Assembly (NCBI GenBank): GCA_001914955.1
Contig: MNDM01000003.1
Span: forward strand, 5,653-61,456
Source of the DNA: Nitrospirae bacterium 13_2_20CM_2_62_8
Lineage (GTDB): Bacteria; Nitrospirota; Nitrospiria; Nitrospirales; Nitrospiraceae
DNA: 55,804 bases
Direction: 5' to 3'
The position numbers and the translations under genes are program-made. This document shows positions 1 through 55,804 of this stretch, in pieces (the stretch's first letter is position 1; each line of letters opens with the position of its first letter). The notes under the pieces are model-generated. The model saw only the letters and a list, made by a program, of their open reading frames with translations. It was not told the DNA's origin and made no database searches.

Positions 1-185
1 TTCTCCGCCGGCGGCAGGGATGAGCTTCGCCCGATCTGCCAGAGTTGTGGCGAAGATTATGATTCTGTCGCGCAGGCGACACCCTGTTTCGGCGCAGAAC
101 TTCGTTGCCGGTTGGTAGGGCTGGCGCGCCACTGCCCAAGAGCATGCTGTCGGAATGTTTCTCTCGCGCCAAAGGGGAGCTTGGG

Positions 186-218
186 ATGGAGCCGGCGAGT
201 GGGATCGAACCACCGACC
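186..218 (-). repeat. Duplicated 3' end of tRNA-Thr
   Basis: A perfect 33-base direct repeat of positions 359-391, which is the CCA end, acceptor 3' strand and T-arm of the tRNA-Thr gene nearby. The copy is not followed by an anticodon arm, so it is a fragment, not a second tRNA. A shorter inverted copy of the T-arm (17 bases, positions 320-336) lies between them. Such duplications arise when an element uses a tRNA 3' end as attachment site or when a tandem tRNA decays; no integrase is visible here. Confidence 0.8.
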
Positions 219-257
219 GTCGCCGGGTCGGCCCTGAAGCCTGCCTCTCCGCCTCCT

Positions 258-312
258 ACAAAGGGGGCCAGCCCCCTTGTACGATCCCCACGAAGGGGGC
301 ACACCCCCTTCG
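258..312. terminator. Two GC-rich hairpins downstream of tRNA-Thr
   Basis: Positions 291-299 pair perfectly with 304-312 (9 bp, loop CACA); positions 258-267 pair with 272-280 with one bulged base. Both stems share the core AAGGGGG/CCCCCTT. They lie downstream of the minus-strand tRNA gene and could end its transcript, but there is no T-tract, so a repeat-element origin is equally possible. Confidence 0.45.
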
Positions 313-359
313 GAACCCCCAGGTCGGTGGTTCGATTCTGGGTCACACGAAGTGCGGTA

Positions 360-435
360 TGGAGCCGGCGAGTGGGATCGAACCACCGACCTGCGGTTTA
401 CGAAACCGCTGCTCTACCAACTGAGCTACGCCGGC
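360..435 (-). tRNA. tRNA-Thr (anticodon CGU)
   Basis: On the minus strand a complete 76-nt cloverleaf can be drawn: 7-bp acceptor stem GCCGGCG/CGCCGGC, D-arm, anticodon stem GCGGT/ACCGC enclosing loop TTCGTAA (anticodon CGT), T-arm GGTGG/CCACT region with TTCGATC loop, discriminator T and an encoded CCA. It decodes ACG. No variable-arm expansion is present. Confidence 0.95.
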
Positions 436-538
436 CGTCAATGTCTTGCGAGGAAACAGGATGGATAGGACGTGGAATTGATGGCATCATACTCAGCACT
501 TCCATTACGTGTCAATCGAGTGACAGCATTAGGAGGTG

Positions 539-2062
539 TCATTTGACCCGGGCAAGCGGAAGGGTCCGAACCTGGGCGTTCGCATCGAGCGGAGGGACGC
601 TCATCGGCTCTTGTTCATGCCCGTATTCCGCCCTGGCGGCTTTGGGTACCTGCGTCCGCACGTAGTCGAACAGCTCTCCCAACGATACCAGCCCGTCACC
701 ATCCGCCTCAGCTTCGCCGCCGAGCCCCTTGAGGAGATGGAAGGTGAACAGGCCATGCCGGCCCCGCTCATACTGATGGGCATTCTGGGCCTCGCTGATT
801 CCGAGTATCTGCACGAGCTTGGCGGTTCCCATCGTGGGCACCGCAGCGTCCCAGACCGGACTCTGCCCCTTCTGGCGGATCGAGTCGTGCTGTACCGTCA
901 TCGTCACATCGAGCAGCAGCACCGCGTGCTGAAGCGGCAACCGCGTCAGGGCTGCCTGGAGCCGACGCAAGGACAACAACCGAACGTGGGAGGTGGGAGT
1001 CCCCTCATAGGGAAACAGCGAGACGGCACCGGTCACGGGATCCACCATCGCCCGACCGGAGAAGAAGACCAGCACATCTCCTCCCGACTCGACATGCTGC
1101 GGCAACCAGTTCTCGAGCACGTCAACAAGGTCGTCCTTCAGGGCGTGGTCGTCCGTCACCAGCTTGACCTGCCAGGCCGGAATTCCTCCTACCGCCCGGA
1201 GATACCTCGCCATGACTTCGGCATCGTGGGAGGCAAATTTGACGACCGGCACCTCGGGATCGCGGAAGGCACCGATCCCGATCGCGATTCCGACAGAGTT
1301 CCGCCGCTCGTACCCACGGACCCGCTCCGGAACCTGATCGACGTCGATGCTGCGCGCCTGCGAGGCTTCCGCTTGGGCGGGACGAGAGGCGGCGCTCCCC
1401 CCTCTCCCCGCCCCCGTCTGCAACCCCGATACGAGCGGCTTCCCCTCACGCTGCTTCGCCTCCGCGGCCTGCAGGATCTTGATCGAGGTGCCCAGGTGTT
1501 GGTTGAGCCCTTGCGCTAAACGCGTGATCGCGTCGTTTGCCAATTCGGCGAGGCCACGCACCTCGCAGCTTTGACCCTCCGTGTCTATGTTGCCGCGAGC
1601 TTCCGTACGCAGGTTCCGGGTCGAGAGCAGGGTGCCACCGGCGTCGAAATAGGAAACAGTGGCGCCGAGCGTGACGGTGGCGGGATAGCTCCTGGTCGAC
1701 TGGCGATGGATGAAGAGCTCGACCTCCTTCAACCCCAGAACGACCTCCACGACACCATCGGACGCCGCCGCCACGCGGCTTCCCAACGGTTGTGCGTCGG
1801 CGAGCACATGCTCGAACACCATACCAATGTCGCGCTTCAAGGCCTCTGTGAGACGATCGCCGAACGGAAGTGTCCGGGGTTGACGGCAGGAGTCCGTGTA
1901 GGCAAGCGCGGCTTCCGTCACGCTTGGGTCTAGCCGAAGACCGACCGTCAACGGAAGCCAGTAGCCCTGCGAGGCACCTGCCCCGGTAAACCACCTGGAC
2001 GATATCTCATTGCAGCCCGGGAATATGACCAGCAGGACCAGTGCCACGGTCAGCCCGGTCAT
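539..2062 (-). CDS. Caspase-like (C14 fold) lipoprotein with degenerate active site
   Basis: 507 residues from the ATG at 2062, chosen because it opens directly into a hydrophobic signal ending in a lipobox-like FPGC; the open frame continues upstream but would overlap the divergent prenyltransferase gene. The N-terminal half (about residues 20-220) is a periplasmic domain of unknown type. The C-terminal half (about 250-500) has the layout of caspase-like peptidases: GIAIGIGAF start, segment FFSG at about 335, LLLD strand at about 385 and an EF-hand-like DGDGLVSLGEL near 460 that is usual in these proteins. The catalytic His (normally SGHG) is replaced by SGRA and the catalytic Cys (normally DACxSG) by DVTMT, so it is probably not a peptidase. 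Role unknown; perhaps a scaffold or ligand-binding protein at the outer membrane. Confidence 0.7.
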   Translation of the reverse strand: MTGLTVALVLLVIFPGCNEISSRWFTGAGASQGYWLPLTVGLRLDPSVTEAALAYTDSCRQPRTLPFGDRLTEALKRDIGMVFEHVLADAQPLGSRVAAASDGVVEVVLGLKEVELFIHRQSTRSYPATVTLGATVSYFDAGGTLLSTRNLRTEARGNIDTEGQSCEVRGLAELANDAITRLAQGLNQHLGTSIKILQAAEAKQREGKPLVSGLQTGAGRGGSAASRPAQAEASQARSIDVDQVPERVRGYERRNSVGIAIGIGAFRDPEVPVVKFASHDAEVMARYLRAVGGIPAWQVKLVTDDHALKDDLVDVLENWLPQHVESGGDVLVFFSGRAMVDPVTGAVSLFPYEGTPTSHVRLLSLRRLQAALTRLPLQHAVLLLDVTMTVQHDSIRQKGQSPVWDAAVPTMGTAKLVQILGISEAQNAHQYERGRHGLFTFHLLKGLGGEAEADGDGLVSLGELFDYVRTQVPKAARAEYGHEQEPMSVPPLDANAQVRTLPLARVK

Positions 2063-2225
2063 CCGGCTGAGAAGGAAGGGTGGAGGCGCAGCGTGGGGAG
2101 GTCTCGCCAACACGGCCAACCCTATATACCGAAAATGACGAGAGAAGGCAACTACGAGGACAAGGTTCCTTGCGATCCGAAGCCCGGATTGACACGGTTT
2201 TCCCCAGTGCGCTAAGGTCCCAACC

Positions 2226-3131
2226 ATGCCGGATTCGGCTGCAGGGGCAGGGCTCTCGCGTGCCAGCACTCCTCACGGGAGCCTGCATTGGTCGACGCTG
2301 GCTCGCCTCATTCGGCTCTCAAACCAGTCCGGCACCCTCCTGCTGATGCTGCCCACGCTGTGGGCGCTGCTGCTCGCCTCGCGAGGCACGCCGGACTGGA
2401 GCTTACTGGCCGTCTTCGCGGCCGGCTCGTTCCTCATGCGGAGCGCGGGCGTGGTTCTGAACGATCTCGCGGATCGGTCCTTCGACCGTCTCGTGGAGCG
2501 CACGCGCACACGCCCCCTGGCCAGTGGTGTCCTGGGAGTCCCCGCAGCGCTGGGCACTGCGACCGTGCTGATGGTGGCCGCAGCAGGCTTATTGAGCTTC
2601 ACCAATGAGCTGACGATCCTGCTCAGCCCCGTGGCGCTCCTCCTGGCCACCATCTATCCGTTTTCGAAACGGTTCGTGCATCTCCCCCAGGCCGTGCTCG
2701 GCTTCGCATTCGGCTGGGGGGTCGTCATGGCGTGGGCGGCAGCTCGGAACAGGCTGGAGATCCCCGTCTGGTTGCTCTATGCGGGCTCGATCTTCTGGGC
2801 CGTCGCTTACGACACCATCTATGCGCTGCAGGATCGCGAGGACGATGCACGAATTGGAGTCAAGTCCTCGGCGCTGCTGTTCGGCGCTCGGACCTGGATC
2901 GCGGTGGGCGTTTCGATGGGCGGAATGCTGATCATGCTTGGCCTCACCGGATGGATCGTAAGCCTCGGACCCGGGTTCTATGCCATGTTGGCCGTCGTCG
3001 GCGGGTTTTTTACCAGACAGGTCTGGACGCTGCGGGGCTCGGTCTCCCCCGCACGGGCCTTCAGCATGTTCAGACAACATGTCTGGGTTGGATGGGCGAT
3101 CTTAGCCGGGATCTGGGTGGGATTCTTGTGA
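2226..3131 (+). CDS. UbiA-family polyprenyltransferase
   Basis: 301 residues, polytopic membrane protein. Both Asp-rich motifs of the family are present: NDLADRSFDRLVE (NDxxDxxxD) near residue 80 and DTIYALQDREDD near residue 195, which bind Mg-prenyl diphosphate. Several hydrophobic helices fill the rest. The family attaches a polyprenyl chain to an aromatic ring; the closest roles are 4-hydroxybenzoate prenyltransferase (ubiquinone) or the MqnP-type enzyme of the futalosine menaquinone route. A Nitrospirota host would favour menaquinone, but the sequence alone does not decide. The gene stands alone, divergent from the caspase-like lipoprotein and convergent with the cytochrome cluster, sharing a hairpin terminator-like repeat at its stop codon. 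Confidence 0.85.
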   Translation: MPDSAAGAGLSRASTPHGSLHWSTLARLIRLSNQSGTLLLMLPTLWALLLASRGTPDWSLLAVFAAGSFLMRSAGVVLNDLADRSFDRLVERTRTRPLASGVLGVPAALGTATVLMVAAAGLLSFTNELTILLSPVALLLATIYPFSKRFVHLPQAVLGFAFGWGVVMAWAAARNRLEIPVWLLYAGSIFWAVAYDTIYALQDREDDARIGVKSSALLFGARTWIAVGVSMGGMLIMLGLTGWIVSLGPGFYAMLAVVGGFFTRQVWTLRGSVSPARAFSMFRQHVWVGWAILAGIWVGFL

Positions 3132-3170
3132 AGGTTGAGGCTGAGGCTACTCAACCTTAGCCTGAGCCTT
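3131..3170. repeat. AGGTTG-type inverted-repeat tract (copy a)
   Basis: One arm is built of AAGGTTGAGGCTGAGGCT units, the other of CAACCTTAGCCTGAGCCTT units, so the two arms pair. It starts at the prenyltransferase stop codon (3129-3131), and its C-rich arm encodes the last residues (AKAQAKVE) of the convergent cytochrome. Likely bidirectional terminator or mRNA 3'-end hairpin. Same family at 6708, 43769, 45616 and 55114. Confidence 0.75.
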
Positions 3171-4169
3171 GGCTTCGGATTTGTCTGGCCCCGGCGCCCG
3201 CAGCGTCCCGACATACATGACGATCGCTTTGGCGTCCGAATCAGTGAGGCCGAGATTCGGCATGCGCGTGTCCGGCTTCATGCTTTGGGGGTACTTGATC
3301 CAGCGATAGACCCATGTGGAATTGAGCCGGAAGCCCGCACGATCCAGCGCCGGACCCACCACCCCCCCTGTTTCTCCGACCCGGTGACAGGCATGGCAGC
3401 CGTACTTATTCATGTACAGGCGCCTTCCATCGTCGGACAGCTTCACGGCCTGCCCAGGCTTCATCGTCAGATCCGGTCTAGCCACGGCCGCGAACTTCGG
3501 CCGGGCGGAAAAGTTCGCCTCCGCCGCTTTGGCCTTCTCCAATTCCTTTGCTGCGACGGCCAGGGCTTCCTGCTCCTTGCTGGTGGCAGAGTCATCAACT
3601 TCAGCTCGCTTCTTCTTGGCTTCCTCCTCAGCCTTCTTCTCGGCCGTTTCCAGGACCTGCTTGGCCCGATCGTATTGCTGCTGAGCAGCCTGAAGCTGGT
3701 CCTGCAACCCTTTCTTCCGCCCGTCCACGTCGTACTGCAACTTCGTTCCGTGCAGAGTCCTGACGTAGGCGACGATCGCCCAGAGCTCCTCCTCGGACAG
3801 CGTGTACTTGAAGGTCGGCATGGTCGGCACGGCAAACTCATCGTCGCCGATCTTGTCGCCCACCTCGGGGGTGGTATCTTTCATCTCGCGCGAGACAGTC
3901 GCAAAGAGCTCCTCGTCCTTGAACGTGGACATCTCCTCCTTGGCCGAGAGATCCTTCGGACGGGGATCCGGCATCGAGCTCCAGTTATAGCCCTCGTTTT
4001 GGCGGCCGTGCTCACCGTGACAGTGCATACAATAATGGGCGTACAGTTTCTGGCCCTTGGAGACCCGCTCACTTTGAAACAGTGCGCAGCCAGCCCCGAC
4101 GACGAGCGCCGAGAGGCCGACGAGCGCGCCGGCCAGCCAGACCCTTCGAACATCTCCTGTCGTCCTCAT
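3147..4169 (-). CDS. Di-heme cytochrome c lipoprotein with coiled-coil linker
   Basis: 340 residues from the ATG at 4169, which overlaps the upstream gene's stop as ATGA. The N-terminus is a signal peptide with lipobox VGAGC, so the protein should be anchored to a membrane on the periplasmic side. Two heme c sites: CMHCH near residue 46 and CHACH near residue 280. They are separated by a roughly 70-residue Lys/Glu/Ala-rich segment (DQLQAAQQQYDRAKQ...) predicted to form a long helix or coiled coil. It is the last gene of the eleven-gene respiratory cluster and would pass electrons between the membrane complex and soluble carriers. Its C-terminal tail is encoded within an intergenic repeat arm. 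Confidence 0.88.
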   Translation of the reverse strand: MRTTGDVRRVWLAGALVGLSALVVGAGCALFQSERVSKGQKLYAHYCMHCHGEHGRQNEGYNWSSMPDPRPKDLSAKEEMSTFKDEELFATVSREMKDTTPEVGDKIGDDEFAVPTMPTFKYTLSEEELWAIVAYVRTLHGTKLQYDVDGRKKGLQDQLQAAQQQYDRAKQVLETAEKKAEEEAKKKRAEVDDSATSKEQEALAVAAKELEKAKAAEANFSARPKFAAVARPDLTMKPGQAVKLSDDGRRLYMNKYGCHACHRVGETGGVVGPALDRAGFRLNSTWVYRWIKYPQSMKPDTRMPNLGLTDSDAKAIVMYVGTLRAPGPDKSEAKAQAKVE

Positions 4170-4996
4170 GCAGACCGCCCTTTCTTCAGCTTCCGGACGA
4201 CCACGAACTGAAAGCCCACCGCAAGGCCGATGGCCAGCGCGGCATAGAGATACCCCGAATAGTCCGGCGGCGGCTCGGCGCGGAAATACCACCACGAGGA
4301 CACCGCCTTTTCCGATCCCTTCTCCTTCAGATCGCCGCTGTCCAGCTTCTTTCCATCCCAGATCGCAAACGCGACGTTGATGAACTCGCCGGGTTTGATC
4401 TGGACGTCATGCTCCACATCGCCGGTCGAGAGGGCGCGAGCGAACACGACCTTCCACGTGCCGTCCTGATAGACGCCTTTGCCTTTGACATCCTGCTGGG
4501 CCTGGACTTTCAGGGTGCCGAACCCCTGGGCATTCATGTCCAGAACCTTGGCGCTCACGTTCTTCCAATACCAGATATTGACGGGGCCGCCCTCCACCTG
4601 GGCCATGGGCTGGCCATGCGCGAAATGCGCTTTCTTGTCCCCGACCATGAACTCCAGCGCCGCCGCATCATGGGGATCTTTGCTGGGATCCGCGTACTCA
4701 AGGAGAATGGCCAGGTGCCGGCCGTCATGCAGGGCGCGCACGGTGACCGACTTCACGGTGACTTCCCCAATCCGCGTCGGCCAGTGCACTTGAGGGGATA
4801 ACGGGAACTCCGAGCGGGGCGCGGTGTTCCACGCGGCGGCGGTCGGATCCTCCGCCGGCAGGGCTCCCTTCACGAGATCGGCTCGGACTGCAACGCTTTC
4901 CTGTGCCAAGCCAACTTCGGCCTCCAGGAGGCCCGCAGCCAGAACGACTCCTGCCAGCAATGCCAGGTACCGGATGTGCCTTCGATTACTCATCAT
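4166..4996 (-). CDS. Ethylbenzene-dehydrogenase/NxrC-type heme-binding subunit, membrane anchored
   Basis: 276 residues. The ATG at 4996 is chosen because GGAG lies 8 bases upstream; a GTG at 5002 is too close to it. A signal peptide (hydrophobic to about residue 30) is followed by a domain resembling the cytochrome-c-552/DMSO-reductase-like heme-binding fold (gamma subunits of ethylbenzene dehydrogenase, selenate reductase and the candidate NxrC), recognised from segments such as LAILLEYADPSKD, GPVNIWYWK and YQDGTWKVVFAR. A single C-terminal transmembrane helix follows (about residues 245-265). No molybdopterin catalytic subunit is in the window, so here it probably serves as a heme b electron carrier inside the cluster. 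Family assignment is moderately sure; the b-heme is inferred from the family. Confidence 0.75.
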   Translation of the reverse strand: MMSNRRHIRYLALLAGVVLAAGLLEAEVGLAQESVAVRADLVKGALPAEDPTAAAWNTAPRSEFPLSPQVHWPTRIGEVTVKSVTVRALHDGRHLAILLEYADPSKDPHDAAALEFMVGDKKAHFAHGQPMAQVEGGPVNIWYWKNVSAKVLDMNAQGFGTLKVQAQQDVKGKGVYQDGTWKVVFARALSTGDVEHDVQIKPGEFINVAFAIWDGKKLDSGDLKEKGSEKAVSSWWYFRAEPPPDYSGYLYAALAIGLAVGFQFVVVRKLKKGRSA

Positions 4997-5022
4997 GCTC
5001 ACTACTCCAAGAGAGGTCAGGC

Positions 5023-5281
5023 GGCCTGGCTCCTACTGCGCGCGTCATCACTAGTTGCATTGACAGAGCAATGGGCACCACGGCACCGCGTGGTCTTTCC
5101 GCTGTGCCTCGGGCTGGTGGCCTGGCAGCCTCAGACTGCGCGCGTCCGGCGAGCACTCCATCCACCTGTGCCCGGAACCAATGAATCTTGAGTGCGCGAC
5201 GCGCGAGCACGTGAGGCTGCCTGGCCAACATGCCTGCTCTTCAGTGCGCGATGCGCGAGCGCAGGAGTCAGGCTGCCTGGC
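5023..5281. repeat. Nested palindromic repeat element (copy 1)
   Basis: Fills the 295-base gap between two cytochrome-cluster genes. The inner element, about 5119-5226, has near-perfect terminal inverted repeats (GGCCTGGCAGCCTCA ... TGAGGCTGCCTGGCC) and GCGCGCG/GAGCAC subterminal motifs. An outer pair of related arms starts at 5023 (GGCCTGGCTCCT) and ends at about 5281. A related single element is at 41065-41173. No ORF of its own; looks like a MITE or REP/BIME-type element. Confidence 0.7.
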
Positions 5282-5291
5282 TTCTCGCCCC

Positions 5292-6071
5292 CTACTCCCA
5301 GGTCCTGGGCTTCTGATGGGCCCCGTCGTATTCGCCCATGATGATTTTCCAGACCCACTCATCCGGAAGCTCCAGCTCCCAGCGTGGCATCGCCGATTTC
5401 CAGGGCATGCCCTCGACCGGCAGCCCCACCCCACCCTTCTTGATCCGCCAGTACAGGTAGGACTCCTGGAGCTGGGCGATCGTCCCCGGATCCACGAAAT
5501 TCGCCGGTGGCGGATCGAAGCCACGAGCGGCCGGTCCCTTGCCGTCGAAATTCGCGCCGTGGCAGGGGGAGCAGAAGGCGGCGAAGAGCCCCTTGCCCAT
5601 CATCACGTTCTCCGGGGTGTTCGGGATCGGGTTCGAGAGTCCGACAAACTCGCCGGGGGGAGCCGGATGGATGGTCCGGCTCTCAGCCGGCGGCATGTCG
5701 CTGGGAACCGCGCTGGCGTAAGTCTGCCAGCCAACCAGGAGAGGAAAGAGCACCAGCACCAGCAGGCGGGTGATTTTCATGGGCCCGGTCTGTCCTTCTC
5801 CGCTCAAGAAGCGGACGATGGGGCCAAAGAACTCCTCGGTCGACTCACCGCTGATGGTGGCGAAGATGACGATACCGGCGACGGCCAAGGTCAGGTACAG
5901 GAAGATGAGGTTGGCCGGCAGCGGAGCCGTGAACAGCGGCAGGATGAATTTCAAGAACAGATACAGACCGACGACGAGGACGACTCCTTTGGCCAGCACC
6001 CCGCCTTTATCGAGGAGGACCCCGACTTTTTTCAGGAGCACCTCGCCTTTGAGCAATAGGCCGCCTTTCAT
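5292..6071 (-). CDS. Membrane-anchored mono-heme cytochrome c
   Basis: About 259 residues from the ATG at 6071 (a GTG at 6080 is also possible). The N-terminal part has hydrophobic helices at about residues 30-50, 55-75 and 100-120; the C-terminal part is a periplasmic cytochrome c domain with one CSPCH site at about 165 and a distal Met candidate in the GMPWKSAMPRW segment. It lies between two other cytochrome genes of the cluster, 18 bases or more apart, same strand. Likely an electron-transfer subunit attached to the Rieske/cytochrome b core, comparable in role to cytochrome c1 but of unrelated topology. Exact partner unknown. Confidence 0.85.
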   Translation of the reverse strand: MKGGLLLKGEVLLKKVGVLLDKGGVLAKGVVLVVGLYLFLKFILPLFTAPLPANLIFLYLTLAVAGIVIFATISGESTEEFFGPIVRFLSGEGQTGPMKITRLLVLVLFPLLVGWQTYASAVPSDMPPAESRTIHPAPPGEFVGLSNPIPNTPENVMMGKGLFAAFCSPCHGANFDGKGPAARGFDPPPANFVDPGTIAQLQESYLYWRIKKGGVGLPVEGMPWKSAMPRWELELPDEWVWKIIMGEYDGAHQKPRTWE

Positions 6072-6098
6072 GTCCTCCACCCTTCCTTCAGCGGAACG

Positions 6099-6689
6099 TT
6101 ATCGTGCCTGGGCCAGCGCCACCGCGGCGGCCGTCGGCTGCAGGATCTCGGACGGACTCACCGTGATCGGCTCTCCGCTCATCTGCTGCAGAAACGCGAT
6201 CACAGAGAGAATTTCGTTGTTGGACAGTCCGATCGGATTCTTGTTGATGTGCGGCATCCTGGCCGGGTATTGCTTCGGCGGCCCCTCATGCCGGTAGTCC
6301 AAGTAGATGTACGCCTGGGGCTGGGTCAGGCTCTCGTAGATGAACTCGCGGGTGAGCTTGGCGCCGATGCCTTTCAAGTCCGGACAGCGCGCCGACTCGC
6401 TGGGACCGATCGAGTGGCACAGCGCGCACTGGCCCTTGCTGAAGAAAATCTTCTGCCCGATGGCCGCCATGTCGGCCGAAGTCTTAATCGTGGCCACGTC
6501 GAATTTCTCCTCCGCCGGCGGCAGCGACGCCATCTGGGGGATACTCAGCGCAATCAAGGCGAACGTCCCGAGCACGATCATCACAAACCCCACAACCCGG
6601 AGAAAGCGGGCCTGGATAAATAGCAGGATCGCCACACCGAGGGCCACCACGAGGAGCCCGATCAACTGGAGCAATGCAACTTCGCTCAT
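6099..6689 (-). CDS. Membrane-anchored mono-heme cytochrome c
   Basis: 196 residues; start supported by GTGAGGAA directly upstream of the ATG at 6689. Two N-terminal transmembrane helices (about 5-25 and 30-52) precede a periplasmic cytochrome c domain with heme site CALCH near residue 90 and a Met-containing segment ARMPHINKNPIG as possible sixth ligand. Same strand and order as the other cluster genes, so it probably belongs to the same transcript, although an AGGTTG-type hairpin tract separates it from the bd-like gene upstream. Confidence 0.87.
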   Translation of the reverse strand: MSEVALLQLIGLLVVALGVAILLFIQARFLRVVGFVMIVLGTFALIALSIPQMASLPPAEEKFDVATIKTSADMAAIGQKIFFSKGQCALCHSIGPSESARCPDLKGIGAKLTREFIYESLTQPQAYIYLDYRHEGPPKQYPARMPHINKNPIGLSNNEILSVIAFLQQMSGEPITVSPSEILQPTAAAVALAQAR

Positions 6690-6707
6690 TTCCTCACCGA
6701 TGCCGAT

Positions 6708-6798
6708 GAAGGCTTAGGTTAAGGTCGAGGTTGAGGTTGAGGAAAGGCTTGGTCCTTGTTCTTGTTTCGCCTCGACCTCAGCCTCAACATTAGCCTTC
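6708..6798. repeat. AGGTTG-type inverted-repeat tract (copy b)
   Basis: G-rich arm with repeated AGGTTAAGGTCGAGGTTGAGG units near 6712-6742, C-rich arm CCTCGACCTCAGCCTCAAC near 6770-6788, loop about 30 bases. It lies at the stop codon of the minus-strand bd-like gene (6790) inside the operon, where it may act as an attenuator or mRNA processing/stability hairpin. Confidence 0.7.
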
Positions 6799-8652
6799 CC
6801 GTTGATCCAGTGTCGGCGATCCGCCGGCCATCGCCGGATACGCGCCTGCCGGGAGCTTTTTCTTGGTTCCCGGCTCCCCTGCCTTGGCCTTATCCCCCAT
6901 GGTGGCCACCCAGAAAATGAAGGCCACCAGCAGACAGAACACGAACGTGTTCAATGACATGAATGCCGCCGCGTAACCCAGGGCCGGCGAGTAAGCGTAC
7001 TGGGAGGAGTCGCGCATCACGCCGTAAATGTGCCAGTGTACCCGCGACGAAGACCGCGCGTAGCCCATCAAGGTCATGAGCAGGATCACCATGACCGCAT
7101 TCAACACGAGGGCGTATCCGGCCCGCGGTGGCATGCGGCCCCAGATCATTTCGGTGGTAGTGCGCGCGCTCTTCATGAGGAGACCGGTCAGCGGCGTGAT
7201 CGTGACCAAGACGAACAGGACAATCAGGACCTGGGCCACCGAGAAATAGTTAATGCGGACGATGGCCGGCACGAAATACCCCCAGACACCGAGCACGATG
7301 ACCACGATCGCGGCGAGGCCCAGCACGCCGCCCATCACTTTTTGGGCCACCTTGGCCCAGGTGGCGGTCACTTGCTTGCCCGCGCGCCAATAGATGATAA
7401 AGCTCATGAACGTCACCAGGATCATGATATTGACGACGGTCATCTTGGCCGACATCACGCCGAACACGCCCAACAGCGGATGGTGCGTGCCGCCCATCTT
7501 CCTCGCCTCTTCCAGGCTGGCGACGAGCGAGTGCGGCGTCATCCAGACGCCGAGGCAGAGCAGCAGGATCACCAGCATCGCCATGATCGGCCGGCGGTAC
7601 TTGACCTCGGATCCCTCGATGCGGTGCGTAATCCCCAGCCAGAAATAATAGTTCGCTCCCAGGAACAGCACACCGATCAGGAACGCCTGCAAGATGAACA
7701 GCCACGAGAGGAAGCCACCCATCAGGGTAATGCCCATCTGCTGGTTGTATTGGTACACCTCACGCATGAGCCAGTAGCCGGCAAAGGGTAACGGCAGCAT
7801 GCCGAACACCCCGATGAAGTTCCCCACGTAGCCCATCCAGTCATAGTGCACGCGCTCCTCGTGCGTGTTGGCCGAAAGATACCGCATGCCGGCGTAGGCG
7901 CCGCAGATGAAACCGCCCAGCACCACGTTCGCGATCAGCCGGTGCACATTGACCGGCCACCACGTGGGATTCCAGGTGGCGGCCCAGGCTCGGGCCAGGG
8001 CCGAGCCTTCCGCGACCACCACGGGGCTGGCTTGGAACGTGGCCCAAGAGTTCGGGACGATCATGATGAAGAACGCGAACACGTTCAGCAGGAGCCCCAG
8101 GAACAGGTGAAGTCCCTTCTTGCCACCCCCTTGCATGACGTCCCAGCCATACCAGTACAGATACAGCGTGACGGTCTCCAGCAGGAACAGGGCGCAGTAC
8201 ACGACGAAGGACGGGAAAAAGATATCCGTCAGATACGCCATCAGCTTGGGGTAAAAGCCCAACAGCATGAACAGCAGAATGCCCCCGAACAGGGCGGTCG
8301 TGGCATAGGCGGAGGTGAGGAGCTTCGTGAACTCCTTGGCCAGCTTGTCGTAGCGCTTATCGCCGGTCCGGACCCCGACAATTTCACAGACCCAGGCAAA
8401 GATCGGGACGCCCAGCACAAACCCTGCCAACAATAAATGTTGCTGCGCGATGACCCAGATAATGTTCCGGCTCCCTCCCAATTGAGGGATATCCCGATAG
8501 GCGACCGTGGCTGCCGTACCGGCGGCATCCTGCGCGAGCCCCAACAGGGGGATTCCCAACAGGCCTGTGAGGAAGATCAACGCGGCAACCGACCACGCTC
8601 GGCGGCGCCACAAACCGGCGCGTCGCTCTCGATGTTTACCATGGTACGTCAT
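6790..8652 (-). CDS. Cytochrome bd oxidase-like subunit I (CydA-like), paralogue 1
   Basis: 620 residues, about 14 transmembrane helices; start supported by AGGAG 6 bases upstream of the ATG at 8652. Similarity to CydA is clearest in three places: AQQHLLLAGF near residue 70 (position of the N-terminal heme-ligand His), FLLETVTLYLYWYGWD near 155 (the conserved Glu of helix III), and VNVHRLIANVVLGGF near 235 (second heme-ligand His). The quinol-binding Q-loop motif GRQPW is absent and no CydB is encoded nearby, so a classical quinol oxidase is unlikely. Nitrospira is known to carry such bd-like proteins, whose reaction is not settled. A hydrophobic signal-anchor precedes the domain. Probably a heme-bearing redox or proton-pumping subunit of the cluster's complex. 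Confidence 0.82.
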   Translation of the reverse strand: MTYHGKHRERRAGLWRRRAWSVAALIFLTGLLGIPLLGLAQDAAGTAATVAYRDIPQLGGSRNIIWVIAQQHLLLAGFVLGVPIFAWVCEIVGVRTGDKRYDKLAKEFTKLLTSAYATTALFGGILLFMLLGFYPKLMAYLTDIFFPSFVVYCALFLLETVTLYLYWYGWDVMQGGGKKGLHLFLGLLLNVFAFFIMIVPNSWATFQASPVVVAEGSALARAWAATWNPTWWPVNVHRLIANVVLGGFICGAYAGMRYLSANTHEERVHYDWMGYVGNFIGVFGMLPLPFAGYWLMREVYQYNQQMGITLMGGFLSWLFILQAFLIGVLFLGANYYFWLGITHRIEGSEVKYRRPIMAMLVILLLCLGVWMTPHSLVASLEEARKMGGTHHPLLGVFGVMSAKMTVVNIMILVTFMSFIIYWRAGKQVTATWAKVAQKVMGGVLGLAAIVVIVLGVWGYFVPAIVRINYFSVAQVLIVLFVLVTITPLTGLLMKSARTTTEMIWGRMPPRAGYALVLNAVMVILLMTLMGYARSSSRVHWHIYGVMRDSSQYAYSPALGYAAAFMSLNTFVFCLLVAFIFWVATMGDKAKAGEPGTKKKLPAGAYPAMAGGSPTLDQREG

Positions 8653-8679
8653 GGAGATCTCCTGGCCCTCACGCAGCGG

Positions 8680-9573
8680 CTAGCGTGTGCGCCCACCGCC
8701 CTCCTGCGCGCCGACTTTCGCAGAGGGCTGCTTGGCACCCTTGGCTTGTGGGGCCTTCCCCTTGGCTCCCTGTTTCGCTTTTGCCTCGAGCGCCTTGACG
8801 GCGGATTCCGCTTGGGCAATCAATTTCTCCGTCCTCTGCAAGGCCTCAGCCGGCTTGAAGAATTCAATCTTGGGCGGCTCCTTCTGATACAGTTCGTGGG
8901 GATGGGGTGTTGTGACCGGCATGACGGCCCAGAACAGGAACACGAGCACCACGCCGGTCGCCGTGAACGCCGTCAGAAGCAGCGGCTGATCTGCTGGGAC
9001 TCTCAAGAGATCCCACCGGCGGACCAACGCCTCGTACGGCTCCGCCGTCGGACGAGCGGCTGCCACCTGCTTCCGCACAATCTGCCCGAAAAGAAACAAC
9101 CATCCGAGCGCCAGCCCCAGCAAGACCACGGTGGCCACACTGCCCCACAGGACCAACTCGATACTGATTCGTTCCGGCACGGGGACGTTCTTCAGCACTT
9201 CGATCTCAAACATGCGCCCCACGACCGCCTTCGCGACCCCGACCACCCCGCTTTCGATGCCGTAGGCGATCGGCAGGTAGACGGCGCTCAACAACGCCGC
9301 TTGCCACCACAAGGTGACCCCGGCGGATTCGGGCGGCTCCAGATGCAACCGGTCGAGGAAGACGGTGCGCGCACTGAGGCCCAGAGCCCAGATGTCGACA
9401 GGAATCGACAACAGCAGGAGGAGGGCGAGGCCGGGCATCTCCCAGGGATGGACACCCATGGCGAGCAGCAGCAAGATCAGGACGATCTTGATCGGGACGC
9501 CGGTCCAAAAGGCGGGCCACGCGACCGCGAGGCCCAACTTCACCGACGACATGGAAGAGGCGTGAGCAGACAT
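8680..9573 (-). CDS. Polytopic membrane protein with charged C-terminal tail (unknown)
   Basis: 297 residues. Five or so hydrophobic segments (about 12-32, 35-60, 85-110, 140-165, 200-222) are followed by a tail rich in Lys, Ala, Glu and Gln (residues 230-297) that should form a helix and then a flexible Lys-rich end. No heme motif, no known domain recognised. It is tightly packed between the cytochrome b gene (19-base gap) and the CydA-like gene (27-base gap), so it is probably a structural subunit of the same complex. No Shine-Dalgarno is visible before the ATG at 9573; translation may be coupled. Confidence 0.7.
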   Translation of the reverse strand: MSAHASSMSSVKLGLAVAWPAFWTGVPIKIVLILLLLAMGVHPWEMPGLALLLLLSIPVDIWALGLSARTVFLDRLHLEPPESAGVTLWWQAALLSAVYLPIAYGIESGVVGVAKAVVGRMFEIEVLKNVPVPERISIELVLWGSVATVVLLGLALGWLFLFGQIVRKQVAAARPTAEPYEALVRRWDLLRVPADQPLLLTAFTATGVVLVFLFWAVMPVTTPHPHELYQKEPPKIEFFKPAEALQRTEKLIAQAESAVKALEAKAKQGAKGKAPQAKGAKQPSAKVGAQEGGGRTR

Positions 9574-9592
9574 GGATCAAAACGACAAATGG

Positions 9593-10687
9593 CTAGTCCA
9601 GAAATTCGCGATTGATGATCGCCGAAACGGTAAACACGAGAATGCCGGTCATCACCAGCAGCCAGCCGATGAGCGCGATCGGCCGCTTGAAAATATTACG
9701 CTCCGGGCTGCGGTCGATAAATGGCAAAGCGGCCAACAGCAACAGGAATGCATTCGGAATGGCGACCCCCGCCACGAACTGTCCGAGCTCTCCGGAAAAT
9801 ATCTTCAGCCGCAGCATCTGAAACAAAAACAGGAAGTACCATTCCGGCTCAGGATGATAGTCCCCCGGGTCCGGGGTCGCCTCCTCCAACAACACCACCG
9901 GCTCGATGAACGCCAGGCTACAGATTGTCACGAACACCGCTCCCATCGCCACGACGTCTTTCCAGACTTGCCGGGGGAAGAAGTAATCGGTCCTGGCTCT
10001 CAGTTCGTCCGCGCTTCCCCGGAACGGCCCGGCCGGGCCGGCTTTCCGGAACAGGAACAGGTGCAGCCCCGCCAGCCCCATCAGCGCGGCCGGGAGGATC
10101 ATGACATGAATGACGAAAAACCGGCTCAGCGTCATCTGACCGGGCGTGGGCCCACCCTTGAGAAACCTGGCGATGAAGTCGCCGACAACAGGAGTCTTGT
10201 CCATGATCTCCACGCCGACGGTGGTCGCCCAATAGGCGCGCTGATCCCATGGCAACAAGTATCCGGTGAAGCCGAACGCCATCACCAGGCCAAAGAGCGC
10301 AAGCCCGATCAGCCAGACCAGCTCCCGTGGCTTCTTGTAGGCGCCCCACAGAAAGACCTGCGACATGTGGGCGAACACCATCACCACCATCGCCGAAGAC
10401 CCCCAGAAGTGGTAACTCAAGATGAACCATCCATAATCCACTTCGTGCAGAATGTACTGGGTGCTCGCATAGGCGTGATCGGCACTGGGGACGTAATAGA
10501 ACATGAGCAAAATGCCGGTCACCGCCTGCATGATGAAAATGAACAGCAGGCAGGAGCCGAACACATAGGCCCAGCGCGACCCGCCAGGTACGGGTTCGTT
10601 GAGCATCTTGGCCTGCAGGGTCTTCAGGCCGATCCGCTCGTCCACGAACGCGAACACTTTTTCCAGCACTGACGGTTGGCCGCTCAT
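9593..10687 (-). CDS. Cytochrome b (fused b6/subunit IV type)
   Basis: 364 residues. The ATG at 10687 shares a base with the Rieske stop codon (TGATG), indicating translational coupling. The heme-ligand His pairs are visible: SYH-13 residues-AH in the helix near residue 85-100, and IH-14 residues-LH near 185-200; the 13/14 spacing is that of cytochrome b6 rather than mitochondrial-type cytochrome b. The quinol-oxidation-site motif PEWY (PEPEWYFLFLFQML) lies near residue 275, followed by the subunit IV-like helices. Together with the Rieske protein it forms the quinol:cytochrome c core; the c-type cytochromes in the cluster replace cytochrome c1/f. With bd-like subunits it may work in either forward or reverse (quinone-reducing) direction. 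Confidence 0.93.
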   Translation of the reverse strand: MSGQPSVLEKVFAFVDERIGLKTLQAKMLNEPVPGGSRWAYVFGSCLLFIFIMQAVTGILLMFYYVPSADHAYASTQYILHEVDYGWFILSYHFWGSSAMVVMVFAHMSQVFLWGAYKKPRELVWLIGLALFGLVMAFGFTGYLLPWDQRAYWATTVGVEIMDKTPVVGDFIARFLKGGPTPGQMTLSRFFVIHVMILPAALMGLAGLHLFLFRKAGPAGPFRGSADELRARTDYFFPRQVWKDVVAMGAVFVTICSLAFIEPVVLLEEATPDPGDYHPEPEWYFLFLFQMLRLKIFSGELGQFVAGVAIPNAFLLLLAALPFIDRSPERNIFKRPIALIGWLLVMTGILVFTVSAIINREFLD

Positions 10688-11625
10688 CAGACGATCCGAA
10701 CCTGGGCTCTCGTGCCGGCCTTGAATTCCACGTCGATAATCTCGATATCGCCGTTGGCGGCGACCCGGATCGGGACCGGGTCCAGGGGTCGGGGAGCCGG
10801 CCCGTCCAGCACCTTCCCGCTGGGATCGTAAATGCTGAGGTGGCAGGGACACAGGAAGATCTGCCGGCCGAGTTTCGGGACGTTCCGCCACTTGTACCCG
10901 CAGCCGAGGTGCGGGCATTTGCCCGAATAGGCCACATAGGGCACATCGCGCTTGTTTGTCCAGATCACCTGACCGGAGTGGTCCTTGAACTCCAAATCTT
11001 TCCCCTTGTAGACGCCCTCGAGGACCGCCGGTGAGGCCTTCAGGACCCAGACGTTCTTGTCAACCTCGGCCTCCGGCATGAACGCTTCCTTGACACTCTT
11101 CTTGAACTTGAACTGCACCCCGACATCCTCCGTCTTGACCTTGCCCGCATTGCCGATCTTGATCCAGCGGTTGTCGAAGGGCGCATACATCGGCTTCATC
11201 ACGTACTTGAGGACGGGAAACGCCAACGGGAGGGCCAGCAAGAAGCCGATCGCGTGCGTGAAGTTCGTGAAGAAGGTCCGGCGCTTGACGTTGCGCTCCA
11301 ACTCGGGCACCGGCACCAACACTTCGCCCGGCTCCACGTGCAGGTGATCCTCGAGGTGCGCGATCTCGACCTCCCGGATGGTCACATACCCCTCGCGCTG
11401 AAAAGCCGGGAACTGCGCCATCTCGCTCGAGGTGCCGCGCAACTGGACGGCGTCCTCCGTCACCGTCTCGACCTGGGCCGCCGGGATCTGGCGCTCCAAC
11501 GCGCCGGCTCCGTCGCCCACGACGATGTGGCTGACCTCCCGTGACAAGGGGTCGACGATGATCCGGGTCACCTCGCCGACTGCCCGGTCGGCGCACCGCA
11601 CTTTCGATTTGAGCTTCGGTTGCAC
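10687..11625 (-). CDS. Rieske iron-sulfur protein with N-terminal PRC-barrel-like domain
   Basis: 312 residues from a GTG at 11625. Residues 1-65 (KVRCADRAVGEVTRIIVDP..., SHIVVGDG) have the pattern of a PRC-barrel, an unusual addition for a Rieske protein. A hydrophobic anchor follows RRTFF at about 116-143. The Rieske domain carries both cluster-binding boxes: CPHLGC (Cys237, His239, Cys242) and CPCH (Cys259, Cys261, His262). Both Cys residues that form the disulfide in high-potential Rieske proteins (242 and 261) are present. It accepts electrons from quinol at the cytochrome b site and hands them to a c-type cytochrome. The gene is 1 base after the upstream cytochrome gene and overlaps cytochrome b. 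Confidence 0.92.
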   Translation of the reverse strand: MQPKLKSKVRCADRAVGEVTRIIVDPLSREVSHIVVGDGAGALERQIPAAQVETVTEDAVQLRGTSSEMAQFPAFQREGYVTIREVEIAHLEDHLHVEPGEVLVPVPELERNVKRRTFFTNFTHAIGFLLALPLAFPVLKYVMKPMYAPFDNRWIKIGNAGKVKTEDVGVQFKFKKSVKEAFMPEAEVDKNVWVLKASPAVLEGVYKGKDLEFKDHSGQVIWTNKRDVPYVAYSGKCPHLGCGYKWRNVPKLGRQIFLCPCHLSIYDPSGKVLDGPAPRPLDPVPIRVAANGDIEIIDVEFKAGTRAQVRIV

Positions 11626-11626
11626 G

Positions 11627-12454
11627 TTACTTCTTCTTGATCGGCTTCGGCGTATTCACCGAGGGGTTCTTGAGCGTGGACAGATAGGCCACCAGCGCGT
11701 CGATATCTTTGTCCTCCATCAGCTCCTTATACTTGTCGGGCATCTTCTTCTTGTCGTATTCCTTCTCGAATCCTTCCGCCATCCAGCTCCGCGGGTCCAG
11801 GATCTTTTGTCGGAGCTCCTCCGGCTGCATCAAACTGCCGATGTTGTCCATCTCGGGGCCACGTTTCTTGCCACCCTGCCCGGAGAGTTTATGGCAGTTG
11901 TAGCATTCCTGAAGCTCCCACTGCTCCTTCCCCAGAGCAACCAGGTCACCAGTCGCTGCCGGCAGTGTGCCCGACGGCCTTTTGCTGTCGGCTCCGACCG
12001 GAACGCTCGCCATGGCAACGCCTCCGACCGACTGCAGCCGCTGCATGATCGCGTCGGCCTTCTCGGCCAACGCTTTCGTGCGGGTGAGCAACTCCTCCGC
12101 CTTTCCCTGTTCGGTGGCGGCGCGCTTGGCCTTCAGCAACTTTTCGATCTTGCCCTTTTCGTCCTCGGGATCGTACTGAGGCCAGAACGACGCTCCACCG
12201 ATGTACACACCCGACAGCACGACGTAGAACGCCAGGAGCGCCACCAGCGCCTTCATCCCACCCATGGGCTGGAGCGAGGGAGCGTCCAAGAGAATGAAGA
12301 CCGCGGTCCCCAGCATCGCGTAGGTGAAGAACATCACTTGAAAGACCGGCGGAAAGTCCAGCGCTCTGGCCAGGCCGACGAGGAAGATCCCGACGACGAT
12401 CCCGATGATCCCCTTCTTGATCACGTGCTTCACGAAACTTCGCTCGTCACCCAT
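11627..12454 (-). CDS. Membrane-anchored mono-heme cytochrome c with helical linker
   Basis: 275 residues. Three N-terminal hydrophobic helices (about 12-30, 38-57, 66-88) precede a charged helical stretch (residues 98-145, KIEKLLKAKRAATEQGKAEELL region) and then a cytochrome c domain with heme site CYNCH at about 185 and Met-containing MPDKYKEL near 240. The general plan (helices, coiled linker, one heme) echoes the other cluster cytochromes, suggesting linkers that span a large periplasmic complex. It sits directly before the Rieske gene and is probably its electron acceptor, functionally like cytochrome c1; this last point is inference. Confidence 0.86.
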   Translation of the reverse strand: MGDERSFVKHVIKKGIIGIVVGIFLVGLARALDFPPVFQVMFFTYAMLGTAVFILLDAPSLQPMGGMKALVALLAFYVVLSGVYIGGASFWPQYDPEDEKGKIEKLLKAKRAATEQGKAEELLTRTKALAEKADAIMQRLQSVGGVAMASVPVGADSKRPSGTLPAATGDLVALGKEQWELQECYNCHKLSGQGGKKRGPEMDNIGSLMQPEELRQKILDPRSWMAEGFEKEYDKKKMPDKYKELMEDKDIDALVAYLSTLKNPSVNTPKPIKKK

Positions 12455-12494
12455 GCTGCTACCCTGTCTTGACGGCGAGGAAGGCCCGTCGCGC

Positions 12495-14213
12495 TTATTT
12501 GGCTCCGGCCGGAACCGGGTCGCCCGCCCGCTCAGGCGCCTTGGCTTCAGACGCCCGTAGGGTTACCACGATCGCAAAACTCACCACCATATAGAAGATC
12601 AGCGTGATGCCGGTGATCCACCATCCGGCATAGGAGAGCGTGGGGGTGAACGACTCGGCGGTGAAATCGGGCATCAGGTTATACGTGTGGAAATACTTGC
12701 GAACGAGCGACCGGACCGCGCCCATGAGGCCCATCGTCCAGATCGCGCTGAAAGCCAGAAAGATCAGCACGAACTGGGCGGCGAAGTCGATCTTTCCCCA
12801 CACGATCGTCCCCTGGCGGATCGCGCGGTTATAGAGGATATAGTTCACGACTGTGACGAAGATCAGGGTAAAGGCCGCCGAGTTTTTGGCCGGCATCAAC
12901 GCGAGGAAGCTCCAGTCCGAGGGCAACTCCAGATGCTCCGTCGCCAACGCCTGGGTAGCGACAAACCCGTGTGGGGTCATCCAGATCGCATTGCCAACCA
13001 CCACCATGAGGAACCCCACCTTGATCACGGTTCGCGAAGACACGGTGATTCGACCAATCGGCGGCATTCCTTGGCCGATAATCCACGGAGCCAGCGTCAG
13101 CGGCACCAAGACGGCCAGAGACCTGGGATCGGGGACAGGGAAGATCGTCCAGACGTACGTCATGATGAACGGCAACGCGACCATCACCACGAGGGTCACG
13201 GCCGTCATCCGGACTCGCTCGACCCCCTCGATCCGTTTCATGCTGAGCCAGATGTAATAATTGCTGGCCAGGAAGATCAGCCCGACCATGGCGCCTTGCA
13301 TCTCGAAAAACATCGAGAGCTGATCGGCCATCATGTACGGGCAGATCGAGGCATCGTAATCGCACAGCTCGAACGACAGCAAGTACCCCATGAAGGGCAG
13401 GAAGAGGAGCGCCCCCACCCCGATCAGGTTTCCGACGAACCCCATCCAGTCATAATAGGCACGCTCCTCCTCGTTCTTGGCGCCCATGTACATGTAGGCG
13501 GCGATCAAGCCGGCGATGAACCCGCCGAAGGTCACGTTCCCCACCAGTCGGTGGAGGTTCAACGGCATCCAGCTATAGTTGTAGACCTTGTCCCAGAGGG
13601 ACGCGGTTTGGATGTATTCGACCAGGGACAGGCCTTCCGCAGCCTTCGCCGGCGTATTCATGAACGAGGTGGGACCGTCGATCACGAAGAGCGTGACCGT
13701 CCCGATGATGTTGAGCAGCACGCCGAGGGCGATATGCCGACCCTTCATCTCGCCCTTCCACGCATCCCAGGTGTAGAAGTACAGGTACAGCACGATGGTC
13801 TCGGCGATGAACAGGAGCGGATAGATCACCGCAAAGATCAGGAAGAAGTGGTTGATCAACCAGGTGGTGAACTGGGGATAGGTGGCCAGCAGGACGAAGA
13901 TGAACAATCCGCCGGTGAGCGCGGTCATGCTGTAGAGGATCACCGTGACCTTGGTGACTTCCTTGGCCAGCCGGTCGTAACGCGGGTCCTGCTTTCGATA
14001 CCCCAGCCATTCCGAAATGACCACGAAGATCGGAGCGCCCAGGATGAAGGCGGCAAAGAGGATGTGGAGCTGGGCGACGATCCAGACGGCCGTGCGGTTC
14101 CCGGTGTAGGGAAACTCCGCGGCCGGCGGACTGGGAACTTGAGCATAGGCCGCGGTGGCGACCGTTGCCAGGAGGACGAACGTGAGCAGCAGACTGCGTC
14201 GCGTGGCCGTCAT
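12495..14213 (-). CDS. Cytochrome bd oxidase-like subunit I (CydA-like), paralogue 2
   Basis: 572 residues with a cleavable-looking signal (ends AYAQ near 25) and about 14 transmembrane helices. It is clearly homologous to the other bd-like gene of the cluster: VWIVAQLHILFAAFILGAP near 45 (His ligand), LFIAETIVLYLYFYTWD near 135, LNLHRLVGNVTFGGF near 220, and YYDWMGFVGNLIGV near 255. GRQPW is absent. The paralogues differ in length and in their middle loops, so they are probably not interchangeable; the complex could contain both. One base separates it from the cytochrome gene upstream. Confidence 0.83.
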   Translation of the reverse strand: MTATRRSLLLTFVLLATVATAAYAQVPSPPAAEFPYTGNRTAVWIVAQLHILFAAFILGAPIFVVISEWLGYRKQDPRYDRLAKEVTKVTVILYSMTALTGGLFIFVLLATYPQFTTWLINHFFLIFAVIYPLLFIAETIVLYLYFYTWDAWKGEMKGRHIALGVLLNIIGTVTLFVIDGPTSFMNTPAKAAEGLSLVEYIQTASLWDKVYNYSWMPLNLHRLVGNVTFGGFIAGLIAAYMYMGAKNEEERAYYDWMGFVGNLIGVGALLFLPFMGYLLSFELCDYDASICPYMMADQLSMFFEMQGAMVGLIFLASNYYIWLSMKRIEGVERVRMTAVTLVVMVALPFIMTYVWTIFPVPDPRSLAVLVPLTLAPWIIGQGMPPIGRITVSSRTVIKVGFLMVVVGNAIWMTPHGFVATQALATEHLELPSDWSFLALMPAKNSAAFTLIFVTVVNYILYNRAIRQGTIVWGKIDFAAQFVLIFLAFSAIWTMGLMGAVRSLVRKYFHTYNLMPDFTAESFTPTLSYAGWWITGITLIFYMVVSFAIVVTLRASEAKAPERAGDPVPAGAK

Positions 14214-14214
14214 C

Positions 14215-14787
14215 TTAGGTCTTCCCCGCCGCAGCCTTCTTGGGTTTGGGAGGCGCGGAGGCCGGGGCCTTGCCCGCCGGCGCGGCAGCAGGCGGCTTGG
14301 CCGAGCCGACCGGCACCCATTCCTTCTTCACCACATCAAATTCCAGGCCCTTCAGTCCGAACGTGCGCTCGTAGGCCATGACCTTCCATCGGTCCTCCTC
14401 GGGAAGCTTGCTCTTCCAGGCCTTCATCTTGGTGTCCTTGACCCCCTCGGAGATGCGCCAGAACCAGACCGCGTCCGAGTAGAGCTTCATCCGTTCGGTA
14501 TTCCGGAAGTCCCGCGCCCCGGCTTTCACGGGCTTTCCGTCTTTCCCGTGGCAGCTCGCGCAATTCACATCAATATTCGTGGCGCCGATGAAGATCTGGC
14601 GCCCTTCCTCGATGATCTTCTCATCCGCCCACCAGCCTGCCGGCATGTGTTTGTCCGCGTATTCAGCCGGAGGGTCCGGCGGTGCCACGATCGGCCCCTC
14701 GCCCGCCTCGCACCCTGCGACCGTCACACTCGCTCCCGCCAGACCTATGAGGAGCATCATCGTCCCCCACGCCGTGCGCTTCATCAT
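14215..14787 (-). CDS. Mono-heme cytochrome c lipoprotein
   Basis: 190 residues; first gene of the cluster. Signal peptide with lipobox VAGC (Cys near residue 26), one heme site CASCH near residue 80, and a Pro/Ala/Lys-rich C-terminal tail (about 160-190) likely to be disordered. The start follows GGGTGAGATC. The region upstream contains an intrinsic terminator for the preceding gene, so the cluster promoter should lie between about 14788 and 14885, but no convincing -10/-35 pair is visible there. Confidence 0.87.
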   Translation of the reverse strand: MMKRTAWGTMMLLIGLAGASVTVAGCEAGEGPIVAPPDPPAEYADKHMPAGWWADEKIIEEGRQIFIGATNIDVNCASCHGKDGKPVKAGARDFRNTERMKLYSDAVWFWRISEGVKDTKMKAWKSKLPEEDRWKVMAYERTFGLKGLEFDVVKKEWVPVGSAKPPAAAPAGKAPASAPPKPKKAAAGKT

Positions 14788-14885
14788 GATCTCACCCGTT
14801 CCTTTCTCCTGACCCGCCTTGGCCTTGTACCGCTTGCAGCCGCCGGTCTTCTTGATGGTCCGTGCCTGACTCGAGAAGGGCCGCT

Positions 14886-14931
14886 GACAAAAAGACGCTT
14901 TCGCCCAGGCCCCCGGCCTGAAGCAAAAGCG
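14886..14931 (-). terminator. Intrinsic terminator upstream of the respiratory cluster
   Basis: Read on the minus strand, an outer stem CGCTTTTGC/GCGAAAGCG with inner CAGGCC/GGCCTG is followed by TCTTTTTGT. This is a classical Rho-independent terminator, and it would end the transcript of the minus-strand gene at 15045-15584, insulating the cytochrome cluster. Confidence 0.8.
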
Positions 14932-15044
14932 CCACCTGCCCAGAACGCCCGGATTCTCCCCGGCGGTCAGCCACGCACCGCGTCCCCCTGTTCCGATTCG
15001 GCGACGCGATCGGACGACCCGCCGACCCTTATCTGACTGAAGCT

Positions 15045-15584
15045 CTATTTGCGCCGTTCCTTGCCTCTCTTTTGAGACCGATGCCGGTTCCGGATCAATC
15101 TCACGCCTGCCAGCGCAGCCACCGCCGCAAGACCGATCCCCGCACCATAGTAGATCCAGTCGGCTCCTTCGGCGGCTGATTCGCAGCCTGAGCCAAAATT
15201 GACCGTGATGTGGCGCTCCGTGCGAGCATCCTTGGAATCGAACTGAGCGGTCACCCGCTTTTCTTGATCGAGGGCGATCACCAGGATCGGGTCGCCTCCA
15301 TTCTCGTTGTGCAGATGGAGGGTGGCCTTGTAGTAGCCGCGGTTGTCCGTGTACCCGATCGCATGGACGGATACCCGCACATCCTTTGCGATGACCTTGA
15401 TGTCAGGAACCGGCTGGCCATCTGGCCCGCAGACATGCCCCGCGACGGTGAACCGGTGGTCCACCTCATGCATGGCTACCGCGGTGGGGGGAGAGGAGGC
15501 ACCTAAGACGAGCCACGTAACAACGAGGCTCAATAACGCCACAAAATAAATCGCCCTCGTTCCGCCCCCCGGTCCCTGCCGCAT
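15045..15584 (-). CDS. Exported protein with carboxypeptidase-regulatory-like domain and C-terminal anchor
   Basis: 179 residues from the ATG at 15584 (upstream codons in frame give an unlikely Cys/Arg-rich extension). Signal peptide to about residue 37, then an Ig-like beta-sandwich of the CarboxypepD_reg type (FTVAGHVCGPDGQPVPDIKV ... TDNRGYYKATLHL) at about 45-130, then a transmembrane helix (about 147-167) and a very basic cytoplasmic tail (RNRHRSQKRGKERRK). Such domains bind proteins or carbohydrates in the periplasm. Position just upstream of the cytochrome cluster suggests, but does not show, a link to it; a terminator separates the two. Confidence 0.72.
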   Translation of the reverse strand: MRQGPGGGTRAIYFVALLSLVVTWLVLGASSPPTAVAMHEVDHRFTVAGHVCGPDGQPVPDIKVIAKDVRVSVHAIGYTDNRGYYKATLHLHNENGGDPILVIALDQEKRVTAQFDSKDARTERHITVNFGSGCESAAEGADWIYYGAGIGLAAVAALAGVRLIRNRHRSQKRGKERRK

Positions 15585-15891
15585 AGGCCTCGTCGTGCCG
15601 GTTGCCGCGGCTGGGTTCCGCACTGCTGAGCGGCGGCTCAACTCCTCGAAACACTCACAAAAACACGGCACGCCAGGCCTTGGGCGCGACCGTTCTAGCA
15701 TAGGTGATGGCCTTTGTCAATAATGCCCGTGGCCGCGTTTGACGGTGAAATGTCCCGCTATTCAGAGGGGTTTCGGCGGCCTGGCAGGCCCTCTCTCGAG
15801 AGGGCTCCGGGCGGGACGCCGGGCAGGATCAGTGAGCCAGGAGAGCGAATCAAAAGGAATCTGAGGGAGCGGAGGAGATGAGCAGACAGCC
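15585..15891. other. Non-coding gap with one hairpin
   Basis: No supported gene. A small perfect hairpin, GCCCTCT/AGAGGGC (15788-15794 with 15799-15805), lies about 90 bases after the stop of the downstream-reading gene at 15892 and could stop its transcript, though it has no T-tract. Confidence 0.4.
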
Positions 15892-16281
15892 CTACAGATG
15901 CCCGCGCGCCTTCGCCGCTGCGGTGGTCTCCTGAGCCTCGGCTCGACGCTGCGAGGATTTTTTCGCCACCCAGGCCTCCCAGGACTGTCCAAAGGCGGTG
16001 TCCTTCCCGGTGAAGGCAATGGTGGCAACCTCGGCGTAGAGGACCTGGCGGATCCCCTGCCCTCCTTTCGGGTAGATCTGGACGGAGGGCCGTACGCCGG
16101 TCGAATCCCGGTTGAAGAGATAGCCCTCGATCGTCTCCCCCGACTGCAGTTGCAGCGTCACGTCGCCACGGTAATCGAACGCCAGCTCCACCGCCTCGGC
16201 CAGCTCGTTCGCCGTCGCCGGGCGAAACACGCGCCCCGCGAGCGAGCTGGCTTCCGGCGTGTGGTACTTGGAATCAGTCAT
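15892..16281 (-). CDS. Conserved-looking hypothetical protein
   Basis: 129 residues, soluble, no signal peptide. The middle (about 38-95, DVTLQLQSGETIEGYLFNRD ... VLYAEVATIAFTGKD) reads like a small Sm/SH3-type beta-barrel with a chromosomally typical composition; the C-terminus is a basic Ala-rich helix. I do not recognise the family. It follows hpnH on the same strand after 45 bases and may be cotranscribed with it, which suggests a link to hopanoid or radical-SAM function but no more. Confidence 0.7.
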   Translation of the reverse strand: MTDSKYHTPEASSLAGRVFRPATANELAEAVELAFDYRGDVTLQLQSGETIEGYLFNRDSTGVRPSVQIYPKGGQGIRQVLYAEVATIAFTGKDTAFGQSWEAWVAKKSSQRRAEAQETTAAAKARGHL

Positions 16282-16326
16282 CGGTTCGCGCGTTGAGCAC
16301 GGCAGGCGTGATCGTGAAGGCGGGAG

Positions 16327-17343
16327 TTACTGCACGTTCGGCATCACCGTCGTCTTGATCGTGCGGCCGAAGCCGGACCAGGAGCCGAACGTATCTTCGA
16401 CGGCCGAGGCCTCGTACCCACAGTGCACCATGCAGTCGGCGCACTTTTCATTCCGTCCGGTGCCATACCGGTCCCACTCCGTGTCATTCAGCAGCTCCTG
16501 GAACGTCCTGGTGTATCCGTCCTGCAGCAAGTAACAGGGCTTCTGCCACCCGAAGATATTGTAGGTCGGGTTTCCCCAGGGCGTGCACTGATACTCGCGT
16601 TTGCCCATCAGGAATTCCAGAAACAGGGGGGATTGGTTGAAGCGCCAGGTGCGCTTGCGATTGCCCAGAATCCTGGCGAAGAGCTCACGGGTCTTCTTCC
16701 GTTTGAGGAAGTTCTGCTGATCCGGAGCTTTCTGGTAGCTGTATCCGGGAGAGATCATCATCCCCTCGACCCCGACCGTCATCATCTCGTCGAAAAATGC
16801 GCGCACGCGCTCCGGGTTCGCGTCATCGAACAGCGTCGTGTTCGTCGTCACCCGGAACCCCCGCTTCAGGGCCGCCCGAATGGCTCTGACCGCCACATCG
16901 TAGACCCCGTCCCGGCAGACCGCGAGGTCGTGCTCTTGCCGCAGCCCGTCCATATGGATGCTGAAGGTCAGGTACTTGGACGGCGCATACTCGTCCAGTT
17001 TCCGCTCAAGGAGGATGGCATTGGTGCAGAGATAGACGTACTTCTTGCGCGCGACCAGTCCCCGGACGATCTCGGGCATCTCCGGGTGAATGAGCGGCTC
17101 GCCTCCAGGAATGCTCACCATCGGTGCGCCGCATTCCTCGGCCGCGGACCAGCACTGCTCCGGCGTCAGCCGCTTGTCGAGCACGTGATCGGGATATTGG
17201 ATCTTGCCGCACCCGGCGCAGGCCAGGTTGCAGCGGAACAGCGGCTCGAGCATGAGCACGAGCGGATAGCGTTTCACTCCCTTCAGCTTCTGGGTGAGCA
17301 CATACGTCGCGACCGTATACATCTGGGAAACCGGAACAGCCAT
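16327..17343 (-). CDS. hpnH: Adenosyl-hopene transferase HpnH (radical SAM)
   Basis: 338 residues; the ATG at 17343 follows GGAAGGCAAGGG, so the longer frame is not used. The radical-SAM cluster motif is CxxxCxxC (Cys38, Cys42, Cys45; CNLACAGC), followed by GGEPLIHPE for SAM binding. A C-terminal Cys group (near CADCMVHC, about 300-310) matches the SPASM-like end of HpnH. The enzyme joins the 5'-deoxyadenosyl group of SAM to hopene, giving adenosylhopane, the first step to side-chain-extended hopanoids. Its partners squalene-hopene cyclase and HpnG are 15 kb away in this window, so the pathway is split over at least two loci. Confidence 0.93.
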   Translation of the reverse strand: MAVPVSQMYTVATYVLTQKLKGVKRYPLVLMLEPLFRCNLACAGCGKIQYPDHVLDKRLTPEQCWSAAEECGAPMVSIPGGEPLIHPEMPEIVRGLVARKKYVYLCTNAILLERKLDEYAPSKYLTFSIHMDGLRQEHDLAVCRDGVYDVAVRAIRAALKRGFRVTTNTTLFDDANPERVRAFFDEMMTVGVEGMMISPGYSYQKAPDQQNFLKRKKTRELFARILGNRKRTWRFNQSPLFLEFLMGKREYQCTPWGNPTYNIFGWQKPCYLLQDGYTRTFQELLNDTEWDRYGTGRNEKCADCMVHCGYEASAVEDTFGSWSGFGRTIKTTVMPNVQ

Positions 17344-17522
17344 CCCTTGCCTTCCTTCGTCTGGTTGAATAAAGAGCGGCGGCCGCACGGCCGCTGCATT
17401 CCGGCACTGCGCAGAAAGTTCAAAGTCCGCGGAATTCTAGCATCCCGCGGGGGGCACCGTCAAATCCCGACCCTGACTTCCCTCGAGAAAGCCATCTACC
17501 CGGCGATGTGCTGGGTGCGCTG

Positions 17523-17696
17523 TTATGCGCCTCTCCGGATCTCCCGCTCCGCCTGAAGCCAGTCCTCGAGGGCATAGCCGTCTTGGCGACCGCGTTGCTC
17601 GTACAGCTCGTAGGCCCGCATGGCAATCCGTGCGTCAGCGGGACGTCGCAACTCAAAGACGTGCGCATGGCGGACCTGCAGAGGCGAGCGGCTCAA
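17523..17696 (-). pseudogene. DUF2934-type small protein, 5' end at IS110 remnant
   Basis: On the minus strand a frame reading RIAMRAYELYEQRGRQDG then YALEDWLQAEREI and ending in TAA matches the short DUF2934 domain. The only candidate start is a TTG at 17696; the frame's 5' end coincides almost exactly with the beginning of the IS110 remnant on the other strand. It is therefore either a 57-residue protein with a rare start or a gene that lost its start when the insertion sequence arrived. DUF2934 function is unknown. Confidence 0.6.
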
Positions 17697-17698
17697 CC

Positions 17699-17884
17699 GA
17701 AGTGGGGACCCTCGTCGCCGCCCGCTTCAATCCCGTCATCCGGGCCTTCTATCAGCGCCTGCGCGCCGCCGGTAAAGCGAAGAAGGTGGCCTTGGTCGCC
17801 TGTATGCGGAAACTGCTGACAATGCTCAACGCGATGCTCAAGCATCGGACGCACTGGCGGACGGAGCAGCCTCAGCACGCTTGA
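17699..17884 (+). pseudogene. IS110-family transposase, C-terminal remnant
   Basis: The plus-strand frame from about 17699 to the stop at 17884 reads TLVAARFNPVIRAFYQRL, KKVALVACMRKLLTMLNAML, KHRTHW, which is the conserved C-terminal end of IS110/IS116/IS902 transposases. The N-terminal RuvC-like DEDD domain and about 80% of the gene are missing. Directly after it are two tandem copies of GACCCCGAATG (about 17900-17922). It marks the left edge of the accessory segment. Confidence 0.85.
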
Positions 17885-18207
17885 CAATCAAGACAGTTGC
17901 TGACCCCGAATGTGACCCCGAATGGTTTTGACGTTCGTACGACCAGGTGTCCTCAGAGAATCCCTCTCCGCATGACAAGGCTAGGCCGACCGTGGAAAGG
18001 AGTCAAGCGGCCGCGCGAGCGCAGGGGCGTGTGAGGTTGGATCGTGGTGGTCGGCCATTGCCATCGCCAGCCCAAATCAAATGTGTGATTGCAAGACCCG
18101 GCCCTCAAACCTCCTCTATTATAAACTGTCCGAGTCCTCGACAAGTGAAGGAATTTGGTCTACAGTATGCGATCAGGGCCCAATTCACAGTTGTTTTGAG
18201 GGATTCC
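17885..18207. other. Gap of lower GC without a supported gene
   Basis: 323 bases between the insertion-sequence remnant and the small exported protein. An open frame runs through it, but it lacks coding character. The segment near 18088-18125 is AT-rich (TTGCAA, TATTATAA) and may hold the promoter for the gene at 18208, though the spacing between these boxes (22) is poor. Confidence 0.4.
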
Positions 18208-18669
18208 ATGTTCCTACGAGTCCGAAATCCCCTGCTCTCACGCTTATTGGTTCTACCATGGCTCGTCACGTGGGTCCTCACTATCCCGCTTTTCCACATT
18301 CATGCCCTCGATGCACAGGAGAACAGCTTCCGTTCCCAGGCAGTCCTACTACACACAGTCTTTTCCCCTGATCTCCCAGGTGAATACGCTCCTCGAACCG
18401 TCGCTCATCAGGGTGGGATGGCAGAAAATCAACAGGCGTTGTCGAGCCATTTCCCGCAGTACTCTGAGTTTGCTATCGGTCTTTTTAGCGAAGATGATTC
18501 TAAGCGGAAGGACAGGATTCAACCTATTCTCTCTGCCCATTTCTTCTCACTGAGACATTGCCCGCTCGGCACAAGTCGATATGTAATCCCCGAACCGCCG
18601 TCACCACCTTTTGTGCTGCTGGCATCTTCTGTCTCCCCGCGCGCTCCTCCTCCGTCCGTCTCCTGCTAA
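18208..18669 (+). CDS. Small exported protein, His-containing (unknown)
   Basis: 153 residues from the ATG at 18208, chosen because GAGGG is 6 bases upstream and the product then starts with a signal peptide (RNPLLSRLLVLPWLVTWVL). The mature part has HIHALDAQE, HTVFSPDLPGEY and a Pro/Ser/Val-rich C-terminus ending in Cys. The family is not recognised; similar short His-containing exported proteins occur near metal-resistance genes, but no such gene is here. Base composition is lower in GC than that of the cytochrome cluster. Confidence 0.55.
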   Translation: MFLRVRNPLLSRLLVLPWLVTWVLTIPLFHIHALDAQENSFRSQAVLLHTVFSPDLPGEYAPRTVAHQGGMAENQQALSSHFPQYSEFAIGLFSEDDSKRKDRIQPILSAHFFSLRHCPLGTSRYVIPEPPSPPFVLLASSVSPRAPPPSVSC

Positions 18670-18691
18670 GTCTTTCAATAAATCTCTCAAA

Positions 18692-18725
18692 AGGCACTAC
18701 TGAAGGCGTTACTGAGGTAGTGCCT
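18692..18725. terminator. Hairpin after the small exported protein gene
   Basis: AGGCACTAC (18692-18700) pairs perfectly with GTAGTGCCT (18717-18725), loop 16 bases. Located between the stop at 18669 and the next start at 18760; a possible terminator without T-tract. Confidence 0.45.
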
Positions 18726-18759
18726 CGATGACTGTTCGCAGAAGACGGACGCGAGTTCC

Positions 18760-19470
18760 ATGTTGAACAATCAGGCCGGAATACAACACGGCAGGTGCAC
18801 GAGCAAGCGTGTCACTGTGACGGAGGTGTATTGTGATTTCGACGGAACGATCACCTGCATAGATGGCACCGACGCCGTGCTGGAAGCCTTCGCCCTGCCG
18901 GCCTGGCGAGAATGGGAACAGCGATGGGTGAGAGGCGAGATCACGAGCCAGCAATGCCTCTCCCGTCAGGTCGAGTTGATTCAAGCCGATCGGGAGACTC
19001 TCGTTCAATTCGTGACGGATATTCCAATTGACGAGGGAATTCTTGCGCTCGACCGGCGGTGCGCGGAACAAGGCGTCCCGCTCACGATAGTGAGCGACGG
19101 CTTTGACCTGATCGTCGAGGCGGTCTTGCGCCAGCACGGCCTCTTGCACCTCCCAGTCTTCTCGAATCACCTCCGTTGGGACGAGCAAGGGCTCCCGGTG
19201 CTCAGCTTCCCATTCGCGGCGCAGGGGTGTGAGAGCGGAGCCGGGACCTGCAAGTGTTTGTTGACATGCCCATCGGATCCCGCATCGGCCCGTCTGGTCT
19301 ACATCGGGGATGGCCAATCCGATCAATGCGTGTCATCCAAGATCCAGACGGTATTTGCCAAAGGGACGCTCCGAGAATGGTGCGAACTCAGGGCCATCGC
19401 CTATGAACCATTCGAGACGCTCAACGAAGTTGCGGATCGTCTTTTCCCAAGGGAGGATCGTATCGCATGA
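18760..19470 (+). CDS. HAD-superfamily phosphatase (MtnX/SerB-like)
   Basis: 236 residues. HAD motif I is DFDGTITCIDGTD near residue 27 (nucleophile Asp and acid/base Asp), motif II TIVSDGFD near 110, motif III/IV VYIGDGQSDQC near 185. The general plan is that of MtnX-like or phosphoserine-phosphatase-like enzymes. The last four bases overlap the aminotransferase start (ATGA), so the two are cotranslated, and the substrate is presumably linked to the aminotransferase product or precursor. The start codon has no clear ribosome-binding site; an internal GTG just before the first motif is an alternative. Confidence 0.82.
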   Translation: MLNNQAGIQHGRCTSKRVTVTEVYCDFDGTITCIDGTDAVLEAFALPAWREWEQRWVRGEITSQQCLSRQVELIQADRETLVQFVTDIPIDEGILALDRRCAEQGVPLTIVSDGFDLIVEAVLRQHGLLHLPVFSNHLRWDEQGLPVLSFPFAAQGCESGAGTCKCLLTCPSDPASARLVYIGDGQSDQCVSSKIQTVFAKGTLREWCELRAIAYEPFETLNEVADRLFPREDRIA

Positions 19471-20864
19471 AACCCTTACCAATGATCCGTGCCACCGAAG
19501 AAGAACTTCGCGCGAAGGAAGCCAAATACTGCTCATACGGCGATACGGTCCATTACTCGCCTGTGCCCAAGTTTTTTCAAGGTTGCGAGGGTAGCTTTCT
19601 CTACGATCGTGAGGATCGCCCCTATCTCGACCTGCAGATGTGGTACTCGGCGGTCAGCTTCGGCTATCGCAATAAGGCCATCACCGACGCCGTCAAGGCT
19701 CAACTGGATCAATTGCCTCAGCTTGCGTGCCAGTATCTGCATACGGAAAAAGTCCTTGTGGCCGAGAAGCTGGCCGCAGAATGTCTCAGAGCGTTCGAAA
19801 TGGAAGGCCGTGTGCAATTCAACGTCGGTGGCGCGCAGGCGATCGAGGACTCCATGAAGCTCGTCCGCAACCACACGGGGAAAAGCCTCTTCATGGCCTT
19901 CATGGGGGGCTACCATGGCCGAACGCTGGGCGCGTCCGAGATCACCTCGAGCTATCGCTACCGCCGCCGCTTTGGTCATTTCTCGAACCGCGCTCACTTC
20001 GTGCCGTTCCCGTACTGCTACCGTTGTCCCTACGACAAGAAGGTCGATACCTGTGAGTACTACTGTGTCAACCAGGTCGAGCGCTTGTTTGAGACCGAAT
20101 ACAACTCCTTCTGGGATTCGAGAGCGAATGAGCCAGAGTTCGTCGCCTTCTATGTGGAGCCGGTGCAGGCCACGGGCGGGTACATCATCCCGCCGCCGGA
20201 GTATTTCTCGCGGCTCAAGAAAATCCTCGATGAGCGGAAGATCCTGCTCGTGGACGATGAGATCCAGATGGGATTCTTCCGGACCGGGAAATTCTGGGCC
20301 ATCGAGCACTTTGGGGTGAAGCCGAATATCGTGGTCTTCGGCAAGGCCATGACGAATGGGCTCAATCCCATCTCGGGGGTGTGGGCGCAGGAAACACTCA
20401 TCTCACCAGAAAAATTTCCGCCGGGCTCGACCCATTCCACGTTCTCCTCGAATCCGTTGGGGACGGCGGCCGCATTGGCTACGCTGGAATGGATCGAGCA
20501 GCAGGATTATGAAAAGAAGGTGGCCGAGTCGGGGGTGTATTTCCTTCAGCAGCTGAGAGACCTCAAAAACCGCCACGCGACCATCGGCGACGTATCCGGT
20601 TTAGGCCTGGCCCTTCGCATCGAAGTGACGAAACCTGACCGCTTCACCCCGGACAAAGCTCTGACGGATAGGATTTTTGAAGCCGGGCTCGCTGGGGATA
20701 TTCCAACGGCACGGGGCCCAATGGGGTTGGTACTGGATATCGGCGGACATTACAAGAATGTCTTCACCCTCGCGCCGTCTCTGGACATCACCCGAGAGGA
20801 GATTGATCTGGGAATCGAGTTGCTGGATTATTTGTTCGCCCAATGCACGAAACACCAAACATAA
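19467..20864 (+). CDS. Class III PLP-dependent aminotransferase
   Basis: 465 residues; GGGAGGATC lies about 9 bases before the ATG. Fold-type I class III features are visible: the PLP phosphate-binding segment VGGAQAIEDSMKLVR near 125, the Asp that holds the pyridine nitrogen in LLVDDEIQMGF near 270, and the Schiff-base Lys in VVFGKAMTNG near 295. A Cys-rich loop CYRCPYDKKVDTCEYYC (about 190-206) recalls 4-aminobutyrate/beta-alanine type transaminases. Substrate not predictable. It is the second gene of a tight set (overlaps both neighbours) with a HAD phosphatase and an alpha/beta hydrolase, followed by a beta-ketoacyl synthase and an acyl carrier protein. Confidence 0.88.
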   Translation: MKPLPMIRATEEELRAKEAKYCSYGDTVHYSPVPKFFQGCEGSFLYDREDRPYLDLQMWYSAVSFGYRNKAITDAVKAQLDQLPQLACQYLHTEKVLVAEKLAAECLRAFEMEGRVQFNVGGAQAIEDSMKLVRNHTGKSLFMAFMGGYHGRTLGASEITSSYRYRRRFGHFSNRAHFVPFPYCYRCPYDKKVDTCEYYCVNQVERLFETEYNSFWDSRANEPEFVAFYVEPVQATGGYIIPPPEYFSRLKKILDERKILLVDDEIQMGFFRTGKFWAIEHFGVKPNIVVFGKAMTNGLNPISGVWAQETLISPEKFPPGSTHSTFSSNPLGTAAALATLEWIEQQDYEKKVAESGVYFLQQLRDLKNRHATIGDVSGLGLALRIEVTKPDRFTPDKALTDRIFEAGLAGDIPTARGPMGLVLDIGGHYKNVFTLAPSLDITREEIDLGIELLDYLFAQCTKHQT

Positions 20865-21847
20865 GACAGAACCCTGCCAAACCGCCAAGCCCGCTCGATG
20901 GCATGGTCGGCCGCCGGAGCACCGATCTAGCCTTTTACAGTGACTCGAAGGTGCTGGTGTACCTGATCCACGGTGTGACCGGCACACCGACCGAGATGCG
21001 CTACCTGGGCCGGGGGTTGGCACGCCACAAGTGGGATGTCTACGCGACGACGCTGCCAGGCCACGGCACGCGGCTCAGAGACCTGCTGCGGACCAATGAC
21101 CATGACTGGTTGGAACATATCAAGGCACAACTTGCCTTTGCGCGAGATCGCTACGACTATGTCTTTGTGGCCGGCCTCAGCGCAGGCGGCCTCCTGGCCC
21201 TGGAAGCCTCGGCCTTCGTGGGAGTTGATGGCGTCGGGGTCCTCTCCCCGACATTCATCTACGATGGGTGGAATACTCCCTGGACACACGCAATCCTGCC
21301 ATTGGCCATGAAATGGATCCCCCGCCCCTTGCAATCTGTTTTCTTTCACGTCGATGGGCCTCCCTTCGGGATCAAGGACGAGCGACTCCAGGCCCACATG
21401 CGGGAGTCCTATAGTCCGATCTCGTTGCTGCGAGAGTGGCTGCGCGCCTGTTGGGCACGCCGGAAGAACCATGCCGCGGATAACAGGACTCCGGCTTCTT
21501 CGGCAGCAACGACAGGATATCCGGTATTTCCATTGAAGACGTTCACCGATCTTGATCGGCTAAACACACGCGTTCGCAGTCGGTTGAGAGCTGTCACCGC
21601 GCCCACCGTCATTCTCCAAGCCCTGGAAGATGATCTTTCCAGCCCACGCAATGCCCAGATCGTCCATGACGAAATCTCCTCCAGGGAGAAGCGGGTGGTC
21701 CTGTTGGAGGACTGCTACCACGTGATCACGGTCGATAAGCAGAGGCACTCAGTGGTGGCAGCGTTGGCCGAGTTTTTCGGCGCCCAGTTGCCCAAGGAGA
21801 AACCTGCGCAACGCAATCACCACCTCGCCGACTCCCTGCTTCCATGA
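20843..21847 (+). CDS. Alpha/beta hydrolase (esterase/lysophospholipase-like)
   Basis: 334 residues, no signal peptide. Oxyanion region LIHGVTGTP near 42, nucleophile elbow GLSAGG near 115, acid Asp in ALEDDLSS near 260 and catalytic His in DCYHVITVD near 290. About 60 residues between the elbow and the acid form a lid domain. The chosen ATG overlaps the aminotransferase gene by 22 bases; the ATG at 20903 is an alternative. Context suggests a thioesterase- or amidase-like release step for an acyl product, but this is inference. Confidence 0.85.
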   Translation: MHETPNIRQNPAKPPSPLDGMVGRRSTDLAFYSDSKVLVYLIHGVTGTPTEMRYLGRGLARHKWDVYATTLPGHGTRLRDLLRTNDHDWLEHIKAQLAFARDRYDYVFVAGLSAGGLLALEASAFVGVDGVGVLSPTFIYDGWNTPWTHAILPLAMKWIPRPLQSVFFHVDGPPFGIKDERLQAHMRESYSPISLLREWLRACWARRKNHAADNRTPASSAATTGYPVFPLKTFTDLDRLNTRVRSRLRAVTAPTVILQALEDDLSSPRNAQIVHDEISSREKRVVLLEDCYHVITVDKQRHSVVAALAEFFGAQLPKEKPAQRNHHLADSLLP

Positions 21848-21945
21848 CTCGTCCAATCATCGGCAGAGGCTGCCCGCATCTGGTATGTGAAGACTAGACG
21901 CACCGGCGACTGACCAGTGATCCAGCAATAAATTGAGGGAAAGTT

Positions 21946-23190
21946 GTGGCTATGCAACGCGTTGTTGTAACTGGGATGGGTGCGGTCACACCCCTTGGAG
22001 TAGGGGTCCAGAGTTTTTGGCAGGGTCTCATAGCAGGACGTTCTGGTGTCGGTCGGATTACGCGGTTCGACCCCCACCAACATAGAACGCAAATCGCTGC
22101 GCAGGTCTCAGATTTCAACCCGCTAGCTTTTATGGAAAAGAAGGACATCCTCCGGACGGATCTCTTTATTCAGTACGCCCTAGCAGCAACCGCAGAAGCT
22201 CTGCAGGATGCTTCGCTCGTCTTGCCTGGAAGGATCGCTGACCGGACAGGGACCAGTATTGGTACGGCAATGGGGGGAGTGCCGAAGCTTACGGATGCCC
22301 TGAGTATCTTATCGCAATATGGAGCCAACAGAGCGGTACCTTATATGATCCCGGCGATCATCCCCAATATGGCCGCGGGATGGATATCTATGCGTTATGG
22401 CGCTAAAGGACCGAATGTCTCTCCAAGTACCGCCTGCGCTGCTGGGAGCCATGCCATTGGCGATGCCTTTCGGCTAATTCAGCGCGGCGATGCCGACATC
22501 ATGCTGGCTGGAGGGAGCGAGGCAATCATTACGCCACTTGTTCTGTGGGGTTTTGACTCGATGCGGGCACTTTCATCCCGGAACGAGGCCCCTCAGTATG
22601 CCAGCCGTCCCTTTGATGCGCAGCGGGACGGCTTCGTGCTGGGCGAAGGGGCAGGTGTTGTCGTGTTAGAGGAACGAGAATACGCCCTTGCCCGTGGGGC
22701 TCGCATCTATGCCGAACTCTGCGGATACGCGATGACGGCTGATGCTTACCACCCCACAACCCCCGCGCCCGATGCCGATGGGGCTGCTCGATGCATGGCC
22801 CTGACGCTGTCCGATGCTGGTTTCCATCCCTGCGACATCGATTACATCAGCGCCCACGGTACCTCCACCGTGCTCAATGATGCAAGAGAGACAAAAGCCA
22901 TCAAGCAGGTTTTCGGTCCCCATATTTCGAAACTGGCGGTGAGTTCAATCAAATCCATGATCGGGCATACGCTCGGAGCTTCAGGAGCGTTGGCGATCAT
23001 CGCTTCGATCATGGCGCTTCGCGACCAAAGCTTGCCCCCCACCATCAATTATGAAAACCATGACCCGGAATGCGATCTTGATTATATTCCCAACACCACT
23101 CGACGTACCGATGCGCGGACAGCACTGGTCAACGCCTTTGCGTTTGGCGGTTCGAACGCAGTTCTTGCGCTGAGAGGGGTATCCTCTTGA
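21946..23190 (+). CDS. Beta-ketoacyl-ACP synthase II-like (FabF family)
   Basis: 414 residues from GTG 21946 (ATG 21952 is equally possible; GAGGGA is upstream). All catalytic residues of an elongating ketosynthase are present: Cys164 in STACAAG, His in SAHGTST near 305 and the Lys/His pair in SIKSMIGHTLGASGA near 335-340. It condenses malonyl-ACP with an acyl-ACP. The acyl carrier protein follows after 82 bases. A separate FabH is at 45.7 kb; the main fatty-acid operon is not in this window, and the location beside an aminotransferase and a hydrolase suggests a dedicated acyl pathway. Confidence 0.92.
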   Translation: MAMQRVVVTGMGAVTPLGVGVQSFWQGLIAGRSGVGRITRFDPHQHRTQIAAQVSDFNPLAFMEKKDILRTDLFIQYALAATAEALQDASLVLPGRIADRTGTSIGTAMGGVPKLTDALSILSQYGANRAVPYMIPAIIPNMAAGWISMRYGAKGPNVSPSTACAAGSHAIGDAFRLIQRGDADIMLAGGSEAIITPLVLWGFDSMRALSSRNEAPQYASRPFDAQRDGFVLGEGAGVVVLEEREYALARGARIYAELCGYAMTADAYHPTTPAPDADGAARCMALTLSDAGFHPCDIDYISAHGTSTVLNDARETKAIKQVFGPHISKLAVSSIKSMIGHTLGASGALAIIASIMALRDQSLPPTINYENHDPECDLDYIPNTTRRTDARTALVNAFAFGGSNAVLALRGVSS

Positions 23191-23272
23191 CCCTTTTCGA
23201 CTTTCTTGCAAGAGTGCACTTCCAAAAGTTAGAATGCTCGAAGATTAACGCCTCATCAAGGAGTTGGCTTGG

Positions 23273-23542
23273 ATGGATCTGGAACACCTACAAGAACGTT
23301 TAAAGAAAATCTTGATCGATAAGACTGGGGTGAATAAGGAAGTGATCAAGCCTACAGATCGTCTCGTCGACGACTTGGCTCTGGATTCGCTTGATGCCGT
23401 CGAATTAGCAATGGGCATAGAGGATGAGTTCGGCCTTACAATTTTAGATGCTGACATCAAGAAGCTTCAAACCGTCGCAGATGTCTTAGACTTGATTAGT
23501 CATCGACTCTCAGAGTCTGATGCGGAAGCAACCTCGGGTTAA
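23273..23542 (+). CDS. Acyl carrier protein
   Basis: 89 residues. The ATG at 23273 is preferred over the in-frame TTG at 23264 because AAGGAG (23258-23263) is 9 bases before the ATG but abuts the TTG. The 4'-phosphopantetheine site is the Ser in LALDSLDAVELAM near residue 38; the acidic helix EDEFGLTI follows. It carries the growing chain for the synthase upstream. The short acidic tail SESDAEATSG is typical of stand-alone carriers. Confidence 0.93.
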   Translation: MDLEHLQERLKKILIDKTGVNKEVIKPTDRLVDDLALDSLDAVELAMGIEDEFGLTILDADIKKLQTVADVLDLISHRLSESDAEATSG

Positions 23543-23587
23543 CCGAAGAGAAGAAATAGGTCACGACGAAACTTTAGAAGGAGGGTG

Positions 23588-23663
23588 TGGAGGCGCCGGG
23601 CGGGTTCGAACCGCCGCATCGCAGTTTTGCAGACTGCTCCCTTAGCCACTTGGGTACGGCGCC
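23588..23663 (-). tRNA. tRNA-Cys (anticodon GCA)
   Basis: Minus-strand 76-nt cloverleaf: acceptor GGCGCCG/CGGCGCC, anticodon stem GCAGT/ACTGC with loop CTGCAAA (anticodon GCA), T-arm with TTCGAAC, discriminator T as usual for tRNA-Cys, and an encoded CCA. It lies convergent with the acyl carrier protein gene and marks the right edge of the accessory segment. Confidence 0.95.
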
Positions 23664-23785
23664 CCGCTGGCCATTATATCGGGGCATGTCCACGAACTCA
23701 ACCGACGCGAAACCCCTCACCCTCTCCTCTTCCCCTCAAGAGAGAGGGAAAACTTGTGAAGAGGCGGGGTATGGATAGCGGATGT

Positions 23786-23971
23786 GCTAGGGCTTAGAGC
23801 GGAATTCGCCGGAAGAGCGGGGAACCCACCGAGACTTTGTCGGGAAGGAAAGCTGGAACTGACTAAGGCACCGCGATCATCAGATCGCGGCCGCGGGAAT
23901 TCCAGAAGGGTTCCACCGGACAAAGCCCGGAAGGGTCGCTCTGGGAGGCGCTGGAGCGGCTAAGCCCTGGC
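23786..23971. ncRNA. Candidate structured RNA, copy A (nested hairpin)
   Basis: A 186-base segment folds into nested helices: 23786-23797 with 23960-23971; AGAGCG (23814-23819) with CGCTCT (23937-23942); CTTTGTC (23835-23841) with GACAAAG (23919-23925); CTGGAA (23853-23858) with TTCCAG (23900-23905); and a terminal 8-bp hairpin CCGCGATC/GATCGCGG with loop ATCA (23871-23890). Copy B at 40728-40956 has the same order of helices with different bases in most of them but nearly identical loops (GGAAAGCTGG, CCAGAAGG, TTCGCCGGA). Strand of transcription unknown. I cannot match it to a named family; an RNA, or a palindromic mobile repeat, are the alternatives. Confidence 0.6.
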
Positions 23972-24034
23972 ACATCCGTCTTCCACAGCAGAGAAGCGGG
24001 GACGCACGGAGCGGAATCCACCGTCCGACAGACC

Positions 24035-25240
24035 TTACTTTTTGTTGGGGAGGATCGGCAGGTCGCGAGTGATGCTGGTTTGTGAATCGGAAGGTTTCCC
24101 GAGCAGGCTTTGAACAGTTCCGCCGTTGCCTGGCGTGGCCGCCGACGCCAGCTTTTCCTCGCCCGCTTCCTCGGCCGCCTTCTCCTTGGCGAGCAGCTCG
24201 ACTTCCCGGATCAGCGTCTCCATCAGCTCTTCCGCCGGCACCTTGCGCAATAGCTTCCCCTTCTTGAATAGAATGCCGACTCCCTCGCCGCCCGCGATGC
24301 CGATATCCGCCTCCTTGCCTTCGCCGATCCCGTTCACGACGCAGCCCAGCACCGACACGTTGAGCGGGGTCTTGATGTGGCCCAGCCGTTTCTCCAGCTC
24401 GTTGGCCATGCGTACCACGTCGATTTCCACCCGCCCGCAGGTCGGACACGCGATCACGTTGATCCCGCGATGGCGCAGCTCCAGCGACTTCAGGATTTCA
24501 AAGCCGACTTTCACCTCCTCAACCGGGTCCGCGGCCAGGGACACCCGCAGAGTATCGCCGATCCCGTGCGAGAGGAGCCAGCCGATCCCGATCGCGGACT
24601 TTACGGCGCCGGTCTGCGCGGTGCCCGCCTCGGTAATGCCGAGGTGAAGCGGGTAGTCCGACTGCAGAGAGAACAGCCAGTAGGCGTCCACCGCCAAGTG
24701 GACGTCCGAGGCTTTCAACGACACCTTCATGTTGGTGAACCCGACGTCCTCGAGCGCGTGCACGGCGTTGAGCGCCGACTCGGCCAAGGCTTCGGCCGTG
24801 GGATATCCGTATTTCTCCAGGAGGGGCCGTTCCAGGGACCCGCCGTTCACGCCGACCCGCAGGGGAATGCCACGCTCGTTCACCGCCTTGATCACCTCGG
24901 CCGTCTTCCACCACGCGCCGATGTTGCCGGGATTGATCCGCACGCAGTCCACCACCTCGGCCGCCTTCAAGGCCAGGCGATGGTCGAAGTGAATATCCGC
25001 GATGAGCGGCACGGTCATCTGAGCCTTGATCTTCGGCAGCGCCGCCGCCGCCTCCATGTCGGGGACCGCCACCCGGATGACCTCACAGCCGGCCTGCTCC
25101 AGTTGCTGAATCTGCTCGACCGTCGCCTTCACGTCGCGGGTGTCGGTCGTGGTCATGGACTGGACGGAGATCGGAGCGTCGCCGCCGATCCCGACCTTGC
25201 CCACCTTGATCTGCCGGGTCTTTTTGCGGGTAATGTACAT
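24035..25240 (-). CDS. ispG: 4-hydroxy-3-methylbut-2-enyl diphosphate synthase
   Basis: 401 residues from the ATG at 25240; an in-frame TTG at 25246 preceded by AGGG is possible. Iron-sulfur ligands are visible in CPTCGR near 270 and CVVNGIGE near 303, and the TIM-barrel start has [14 protein letters not shown]. It reduces MEcPP to HMBPP in the non-mevalonate isoprenoid pathway. The C-terminal 35 residues (after [19 protein letters not shown]) extend the usual length by a low-complexity tail. It lies 12 bases after dxs, the first gene of the same pathway, so the two form an operon; ispH is at 39.6 kb. Confidence 0.97.
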
Positions 25241-25252
25241 CCTCAACTCGCC

Positions 25253-27250
25253 CTAGCTGCCTTGCTCATCTCCCTTATGCTCTTCCCTCGCGAGTGAAGC
25301 CAGGCTGAACCGCTTGCCCTGGCCCGTTCGAAGGGGGCGTTGATCGGCAGATCCCTCGCGTGCGACGGCGGGCGAGGAGACCTTTTCGAGCAACGCCTTG
25401 ACGCCCTGGTAGATGCCCTCGGCGGTCAGCCCGTATTTCTCCCGCAGCAGGTCCTGCGGGCCCTGCTCGATGAACCAGTCCGGCAATCCCAGGACTTTGG
25501 TGGGGAGGCCGGTGACGCCTTGGTCAGACAACGATTCGAGCACCGCTGAGCCGAACCCGCCCATCCGGGCCGCTTCCTCCACGGTCACGAGGCACCTTAC
25601 GCGCCTCGCCACCTCGCCGAGCAACCCCGCGTCCAGCGGTTTCACGAACCGGGCGTTCACGACGGCGGCGGAGATCCCGTCCTGCTCGAGCCGTTCGGCC
25701 GCCTTCATGGCCTGCCAGACCGTCACGCCGACGGCTACGATCGCCACATCGGTCCCGTCCCGCAAGAGTTCCCCCTTCCCGATCGGCAGCGTGACCGGCT
25801 CCGGAGCCATCTCGACGCCCAGGCTGGTGCCGCGGGAGTACCGCACCGTGGCCGGCCCATGATACGTGAGACAGGTCTTGATCATGTGCTGCAACTCGTT
25901 TTCATCCTTCGGCGCCATCACCACCATGTTCGGCACGTGCCGCAGATAGGCGTAATCGAACGCGCCGTGGTGCGTCGTCCCGTCCTCTGCCACCAGCCCA
26001 CCCCGATCGATGCAGAAGGTGACCGGCAGGTTCTGCGTCGCCACGTCGTGGACGATCTGGTCGAAGGCGCGCTGCAGGAAGGTCGAATAGATGGCCACCA
26101 CGGGGCGCATGCCCTGCGCCGCCAACCCGCCGGCGAAGGTGACCGCATGCTGCTCCGCGATGCCCACGTCGTACAACCGGTCCGGAAACTCCTTCTCAAA
26201 CGCCGTGAGGCCGGTCCCTTCGCACATCGCGGCGGTAATCGCGACGATCCGCCGGTCCTGCCTCGCCAACTTGACCAGCGTGTTCACCGCGATCGCGGTG
26301 TAGCTGGGGCGCGGCGCCTTCTTGGCCGGCTCACCGGTCTCCCGCACAAAAGCGGGACAGGCGTGGAACCACACGGGGTTCTCCATGGCGGGCTGGTAGC
26401 CGAGCCCTTTCTTCGTGATCACGTGCAGCAGCGTGGGGCCCCTCAACTTGAGCACGTTTTCAAGGGTGGGGAGGAGATGCTCAAAATTGTGGCCGTCGAT
26501 CGGCCCCACATAGCGGAAGCCCAGCTCCTCGAACAGCAGTCCCTGGAGGATGATGCCCTTGGCCAATTCCTCCGCCCGGTGGGCGATCTTCGTGATCGGT
26601 TGACCGATGCGGGGGATGGCGCCCAGGAACTGCCGGGTCTCCTCCTTGACGCGGGTGTAAAACTCCCCGGTGAAGGTCCGGTTCAGGTAGGCCGAGATGG
26701 CGCCCACGTTCTTTGAGATCGACATTTGGTTGTCGTTCAGAACCACCAGCACATCTCTGTCCAGGCCTCCCGCGTGGTGGAGACCTTCGAGGGTCAGGCC
26801 GGCGGTCATCGCTCCGTCCCCCACGACGCACACCACTTTATGGTTCTGGCCGAGCTGCTCGCGGGCCTCCACCATCCCCAGCGCCGCAGACACACCGGTG
26901 CCGGCATGGCCCGCATTAAACGTGTCGTACACGCTCTCCTCCCGCTTGCAGAACCCGCTGAGTCCGCCGAACTGCCGCAGGGTGTGGAACCGCTCCCGCC
27001 TTCCCGTCAACAGCTTGTGGGCGTAGGCCTGGTTGCTCGTATCCCAGACAATCTTATCCTTCGGCGTGTCCAGCAGCGCGTGCAAGGCCACCGTCAGCTC
27101 GACGACGCCCAGGTTCGAGGCAAGATGCCCTCCGACGTTCGAGACGACCGAAATGATCTGCTCACGGATTTCCTGGCACAACTCCGGAAACTGCTCCGTG
27201 GACATCCGTTTCAGATCCGACGGACCGTGAATGCTCTTCAGCAACGACAT
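25253..27250 (-). CDS. dxs: 1-deoxy-D-xylulose-5-phosphate synthase
   Basis: 665 residues; AAAAGGAGAGAG precedes the ATG at 27250. The ThDP-binding motif runs from GDGAMTAG near 145 to NDNQMS near 172; the catalytic Glu is in VGIAEQHAVTF near 370, and the Asp and His of EDGTTHHGAFD near 420 and His of GPIDGH are present. The enzyme condenses pyruvate and glyceraldehyde 3-phosphate, the first step of the MEP pathway. One oddity: where most family members have GHQAY the sequence is SNQAY (Asn73), so a His that helps form and protonate the ThDP adduct is missing. A 45-residue basic tail follows the usual C-terminus. Confidence 0.96.
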   Translation of the reverse strand: MSLLKSIHGPSDLKRMSTEQFPELCQEIREQIISVVSNVGGHLASNLGVVELTVALHALLDTPKDKIVWDTSNQAYAHKLLTGRRERFHTLRQFGGLSGFCKREESVYDTFNAGHAGTGVSAALGMVEAREQLGQNHKVVCVVGDGAMTAGLTLEGLHHAGGLDRDVLVVLNDNQMSISKNVGAISAYLNRTFTGEFYTRVKEETRQFLGAIPRIGQPITKIAHRAEELAKGIILQGLLFEELGFRYVGPIDGHNFEHLLPTLENVLKLRGPTLLHVITKKGLGYQPAMENPVWFHACPAFVRETGEPAKKAPRPSYTAIAVNTLVKLARQDRRIVAITAAMCEGTGLTAFEKEFPDRLYDVGIAEQHAVTFAGGLAAQGMRPVVAIYSTFLQRAFDQIVHDVATQNLPVTFCIDRGGLVAEDGTTHHGAFDYAYLRHVPNMVVMAPKDENELQHMIKTCLTYHGPATVRYSRGTSLGVEMAPEPVTLPIGKGELLRDGTDVAIVAVGVTVWQAMKAAERLEQDGISAAVVNARFVKPLDAGLLGEVARRVRCLVTVEEAARMGGFGSAVLESLSDQGVTGLPTKVLGLPDWFIEQGPQDLLREKYGLTAEGIYQGVKALLEKVSSPAVAREGSADQRPLRTGQGKRFSLASLAREEHKGDEQGS

Positions 27251-27431
27251 AGTAGTCTCTCTCCTTTTTGCTTGGCGCGTCAGCTGCTGGTGTCAGGACC
27301 GCGTCGAGTCTGGCTGGCAAACTTCTAGCAGGCAGCTTCGGCTTCTGTCCGAAATTGCGACTCAGTCTCCCACACGCCACTTCGTCATGTCAAGCGTTTA
27401 CGCCCAGACTCCGCTCCCACACCATGTCCTC

Positions 27432-28454
27432 TCAGTGGCTGCCGAACCGATAGGTGACGAGCGTGGAAAGGGTAAAATCGGCCGCGCTGCCTCTGATGAA
27501 GTCCAGGTTCTCGACGCCATAGACCTGCCAGAGAAGATTCTTCCGCAAGCGATAATTGAACCCGACCGTCGCCTCGGTGACGCCGTCATCGAGGATCCCG
27601 GTTCCGGTTCCATGAAACGGGCTGGAATAATAATCAAACTGCGCCACGAAGGACACTGTGGGCGACCAGAGATACTCGGCGGCCGTCAGCGCGCTCACAG
27701 CCGGTTGGACAGTCAGGCCGTCGACCGGTCCGGTAGGAAAAATCCCGTTCACGTTTCCGTACAAGATCCATCGGGTGGCGAGCGATTTTTCCACCGCGAG
27801 CCCGAGGCCGACATCGGCATGGCCGCTCCCGAAGACCTTACCGCTGTCGCCGGAAGGCACCTTCACCGCGAATCGCAGGGCCACGGCCGGGACTTGGGCG
27901 GACTGATCCAGGAATTGATACTTGCTGATCAGTGTGATGTCGCCCAGTCCCAGTTCACCCTCCCCGCCGCCGAACACCGTCTGCCCATTCCGGCTCAGGT
28001 TAAAGGCAAACCCGGTGCCTTGGAGCGCCTTGCGAGCCGGCGCCAAGCCGGTCGTCGCCCGTTCCGTCGCGGTGATGGCGCCGCTAAGAAAACCGCGGTA
28101 GCGGTAGAGGACGGGGACCTCGATGCCAACCTCCAGACGGTCCAGCCACCCGTACCGGAGATACAGACCCGTGCGGAGCTGCTCAACCTTGACCCTCGCG
28201 GTCACCTCGGCGCTTTGCTCATTGAAGACCGTGCTGGTTTCCGCCAGCTCCACGCGAACATCAAAGGCCCCTTTCCCGACCACCTCGGCTCGGTCGCCGA
28301 ACATACCTAGAAACAGCAGCTGGAACGGCTGAAAGTTCCGCGCTGGGAAGGGACCGAATCCGTCCGCGCCGGCTTCGGCCGCGCCGGCAACCGTGAGGAT
28401 GACGAGTGCCGCCACCCATCGGGCGGCCTGTGTTAGACGCCTGCGTGTCACCAT
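27432..28454 (-). CDS. DUF3187-type outer-membrane protein
   Basis: 340 residues with signal peptide (to about residue 28). The mature part begins GPFPARNFQPFQLLFLGMF, the entry typical of DUF3187, and continues as alternating amphipathic strands (LRTGLYLRYGWLDRLEVGIEVP, TEATVGFNYRLRKNLLWQVYG) ending in an aromatic-containing strand (LVTYRFGSH). It is probably an outer-membrane beta-barrel of unknown cargo. It is the last gene of the Mla-like set, 9 bases after the Omp85-like gene. A gap of about 180 bases without a visible gene separates it from dxs. Confidence 0.75.
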   Translation of the reverse strand: MVTRRRLTQAARWVAALVILTVAGAAEAGADGFGPFPARNFQPFQLLFLGMFGDRAEVVGKGAFDVRVELAETSTVFNEQSAEVTARVKVEQLRTGLYLRYGWLDRLEVGIEVPVLYRYRGFLSGAITATERATTGLAPARKALQGTGFAFNLSRNGQTVFGGGEGELGLGDITLISKYQFLDQSAQVPAVALRFAVKVPSGDSGKVFGSGHADVGLGLAVEKSLATRWILYGNVNGIFPTGPVDGLTVQPAVSALTAAEYLWSPTVSFVAQFDYYSSPFHGTGTGILDDGVTEATVGFNYRLRKNLLWQVYGVENLDFIRGSAADFTLSTLVTYRFGSH

Positions 28455-28463
28455 TAGGATTCG

Positions 28464-29666
28464 TTAGAAGGGAAAATCGAGCCCGGCAAACACCGCTCCC
28501 CCCTCGCTGCTGTACCCGTAATCCACCCGCCCCACCACGCTCGGCCGTACCATGGCGCGGAACCCGATCCCCGGGGTCATTACGTAATCCTGGAGTTGCC
28601 GCTTCTTAAATGTGTTGAACACCTTGCCCATGTCCACAAATGGCGCAATCTCGAACTCGGCCGCCACGTTAAAAATACGAGTGCGCATCACATGAATACG
28701 TTCCTCGATGTTCAGGACGACCAGATTGTCGTCGATAAAGCGATCCACGCCGTAGCCACGCAGATTGTTCTGCCCCCCTAGTGAGCTCCGCTCGTAGAAC
28801 GGCACCTGGTGTCCGAACGTGGTTTGGAGGTTGCCCCGGACGACCAAGATCAACCGCTTCGACTCGCTGGGAAGCAACTTCGTCACGTCGAGCGCGTACC
28901 GGTAGTACACAGGGTTGTCTCCGTTCTGCAGATTCTGGTTCAGCTCCGCATAGGCCGACACCTGGGTCCCGTCGGTGGGCGCCACCAAGCTATCCCGGGT
29001 GTCGTAGTGGAAGGTCGCGCGGTGCCCCAGAATGGTTGCGCCCTGGATGCCATCCACGGTCGAAAACACCGCCGCGGTGAACGGCAGATCGGTGGCCCCT
29101 CGCTGGACGCGGACCTGCCGGAACCGTTCGCCGACCGCGATCTGCGTTACCTCGTTCAGGTGGACGCCGAATTTCCAGTGCGCACGACCCTCCCGGGCCG
29201 TGTAGTTGGTCTCGTTACTTTCGGGTGTGTCCTGGCTAATGCCAAAAAACCGCATCGTGGCGTTCTTGTAGAATGAGGCCCCGATGCTCAAGGCGTACCG
29301 GCCGTTACTGAATGCCGGATCGATGTAACTGAACATCAACTTCCGTTCGATCTTCTCGCTGTATGAGGCAATCACCCGCATCTCCCGTCCCCCCGTATCG
29401 TACCGGAACATATTCAGGGACCCCTGGGCGCCCACGATCGTGTTCAACACGAACACGGGCGTCACGAGATATCTCAATTCTTTGTCCTGGTCGGTGACCA
29501 GGTTCGGGACGATCAAGCCGTAGGAGGTGCCGTCGTTACGAGTGGTGGAGACGGAAGGGATTACAAACCTGGAGACTTCCGCTTGGACCTCGCTCCCCGC
29601 GGCCAGCAGGAAGGTCACCCCGACCGCGAGCAGGACACCAGTGGAGCGACAGATCGCAGGCTTCAC
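28464..29666 (-). CDS. Omp85/BamA-superfamily barrel without POTRA domains
   Basis: 400 residues from the GTG at 29666, chosen because GGAG is 6 bases upstream and a signal peptide (VGVTFLLAAGSEVQA) follows at once; the longer open frame overlaps the MlaC-like gene. The barrel shows the superfamily signature LGGQNNLRGYGVDRF (RGY motif of the lid loop) near 310 and ends in Phe (GLDFPF). The segment before the barrel is too short for POTRA repeats, unlike BamA or TamA. Placed directly after the Mla-like transport genes, it may form the outer-membrane exit or entry port for the lipid route. That role is inferred from position. Confidence 0.82.
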   Translation of the reverse strand: MKPAICRSTGVLLAVGVTFLLAAGSEVQAEVSRFVIPSVSTTRNDGTSYGLIVPNLVTDQDKELRYLVTPVFVLNTIVGAQGSLNMFRYDTGGREMRVIASYSEKIERKLMFSYIDPAFSNGRYALSIGASFYKNATMRFFGISQDTPESNETNYTAREGRAHWKFGVHLNEVTQIAVGERFRQVRVQRGATDLPFTAAVFSTVDGIQGATILGHRATFHYDTRDSLVAPTDGTQVSAYAELNQNLQNGDNPVYYRYALDVTKLLPSESKRLILVVRGNLQTTFGHQVPFYERSSLGGQNNLRGYGVDRFIDDNLVVLNIEERIHVMRTRIFNVAAEFEIAPFVDMGKVFNTFKKRQLQDYVMTPGIGFRAMVRPSVVGRVDYGYSSEGGAVFAGLDFPF

Positions 29667-29683
29667 GACGCTCCAGACCCGGG

Positions 29684-30328
29684 CTAGGGAGCCTGAGGCT
29701 GCTCGGACTTTTTCTTGGACTTCTCCCGCAACTTCTCCAGCAGGTCCGCGTAGGAGGATTCCCGGATGATCTTGGTGAACTGGCTGCGGTAGTTGTTGAC
29801 TAGGCTGACCCCGTCCACCACGACGTCGTACACGCGCCAGTCCCCCGACTTGTTCAGCAGACGGTAGTCCAGCGGGATCTCGGTCTTGTCGGAGGCCACC
29901 TTGGTCCGGACCTCGGCATAGTCTGCCTCCAGCCGTTCGTTGAGGTAGTGCACCTGCTCGCCGGAATATCCCTCGATTTTGTCGGTATAGGTGCCCGAGA
30001 GCAGCCCCTTGAACAGGTCCACGAACTCCTGCCTCTCCTTGTCGCTGAGCTTGTTCCACTGCGCTCCCAAGGCGCGCCTGGCCATCTCCTCGTAGTTGAA
30101 GCGGTCCCCGATGACCTTTTCCAGCAGGCGGCGACGCTCCTCCGCCCGTCCCGGCTTCTTCAGCTCCGCATCTTTCAGGACGCGGATCACCTCATTGATC
30201 GTGCTCCTGACCGCCTCAGTGGCAGCGCCGCCGGGGTCCGCTGATGCGCCCCCGACCAGCAGGATCACGGCCGCGAGGCCTCTGATGCAGGCAAGCAGGG
30301 TTCGCCCTGCGCTCCTTACGTCCAGCAT
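29684..30328 (-). CDS. MlaC-like periplasmic lipid-binding protein
   Basis: 214 residues with signal peptide (to about residue 30). The domain from about 40 to 190 matches the toluene-tolerance Ttg2D/MlaC family: NEVIRVLKDAEL, FNYEEMARRALGAQWNKLS, YRLLNKSGDWRVYDVVVDGVSLVNNYRSQF. The C-terminus is a Lys-rich tail. MlaC shuttles phospholipid across the periplasm; the related HpnM does so in hopanoid clusters. It is 4 bases after the MlaD-like gene. Confidence 0.9.
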   Translation of the reverse strand: MLDVRSAGRTLLACIRGLAAVILLVGGASADPGGAATEAVRSTINEVIRVLKDAELKKPGRAEERRRLLEKVIGDRFNYEEMARRALGAQWNKLSDKERQEFVDLFKGLLSGTYTDKIEGYSGEQVHYLNERLEADYAEVRTKVASDKTEIPLDYRLLNKSGDWRVYDVVVDGVSLVNNYRSQFTKIIRESSYADLLEKLREKSKKKSEQPQAP

Positions 30329-30332
30329 GGCG

Positions 30333-30776
30333 TCACTTCACCTTCCCGTGAATGTACTGGCTGACCAGCTCTTCCAGATCGAGCCCCGATTCCGTATCCC
30401 GGATCCTGCCTCCCGCCCGGAGGATTTCGCCGCTCCCCCCGATCGACAGCGAGACATATTTTTCCCCAATGATCCCGCGCGTCTTGATCGACGCAATGGT
30501 GTCGTCATACAGCTTGACGTCATTGCGGATCGCCAGGGTGACCACGCCCCGGTCTCCATTCAGCGCAATCCCCTTCACCCGCCCCACCTCCACGCCCGCA
30601 ATCTCCACCGTCGCGCCGGCCTTCAATCCAGAGACAGAATCGAATTCGGCTTTGACATCGTAACGGTTGCCGCCGATGATCTCCAGCTTCCCGAGCTTGA
30701 TCGACAGGTAGCCCAGACAGACAATCCCCACCAGCACGAACACCCCGACCACCAGCTCCAGTTTGGCTTTCTCCAT
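30333..30776 (-). CDS. MlaD-like MCE-domain protein
   Basis: 147 residues; GGGAG lies 7 bases before the ATG at 30776. One N-terminal membrane helix (about 9-28) is followed by a single MCE domain (YDVKAEFDSVSGLKAGATVE ... GEKYVSLSIGG). MlaD forms a hexameric ring on the permease and hands lipid to MlaC. It is the middle gene of the E-F-D-C order typical of Mla systems. Confidence 0.92.
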   Translation of the reverse strand: MEKAKLELVVGVFVLVGIVCLGYLSIKLGKLEIIGGNRYDVKAEFDSVSGLKAGATVEIAGVEVGRVKGIALNGDRGVVTLAIRNDVKLYDDTIASIKTRGIIGEKYVSLSIGGSGEILRAGGRIRDTESGLDLEELVSQYIHGKVK

Positions 30777-30809
30777 GTCAGCTCCCAAGCGGTTCGTGAT
30801 TCAGCGTTG

Positions 30810-31535
30810 TTATGCCCCTATGGCGATGAATTCTCGGATCGCCGGATCGGTGGTGCGCTGGAATTCAGCCGACGGCGCCATCGCCGCGATCTTTCCGTCT
30901 TTGAGCATCGCCACCCAGTCCGAAATGGAAAAGATTTCCGGTATCTCGTGGCTCACCATGATCGCCGTGAAGTGAAACGTCCGATGCGTGGCCACGATCA
31001 GATCGTGGATGGTTTTGGCCATCAGGGGGTCCAATCCCGTGGTCGGTTCGTCGAACAGAATGATCTCCGGCTCCATCACGAGCGCCCGCGCCAACCCGGC
31101 CCGTTTCTTCATGCCGCCGCTCAATTCGGCCGGAAATTTATGGCCCATGCCGGAGAGACCCACTTGTTCGAGCATTCCCTCGACCCGTCTGACCACCTCG
31201 GCGTCCGCCAACCGGAGTTTTTCCCTCAGCGGGAAGGCCACGTTCTCAAAGACCGTCAACGAATCAAACAAGGCGGCGCCCTGGAACAGCATGGCGAACC
31301 GCTTGCGCACCTCGTTGAGCGCTTTGCCCCGCAAGCGCGAGATCTCGATCCCATCCACCCAGACCTGGCCGCGGTCCGGCTGCAGCAGCCCGATCATGTG
31401 CTTCAGCAGCACGCTCTTGCCCCCGCCGCTTCGCCCGATAATGGTCGTGAGCTTCCCGGCCGGGATGGTCAGGTCCACCCCGCACAACACGGGCTGCCCC
31501 CCGAGCGTCTTCTCAACCCCGACGAGTTTGATCAT
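30810..31535 (-). CDS. MlaF-like ABC transporter ATPase
   Basis: 241 residues from the ATG at 31535. Walker A is GRSGGGKS near 34, Q-loop in MLFQGAALFDS near 83, signature LSGGMKKRAGLARAL near 137, Walker B IILFDEPTTGLDP near 158, switch His in SHEIPE near 195. It drives the MlaE permease. No Shine-Dalgarno is visible: an AGCTATTCGC repeat tract reaches almost to the start codon. Confidence 0.94.
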   Translation of the reverse strand: MIKLVGVEKTLGGQPVLCGVDLTIPAGKLTTIIGRSGGGKSVLLKHMIGLLQPDRGQVWVDGIEISRLRGKALNEVRKRFAMLFQGAALFDSLTVFENVAFPLREKLRLADAEVVRRVEGMLEQVGLSGMGHKFPAELSGGMKKRAGLARALVMEPEIILFDEPTTGLDPLMAKTIHDLIVATHRTFHFTAIMVSHEIPEIFSISDWVAMLKDGKIAAMAPSAEFQRTTDPAIREFIAIGA

Positions 31536-31539
31536 GATG

Positions 31540-31606
31540 AGCAAATAGCTAATAGACAATAGCGAATAGCTCGAAGCTGCTCGCTACCCGCTGCTGGCTA
31601 CTAGCA
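31540..31606. repeat. AGCTATTCGC-type tract (copy 1)
   Basis: Degenerate short units (GCAAATAGCTAATAG, AGCGAATAGCTCGAAGC, then GCTCGCTACC and GCTGGCTACTAGC) that pair with one another across the tract. It fills the whole gap between the MlaE-like stop and the MlaF-like start. Related tracts are at 33162, 35590, 47776 and 55241. Confidence 0.75.
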
Positions 31607-31609
31607 TTT

Positions 31610-32389
31610 TTACAGCAGCACCGAGGTCAGAAAATAATCCCAGACCAGGATCACCACCGACGACAGCACGACGGCCTCGGTCGTCGCTGTTCCTAGTCCC
31701 TCTGCGCTCATCCGGGTGAAATAACCTTTATAGCAGCACACCCAACTGACGATCAGTCCGAAACTGATCGACTTCACGATTCCCCCGTACACGTCCTTCC
31801 ACTCCACGGCGGATTCGATCGAACTCCAGTACGACCCCGCGTTGGCGCCCAGCAGACTCACACCCACCACGTAGCCCCCGTAGATCCCCACCACGTCGAA
31901 GACCGCGACCAGCAGAGGCACTGCGATCAGCCCGGCCACGAATTTCGGGGCGATCAGGTACTGCAGAGGATTGATGGCCATCGTGTCGAGGGCATCGATT
32001 TGTTCGGTAATCCGCATGATGCCGATCTCAGCCGTCATGGCCGAGCCGGCACGCGCCGTCACCATCAGTGCGGCCAGGACCGGGCCCAGTTCCCGGATCA
32101 TACTCAACGCCACGACGGAGCCCAAGACCCCTTCCGACCCGAACTTCCGGAGCGTGTAGTAGATCTGCAGGCCCAGCACCATCCCGGTGAACGCGGCGGT
32201 CAGGACCACAACGAACGTGGACTTGAAGCCGATGAAATGAAGCTGTTTGAGGATCTGGAAGGGGCGAAGGGGAGGCCGCGCCAGCCAGGCGAAGGTGGCC
32301 AGCATAAAGAGGAGCATCCGCCCCATCTCTGCGATCAGAAACAGGGTTGTGCGACCGATCCGTGCAACGCTCCGGGTCAACACGCGCAA
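31610..32389 (-). CDS. MlaE-like ABC transporter permease
   Basis: 259 residues with the permease core of the MlaE family: FIGFKSTFVVVLTAAFTGMV near 52, ALSMIRELGPVLAALMVTARAG near 95 and the conserved EIGIMRITEQIDALDTMAINP near 122. Five to six membrane helices. The start shown is a TTG; a GTG 6 bases further in (32383) is as likely, and neither has a good ribosome-binding site. First gene of the Mla-like set (E, F, D, C, Omp85, DUF3187), located just after hpnG and the cyclase gene, so the transported lipid could be a hopanoid or phospholipid. Confidence 0.92.
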   Translation of the reverse strand: MRVLTRSVARIGRTTLFLIAEMGRMLLFMLATFAWLARPPLRPFQILKQLHFIGFKSTFVVVLTAAFTGMVLGLQIYYTLRKFGSEGVLGSVVALSMIRELGPVLAALMVTARAGSAMTAEIGIMRITEQIDALDTMAINPLQYLIAPKFVAGLIAVPLLVAVFDVVGIYGGYVVGVSLLGANAGSYWSSIESAVEWKDVYGGIVKSISFGLIVSWVCCYKGYFTRMSAEGLGTATTEAVVLSSVVILVWDYFLTSVLL

Positions 32390-32404
32390 GCCGGAGGATT
32401 CGCG

Positions 32405-33157
32405 CTATTCAAGATCATCCAGAAACCTCCCCCAAAACCTGGTCATCCTCTCGGACGCCAGCGCGGTCTGCGCGCGGAGTCGGTTCAGTGCGATCAGGGA
32501 GGAGGGCCGAGCGAGGCACGTGAGAGTCCCGCGCGCCCACCCGGTCGGGCTCAGCCACAGGTTGAAGTCAAACGGGAGATCTTCATCGAGCAGGTCGGAG
32601 ACCGCGCGAACGATCGCGAAGGGGATGTTCCGCTCGAGCGCCGCGGCCCCCACGGCGGCGCTCTCCATATCAAGGCCGACTGCGCCAGTGCCCGCCGCGA
32701 TTTCACGCTTGTCTTGTGCACGCCAGACGACGCGCGGAACGGTCACGAACCGGCCGGCTCGCGCGGGGAGGCCTGCTGCAGGCGCAGCACGGACCGCCGC
32801 AGCGGTCAGGTGCTCGGCACAGGGAATGACGCGGCCGGCGGCCGGCGGATTGGCTGTCGCCTGATACATGATGACATCCGTGCCGATCAGCAACTCGCCG
32901 ATATCGGCGGCCGTGAGCGCACACGCGAACCCGCATGAAACGGCGAGGTCCAACGGATGGCTGGCAAAGACCTTCCGGCAGACCGCGTCGGCCTTCGCGG
33001 TCCCCACACCCGTCTGGAACACGAACAGCCGTCCGTTCCCCCGGCGCCCGACCACGCCGCGAGCCCCCCCGATGCGCGTCTGCTCTTCAACCAGGATCGC
33101 CCGGCGGACGGCGTTGAGCTCCCATCGGGTCGCCGTGAAGATCCCGATTTGTTTCAT
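32405..33157 (-). CDS. hpnG: Hopanoid-associated nucleosidase/phosphorylase HpnG
   Basis: 250 residues from the ATG at 33157. The fold is that of the purine nucleoside phosphorylase/MTA-SAH nucleosidase superfamily: start KQIGIFTATRWELNAVRRA, the base-binding VSCGFACALTAADIGELL near 70, and the catalytic region VGLDMESAAVGAAA near 165 with IVRAVSDLLDEDLPFDF. HpnG removes adenine from adenosylhopane made by HpnH, giving ribosylhopane. It directly follows the cyclase gene and precedes the Mla-like set. No Shine-Dalgarno is visible, because a repeat tract adjoins the start. Confidence 0.88.
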   Translation of the reverse strand: MKQIGIFTATRWELNAVRRAILVEEQTRIGGARGVVGRRGNGRLFVFQTGVGTAKADAVCRKVFASHPLDLAVSCGFACALTAADIGELLIGTDVIMYQATANPPAAGRVIPCAEHLTAAAVRAAPAAGLPARAGRFVTVPRVVWRAQDKREIAAGTGAVGLDMESAAVGAAALERNIPFAIVRAVSDLLDEDLPFDFNLWLSPTGWARGTLTCLARPSSLIALNRLRAQTALASERMTRFWGRFLDDLE

Positions 33158-33161
33158 GGTG

Positions 33162-33234
33162 CTCGGCGAACAGCCAAGAGCGAATCGCTCGAAGCTCTGA
33201 GCTATCGGCTGCTCGCCGTTCGCTGCTAGCGAGT
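33162..33234. repeat. AGCTATTCGC-type tract (copy 2)
   Basis: Contains AGAGCGAATCGCTCGAAGCTCTGAGC-like pairing units and GCTGCTCGCCGTTCGCTGCTAGC. It occupies the gap between the cyclase stop and the hpnG start and abuts the hpnG start codon, leaving no Shine-Dalgarno. Confidence 0.7.
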
Positions 33235-33252
33235 TCGCAGAGGCGACGCGCG

Positions 33253-35430
33253 TCAGACCTCGGACCGGAACCATCCTGTCTCACGAGCGATCCGACACAA
33301 CTCGTCAGCCCTCATCTGCCCGCGGGTCTTCACGTTCCGATACATGGCGAGCGCCCAGAGTGGGAAGTACTGACAGTACAAATGATAACGGAGGTAGAGC
33401 ACGCGGGGGAAGCCGGTCCCGGTCTGCCGGATTTCCTCCCATGATCCGTCCTGCTGCTGGTGCCGGATCAAATAATTCACCCCACGCACCACGCTGATGG
33501 AATCCCATACCCCGGCCGAGAGGAAGGCGAGCAGTGCCCAGGCGGTCTGGGAGGGCGTACTGTCTCCCCTCCCGGCCGCGGCGGGATCGGTATAGGACAA
33601 GCACGATTCCCCCCATCCGCCGTCCGAATTCTGTCTGGACTCCAGCCAGGCCACCGCCTGGCGAACGTAGGGTGCGGACATGTCCTCGCCGATCATTCGC
33701 AAACCGACCAGGACCGACCAGGTCCCGTACACGTAATTGACGCCCCAGCGTCCATACCAACTCCCATCCGCCTCCTGCTCCCGTCGCAAAAACTCCAGGG
33801 CCCGCTCCGCTGCCGGATGGGTCCGATCGTATCCGAGCACCCCGAGCATCTCCAGGCACCGGCCCGCGAGGTCGGCCGTGCTCGGATCCAGCAGCGCCCC
33901 ATGATCCGCGAACGGGATGAGGTTGAACACCGTCCGGTTGTTGTCCTTGTCGTAGGCGCCCCAGCCGCCATCAGAGCCCTGCATGGCCATCACCCACCGA
34001 TACCCGCGGGCGATCGATTGCCGCTGCGCGGCACCGTCCGGCATCCGCAGCTTGCCCAACGCCATCAGGACCACCGCGGTGTCATCCACGTCCGGATACA
34101 GCTCGTTTTCAAACTGGAAATACCATCCGCCGGGCTCCGCGTCCGGGGCCGCGATTTTCCAGTCGCCCACCGTCGTGGTCTGGCGCGACAGCAGCCAGTC
34201 GCCGGCCTTGAGCAAAGCCGGATGGTCCTGCGGCAGTCCCGCTTCGACGAGCGCATTGATCAGCAGCGAGGTATCCCAGATGGGAGAGAAGCAGGGCTGA
34301 AGATGCAGGGTTTCCCCCAGGCCCTGGCCGTCGTTCACGACATCGTACACCTCGAGCTCCTCGATCTCGCTCAGCGCCTTGACGACCACCGGATGGTCGA
34401 GTTCGTAGCCGAGGCACCGCAGCGCTATGACGGAGTTCGCCATCGCCGGATAAATGGCGCCGATCCCTCCGCTGCCTTTGACATGCTGCAGCGTCCAGTC
34501 CGCCGCCTTCCTGACCGCCCTCTCCCGCAGCCTCCGTACCGGCATCCGGTCGTACAGCCTGAGCAGCGCGTCCAGCGTGATGAACAGATTGTGCCACGTG
34601 AACCACGCACGATCCTTCTTCAGCGGCGGCACCTCGTGGTAGCGGATCCGTTCACGAGGTTGCGTGAAGAGTTCCTCGATCCCCTGCTCGTGCGATATGC
34701 GGCAGACCGGCCGGTGTTCGAACATGATCAGTAGTGGAACCAGCACCGTTCGCGACCAATATGATATGGCGTAGATGCTGAAATAAAAGCGTTTCGGCAG
34801 GAGCATGATCTCGGGGGGCATGCAGGGAATGCCGCGCCAATCGTACTGATCGAAGAGCGCCAGCGCGATCTTGGTGAAGACACTGGCCCTCACCACCCCG
34901 CCTTTCGCGAGAATTGCCTCCCGGGCTTTCACCATGAACGGCTCGTCGGCCGGGACACCCGACAGCTTGAGCGCAAAATAGGCCTTCACGGAGGTACTGA
35001 TCTCGGACGGCCCGCCATGGTAGATAGGCCAGCCACCGTCGGGTAGCTGCGTGGATCGGAGATATCGGACCGCTTTGCGTTCCCGCTCCTGGTCTACCAG
35101 ACCCAGGAAGCGTCGCAGCATCAGATACTCCGAGGTGAGCGTGGTATCGGTCTCCAGTTCAGCGACCCAGAAACCGTCTTTGAGATTCTGTCGCCCCAAG
35201 AGCCAGGCCTGGCTGCGGCGGATGGCCTCATCGATGGATTCCGACTGGCCGCCCAAAGGACCGGCCGCCCGGCGCGTGGCCTGGTCAGGCAGCGCGGTGG
35301 GATGGACATTGTGCGACACCAACCGCAGCGCAGGCGTGGAGCGTTTGCGGGCATCACCTTTGAGCCGGTCCGGGACCGACGAAAACAGGCTGCCGGACAG
35401 ACGGGTAATCAGATTCATGAGACGCTTCAT
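33253..35430 (-). CDS. shc: Squalene-hopene cyclase
   Basis: 725 residues; GAGGAC precedes the ATG at 35430. The acid motif DxDD is present (PDVDDTAVV near 445), as are repeated QW motifs (for example QTATGSDGGWGAYDKDNNRT-like and QNSDGGWGE segments) through both alpha-alpha barrels. The N-terminal 60-70 residues extend beyond short family members. It cyclises squalene to hopene/hopanol on the membrane. With hpnG next to it and hpnH at 16.3 kb, the window encodes three steps toward ribosylhopane. The squalene synthase-type genes (hpnC, D, E) are not in the window. Confidence 0.95.
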   Translation of the reverse strand: MKRLMNLITRLSGSLFSSVPDRLKGDARKRSTPALRLVSHNVHPTALPDQATRRAAGPLGGQSESIDEAIRRSQAWLLGRQNLKDGFWVAELETDTTLTSEYLMLRRFLGLVDQERERKAVRYLRSTQLPDGGWPIYHGGPSEISTSVKAYFALKLSGVPADEPFMVKAREAILAKGGVVRASVFTKIALALFDQYDWRGIPCMPPEIMLLPKRFYFSIYAISYWSRTVLVPLLIMFEHRPVCRISHEQGIEELFTQPRERIRYHEVPPLKKDRAWFTWHNLFITLDALLRLYDRMPVRRLRERAVRKAADWTLQHVKGSGGIGAIYPAMANSVIALRCLGYELDHPVVVKALSEIEELEVYDVVNDGQGLGETLHLQPCFSPIWDTSLLINALVEAGLPQDHPALLKAGDWLLSRQTTTVGDWKIAAPDAEPGGWYFQFENELYPDVDDTAVVLMALGKLRMPDGAAQRQSIARGYRWVMAMQGSDGGWGAYDKDNNRTVFNLIPFADHGALLDPSTADLAGRCLEMLGVLGYDRTHPAAERALEFLRREQEADGSWYGRWGVNYVYGTWSVLVGLRMIGEDMSAPYVRQAVAWLESRQNSDGGWGESCLSYTDPAAAGRGDSTPSQTAWALLAFLSAGVWDSISVVRGVNYLIRHQQQDGSWEEIRQTGTGFPRVLYLRYHLYCQYFPLWALAMYRNVKTRGQMRADELCRIARETGWFRSEV

Positions 35431-35589
35431 ACTGTCCTCTGTATCACCTGGCGACGAAAGAAGGGGGCGAGGAAGGGGGCACCCGACTACCGATGGCAGG
35501 ACTCAGCCGGCCGCCAGGGTCATAGTCATGGGGTGGACTTATAGCAAACCGATCCTTTGACTGTCAAGCATGGGAGCCAGCAGCCTCTC

Positions 35590-35682
35590 TGAGCTGGTAG
35601 CTGGTAGCACAGAGCGAATAGCTCTGAGTTGTTCGCTATTTCCCACTAGCTGCTCGCTACGACCTACTCGCTATTCGCTGTT
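35590..35682. repeat. AGCTATTCGC-type tract (copy 3)
   Basis: Arms GAGCTGGTAGCTGGTAGC / GAGCGAATAGCTC and GCTAGCTGCTCGCTAC-like units pair with one another. It lies between the smc stop (35689) and the cyclase gene (35430). The remainder of the 258-base gap (35431-35589) shows no gene; the cyclase promoter should be there. Confidence 0.7.
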
Positions 35683-35688
35683 TGATAT

Positions 35689-38600
35689 TCAGGCCGGTTG
35701 GAGATCCGCCAGGCGGACCGACACCAGTTTCGAGACACCCGGTTCTTCCATCGTCACCCCGAAGAGCGAATCCGCCACCGCCATCGTGTGCTTGTTATGT
35801 GTCACGACGATGAACTGGGCCTCTTCGGCCAGTTCCCGGAGGACCGCCGTAAACCGTCCGATATTCTCCTCATCCAACGGGGCATCGATCTCGTCCAGCA
35901 CGCAGAAGGGCGTCGGCCTGATCAGAAAGCTGGCGAAGATGAGCGCCATCGCCGTCAAAGTTTTTTCTCCACCGGAGAGCATGGCGATATTTTTGAGTCG
36001 CTTTCCCGGAGGCTGGGCCACAATGTCCACGCCCGGCTCGTCGCTCGAACCGGCTACCGCGTCTTCCCCCACCTCCGGCTCAATCAGCACCAACTCGGCG
36101 CGCCCACCCTGGAAAAATCGTGCAAACACCTCGCCGAATTTTTGCTGCAGCTCGTTGAACGTGTCCATGAACAGTTGCTCGGTGGTCCGGTTGATCCGGC
36201 TGATGATCTCCTTGAGCGCCTTGACGGAGTTGGACAAGTCCTCCTCTTGCGTGGTCAGAAAACGGTGCCGCTCGTCCAGCGCCTGGTGTTCCTCGATGGC
36301 AGCCAGATTGATCGCGCCCATGCGATCGAGCCGCTCGCGGATTTTCTGCACCCGGTCCCGGAGTCCGAGCGAGAGGTCGTCCGCCTGTCCGGACTCCCCG
36401 ATTGCTTGTGTGTCCTCATCCGTCGGTTCCGTCGAGAGAGCCGCCGCCACGGAAAGCTGGTAGGTCCCTGTCAGAGTGCTCTCCAAGGCCGCCAGTTGGG
36501 TCTTGATTTCAGCCCGACGGACCTCCACGGCGGTGCGTGCCTCCCGATTCAACGTCAACGCGTCCCGAACCGACGCCAGGTCCCTCTCCACCCGCCGCGC
36601 CGTGTCAGCATCGTGCCCGTGCGCCTCCTGAGCCGAGACCAGGTCCGCCCTGATGTGGGTGGCACGGCCTGCCAGTTCTTGACAGAGACCCTCGCTTCGC
36701 TCCCGTTCGGCCTGGCTGCGACGGGCCGCTCCTCGGATCGCGTCGATCTGCTGACCGAGGGCACTGACCCGGGCTGTCCGCTCCTCCTGCGCGTGGACGA
36801 GACGGGCAAGGTCCGCTTCACCATGCTCCCGGCTCGCACGGAGCGCGGAGAGCGACAGCCGGGAGTCCGTCACCCGATGCTGCAAGGCGAGGCTCTCCTC
36901 TTCCATTCCGAGAAGCGCCCGGCTGAGCCCCGCGAGGACGGCCTCACGGTCCGCTTTCTCCCGCAGCATCTGCTCAAGACTTTCCCGCCCGGCCTCGATG
37001 TACTCCTCGAGCCGGAGCCGTTCTTCCTCCCCGCTCGATTGCTCCGCCCGAACGGTGTCGAGACGCCGATCCAGCCCCTCCACTTCCTGTCCCAGGCCAG
37101 CCTCGTCCTTGGTGCCCGCAAGCACCTGCATCTCCGCGTCACGAATCGCCTCGTCACGCCGCCGCGAGGCGGCGATGCCAGCCTCTTGCCCGACCGACAA
37201 CTTCCCGCGGGTCTGCCGGTTCTCCTCGACGGTGCGGGCCAGCTCCGCCCGCTGCTCTTCCAGTTGCTGGATCTCCCGCCGACGCCGCAGCAGCCCGCCG
37301 GATGCCCCATCGGCGCCGCCGGTGACCACCCCCGCCGCATCAAGCACCTCGCCCTCGAGCGTCACCAGCGTCGGCCCCCCTGGAGCCGACCACCGGCCCC
37401 GTTCCCACAGCCGAACGGCAACGGCGAGCGTCTCGACCATCACCACGCCGTCGAATAAGCACGCCAAGGCATGCGTGGACTCACCCGGCGCACGCACGAG
37501 ATCAACGGCGCGTCCCAGGACTCCCCGTTCATCCGCCAACGCCTGCCACCAGGGCTCGTCCTGTCGTCCGGCGGCGTCGGCCGACCGTCGCGGCCGCGAC
37601 GGTAGGAACGTTCCCCGGCCGAGCTTGTTCTTTTTCAGAAATTCAACGGCCTGACGCGCCTGGGACGGACTTTCCACCAACCACCCGCGCATCCGCTCGC
37701 CAAGCACGGCTTCAACCGCCCGCTCAAACCGCGGCGGCACCACCAGCCATTCGGCCATCGCTTCACGCACGCCCTTGCAGGCGGCCCGGAGCGAGGTGGC
37801 CTCTTCCTCGCCGTCCCGACCATACCCCATGTCTTCGCGGATCACCCCCTGCAACGCCTGCAGCCGTGATTCGACGGCCGCCAGCTCTTCCTGCTGCCGG
37901 CCGACCGTCTGCTCGATCTCACGGAGGCGCTCGTCAAGCCGTTGGGCCTCCTTGGCCGCCGTGTCGCGTGTCTGTTGCAAGTCGTGAAGCTGCCGTTCAC
38001 CGGCCTCCCGGGTCCGCACGATCTCCTGAAGCCGATCGCGCGCGCGGGTCCGTTGGCCCTCGAGTTCGGTCATTTCACCCATCAGCCGCTCGGCTCGACG
38101 CAGGACCTCGTCGCGACGGCTGGCCAGACCGGCCAGAGAGTTTTCCCCGCTGGTCGCCCGCACGGTGATGTCCAGGATGCCTCGCCGGGCCCGCTCCACC
38201 TCCTCCGTAGCCGCCGTGCGCCGGGCGGCCAGCCCCTGCGCGGTTTCCTCCAGCTCGGCAAGCGCGCGCTCCTGCTCGACGATCTCACCTTCCGCCTCGG
38301 ACAGCCGCGTGCGCAGGCCGGCAATGTCCGCGGACCCCTGCTCCTGCTCCCGGCCCAGACGCGTCAACTCCTCCGCGGCCTGGGTTCGCTGCTGCTCGTA
38401 CAGCACCAGTCGGCCGGCCTCCACTTCGACCGTGGAGAGCGCCTGCGCCTGCTGATGCTCGACGCGCGCCACCTCTTCGCGAATCTGTGTGATCGATTGC
38501 TCAGCCGCCAGCATCCTGAGTCTGACTTCCTCGAACTCGCAGCTCAGACGCCCTTGTGCCGCCGCCTGGCCCGATTCCTTCGTTCCCAGCGCCGCCAACT

Positions 38601-39366
38601 CGGCCTCCACCTCCCCCCGGCTGGCGAACAACGCGCGGTAATTCAGGACCAGCAGGCGGATCTCCAGCTCCCTGGCCTCCTGCTGGAGCCGGTGATAGGC
38701 GCGCGCCTGCCGAGCCTGCCGCTCGAGCGAGTTCAGCTGACGTTGCACCTCAGTGATGATGTCGCGCACACGCACGAGATTCTGGTGGGTGGAGTCCAGC
38801 TTGCGGAGCGCCTCGGCTTTCTGCTTCTTGTACCGCACGATGCCGGCGGTCTCTTCGATGAGCTCCCGGCGGTCTTGCGGAGAGGCATTCAAAATCAGGT
38901 CAAGGCGCCCCTGCTCGATGACTGTGTGTCCCTTGCTTCCCGCCCTGGTATCCAGGAACAGGCTCCGGACATCCTTGAGCCGGCAGGCCGCCTTATTGAT
39001 CAGGTACTCGCTGTCGCCGTTCCGGAACAAGCGGCGCGTGACCATCACCTCGTGGCACTCACCGAGTTGAGCCGGCAAGCCCGGGAGTCCCTCCAGTTTC
39101 TGATCCGCGAACCCGCTCACGATCAGCGAGACTTCCGCCAGGCCGAGCGGCTTGCGGGTTTCGGTGCCGTTGAAGATGACATCTTCCATCCGCTCGCTGC
39201 GCAGGGTCTTGGTACTCTGTTCCCCGAGTACCCAAAGAAAGGCGTCCACCACATTGCTCTTCCCCGTGCCGTTCGGCCCCACCACCGTGGTGAGGCCCCT
39301 GGGAAAGTCGATTTTCGCCTCGACAAACGACTTGAACCCCGTCAGCTCCAGGGACTTCAGATACAT
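35689..39366 (-). CDS. smc: Chromosome segregation protein SMC
   Basis: 1225 residues from the ATG at 39366, which starts the canonical MYLKSLELTGFKSF. Walker A is GPNGTGKSN near 32; two long coiled-coil arms (about 170-500 and 660-1010) flank a hinge near 520-640; the C-terminal head has LSGGEKTLTA near 1135 and the Walker B/D-loop VLDEIDAPLDEENIGRF near 1160. It compacts and segregates the chromosome with ScpA/ScpB, which are not in the window. The gene is alone between ispH and the cyclase. Confidence 0.96.
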   Translation of the reverse strand: MYLKSLELTGFKSFVEAKIDFPRGLTTVVGPNGTGKSNVVDAFLWVLGEQSTKTLRSERMEDVIFNGTETRKPLGLAEVSLIVSGFADQKLEGLPGLPAQLGECHEVMVTRRLFRNGDSEYLINKAACRLKDVRSLFLDTRAGSKGHTVIEQGRLDLILNASPQDRRELIEETAGIVRYKKQKAEALRKLDSTHQNLVRVRDIITEVQRQLNSLERQARQARAYHRLQQEARELEIRLLVLNYRALFASRGEVEAELAALGTKESGQAAAQGRLSCEFEEVRLRMLAAEQSITQIREEVARVEHQQAQALSTVEVEAGRLVLYEQQRTQAAEELTRLGREQEQGSADIAGLRTRLSEAEGEIVEQERALAELEETAQGLAARRTAATEEVERARRGILDITVRATSGENSLAGLASRRDEVLRRAERLMGEMTELEGQRTRARDRLQEIVRTREAGERQLHDLQQTRDTAAKEAQRLDERLREIEQTVGRQQEELAAVESRLQALQGVIREDMGYGRDGEEEATSLRAACKGVREAMAEWLVVPPRFERAVEAVLGERMRGWLVESPSQARQAVEFLKKNKLGRGTFLPSRPRRSADAAGRQDEPWWQALADERGVLGRAVDLVRAPGESTHALACLFDGVVMVETLAVAVRLWERGRWSAPGGPTLVTLEGEVLDAAGVVTGGADGASGGLLRRRREIQQLEEQRAELARTVEENRQTRGKLSVGQEAGIAASRRRDEAIRDAEMQVLAGTKDEAGLGQEVEGLDRRLDTVRAEQSSGEEERLRLEEYIEAGRESLEQMLREKADREAVLAGLSRALLGMEEESLALQHRVTDSRLSLSALRASREHGEADLARLVHAQEERTARVSALGQQIDAIRGAARRSQAERERSEGLCQELAGRATHIRADLVSAQEAHGHDADTARRVERDLASVRDALTLNREARTAVEVRRAEIKTQLAALESTLTGTYQLSVAAALSTEPTDEDTQAIGESGQADDLSLGLRDRVQKIRERLDRMGAINLAAIEEHQALDERHRFLTTQEEDLSNSVKALKEIISRINRTTEQLFMDTFNELQQKFGEVFARFFQGGRAELVLIEPEVGEDAVAGSSDEPGVDIVAQPPGKRLKNIAMLSGGEKTLTAMALIFASFLIRPTPFCVLDEIDAPLDEENIGRFTAVLRELAEEAQFIVVTHNKHTMAVADSLFGVTMEEPGVSKLVSVRLADLQPA

Positions 39367-39563
39367 CCTGCTCCCTCCGGATCTGTTCTGCCGCCGACCC
39401 CCCGGCACGCCCGGGAATGTCGGCCCTTGTACCACAGCCCCCGGTCAAATGTAAAGAAAAACCCACTAGAGACTGCGCTCTAGATTCATTCGCCTACAAG
39501 ATACGGGGTATGCTGGAGGGACAGTGATGGGAGGATCACTCAGACCCGGCAGAGTGAACAGAC

Positions 39564-40517
39564 CTACAAGGCCTCTTCCTGGGAAGCCGACTTCGCGCTG
39601 ACGAGTTCTTTGGGCAGGAGAAATTCCACGTCTTCTTCAATCACGGTCAGCTCTTCCACTTCCGGCCCGCCGTAGCGCTTGAGATATTCCACCACCTCGG
39701 TGACCAGGACCTCGGGGGCGGAGGCACCGGCCGTGATCCCGACCGCCCGGACATCCTTCACCCAGTCCGGCTTGATATCGGCCGCGGAGTCGATCAGATA
39801 GGAAGCAATGCCGCAGAACTCCGCCAGCTCCCGAAGGCGATTCGAGTTCGAGCTGTTCGGCGAGCCGATGACCAGGATGACGTCCACCAGTTTGGCCAGC
39901 TCCTTCACGGCGTTCTGACGGTTCTGAGTCGCGTAGCAGATGTCCTCCTGATGAGGCCCCTTGATGCCGGGGAATCGGTGATTCAGTGCCGCGACGATGT
40001 CCCGGCACTCGTCCACGCTCAGGGTGGTCTGTGTCACGTACGAGAGGTGGTGCGGGTTCTCAACTTGCAGATTCTCGACATCGCGCACCGAGGAGACCAG
40101 GTGGAACTTATCCGGAATCTGTCCCAGCGTCCCGATCACCTCAGGGTGGCCGGCGTGCCCGATCAGGATCAGCTCATATCCCTGGACATGATCGCGATTG
40201 ACCTCGTTGTGCACCTTAATGACCAGGGGACAGGTGGCGTCGATGATCTTGAGCCTCCGACGGTGCCCCTCCTCCCAGACTTCCTTGGCGACGCCGTGGG
40301 CGCTGAAAATCACGATCGCCCCGTCCGGCACCTCGTTGAGCTCCTCCACGAACACCGCGCCCTTCTGGCGCAAGGAATTCACGACGTGCCGGCTATGGAC
40401 GATTTCGTGACGGACATAGATCGGCGCGCCGTAGGTCTTGAGGGACAGCTCGACGATGTCGATGGCCCGGTCCACCCCGGCACAGAAGCCCCGCGGATTG
40501 GCCAGAATGATTTTCAT
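39564..40517 (-). CDS. ispH: 4-hydroxy-3-methylbut-2-enyl diphosphate reductase
   Basis: 317 residues from the ATG at 40517 ([19 protein letters not shown]). The three Cys ligands of the iron-sulfur cluster are in GFCAGV (Cys12), DATCPLV near 100 and ICYATQNRQ near 195; substrate-binding His residues lie in EIVHSRHVV and GHAGHPE, and the conserved SSNS near 223 is present. It makes IPP and DMAPP in the last MEP step, feeding the hopanoid and quinone pathways of this window. Confidence 0.97.
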
Positions 40518-40727
40518 AACGCTTAGACTCTTAGCTATCAGCTCTTCAGAAACAGCGTCACCATACGTCACATGAGCCCTCGACGTCAACTGAATTAGGT
40601 ATCCCTAAGGGATTTAGACTCTCTACCAAGAATCAATTAAACCCATCGCCCCATTCCATTCTTCCTCCTCCTCTTATCATCCCCCTAATTTTCAATTGCG
40701 CCTCGGATAGAAGGGAGACTCTAGAAG

Positions 40728-40956
40728 GGAGTACGGCATGGGTTCGGAGCGGACTTCGCCGGAGCGGCGGGGCCCCGCCCGGCGTCCGAAGGAGGAAAGC
40801 TGGTACTGACCACCGCACCGTGGAGGGCACCCGTTGCTATCTTGGAGCAACGGGTCCCCGAGCACGGCGACGGGAATACCAGAAGGATTCCGCTTCGGAC
40901 CGCCGTGGAAGGGGTGCCGCGGTAGGCGCGGGAGCGACGAGCCCGTGCCGCACTCC
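40728..40956. ncRNA. Candidate structured RNA, copy B (nested hairpin)
   Basis: 229 bases with the same nested plan as 23786-23971. The base helix 40728-40746 pairs with 40938-40956 (19 positions, one mismatch, a few G-T pairs). GTCCGAAG (40784-40791) pairs with CTTCGGAC (40893-40900); CTGGTA (40800-40805) with TACCAG (40877-40882); ACCCGTTGCT (40829-40838) with AGCAACGGGT (40846-40855). Compared with copy A, CTGGAA/TTCCAG became CTGGTA/TACCAG and CTTTGTC/GACAAAG became GTCCGAAG/CTTCGGAC, so pairing is kept while bases change. It lies in the 745-base gap between ispH and the response regulator. Confidence 0.62.
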
Positions 40957-41064
40957 TTCACCCCTCGTCAGCCTCTACCCCTTCTTTCCCCCATGTGTCA
41001 TGAATCTAGGCTGGAAGGGATGGGCACGGAGGTTCTCGCCATGGCGTGATTCATTAAACGGGGT

Positions 41065-41173
41065 GGCCTGGCTGATCCCCTATTGCGCGCGTCCAGCGAG
41101 CACCGCCCGCTCTGATAGACATCTCAAATTAATCTTGGTGCGCGATGCGCGAGCACGGGGGATTAGCCTGGCC
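41065..41173. repeat. Palindromic repeat element (copy 2)
   Basis: 109 bases with terminal inverted repeats GGCCTGGCTGATCCCC / GGGGATTAGCCTGGCC (14 of 16 pair) and internal TTGCGCGCGTCCAGCGAGCAC and TGCGCGATGCGCGAGCAC motifs. The same modules occur at 5023-5281. No coding capacity. Confidence 0.72.
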
Positions 41174-41222
41174 GCCCCGCCGCCCTGCCCTTCGTCAGCC
41201 GTTCTTCTCCCGCTCCCCGCTC

Positions 41223-41249
41223 TTGACACATCTTCCCCTACCCTATTAC
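41223..41249 (+). promoter_or_regulatory. Possible promoter of the two-component operon
   Basis: TTGACA (41223-41228) and TATTAC (41244-41249), spacer 15. A start of transcription near 41257 would leave only a few bases before the ATG at 41263, which has no Shine-Dalgarno, so the mRNA may be nearly leaderless. Spacer is shorter than ideal. Confidence 0.35.
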
Positions 41250-41262
41250 GCTGTCATCATCG

Positions 41263-41958
41263 ATGGCAGCCGGAACCGCCAAGAAAATCCTGATCGTCGA
41301 GGATGAGAAGGAGATCCTCGACCTCGTCAAGATGTACCTGGAGAAAGAGGGCTACCGGACCTGCGCCGCCCTGAACGGCGTGGACGGCCTCAGGCAGGTG
41401 AAGTCGGAACATCCTGATCTGATCATTCTTGATCTGATGCTGGCCGAGATGGACGGCCTGGAGGTCTGCAAGAGGATCCGGACCGATCCTCACACCGCGA
41501 TGACGCCGATCATCATGCTGACCGCCAAAGCGGAGGAGTCGGACATGATCGTGGGTCTGGAGCTGGGGGCCGACGACTATGTCACGAAGCCGTTCAGCCC
41601 GAAGGCGCTCGTCGCCCGCGTGAAGGCGATGTTCCGGAGGGTGGAGCGCAAGGAGGAAGGGCCCTCCCGCCTCCTCTATGGGGCGCTCGCGATGGATCTC
41701 TTGCGGCATGAGGTCACAGCGAGCGGACGCGAAGTGCCGCTCACCGCGAAGGAATTCGGGTTGCTGGAGCATCTGCTGCGGAATCCGGGCCGCGTGCTGA
41801 CCCGCGATGTCCTGCTGAACGTCGTCTGGGGGTATGAGTACTACGGAACGACCCGCACGGTCGACGTCCACATCCGCCGACTGAAGCAAAAGATCCCGCT
41901 GCTCAACGACGCGATCGTCTCGGTCAAATCCCTCGGCTACAAACTGAAGGAGCTGTGA
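41263..41958 (+). CDS. PhoB/OmpR-type response regulator
   Basis: 231 residues. Receiver domain (1-125) with acidic pocket VEDE, phospho-acceptor Asp57 in LIILDLML, Thr in MLTAKAEE and Lys in VTKPFSP. DNA-binding winged helix (about 135-231): LTAKEFGLLEHLLRNPGRV and GTTRTVDVHIRRLKQKI, typical of OmpR/PhoB. The stop overlaps the kinase start (GTGA). With a PiT transporter and its DUF47 partner convergent downstream, phosphate is a plausible signal, but PstSCAB and PhoU are not seen here. Confidence 0.92.
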   Translation: MAAGTAKKILIVEDEKEILDLVKMYLEKEGYRTCAALNGVDGLRQVKSEHPDLIILDLMLAEMDGLEVCKRIRTDPHTAMTPIIMLTAKAEESDMIVGLELGADDYVTKPFSPKALVARVKAMFRRVERKEEGPSRLLYGALAMDLLRHEVTASGREVPLTAKEFGLLEHLLRNPGRVLTRDVLLNVVWGYEYYGTTRTVDVHIRRLKQKIPLLNDAIVSVKSLGYKLKEL

Positions 41959-43787
41959 CCCTCTCCATCCGCTGGAAAGTCGCCCTCGGGACCCTCTTCG
42001 CCGTGACGTTGGCGCTGGCCGTGGCCGGGTGGCTCGCGCTCCGGTCGATCGAACAGGTCGAGCTCTCCCGCGTGGCCGAAGCCTTAAAAGCACGAACGAG
42101 TCTCGCCGTCTTGGCGTTGCAACCGCTTCTTGCTCAAGCCGGGGCCGGCCAACCCACCTCACCGCAGCAGATCCAGTCCATGGTGCGCGAACTCAGCCGC
42201 CACGCGCTCGCACGGGTCACGGTGATCGGCCCGGACGGGACCGTCCTGGCCGACAGCGACACACCGGACGACGCCGTCTCTCGACTCGAGAACCACGGAA
42301 CGCGGCCCGAAGTGATCCAGGCTCTGAGCGCAGGATACGGGACCGACATTCGGCTCAGCGCGACCGTCGGGCAACGGATGTACTACCTGGCCCTTCCGAT
42401 GACAGCCGTCAACCAGATCCGCGGCGTCGTCAGACTGGCCATACCGTTGACGATTCTGGAAGCCCGGACCCGCGATCTGCAACGTGCCGTGGGCATTGCC
42501 TTCGGGTTGGCCTTCGCCGTGTCGGTGGCGTTGAGCGTCCTGCTCGCGAGAGGCGTGACGCGGCCCTTGTCGGCCATGGCTGCCGTGGCCCGTCAACTGG
42601 CGGGCGGCTCGCTCGGACAACGCATTCGCACGACGTCCCGCGACGAGGTGGGCGTGCTGGGCTCGACGCTCAACCAGATGGCGGACCAGCTCGAATCGAA
42701 AATCCGGGAGGTCTCCGAGGACCGCACCCAATTGCTCGCTATGCTGGCCTCCATGATAGAAGGCGTCATGGTGCTCGACTGTCGCGGAAAGGTGCTGCAA
42801 GTTAATCCCGCCCTCGAGCAGATGCTCATGGTGCAAGGAGCCGAGGCACGGGGTCGGGCTCACTGGGAAGTGATCCGGCACCATGAGCTCAACGAGCTGG
42901 TCACGCGGGTTCTGCAAACCAGAGAAAACTGCGGCGGGGAAATGACCGCCACCGCGAGCGGGCGGACCCTGAGGGTCGAAGCCTCGGTCGCCGGCGGCCA
43001 GCGAGAAAATGAGGCCTGCGCCGTCCTCGTGTTCCACGATATCACCGCAGTGCGCCGGCTGGAGAAGGTGCGCAAGGACTTCGTCGCCAACGTCTCCCAC
43101 GAGCTCCGCACGCCGCTGACTTCGATCAAGGGCTATGTCGAGGCGCTGCTGGACGGAGCCAAGGATGACCCTGAGCAAACCCTGCGGTTCCTGGAAATCA
43201 TCCTGAAACAGACCGATCGGCTCAATCTGATCCTGGATGACCTCCTCCAGCTCTCGCAGATCGAGTCCGGTCAGGTCTTGTTCAAACGGGATCCCATCAG
43301 TCTGAGTGAGGTGGTGGATCGCACGGTGGCGCTCATCAAGCCGCTGGCGGACAAGAAGGGCCACTCCGTCACGGTCGCCATGCCCGCCGACCTGCCTCCG
43401 GTCCTCGGCGACCCGGAACGGCTGGCGCAGGTCCTCACGAATCTCCTGGACAATGCCGTGAAATACACCCCCGCGAACGGGTCTATCCATGTGACCGGCC
43501 ACCTTGCGGGCGATCTTCCCCAGCGCATGGTGGAGCTCCGCGTCACGGACACCGGTCTGGGCATTCCCGAGGCCGATCGTCCCCGCGTGTTCGAACGGTT
43601 TTACCGCGTGGACAAGGCGCGGTCACGGGAATTGGGAGGGACCGGCCTGGGCCTGGCGATCGTCAAGCACATCGTGGAGGGACACGGTGGACGGGTGTGG
43701 GTGGAGGGCAACCAGCCCATCGGCAGCCGCTTCGTGGTCTGGTTACCGGCCGCAGCACCGGCGCGAGAAGGTTCAGGCTTAGGCTAA
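41955..43787 (+). CDS. PhoR-like sensor histidine kinase
   Basis: 610 residues from the GTG that overlaps the regulator's stop. Membrane helices at about 10-28 and 170-195 flank a roughly 140-residue periplasmic sensor domain. HAMP (about 195-245), PAS-like domain (about 255-365), HisKA with phospho-acceptor His382 in NVSHELRTPL, and HATPase_c with N box NLLDNAVKY, G1 DTGLGIPE, F box FERFYR and G2 GTGLGLAIVK. It phosphorylates the regulator encoded just upstream. Its final residues (SGLG) and stop lie inside the G-rich arm of a repeat tract. Confidence 0.93.
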   Translation: MTLSIRWKVALGTLFAVTLALAVAGWLALRSIEQVELSRVAEALKARTSLAVLALQPLLAQAGAGQPTSPQQIQSMVRELSRHALARVTVIGPDGTVLADSDTPDDAVSRLENHGTRPEVIQALSAGYGTDIRLSATVGQRMYYLALPMTAVNQIRGVVRLAIPLTILEARTRDLQRAVGIAFGLAFAVSVALSVLLARGVTRPLSAMAAVARQLAGGSLGQRIRTTSRDEVGVLGSTLNQMADQLESKIREVSEDRTQLLAMLASMIEGVMVLDCRGKVLQVNPALEQMLMVQGAEARGRAHWEVIRHHELNELVTRVLQTRENCGGEMTATASGRTLRVEASVAGGQRENEACAVLVFHDITAVRRLEKVRKDFVANVSHELRTPLTSIKGYVEALLDGAKDDPEQTLRFLEIILKQTDRLNLILDDLLQLSQIESGQVLFKRDPISLSEVVDRTVALIKPLADKKGHSVTVAMPADLPPVLGDPERLAQVLTNLLDNAVKYTPANGSIHVTGHLAGDLPQRMVELRVTDTGLGIPEADRPRVFERFYRVDKARSRELGGTGLGLAIVKHIVEGHGGRVWVEGNQPIGSRFVVWLPAAAPAREGSGLG

Positions 43788-43847
43788 GGTTGAGGGAAGA
43801 AACCAGGGCCCGCCTGATCCTCAACCTCAGCCTTAACCTCAACCTGT
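43769..43847. repeat. AGGTTG-type inverted-repeat tract (copy c)
   Basis: G-rich arm AGGTTCAGGCTTAGGCTAAGG... and C-rich arm CCTCAACCTCAGCCTTAACC... pair across a loop of about 25 bases. Sits exactly between the convergent kinase and PiT genes and overlaps the kinase stop codon; likely shared terminator-like hairpin. Confidence 0.75.
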
Positions 43848-43852
43848 CCTAC

Positions 43853-44848
43853 TCAGGCAAGCCTTGAGAGCGTGACATAGATCAACGCCGCTAGGAGCGC
43901 CGTGCCGGGGAGCGTAAAGATCCAGGCGTACAGGATGCGGGCGGTCACCCCCCACCGGACCGCGGATAGCCGCTTCACGACCCCGACGCCCATTATCGAC
44001 GAGGTAATCGTGTGGGTCGTGCTGACCGGAAGCCCAATGTGCGCGGTGGCCAGCAGCACCGCCGCCGCAGCCGTCTCCGCCGCGAAGCCGTGCACCGGTT
44101 CCAATTTCAAGATTCGCATGCCGAGCGTCCGGACGATCTTCCACCCGCCGACGGCGGTGCCGAGTCCCATCGCAAGCGCGCAGGCCACGATGACCCACAT
44201 CGGCACCTCCGCGCTGGTGATCTGACCGGCTGACAGCAACGCGAGCGTAATGATGCCCATGGCCTTTTGGGCGTCGTTCGCCCCGTGACTGAACGCCATA
44301 AACGCGGCCGACACGAGCTGGAGTCGGCTGAACAGCCTGGTGGCGATCGGCCGAGGCGCGTGGAAAAATACCCGGACGATCAGCACCATCAGCACCAGGC
44401 CGATCAGGAATCCAAACAGCGGCGAGAGGATCATCGCCTCCAGGACGGACCGCAACCCCCCCAGCTTGACCGACGCCAAGCCGCCGTGCGCCATCCCCGC
44501 CCCCACGAGCCCGCCGATCAGCGCATGGGATGAGCTCGTGGGCAGCCCCAGCATCAGCGTGAACAGGTTCCAGAGAATCGCTCCCCCCAATGCGGACGCG
44601 ACCGCCCCTTGGGTCACGGCGGCAGGGTCCACGATGCCGGCGCCGACCATCTTGGCGACCGCGGTGGACATGAAGGCTCCGGCCACGTTCAACAGGCCAG
44701 CCACCAGGACCGCCACCGCCGGAGTCAGGACTCGCGTGGAGACCACGGTCGCGATGGCGTTGGCGCTATCGTGCCAGCCGTTCGAGAAATCGAAGAGCAA
44801 CGCCAGCCCGACCACCAGCAGGAGCATGCCGCTGAAGTCAGAAAGCAT
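43853..44848 (-). CDS. pit: PiT-family inorganic phosphate transporter
   Basis: 331 residues from the ATG at 44848. The two inverted PiT signature repeats are seen: GLALLFDFSNGWHDSANAIA (about 10-30) and FMAFSHGANDAQKAMGII (about 185-205), with GLPTSSSHALIGG and GLPVSTTHTITSSIMG, the paired SSSH/STTH loops. About ten membrane helices. It imports metal-phosphate with protons or sodium. The DUF47 gene upstream on the same strand is the usual PiT partner. No Shine-Dalgarno is present because a repeat tract abuts the start codon. Confidence 0.94.
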   Translation of the reverse strand: MLSDFSGMLLLVVGLALLFDFSNGWHDSANAIATVVSTRVLTPAVAVLVAGLLNVAGAFMSTAVAKMVGAGIVDPAAVTQGAVASALGGAILWNLFTLMLGLPTSSSHALIGGLVGAGMAHGGLASVKLGGLRSVLEAMILSPLFGFLIGLVLMVLIVRVFFHAPRPIATRLFSRLQLVSAAFMAFSHGANDAQKAMGIITLALLSAGQITSAEVPMWVIVACALAMGLGTAVGGWKIVRTLGMRILKLEPVHGFAAETAAAAVLLATAHIGLPVSTTHTITSSIMGVGVVKRLSAVRWGVTARILYAWIFTLPGTALLAALIYVTLSRLA

Positions 44849-44850
44849 TC

Positions 44851-44977
44851 GTGAACCGTGAGGCGTAAGGGGTGAGGGGTAACGGCGAGGCAATCATGTC
44901 GGATGGGAAAACGTCCCAGCAAAGCGTCGTATACTTCCAACCCTCTTCACGCCTAACGCCTCACGCCTCACGTCTTG
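44851..44977. repeat. TGAGGCGTAAGGGG-type inverted-repeat tract
   Basis: Left arm 44851-44886 (GTGAACCGTGAGGCGTAAGG, GGTGAGGGGTAAC) pairs with right arm 44941-44972 (TTCACGCCTAACGCC, TCACGCCTCACG) across a 54-base loop. It fills the gap between the DUF47 stop and the PiT start. The unit differs from the other tract families in this window. Confidence 0.7.
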
Positions 44978-44978
44978 T

Positions 44979-45596
44979 TCAGATATGCTTGAGCGCGATG
45001 CGTTCGAGGATATTCGCCACGTCCTCGCAGCGATCCGTGCCTTCCTCGAAGTTTTCGTAAATCTCCTTCCACTTGATGACCGCAATGGGATCTTTCTCCT
45101 CCTCGAAGAGCTTGGAAATGACATCCCGCGTGATCCGGTCCGCCTCGTTCTCCAAACTGTTCACAAGCACGAAGTATTGACTGACATCGGCGTGCGGTTT
45201 CCCCAACTGATCGATCCCGGCCCCCACGGCCACCGCTGATTGGTACAGGATATTCGCCAGCTTGATGGCCGTCTCGGTCGGCTTGGCCACCTTGAACACC
45301 ACAAACCGGTCCGCGACCGCCTCGACGAGGTCCAGAATGTCGTCGAGCACGCTCGCCAGCCCGTGGATGTCCTCGCGGTCGAGGGGGGTAATGAAGGTCT
45401 GGTTCAGCTTGAGCGCGATATCATGGGTGATGCCGTCCCCGATATGCTCGATGTCCTTGATGCGGCGCGCCTGCTCCACCGGATTGCGAAAGTCCTCCAT
45501 CATGTTCTTGAGCAACCGGCTGCCTTCGATCATGTTATGGGCCGCCTTCTGGAACATCTCGAAGAACGCGATTTCTCGTGGGATCAAGTTGAACAT
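44979..45596 (-). CDS. DUF47/PhoU-like PiT accessory protein
   Basis: 205 residues, all-helical, no signal. Features of DUF47: MFNLIPREIAFFEMFQKAAHN start, DIEHIGDGITHDIALKLNQTFITPLDREDI near 45-75 (metal-binding E/D-xx-D/H pattern of the PhoU fold) and ENEADRITRDVISKLFEEEKDP near 150. It regulates or stabilises the PiT transporter encoded next to it. Confidence 0.93.
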   Translation of the reverse strand: MFNLIPREIAFFEMFQKAAHNMIEGSRLLKNMMEDFRNPVEQARRIKDIEHIGDGITHDIALKLNQTFITPLDREDIHGLASVLDDILDLVEAVADRFVVFKVAKPTETAIKLANILYQSAVAVGAGIDQLGKPHADVSQYFVLVNSLENEADRITRDVISKLFEEEKDPIAVIKWKEIYENFEEGTDRCEDVANILERIALKHI

Positions 45597-45615
45597 CGGA
45601 GCCTATCCCCCTAGG

Positions 45616-45688
45616 AAGGTTTAGGTTGAGGCTAAGGTTGAGGGCTGAACTCTAAGGCTTTGCTCAACCTTAACCTTAGCCTAAACCT
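45616..45688. repeat. AGGTTG-type inverted-repeat tract (copy d)
   Basis: AAGGTTTAGGTTGAGGCTAAGG arm and CTCAACCTTAACCTTAGCC arm, loop about 20 bases, between the fabH stop (45698) and the DUF47 start (45596). Confidence 0.75.
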
Positions 45689-45697
45689 GCGCCGGTG

Positions 45698-46678
45698 CTA
45701 CCAGCGCACCAAGGCAGTCGCCCACGTGAGTCCTCCTCCGAAGGTACCAAGCAGGATCAGATCCCCGGAGTGGATCCGCCCTTCCCGGACCGCCAGATCC
45801 AGGGCAATCGGGAGCGAGGCCGAGGACGTGTTGCCGAACCGTTCAATGACCGAGTACAGCTTCGCCGGGGGGATGCCGAGCCGTTCGCCCAGCGCGCGCA
45901 GGATCCGGCCATTGGCCTGATGGAGAATCACCTGCCCGAGATCGTCAACGCCGACGCCGAATTCCTTCAAAATCCCTGCCACCGCTTCGGCTAATCGCTT
46001 GACCGCGACGCGGAAGAGGGGGCCTCCCCGAATGCGCAGGGTATGCAGACGGTCCCGGACGGTCTGCGGGCTGGCCGGTTGCCGCGACCCACCGGCCGGC
46101 ATGCCGATCAGCTCGTGACGGGTCCCGTCCGCGTAGAGACGGACCCCCAGGATCCCCTGCGGCCCCTGCTCCTCGGTCACCACCGCCGCGCCGGCCCCAT
46201 CCCCGAAGAGAATCGCGGTCGTTGGGTCCTCGAGGTTGAGGGAGCGCGACTTGATCTCCGCTGCCACGACCAGACAACGGCGGAACTGCCCGCTCCTGAT
46301 CAAGCGGTCCGCCATGGACAGGCCGTACAGGAATCCCGAGCAGGAGGCGGCCAGATCAAACGCCGCGGCCCCCTGTGCGCCCAGACTCTGTTGAAGCAGG
46401 CACGCGGTGGAAGGGAGCGCCATGTCCGGAGACGTCGTGGACACCAGGATGGCCTCCACCGACGAGGGACTCAGACCCGCAGCCTCGCAGGCCCGGCGGG
46501 CGGCGCGCTCGGCGAGGTGGGAACAGGCCTCCTCCTGGCCGGCCCAGTGGCGCGACCGGATCCCGGTCCGCCGGTACACCGCGTCGGAATCCAAGCGAAG
46601 CCATGGGCTTACCTCGGCATTGCCCACCATTCTGTCAGGAAGATAGGACCCGGTTCCGACGATCCTGCTTTGCCTCAC
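45698..46678 (-). CDS. fabH: Beta-ketoacyl-ACP synthase III (FabH family)
   Basis: 326 residues from a GTG at 46678, preceded by GGAGGAG at 4 bases. Catalytic triad Cys113 (LAASCSGF), His in ILHQANGRI near 247 and Asn in FGNTSSASLP near 277. It starts fatty-acid synthesis by condensing acetyl-CoA with malonyl-ACP. The rest of the fab operon is not adjacent; the gene stands alone, divergent from the BamD-like gene. Confidence 0.93.
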   Translation of the reverse strand: MRQSRIVGTGSYLPDRMVGNAEVSPWLRLDSDAVYRRTGIRSRHWAGQEEACSHLAERAARRACEAAGLSPSSVEAILVSTTSPDMALPSTACLLQQSLGAQGAAAFDLAASCSGFLYGLSMADRLIRSGQFRRCLVVAAEIKSRSLNLEDPTTAILFGDGAGAAVVTEEQGPQGILGVRLYADGTRHELIGMPAGGSRQPASPQTVRDRLHTLRIRGGPLFRVAVKRLAEAVAGILKEFGVGVDDLGQVILHQANGRILRALGERLGIPPAKLYSVIERFGNTSSASLPIALDLAVREGRIHSGDLILLGTFGGGLTWATALVRW

Positions 46679-46837
46679 GGGACTCCTCCGTGGCCCGGCC
46701 GCGTCCGCCGATACGGTCCCCCGGGGAGGGACCGGCGGCGATTATAGGTCCCCCTCCGTCCAGCGTCAAATCCAGTTGCATTTCAATTTCGGATTTGCTA
46801 AGGTGCCACGCCGTTAACCCTATGATATGATGAGCAG

Positions 46838-47767
46838 ATGATTCGACTCTGCGTCTTGCCTAGGTTGGTCCTCCTGTTCGCTGCGGCCATCCTCAGCGTA
46901 GCCGTCAGCTGTTCCAGTGCGCCCAAATCGTCGTCCGCCAGCTCCAAGTCTCTCAGCGGAACGGATGAACAGATTTTCATGGGCGACACGATCGAGAAGA
47001 ATTATGACCCCAACGTCATCATGAAACGGGCCGAGGCCTTCTTCGAGAAAGAGGAATATCCTGAAGCCGTCATTGAGTACCAGCATTTCCTCGACTTGCA
47101 CCGGGTGCACGTCCTGGCGTCGTACGCCCAGTTCAAGCTCGGCGAGAGCCATTTCAAGATGAAGAAAACGGCGGACCGCGATCCCGAGCCCGTGTATAGG
47201 GCGCTCGAGACGTTCGAAAAGCTGCGGAAAGACTTCCCCGGAAGCCAGTACGATGGGGACGCGGTGGACAGGATCCACGCCTGCCACAACATGATTGCCG
47301 AGGCGTACTACCTGATCGGTCAGTTCTACTATCGGAGAGAGGCCTACCTGGCCGCCGCGCACCGGTTCGAAGCCGTCACGAAGCAGTGGCCGGAGATGGA
47401 CGTGGCGGGTGAGGCGCTCTACTATCTGGCACTCACGTACAGCGACCTGGGCGCGGATGACTGGGCACGAGAGAAGCTGACGGTGCTGGCCGAACGGTAT
47501 CCCAACAATAAATTCCGCGCCGAAAGCAAGCAACTGCTGGCCAGGTTAGAGACGAGACAGCCTGCCATGGCGGTCGCCATGACCGGAGTCTCGTCGAACG
47601 GCGCCTCGTCGAACGGCGCCTCGGCCAACGGTGCCCACGCGCTCAACGGCGCCCGCCCCCACTCCCCCAGCCCACCCACGGTCTCACCGGTCTCCGCGCT
47701 TCGTGATGCGAACGGCGTTTCCCCGGCTCCGCGGACGATCCTCTGCCGTCTCGGCATCTGGTGCTGA
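46838..47767 (+). CDS. bamD: BamD/YfiO-like outer-membrane assembly lipoprotein
   Basis: 309 residues. Signal peptide ends in lipobox AVSC (near residue 25). TPR-like helices from about 60 to 245 match BamD: RAEAFFEKEEYPEAVIEYQHFL, HACHNMIAEAYYLIGQFYYRREAY, AAAHRFEAVTKQWPE. BamD links BamA to the rest of the barrel-assembly machine. The last 65 residues are unusual: short SSNGA repeats and a Pro/Ser-rich stretch, likely disordered and ending Cys. Confidence 0.87.
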   Translation: MIRLCVLPRLVLLFAAAILSVAVSCSSAPKSSSASSKSLSGTDEQIFMGDTIEKNYDPNVIMKRAEAFFEKEEYPEAVIEYQHFLDLHRVHVLASYAQFKLGESHFKMKKTADRDPEPVYRALETFEKLRKDFPGSQYDGDAVDRIHACHNMIAEAYYLIGQFYYRREAYLAAAHRFEAVTKQWPEMDVAGEALYYLALTYSDLGADDWAREKLTVLAERYPNNKFRAESKQLLARLETRQPAMAVAMTGVSSNGASSNGASANGAHALNGARPHSPSPPTVSPVSALRDANGVSPAPRTILCRLGIWC

Positions 47768-47775
47768 AAACCAAA

Positions 47776-47884
47776 AGAGCTGATAGCGTATAGCTGATGG
47801 CGAATAGCCGGAACGCGCAAAAGCCAGGTACGCCCCTGGCCGGATTCCCTCCCGCCATCGGCCATTTGCCATCAGCCATCGGCT
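47776..47884. repeat. AGCTGATAGCGTATAGC-type tract
   Basis: GAGCTGATAGCGTATAGC / GATGGCGAATAGCC arm and GCCATTTGCCATCAGCC arm flank the hairpin GCCAGG-TACGC-CCTGGC. It separates the convergent BamD-like gene and the reductase gene; related to the AGCTATTCGC tracts. Confidence 0.65.
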
Positions 47885-47885
47885 C

Positions 47886-49076
47886 TTATCTAAGCGGGAG
47901 CGTTTCCCGGAGGAGTTCCCGGAACGAGGCCTTGACCACCCCTTTGGCCTTGTGGAAGAAGGTCTGATACGTCTCCCGCCCTTGCAGGACATCGTAATAC
48001 AGGTTGATGACCTCCTGGTAGCGGTGCATCAGACGGTGGCAGAGTCGTGGGAACGTGTAGACAATCCTGGCCACCCGGGAGGCGATCCGAAACTCGGAGT
48101 AGATTTCACGGGTGACGGCTCGTTCGTAGTCGAGCAGGCTGCGCCGCTGATCGTGAAAAATCCCGAGCACGCTGGCGGCCGCGATCTGGGCGGATCGGAC
48201 CGCGTAATAAATCCCTTCCCCGAACAGAGGATCGACCAGGTGCCCCGCGTCGCCGACGAGCAGCGCCCGGTGCATGACCAGCCCGACGGGCGCCATGTCG
48301 CCGCGGCGGCTATAGAGCGGCAGCGGATGGCCGTACGGCTGCGGCACCTCCAAGCTGGCCAGCCCCTTCTCATCGCGGACGAACCGCTCGAAGACTCCCT
48401 TCGGGCTGGCGGCCCGGCCGCGGAACTCCGCGACGCCGATGGACAGCCGCTCCTTCTTGGGAAAAATCCAGGCGTAGCCGCTCGCCGTCGCCCCCAGGTC
48501 GATGAGCACCTTCCCTTCGCCGGGATACACCGGCGCCTGTCCGATGCCGATCTCACTCTCCAGCGTCGGCATCCTGTGCAGGCGTCGCATGGGGAACAGA
48601 CGCTGGGCGACGATGCTGTTCGCCCCGTCCGCGCCGATCAGGACCTTCGTCCGGTATCGTCCCCGGTCCGTGGTCACTTCGACGCCCTCCGGCGACTGGA
48701 GGAACCCGACGGCCCGTTCGTCCTCATGCACCTCAGTGCCCGCCCTGCGGGCTTTCTCGACCAGCAGATGGTCGAACCGGTCCCGCATCACCATGTAGGC
48801 GATCGGCCGGGGGGACTCGATGAAGAACGGTTCCTGGCCTCCGTAGGTAAACTGGATGCCATAGACGGTGTGCTCAACGACCGCCTTGAAATCACTGTCT
48901 AGTATCTGATCGATCCGGACCGACAACCCGCCGCCGCACACCTTGTAACGCGGGTGCATCTGTTTCTCCAGACCCAGGACCGACATGCCGGCCCGGCTGA
49001 GCTCGTAGGCAGCGGTCGCTCCGGCCGGCCCCAGGCCCACGATCAGCACATCGTAGGTTTTCGCCTCAGGCAGCAT
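47886..49076 (-). CDS. Geranylgeranyl-reductase-family flavoprotein
   Basis: 396 residues. N-terminal FAD-binding motif DVLIVGLGPAGATAAYELSRAG, then the family signature YKVCGGGLS near 45, and the second FAD motif LLVGDAGHLVDPLFGEGI near 275. The family reduces double bonds of prenyl chains on chlorophyll, archaeal lipids or menaquinone. In a bacterium with isoprenoid and quinone genes a role in saturating menaquinone side chains is plausible; the exact substrate is not visible. The ATG at 49076 has no Shine-Dalgarno, and a repeat tract starts directly upstream of it. Confidence 0.85.
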   Translation of the reverse strand: MLPEAKTYDVLIVGLGPAGATAAYELSRAGMSVLGLEKQMHPRYKVCGGGLSVRIDQILDSDFKAVVEHTVYGIQFTYGGQEPFFIESPRPIAYMVMRDRFDHLLVEKARRAGTEVHEDERAVGFLQSPEGVEVTTDRGRYRTKVLIGADGANSIVAQRLFPMRRLHRMPTLESEIGIGQAPVYPGEGKVLIDLGATASGYAWIFPKKERLSIGVAEFRGRAASPKGVFERFVRDEKGLASLEVPQPYGHPLPLYSRRGDMAPVGLVMHRALLVGDAGHLVDPLFGEGIYYAVRSAQIAAASVLGIFHDQRRSLLDYERAVTREIYSEFRIASRVARIVYTFPRLCHRLMHRYQEVINLYYDVLQGRETYQTFFHKAKGVVKASFRELLRETLPLR

Positions 49077-49077
49077 C

Positions 49078-49199
49078 TGTTCTGTTCGGTCCGTTCAGTC
49101 TGTTTGGTCTGTTTGGTCTGTTATGTCGGTTCGGTCCGTCTAGTCTGTTCGGTCCGTTAGGTCCGTTAACGGACTCAACCGACTCAACGGACCCAACAG
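49078..49199. repeat. CTGTTCGGTCCGTT-type inverted-repeat tract
   Basis: About a dozen degenerate units (TCTGTTCGGTCCGTTCAG, TCTGTTTGGTCTGTTTGG, TCGGTTCGGTCCGTC) followed by the complementary GTTAACGGACTCAACC and GACTCAACGGACCCAACAG. Fills the gap between ccdA and the reductase gene, touching the reductase start codon. Confidence 0.75.
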
Positions 49200-49232
49200 C
49201 TCCATGCGCTTCACGTCCTTCGCAGCATCCTG

Positions 49233-49985
49233 CTACTGTCCAAGATACCAGCCAATGCCATACCGTTCCAGCAGACTCGTGATGAGCGTCAGCGAGTTGG
49301 CATAGATCATGACGCCCACCACGACGAGAAAGACACCGCTAACGGCCGACACTCCCCACAGATAGGGCCGGAACTGCTTGAAGTAGGCCAGAAAGCTGTC
49401 CACGCCAAGCGCCGTGGCAAACAGCGGGAGTCCAAGACCCAGCGAGTAGGAGGTCAGGAGCGTCACTCCGCTCATCAAGGAGTCCGTCGTGCTGGCATAG
49501 AGCAAAATGGTGCCCAACACCGGCCCTACGCACGGCGTCCACCCCGCCGCGAAGGCCACGCCGATGAGGAACGACCCGAGATAGCCGGCGGGACGGTTCC
49601 TGAAGTGCAGCCGCTTCTCGGTCTGCAGAAAGTTCAGGTTCAGGATGCCGAGCAGGTACAACCCGAAGATCACGATCAGCAGGCCGCCGAATCTCCGAAT
49701 GTGATCTTGATACGTGATCAACATCTGGCCGATCAGGCTGGCTGACGCGCCGAACGAGATGAACACACAGGAAAACCCGACGATGAAGAGCAGCGAGTTG
49801 ACCACGATCGCTCTCCTGAACCGGTGCCGCTCGGCGGCATTCGCGAGCTGGTCCAGCGACAGGCCCGTGATATACGAGATGTAAGAGGGGACGAGGGGAA
49901 GGACGCAGGGGGACACGAAGGAGAGCAACCCGGCCATGAAGGCGGCAAACAGGGAGATAGGGTGCAGCGACTCAACCACGTTCAC
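49233..49985 (-). CDS. ccdA: CcdA-type thiol-disulfide transmembrane protein
   Basis: 250 residues, six membrane helices. The redox Cys pair lies in FVSPCVLPLVPSY near residue 27 and GWTPCVGPVLG near 150. It carries reducing equivalents across the membrane to keep apocytochrome and heme-chaperone thiols reduced. GTG start overlaps the TlpA-like stop (GTGA). Confidence 0.93.
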   Translation of the reverse strand: MNVVESLHPISLFAAFMAGLLSFVSPCVLPLVPSYISYITGLSLDQLANAAERHRFRRAIVVNSLLFIVGFSCVFISFGASASLIGQMLITYQDHIRRFGGLLIVIFGLYLLGILNLNFLQTEKRLHFRNRPAGYLGSFLIGVAFAAGWTPCVGPVLGTILLYASTTDSLMSGVTLLTSYSLGLGLPLFATALGVDSFLAYFKQFRPYLWGVSAVSGVFLVVVGVMIYANSLTLITSLLERYGIGWYLGQ

Positions 49986-50557
49986 TTCGCCTTGAGCAAC
50001 GTTCGGATGAGCTGCCGCGCCTCCGGGCTGTGCCAGTCCCTGGCCCCGAAAATGCGATGCATGATGATCCCCCGGCGATCCACGAGGAACGTCATCGGCA
50101 GGGTTCTGGCTCCGTACGTGATCCCGACCCGAAAATCCGAATCGTGGAGGATGCGAAACGTAATGCCCAGCGATTCCTTGAACGGACGGGTGACCGCCAC
50201 CCCCTGAGGATCGGTGGACACCGCAAGAATTTCAAAATCCTTCCGGTCGAACTCACGGTAGAGCGACTCCATGGCCGGCATTTCCACCCGGCACGGACCG
50301 CACCAGGTCGCCCAGAAGTTGATCAACACCACACCGCCATGGTAATCCGACAACGAGACCGCCAGGCCGTCCAGGTCCCAGAGCTCGAAGTCCGGCGCGG
50401 CGGAACCGACCGTGAGGACCGCCCGGCGCACGACCGGGGGCGCCTCAGCCGACGGCGATGCGATAACATCGGGCTCGGTCGATTCAGGATTGCATCCCAC
50501 GCCGGCCGTCACGAGCAGGACCAGCAGACCCGCCCGAATCCGCTCCCGCATGATCAT
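49982..50557 (-). CDS. TlpA/ResA-like thioredoxin lipoprotein
   Basis: 191 residues from the ATG at 50557, with AGGTG at 6 bases. Lipobox AGVGC near 22; thioredoxin fold with FWATWCGPC near 95 and cis-Pro region RTLPMTF near 160. It reduces apocytochrome c cysteines using electrons from CcdA. Located between two other maturation genes. Confidence 0.92.
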   Translation of the reverse strand: MIMRERIRAGLLVLLVTAGVGCNPESTEPDVIASPSAEAPPVVRRAVLTVGSAAPDFELWDLDGLAVSLSDYHGGVVLINFWATWCGPCRVEMPAMESLYREFDRKDFEILAVSTDPQGVAVTRPFKESLGITFRILHDSDFRVGITYGARTLPMTFLVDRRGIIMHRIFGARDWHSPEARQLIRTLLKAK

Positions 50558-50561
50558 GACG

Positions 50562-51173
50562 TCACCTGGCCGGAGGAGCCGCCCGTGCGGACTTGACACC
50601 GGCTTTCAGCAGTCCGGTGAGGGTTTGAAGATTATCCAGGATGGTCCAGTCCCTGGGGCCGATGACTTTCTCCCGTAGGACGCCCTGTTGATCGATGATG
50701 TAGGTCTCGGGGACTCCCATGAGCTTGTAGCGCTTGTCGGTTTGTCCCCACGAATCGATCAAGATGGGAAAGGTGAGATTGAGGCTTTTCACGAAGGGCG
50801 GGATATCCTTCTTCGTCGTCACCCGGTCGATGCTGATCGCCAGCACGACCAGCCCGTCCCGTTCGAAGTTCTTGTACAGGATCTCCATGGAGGGCATTTC
50901 TTCGCGGCACGGCTTGCACCAGGTCGCCCAAAAATTCAGAAACACCACCTTCCCGCGGAAGTCCGACAGGCGGACACCCTTGTCCACCAGATCGGGCAGC
51001 TCGAATTCCGGCGCGATCTTCCCGACCGTGAGCGGCTCGTACTTGGAGCTCTGTATCCAGACCAGGCCGAAGGCCATGGCCAGGATGGCCACAGAGGCGA
51101 GCGCGATCAGCCCTCTGGATTGCGCCCGCGGTTGGGCTTCCTGCCTTTCCTCTGTGATCGCTTGGTCAGCCAT
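50562..51173 (-). CDS. TlpA/ResA-like thioredoxin, membrane anchored
   Basis: 203 residues. N-terminal signal anchor (about 22-40), ResA-like domain with FWATWCKPC near 88, cis-Pro segment MGVPETYII near 155. A second thioredoxin of the same operon, without a lipobox, with WCKPC instead of WCGPC, so the two probably have different redox partners. No Shine-Dalgarno before the start. Confidence 0.92.
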   Translation of the reverse strand: MADQAITEERQEAQPRAQSRGLIALASVAILAMAFGLVWIQSSKYEPLTVGKIAPEFELPDLVDKGVRLSDFRGKVVFLNFWATWCKPCREEMPSMEILYKNFERDGLVVLAISIDRVTTKKDIPPFVKSLNLTFPILIDSWGQTDKRYKLMGVPETYIIDQQGVLREKVIGPRDWTILDNLQTLTGLLKAGVKSARAAPPAR

Positions 51174-51189
51174 GGCAGTCGTGAAAAAG

Positions 51190-51283
51190 TGGTAGCGGGG
51201 TATGGGGGTAACGGGGTACAGGTGCTAAGACGGTGATGGGAACTCTCAACACTACCCCCATATCCCGTTATCCCTTACCCCTC
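51190..51283. repeat. GGGGTATGGGGGTAACGGGG-type inverted-repeat tract
   Basis: Left arm 51190-51219 (GTAGCGGGGTATGG and GGGTAACGGGGTA) pairs with right arm 51254-51283 (TACCCCCATATCCCG and TTATCCCTTACCCC). Occupies the gap between the ResB-CcsA gene and the TlpA-like gene. Unit unlike the others. Confidence 0.7.
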
Positions 51284-51288
51284 GCGTG

Positions 51289-53595
51289 TCATGCATACGC
51301 GTGCAGGCCGGACAGGAGAAAGTTCACACCCCAAAAACAAAAAACCACCATCAGGAACCCGAAAATCGAATAGATGGCCGCCCGCCGCCCTTCCCATCCC
51401 CTGGTCATGCGCGCATGGATGTACGCGCCGTAAATGAGCCAGACGATCAACGACCAGGTCTCCTTCGGATCCCAGCTCCAGTATCCACCCCACGCGTAGT
51501 TGGCCCACATGGCTCCCAGGATGACGCCGAACGCCAGCAGGGGGAACCCCACCATGATCGCCTTGTACCCCAGCTCGTCGATCGTCTCCAGGTCCGGAAA
51601 CGCCGCAAACACGCTGGACCGGCTGCCCCGCCGTTCGGCCCGTTCCTTCAGCAAGTACATGACCCCCAGCCCCCCGGCCATCGCAAAGGCGGCATAGCTG
51701 GTCAGCGTGACTGACACATGGATATAGATCCAATAGCTGTTCAGCGCCGGCACCAGCGGCTCCGCGGTCTGGTACCGGTACGGGAGCAGCGAGGCGGCTC
51801 CCATGGCGATAAAGCCGATCCCCACCACGAAGGCTCCGATCACCTTGATGCGGTACCGCAGCTCGAGCAGCACGTAGCCCAGAATGATCGCCCAGGAGAC
51901 GTACGCCATGGCCTCGAACTGGTTGGACCAGGGGGCGAACGTACCGCGAAGCTCCAGGCGCTCGTAGGCCCGGGTCACCAGCGCGAGGGTGTTGACCACC
52001 CACCCGAAGATCGTGACGATCGTGGCCACCTGGCCGATCTGCGTCGCCCAGGCGCCGTCGTCGTCTGCTACCCCCGACGCGGGATGGCCGGCCGCGGCCA
52101 GTTGGACGCCGGGCCGCTTCGCCAGGATGTACCCCACGTAGAGCGTCAATGCCGCGAGGTAGAGCCAAAACGTCATATCCTTGCGAAACTCCTTCTGGAA
52201 ATCAATCTGGCTCTTGTGGGTGTTGCCGCCGATGTGGACCGTCACCCCTCCCGCACCGGGGATCACCTTGGCCCACAGCCGCCGGTGGTAAATGAAGGAA
52301 GACAGCGTGATGCCCACCACGATCATGGTCGACCCCACCCACACGATGTTCACGCCGGGGTCCTTCGTGATCTGGAGGCCGGTGAATTTTTTAGGTTGGT
52401 AGCCGACCAGCTCGAACCGGTAGCGAGACCCCTGAATCTCGAACAGGTCCGGGTAATGGTAGAAGATCCACGGAGTGGCCTGGACCGCCCGCGCCCGCGG
52501 GGTCTTTTGTTCCGTGATCGCCAGCCGGATGGCCGGGTTCTCGTGCTCCACCGTTTTCGAATACACCACTTTCTCGGCGGAATTGAACCCGAAATCAGCC
52601 ACAAAGTCGGTCATGACCAGCTTGAGGCCCAGGCCGTCCACGGTCTTCTCTTTCTTCCATTCAAGGTCCACCGTCTTCAGGATCTTCTCCGTGGCCTTGT
52701 CCTTGATATGAATGCGGGCCACCTCCACCCGGTCCCACGCATCGCCGTAGCTGGATTGATAGAACCAGATGCCCTTGTGCACCAGCGGATCATTCACCGT
52801 GATCGTCTTCATGGTGACCGGCCGGCCCTGTTCAAGGACGGTCAGCGTGCTGTTGTACGACTTCACGGATCCATTGTCGTTGTAGTCGATCCAGAATTTG
52901 TTCACGTGGAGGTCAAAATTACCCTTCGGGATATGATAGGTCTGGCCCTCCAGGCAGACGCCGAATTCCTGGAACCCCCAATAGCTGCCGATGAGCCCGC
53001 CCAACACGATCACGGTGGCGCTGAGATGGGCCACGTGCGCGCCCACGCGTCCCATCACGCCCTTGGTCGCGTACAGCGTGGCCTCCTGGGCATCGTTCTT
53101 GGCCAGCACGCGATAGCCCTTCCCGACCAGCATTTCGGCGATCCCTTCCGCCACGCCCGCCTTGGAGCCGGCCACTGGGATCGCCGCGGTGTACTTCATG
53201 CCCTTGATGAACGGCAGCCCGATGTTCACCTTGTCCTGCTGCATCGAGCGCCAGATGGCCGGGAATCGTTGGTGGAAACAGGTGAGGGAGTTGATGCAGA
53301 GCAGGGCTAAGAGACTGGTGAACCACCAGGTGTGATAGACATCGATGAAGCCGAGGCGAACAAACCAGCGGTACGTCTCCTCGCCATACTCCTTGATGTA
53401 CACTTCGGGACGCTCGCCCTGCTGGATCACGGTCCCGATCGTGGCCGTGATCGCCAGGACGATGAACAGAAACATGGCCAGCTTGATCGAGGCGAAGAAC
53501 TGAACCAGTTCCGCCTTGACCTCTTCCCACCCGAGGCCCGGGGTAGATCCTCCGGTGGTGTCCCGCTCGACCAGGACCTCCGGTTTGCCACTCAT
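51289..53595 (-). CDS. ccsBA: Fused ResB-CcsA cytochrome c synthase (System II)
   Basis: 768 residues: ResB part (1-450; membrane helices near 35-55, 85-105, 185-205 and 420-440, with a large periplasmic domain between) and CcsA/ResC part (470-768) with the heme-binding tryptophan motif WGGYWSWDPKETWSLIVW at 702 and flanking His candidates. It exports heme and ligates it to CXXCH apocytochromes, which are abundant in the cluster at 3-15 kb. First gene of the maturation operon (ccsBA, tlpA, tlpA, ccdA). Confidence 0.95.
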   Translation of the reverse strand: MSGKPEVLVERDTTGGSTPGLGWEEVKAELVQFFASIKLAMFLFIVLAITATIGTVIQQGERPEVYIKEYGEETYRWFVRLGFIDVYHTWWFTSLLALLCINSLTCFHQRFPAIWRSMQQDKVNIGLPFIKGMKYTAAIPVAGSKAGVAEGIAEMLVGKGYRVLAKNDAQEATLYATKGVMGRVGAHVAHLSATVIVLGGLIGSYWGFQEFGVCLEGQTYHIPKGNFDLHVNKFWIDYNDNGSVKSYNSTLTVLEQGRPVTMKTITVNDPLVHKGIWFYQSSYGDAWDRVEVARIHIKDKATEKILKTVDLEWKKEKTVDGLGLKLVMTDFVADFGFNSAEKVVYSKTVEHENPAIRLAITEQKTPRARAVQATPWIFYHYPDLFEIQGSRYRFELVGYQPKKFTGLQITKDPGVNIVWVGSTMIVVGITLSSFIYHRRLWAKVIPGAGGVTVHIGGNTHKSQIDFQKEFRKDMTFWLYLAALTLYVGYILAKRPGVQLAAAGHPASGVADDDGAWATQIGQVATIVTIFGWVVNTLALVTRAYERLELRGTFAPWSNQFEAMAYVSWAIILGYVLLELRYRIKVIGAFVVGIGFIAMGAASLLPYRYQTAEPLVPALNSYWIYIHVSVTLTSYAAFAMAGGLGVMYLLKERAERRGSRSSVFAAFPDLETIDELGYKAIMVGFPLLAFGVILGAMWANYAWGGYWSWDPKETWSLIVWLIYGAYIHARMTRGWEGRRAAIYSIFGFLMVVFCFWGVNFLLSGLHAYA

Positions 53596-53949
53596 CGGCG
53601 CGCTGACCTCATGGGCCTTGCAACCTCTCGGGATCTCACCCTAAATCGGACAAACGGAACCGCGGCGTTCGGCGCCGCGACGTGAGGCCGGAACCAGCAA
53701 AAGAGCAAAGTATCTTACAGGCCGCGTCAGAGCAGTGTCAAGCAAACAGACCCTCAGCCGGGCGGCGCGATGATACGGATTTGTCATTGACAATTCAGCA
53801 CTTCTGGTTGTATGTAGAAGGGCCGAACCCATGCGGCTTGCATCCGTCGCCACGCTCTCCTGACCCATCCGGCGAAGGCGGATGGCGTTGCAGTTCCCAC
53901 CGCAAGAGGGCAGGCCCGCCAGCATCGAGACACGAGGGAAAGAGGGATC
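53596..53949. other. Divergent intergenic region (ccsBA / metK)
   Basis: 354 bases with no gene. It holds a GC hairpin CGCGGCG/CGCCGCG (53661-53679), the metK promoter candidate, and a leader of about 125 bases with the segment GATGGCGTTGCAG ... CCCGCCAGCATC that pairs at its ends. Confidence 0.5.
53787..53816 (+). promoter_or_regulatory. Candidate sigma-70 promoter of metK
   Basis: A consensus -35 box TTGACA (53787-53792) and a -10 box TATGTA (53811-53816) with an 18-base spacer. The transcript would have a leader of about 125 bases before the start codon at 53950. Confidence 0.55.
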
Positions 53950-55107
<1,158 letters not shown>

Positions 55108-55113
55108 CGGAGC

Positions 55114-55197
55114 AAGGCTAAGGTTCAGGTTAAGGGCGAGGCTCAGGCTTAGGGGAAGAGGTTGTGTCCGTGCTCAACCTCAACCTGAACCTGGGCC
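55114..55197. repeat. AGGTTG-type inverted-repeat tract (copy e)
   Basis: AAGGCTAAGGTTCAGGTTAAGG arm and CTCAACCTCAACCTGAACC arm, loop about 25 bases, starting 7 bases after the metK stop. May end or attenuate the metK transcript. Confidence 0.75.
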
Positions 55198-55240
55198 TTC
55201 TTTACACCGTCCCCTTTTTTTCTGGAATGTTGATGGCCAG

Positions 55241-55363
55241 CGAGCAGCTTCGCTAGCTAGTAGCGGGAAGCTTGTAGCTAATAGCTCGGAGCTACTCGCT
55301 ATTGGCTATTCGCTACCCGCTCTCGGCTATTTGCTACTCGCTATTCGCTATCAGCTATTCGCT
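55241..55363. repeat. AGCTATTCGC-type tract (copy 4, longest)
   Basis: More than ten degenerate units such as GCTAGTAGCGGGAAGC, GTAGCTAATAGCTC, GCTACTCGCTATTGGC, TATTCGCTATCAGC. The tract ends directly at the AAGGAGG Shine-Dalgarno of ahcY. The first part pairs with the second. Confidence 0.8.
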
Positions 55364-55365
55364 AA

Positions 55366-55804
<439 letters not shown>

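Follow-up and report, generated by a model that had tools for sequence, protein, structure and literature searches.

Nitrospira are major nitrite oxidisers whose terminal oxidase and reverse electron route have been in question since 2010, and the locus described here raises both issues together: which of its proteins would handle quinone, and which would reduce O2? The stretch of DNA analysed (the window, 55,804 nucleotides) belongs to contig C65 of a 2.0-Mb MAG that is 73% complete, bears NxrA and has Nitrospirales relatives, N. moscoviensis and N. defluvii being among the named relatives matched. Eleven co-directional genes occupy its minus strand from 14787 to 3147:

14215..14787, minus strand: c1, lipoprotein-type monoheme cytochrome c (CASCH)
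12495..14213, minus strand: A1 (bd-like_1), CydA-like membrane protein without the quinol loop (PF01654, 2.7e-21)
11627..12454, minus strand: c2, membrane-anchored monoheme cytochrome c (CYNCH) with three predicted TM helices
10687..11625, minus strand: Rieske iron-sulfur protein with ligand motifs CPHLGC and CPCH (Pfam Rieske)
9593..10687, minus strand: cytochrome b, b6-type fused to a subunit IV-like part (Cytochrome_B N and C parts)
8680..9573, minus strand: M, membrane protein with no Pfam or NCBIfam match
6790..8652, minus strand: A2 (bd-like_2), CydA-like protein, probable cytochrome c-fed O2 reductase (Cyt_bd_oxida_I, 5.6e-20)
6099..6689, minus strand: c3, membrane-anchored monoheme cytochrome c
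5292..6071, minus strand: c4, cytochrome c with four predicted N-terminal TM helices
4166..4996, minus strand: NxrC-like protein (alt_NxrC_1), heme-b protein with a C-terminal TM anchor (PF09459, EB_dh)
3147..4169, minus strand: c5, diheme cytochrome c with a signal or anchor

The coordinates, families and motifs agree with the original prediction of eleven genes on one strand that encode a b6-type cytochrome b with PEWY, a Rieske protein, an NxrC-like heme b subunit, a membrane protein of no known family (M) and five c-type cytochromes with six hemes, the CxxCH count being six over the five proteins. The Rieske/cytochrome b ligands are intact, with PEWY at 281 of cytochrome b, four heme-b histidines in b6-type spacing (93/107, 194/209) and both Rieske motifs. 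No named cytochrome c1/f match was obtained among the locus proteins with family profiles, and c1 or c2 may take its place as third subunit. The prediction that quinol chemistry is joined here to c-type cytochromes is right as well. The tight packing predicted for the genes is real in part: single-base gaps separate c1 from A1 and c2 from the Rieske gene, and overlaps join the Rieske and cytochrome b genes (TGATG) and the NxrC-like and c5 genes (ATGA), but a gap of ~295 bp (4997-5291) between c4 and the NxrC-like gene breaks it. The starts of cytochrome b (10687), the NxrC-like protein (4996) and c5 (4169) were set by overlap and spacing, and a consensus promoter scan found no sites. Inside the cluster there is, as predicted, neither CydB nor a heme-copper oxidase (HCO) gene, yet canonical cydAB is encoded elsewhere in the genome, on contig C72.

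The locus is the standard Nitrospira-type respiratory cluster, ordinary for Nitrospirales and already published. At the N. moscoviensis locus, Mundinger et al. 2019 (PMC6606698) described CIII_1, bd-like_1, bd-like_2, alt_nxrC_1 and cytochromes c, proposed a III/IV supercomplex possibly contacting NXR, and reported uniformly high transcription during nitrite oxidation. That locus (L067) has all eleven orthologues in the same order, including two cytochromes c between bd-like_2 and alt_nxrC_1, with identities of 66% (c1), 81% (A1), 62% (c2), 70% (Rieske), 86% (cytochrome b), 45% (M), 85% (A2), 77% (c3), 74% (c4), 72% (NxrC-like) and 66% (c5); apart from diverged sequences, the window operon is set off from it only by a REP-like insertion that separates c4 from the NxrC-like gene. 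The complete order is found in 16 of the 17 loci of families f1 and f3, L030 being a variant, and in 77 of 80 named loci no gene is missing for which the contig has room. The three exceptions are L040 (family f4), L069, where the NxrC-like gene was not found, and L063, whose split operon reflects a scaffold gap of 100 N within the Rieske gene and no rearrangement. Gene order is conserved across the order Nitrospirales far beyond chance. An orthologue of c1 is present in nearly every Nitrospirales locus read and adjoins A1 outside the order too.

Both bd-like proteins depart from canonical CydA. The Cyt_bd_oxida_I match covers only the first ~240 residues of A1 and A2, and in a tree the 67 bd-like rows stand apart from five canonical CydA sequences with a support of 100, which places both proteins outside the canonical clade. 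A1 forms one clade (support 96) and bd-like_4 another (99); A2-type and bd-like_3 proteins lie near each other, the deep joins being long-branched and unsure. Residue roles below follow the ligands of E. coli bd-I. Counterparts of His19 and His186 are invariant in the alignment of A1, A2, bd-like_3 and bd-like_4, and together with Glu107 they are kept by all bd-like groups of the order, which have all lost Glu99, Lys252, Glu257 and Glu445. Of the predicted absence of GRQPW from the two paralogues, the loss of the loop stands, with Met/Ile replacing Lys252 and Glu257 of the Q loop, but the Arg of GRQPW is kept. Glu445, which we take to be the heme b595 ligand, is replaced by Leu, and Met393 has no conserved counterpart in this alignment, whose C-terminal half is less certain than its N-terminal half. 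A1 and A2 share His19/His186 with canonical CydAB and differ from it in GRQPW, the Q loop, Glu445, Met393 and the lack of a CydB partner. A2 alone has additional invariant or nearly invariant histidines, His390 and His539, beside His391 and His541, and A1 is without His390, His391 and His539. The loss of Glu445 and Glu99 implies that classical bd chemistry is not simply to be assumed for A2. AlphaFold2 models, built from 18 sequences for A2 (mean pLDDT 49) and 17 for A1 (mean pLDDT 57), were too poor for heme placement; a PDB sequence search with A1 and A2 profiles found two canonical bd subunits, matched over the N-terminal part only, and no recognisable quinone site was seen in the sequence of either protein.

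The bd-like_2 type has been named OR-N2 and is expected to pair with OR-N1 as CydAA' (PMC12342949, PMC10839748), the OR-N family of the cytochrome bd superfamily and CydAA' being attributed in these two papers to Murali et al. 2021. A1 and A2 likewise fall outside canonical CydA and are without quinol loop and CydB; A2 is a Nide0901-like protein by position and is taken as OR-N2 from its place as bd-like_2. The bd-like_3/alt_NxrC_2 cluster of Nitrospira, Nitrospina and anammox bacteria has a like order (bd-like, c3-like, c4-like, NxrC-like), and its bd-like_3 is 44-46% identical to A2, but alt_NxrC_2 is longer with two CxxCH motifs and the cluster is without Rieske/b. Within the same phylum, the TO complexes of Ca. 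Manganitrophaceae bring bd-like proteins together with parts of a complex III-like or periplasmic cytochrome b kind (PMC9040806), a likeness in the kinds of parts combined. With Murali et al. 2021 outside the comparison, the present analysis adds to these descriptions the A2-c3 and c2-c1 fusions, the Mo-enzyme partners and the operon without NXR.

The operon is built from two separable modules. In family f4 (NP85, UBA2166 and UWMA-0026), the locus runs from c1-A1-c2-Rieske-b and a short M on to genes resembling c3 and c5; A2, c4 and the NxrC-like gene are missing from it, and no NxrA was found in this family. A2 occurs without A1 in three genomes (G262, G289 and G291), and is fused to c3 in the first two (L154/L155). 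The arrangement bd-like-c3-c4-NxrC without Rieske/b is seen at four loci (L150, L153, L156 and L158), and the genome of the window itself holds a separate copy of it on contig C26 (L120), a bd-like_3/bd-like_4 cluster. M is short in f4 (172 aa) and in G272 (91 aa), where its C-terminal helix region alone is conserved.

Both bd-like types also have neighbours of another kind in Nitrospirota outside the class. A1 with c1/c2 adjoins genes for a PhsA/DmsA-type Mo subunit and FeS proteins in three genomes (L146:4020-11407, L147:323-7118 and L148:1-5737, where the contig ends within A1 and c2 is out of view), the bd-like protein standing where a quinone-binding anchor would be expected. L146 also has a TorD-like gene; L147 (genome G166) has a tetraheme protein like cytochrome c554 and a c2 fused to a c1-like domain, adjoining A1. 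Two further genomes have an A2-like gene and c3/c4 beside genes for Nxr-like A, B and C subunits (L151:1018-10123 and L152:880-10288). The A subunit is 41-43% identical to Nitrospira NxrA and possibly belongs to another type II Mo enzyme that has a bd-like partner to itself.

The distribution of recognised oxidases bears on which protein reduces O2. A strong match to COX1 (HCO subunit I) is present in ~16 of 147 Nitrospirales genomes and canonical CydA in roughly half of them, and by our own tally ~40 of 123 high-quality genomes, including the closed G029 and G047, have neither. Those outside family f4 all have A2 (in G031 only a fragment at a contig end), and AOX was absent in all five of the ~40 that were tested. 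An OR-N protein is therefore the sole recognised O2-reductase candidate in such genomes, some of which also lack AOX. The A2-c3 fusion in two genomes, in one of which (G262) no HCO, canonical CydA, AOX or A1 orthologue was found, suggests that A2 is probably fed by cytochrome c; this fusion and the extra His390 and His539 favour A2 over A1. In the genome of the window, ~27% of which is missing, no HCO was found. In family f4, A2, HCO and canonical CydA were not found, and the two genomes tested for AOX gave none either, but A1 and a bd-like_3 are kept; any O2 respiration there must fall to another OR-N protein. The original prediction was right to call the bd-like reaction open, although proposals of the A2 type as complex IV go back to 2010 (PMC6606698, PMC10579370); no biochemistry of any member was found. 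From sequence and distribution, we consider it reasonably likely that A2 is an O2 reductase.

The NxrC-like protein has an EB_dh-type heme-b fold (PF09459, 5.8e-24, above the cut-off; TIGR03477, 110 bits, below the cut-off; PDB 7b04_C, 3.5e-16, and 2ivf_C, 2.9e-15). NXR is present in the genome of the window, its NxrA lying on contig C35 with 81% identity to a closed relative. Two genomes of other families of the same class (G272 and G277, 97-98% complete) carry the operon, with the M gene not recognised in G277, and gave no NxrA match better than 7e-4. The operon thus need not be an NXR-docking device, nor nitrite the sole possible electron source, and a general heme-b relay of electrons in the periplasm is the better reading of the NxrC-like subunit; its docking to NXR in Nitrospirales is possible, yet its mere presence need not mean docking.

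The reading that we favour, with somewhat less assurance than the role of A2, is one of two cooperating modules, the first linking quinone and cytochrome c, the second oxidising cytochrome c and probably reducing O2, the two possibly joined in a supercomplex. Module I (c1-A1-c2-Rieske-b-M) would be a Rieske/cytochrome b-type quinone-cytochrome c oxidoreductase that has A1 as a bd-like membrane subunit and two c-type cytochromes in the place of cytochrome c1 or f. Module II (A2-c3-c4-NxrC-like-c5) would be a cytochrome c-oxidising complex that passes electrons from periplasmic heme b and heme c proteins through c3 to A2 and most likely to O2, as complex IV. Nitrite electrons at ~+430 mV cannot enter the methyl-plastoquinone pool, at ~+57 mV, downhill, and reverse operation of complex III in Nitrospira has already been proposed (PMC12324825). 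Most nitrite electrons would accordingly run through NxrC-like/c5/c4/c3 to A2 and O2, and a minority backwards through Rieske/cytochrome b of module I into the quinone pool at a cost in proton motive force. We infer this assignment of electron flow from gene content and the published potentials; reverse flow through complex III is plausible, and a reversible complex III has about the same moderate likelihood as the two-module reading. The two modules may be associated as a III-IV supercomplex, although a stable one appears somewhat less likely than its absence. The modular comparison narrows the old question to A2 with c3 as cytochrome c oxidase and to A1 on a Rieske/cytochrome b complex.

The original prediction went further, to a single large complex, and the eleven proteins could form one obligate giant assembly, a permanent III-IV supercomplex coupling quinol/quinone to cytochrome c and O2. 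The close spacing and overlaps, the gene order invariant across Nitrospirales and in two genomes of other families of the class, and the strong transcription across the region in N. moscoviensis are what such an assembly would lead one to expect, and the supercomplex idea as such fits Mundinger et al. 2019. An obligate complex is nevertheless unsupported: module I persists without A2, c4 and the NxrC-like protein in f4, the c3-fused A2 without A1 in G262 and G289, and bd-like, c3/c4 and NxrC without Rieske/b at the four loci named above, and A1-c1-c2 stands beside Mo enzymes. We regard this reading as unlikely. Some of the same genomes bear on the idea of a single CydAA'-type oxidase, a heterodimer of A1 and A2 in place of CydA-CydB, beside an independent complex III. 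Their joint presence in nearly all Nitrospirales agrees with it, as does the probable pairing of OR-N2 (NIDE0901-like) with OR-N1 (ISME J 2025, PMC12342949; ISME Commun 2024, PMC10839748). If A1 is OR-N1, however, pairing as an obligate rule is contradicted by A1 without A2 in f4 and the Mo-enzyme operons and by A2 without A1 in G262, G289 and G291, and A1 lacks three of the histidines of A2; such an oxidase seems improbable, slightly more so than the giant complex.

An equally improbable reading makes neither bd-like protein an oxidase; both would be quinone/heme-relay modules, after the manner of alternative complex III, for reverse electron transport from high-potential donors. It draws on the loss of the heme b595 ligand and quinol loop, on A1-c1-c2 beside PhsA/DmsA-type Mo and FeS genes, on A2-like-c3-c4 beside NxrA/NxrB-like genes, and on the ACIII-like role suggested in the Nitrospina genome paper (PMC3578206). 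It would deprive the ~40 genomes that have neither HCO nor canonical CydA, and in some cases no AOX, of any recognised O2 reductase, yet the literature describes Nitrospira as aerobic (PMC12324825), and the lack of a recognisable quinone site in A1 and A2 also speaks against it. Two modules with A2 as the probable oxidase remain the preferred reading. A broader and speculative extension, rather unlikely but less so than these three alternatives, would make the OR-N bd-like proteins exchangeable membrane building blocks for electron transport in Nitrospirota: A1-c1/c2 would couple either to Rieske/cytochrome b or to Mo enzymes of the PhsA/DmsA type, and A2-type proteins, accompanied by c3/c4/NxrC, would serve in O2 reduction or alongside Nxr-like enzymes. 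In that case a novel type of complex III would contain A1 as a subunit that is not an oxidase, and the operon of nitrite oxidisers would be common to lithotrophs without NXR.

No support was found for a hidden gene between c4 and the NxrC-like gene; the gap holds a genome-wide REP-like repeat. The partly palindromic GCTCGCGCRTCGCGCACT occurs there in two copies (window 5186-5260) and has 41 copies in the genome at <=1 mismatch, often paired ~52-56 bp apart; the reversed-pattern control gave 0. Convergent to the operon end, a gene on the plus strand (window 2226-3131) encodes a UbiA-family prenyltransferase, which may be part of the unusual methyl-plastoquinone pathway of Nitrospira. Its place is kept in most Nitrospirales loci extending that far, and it is also on the opposite strand at the N. 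moscoviensis locus. In most loci of family f1 the next gene after the cluster encodes a 576-aa protein with no Pfam match (window 539-2269, minus strand), which is poorly conserved (~35-56% outside the genus). On the other side, the operon is preceded in most families, and also in G272 and G277, by a gene for a small protein, secreted or in the membrane, whose carboxypeptidase-regulatory-like match is weak (window 15045-15701, minus strand); f4 has two copies of it.
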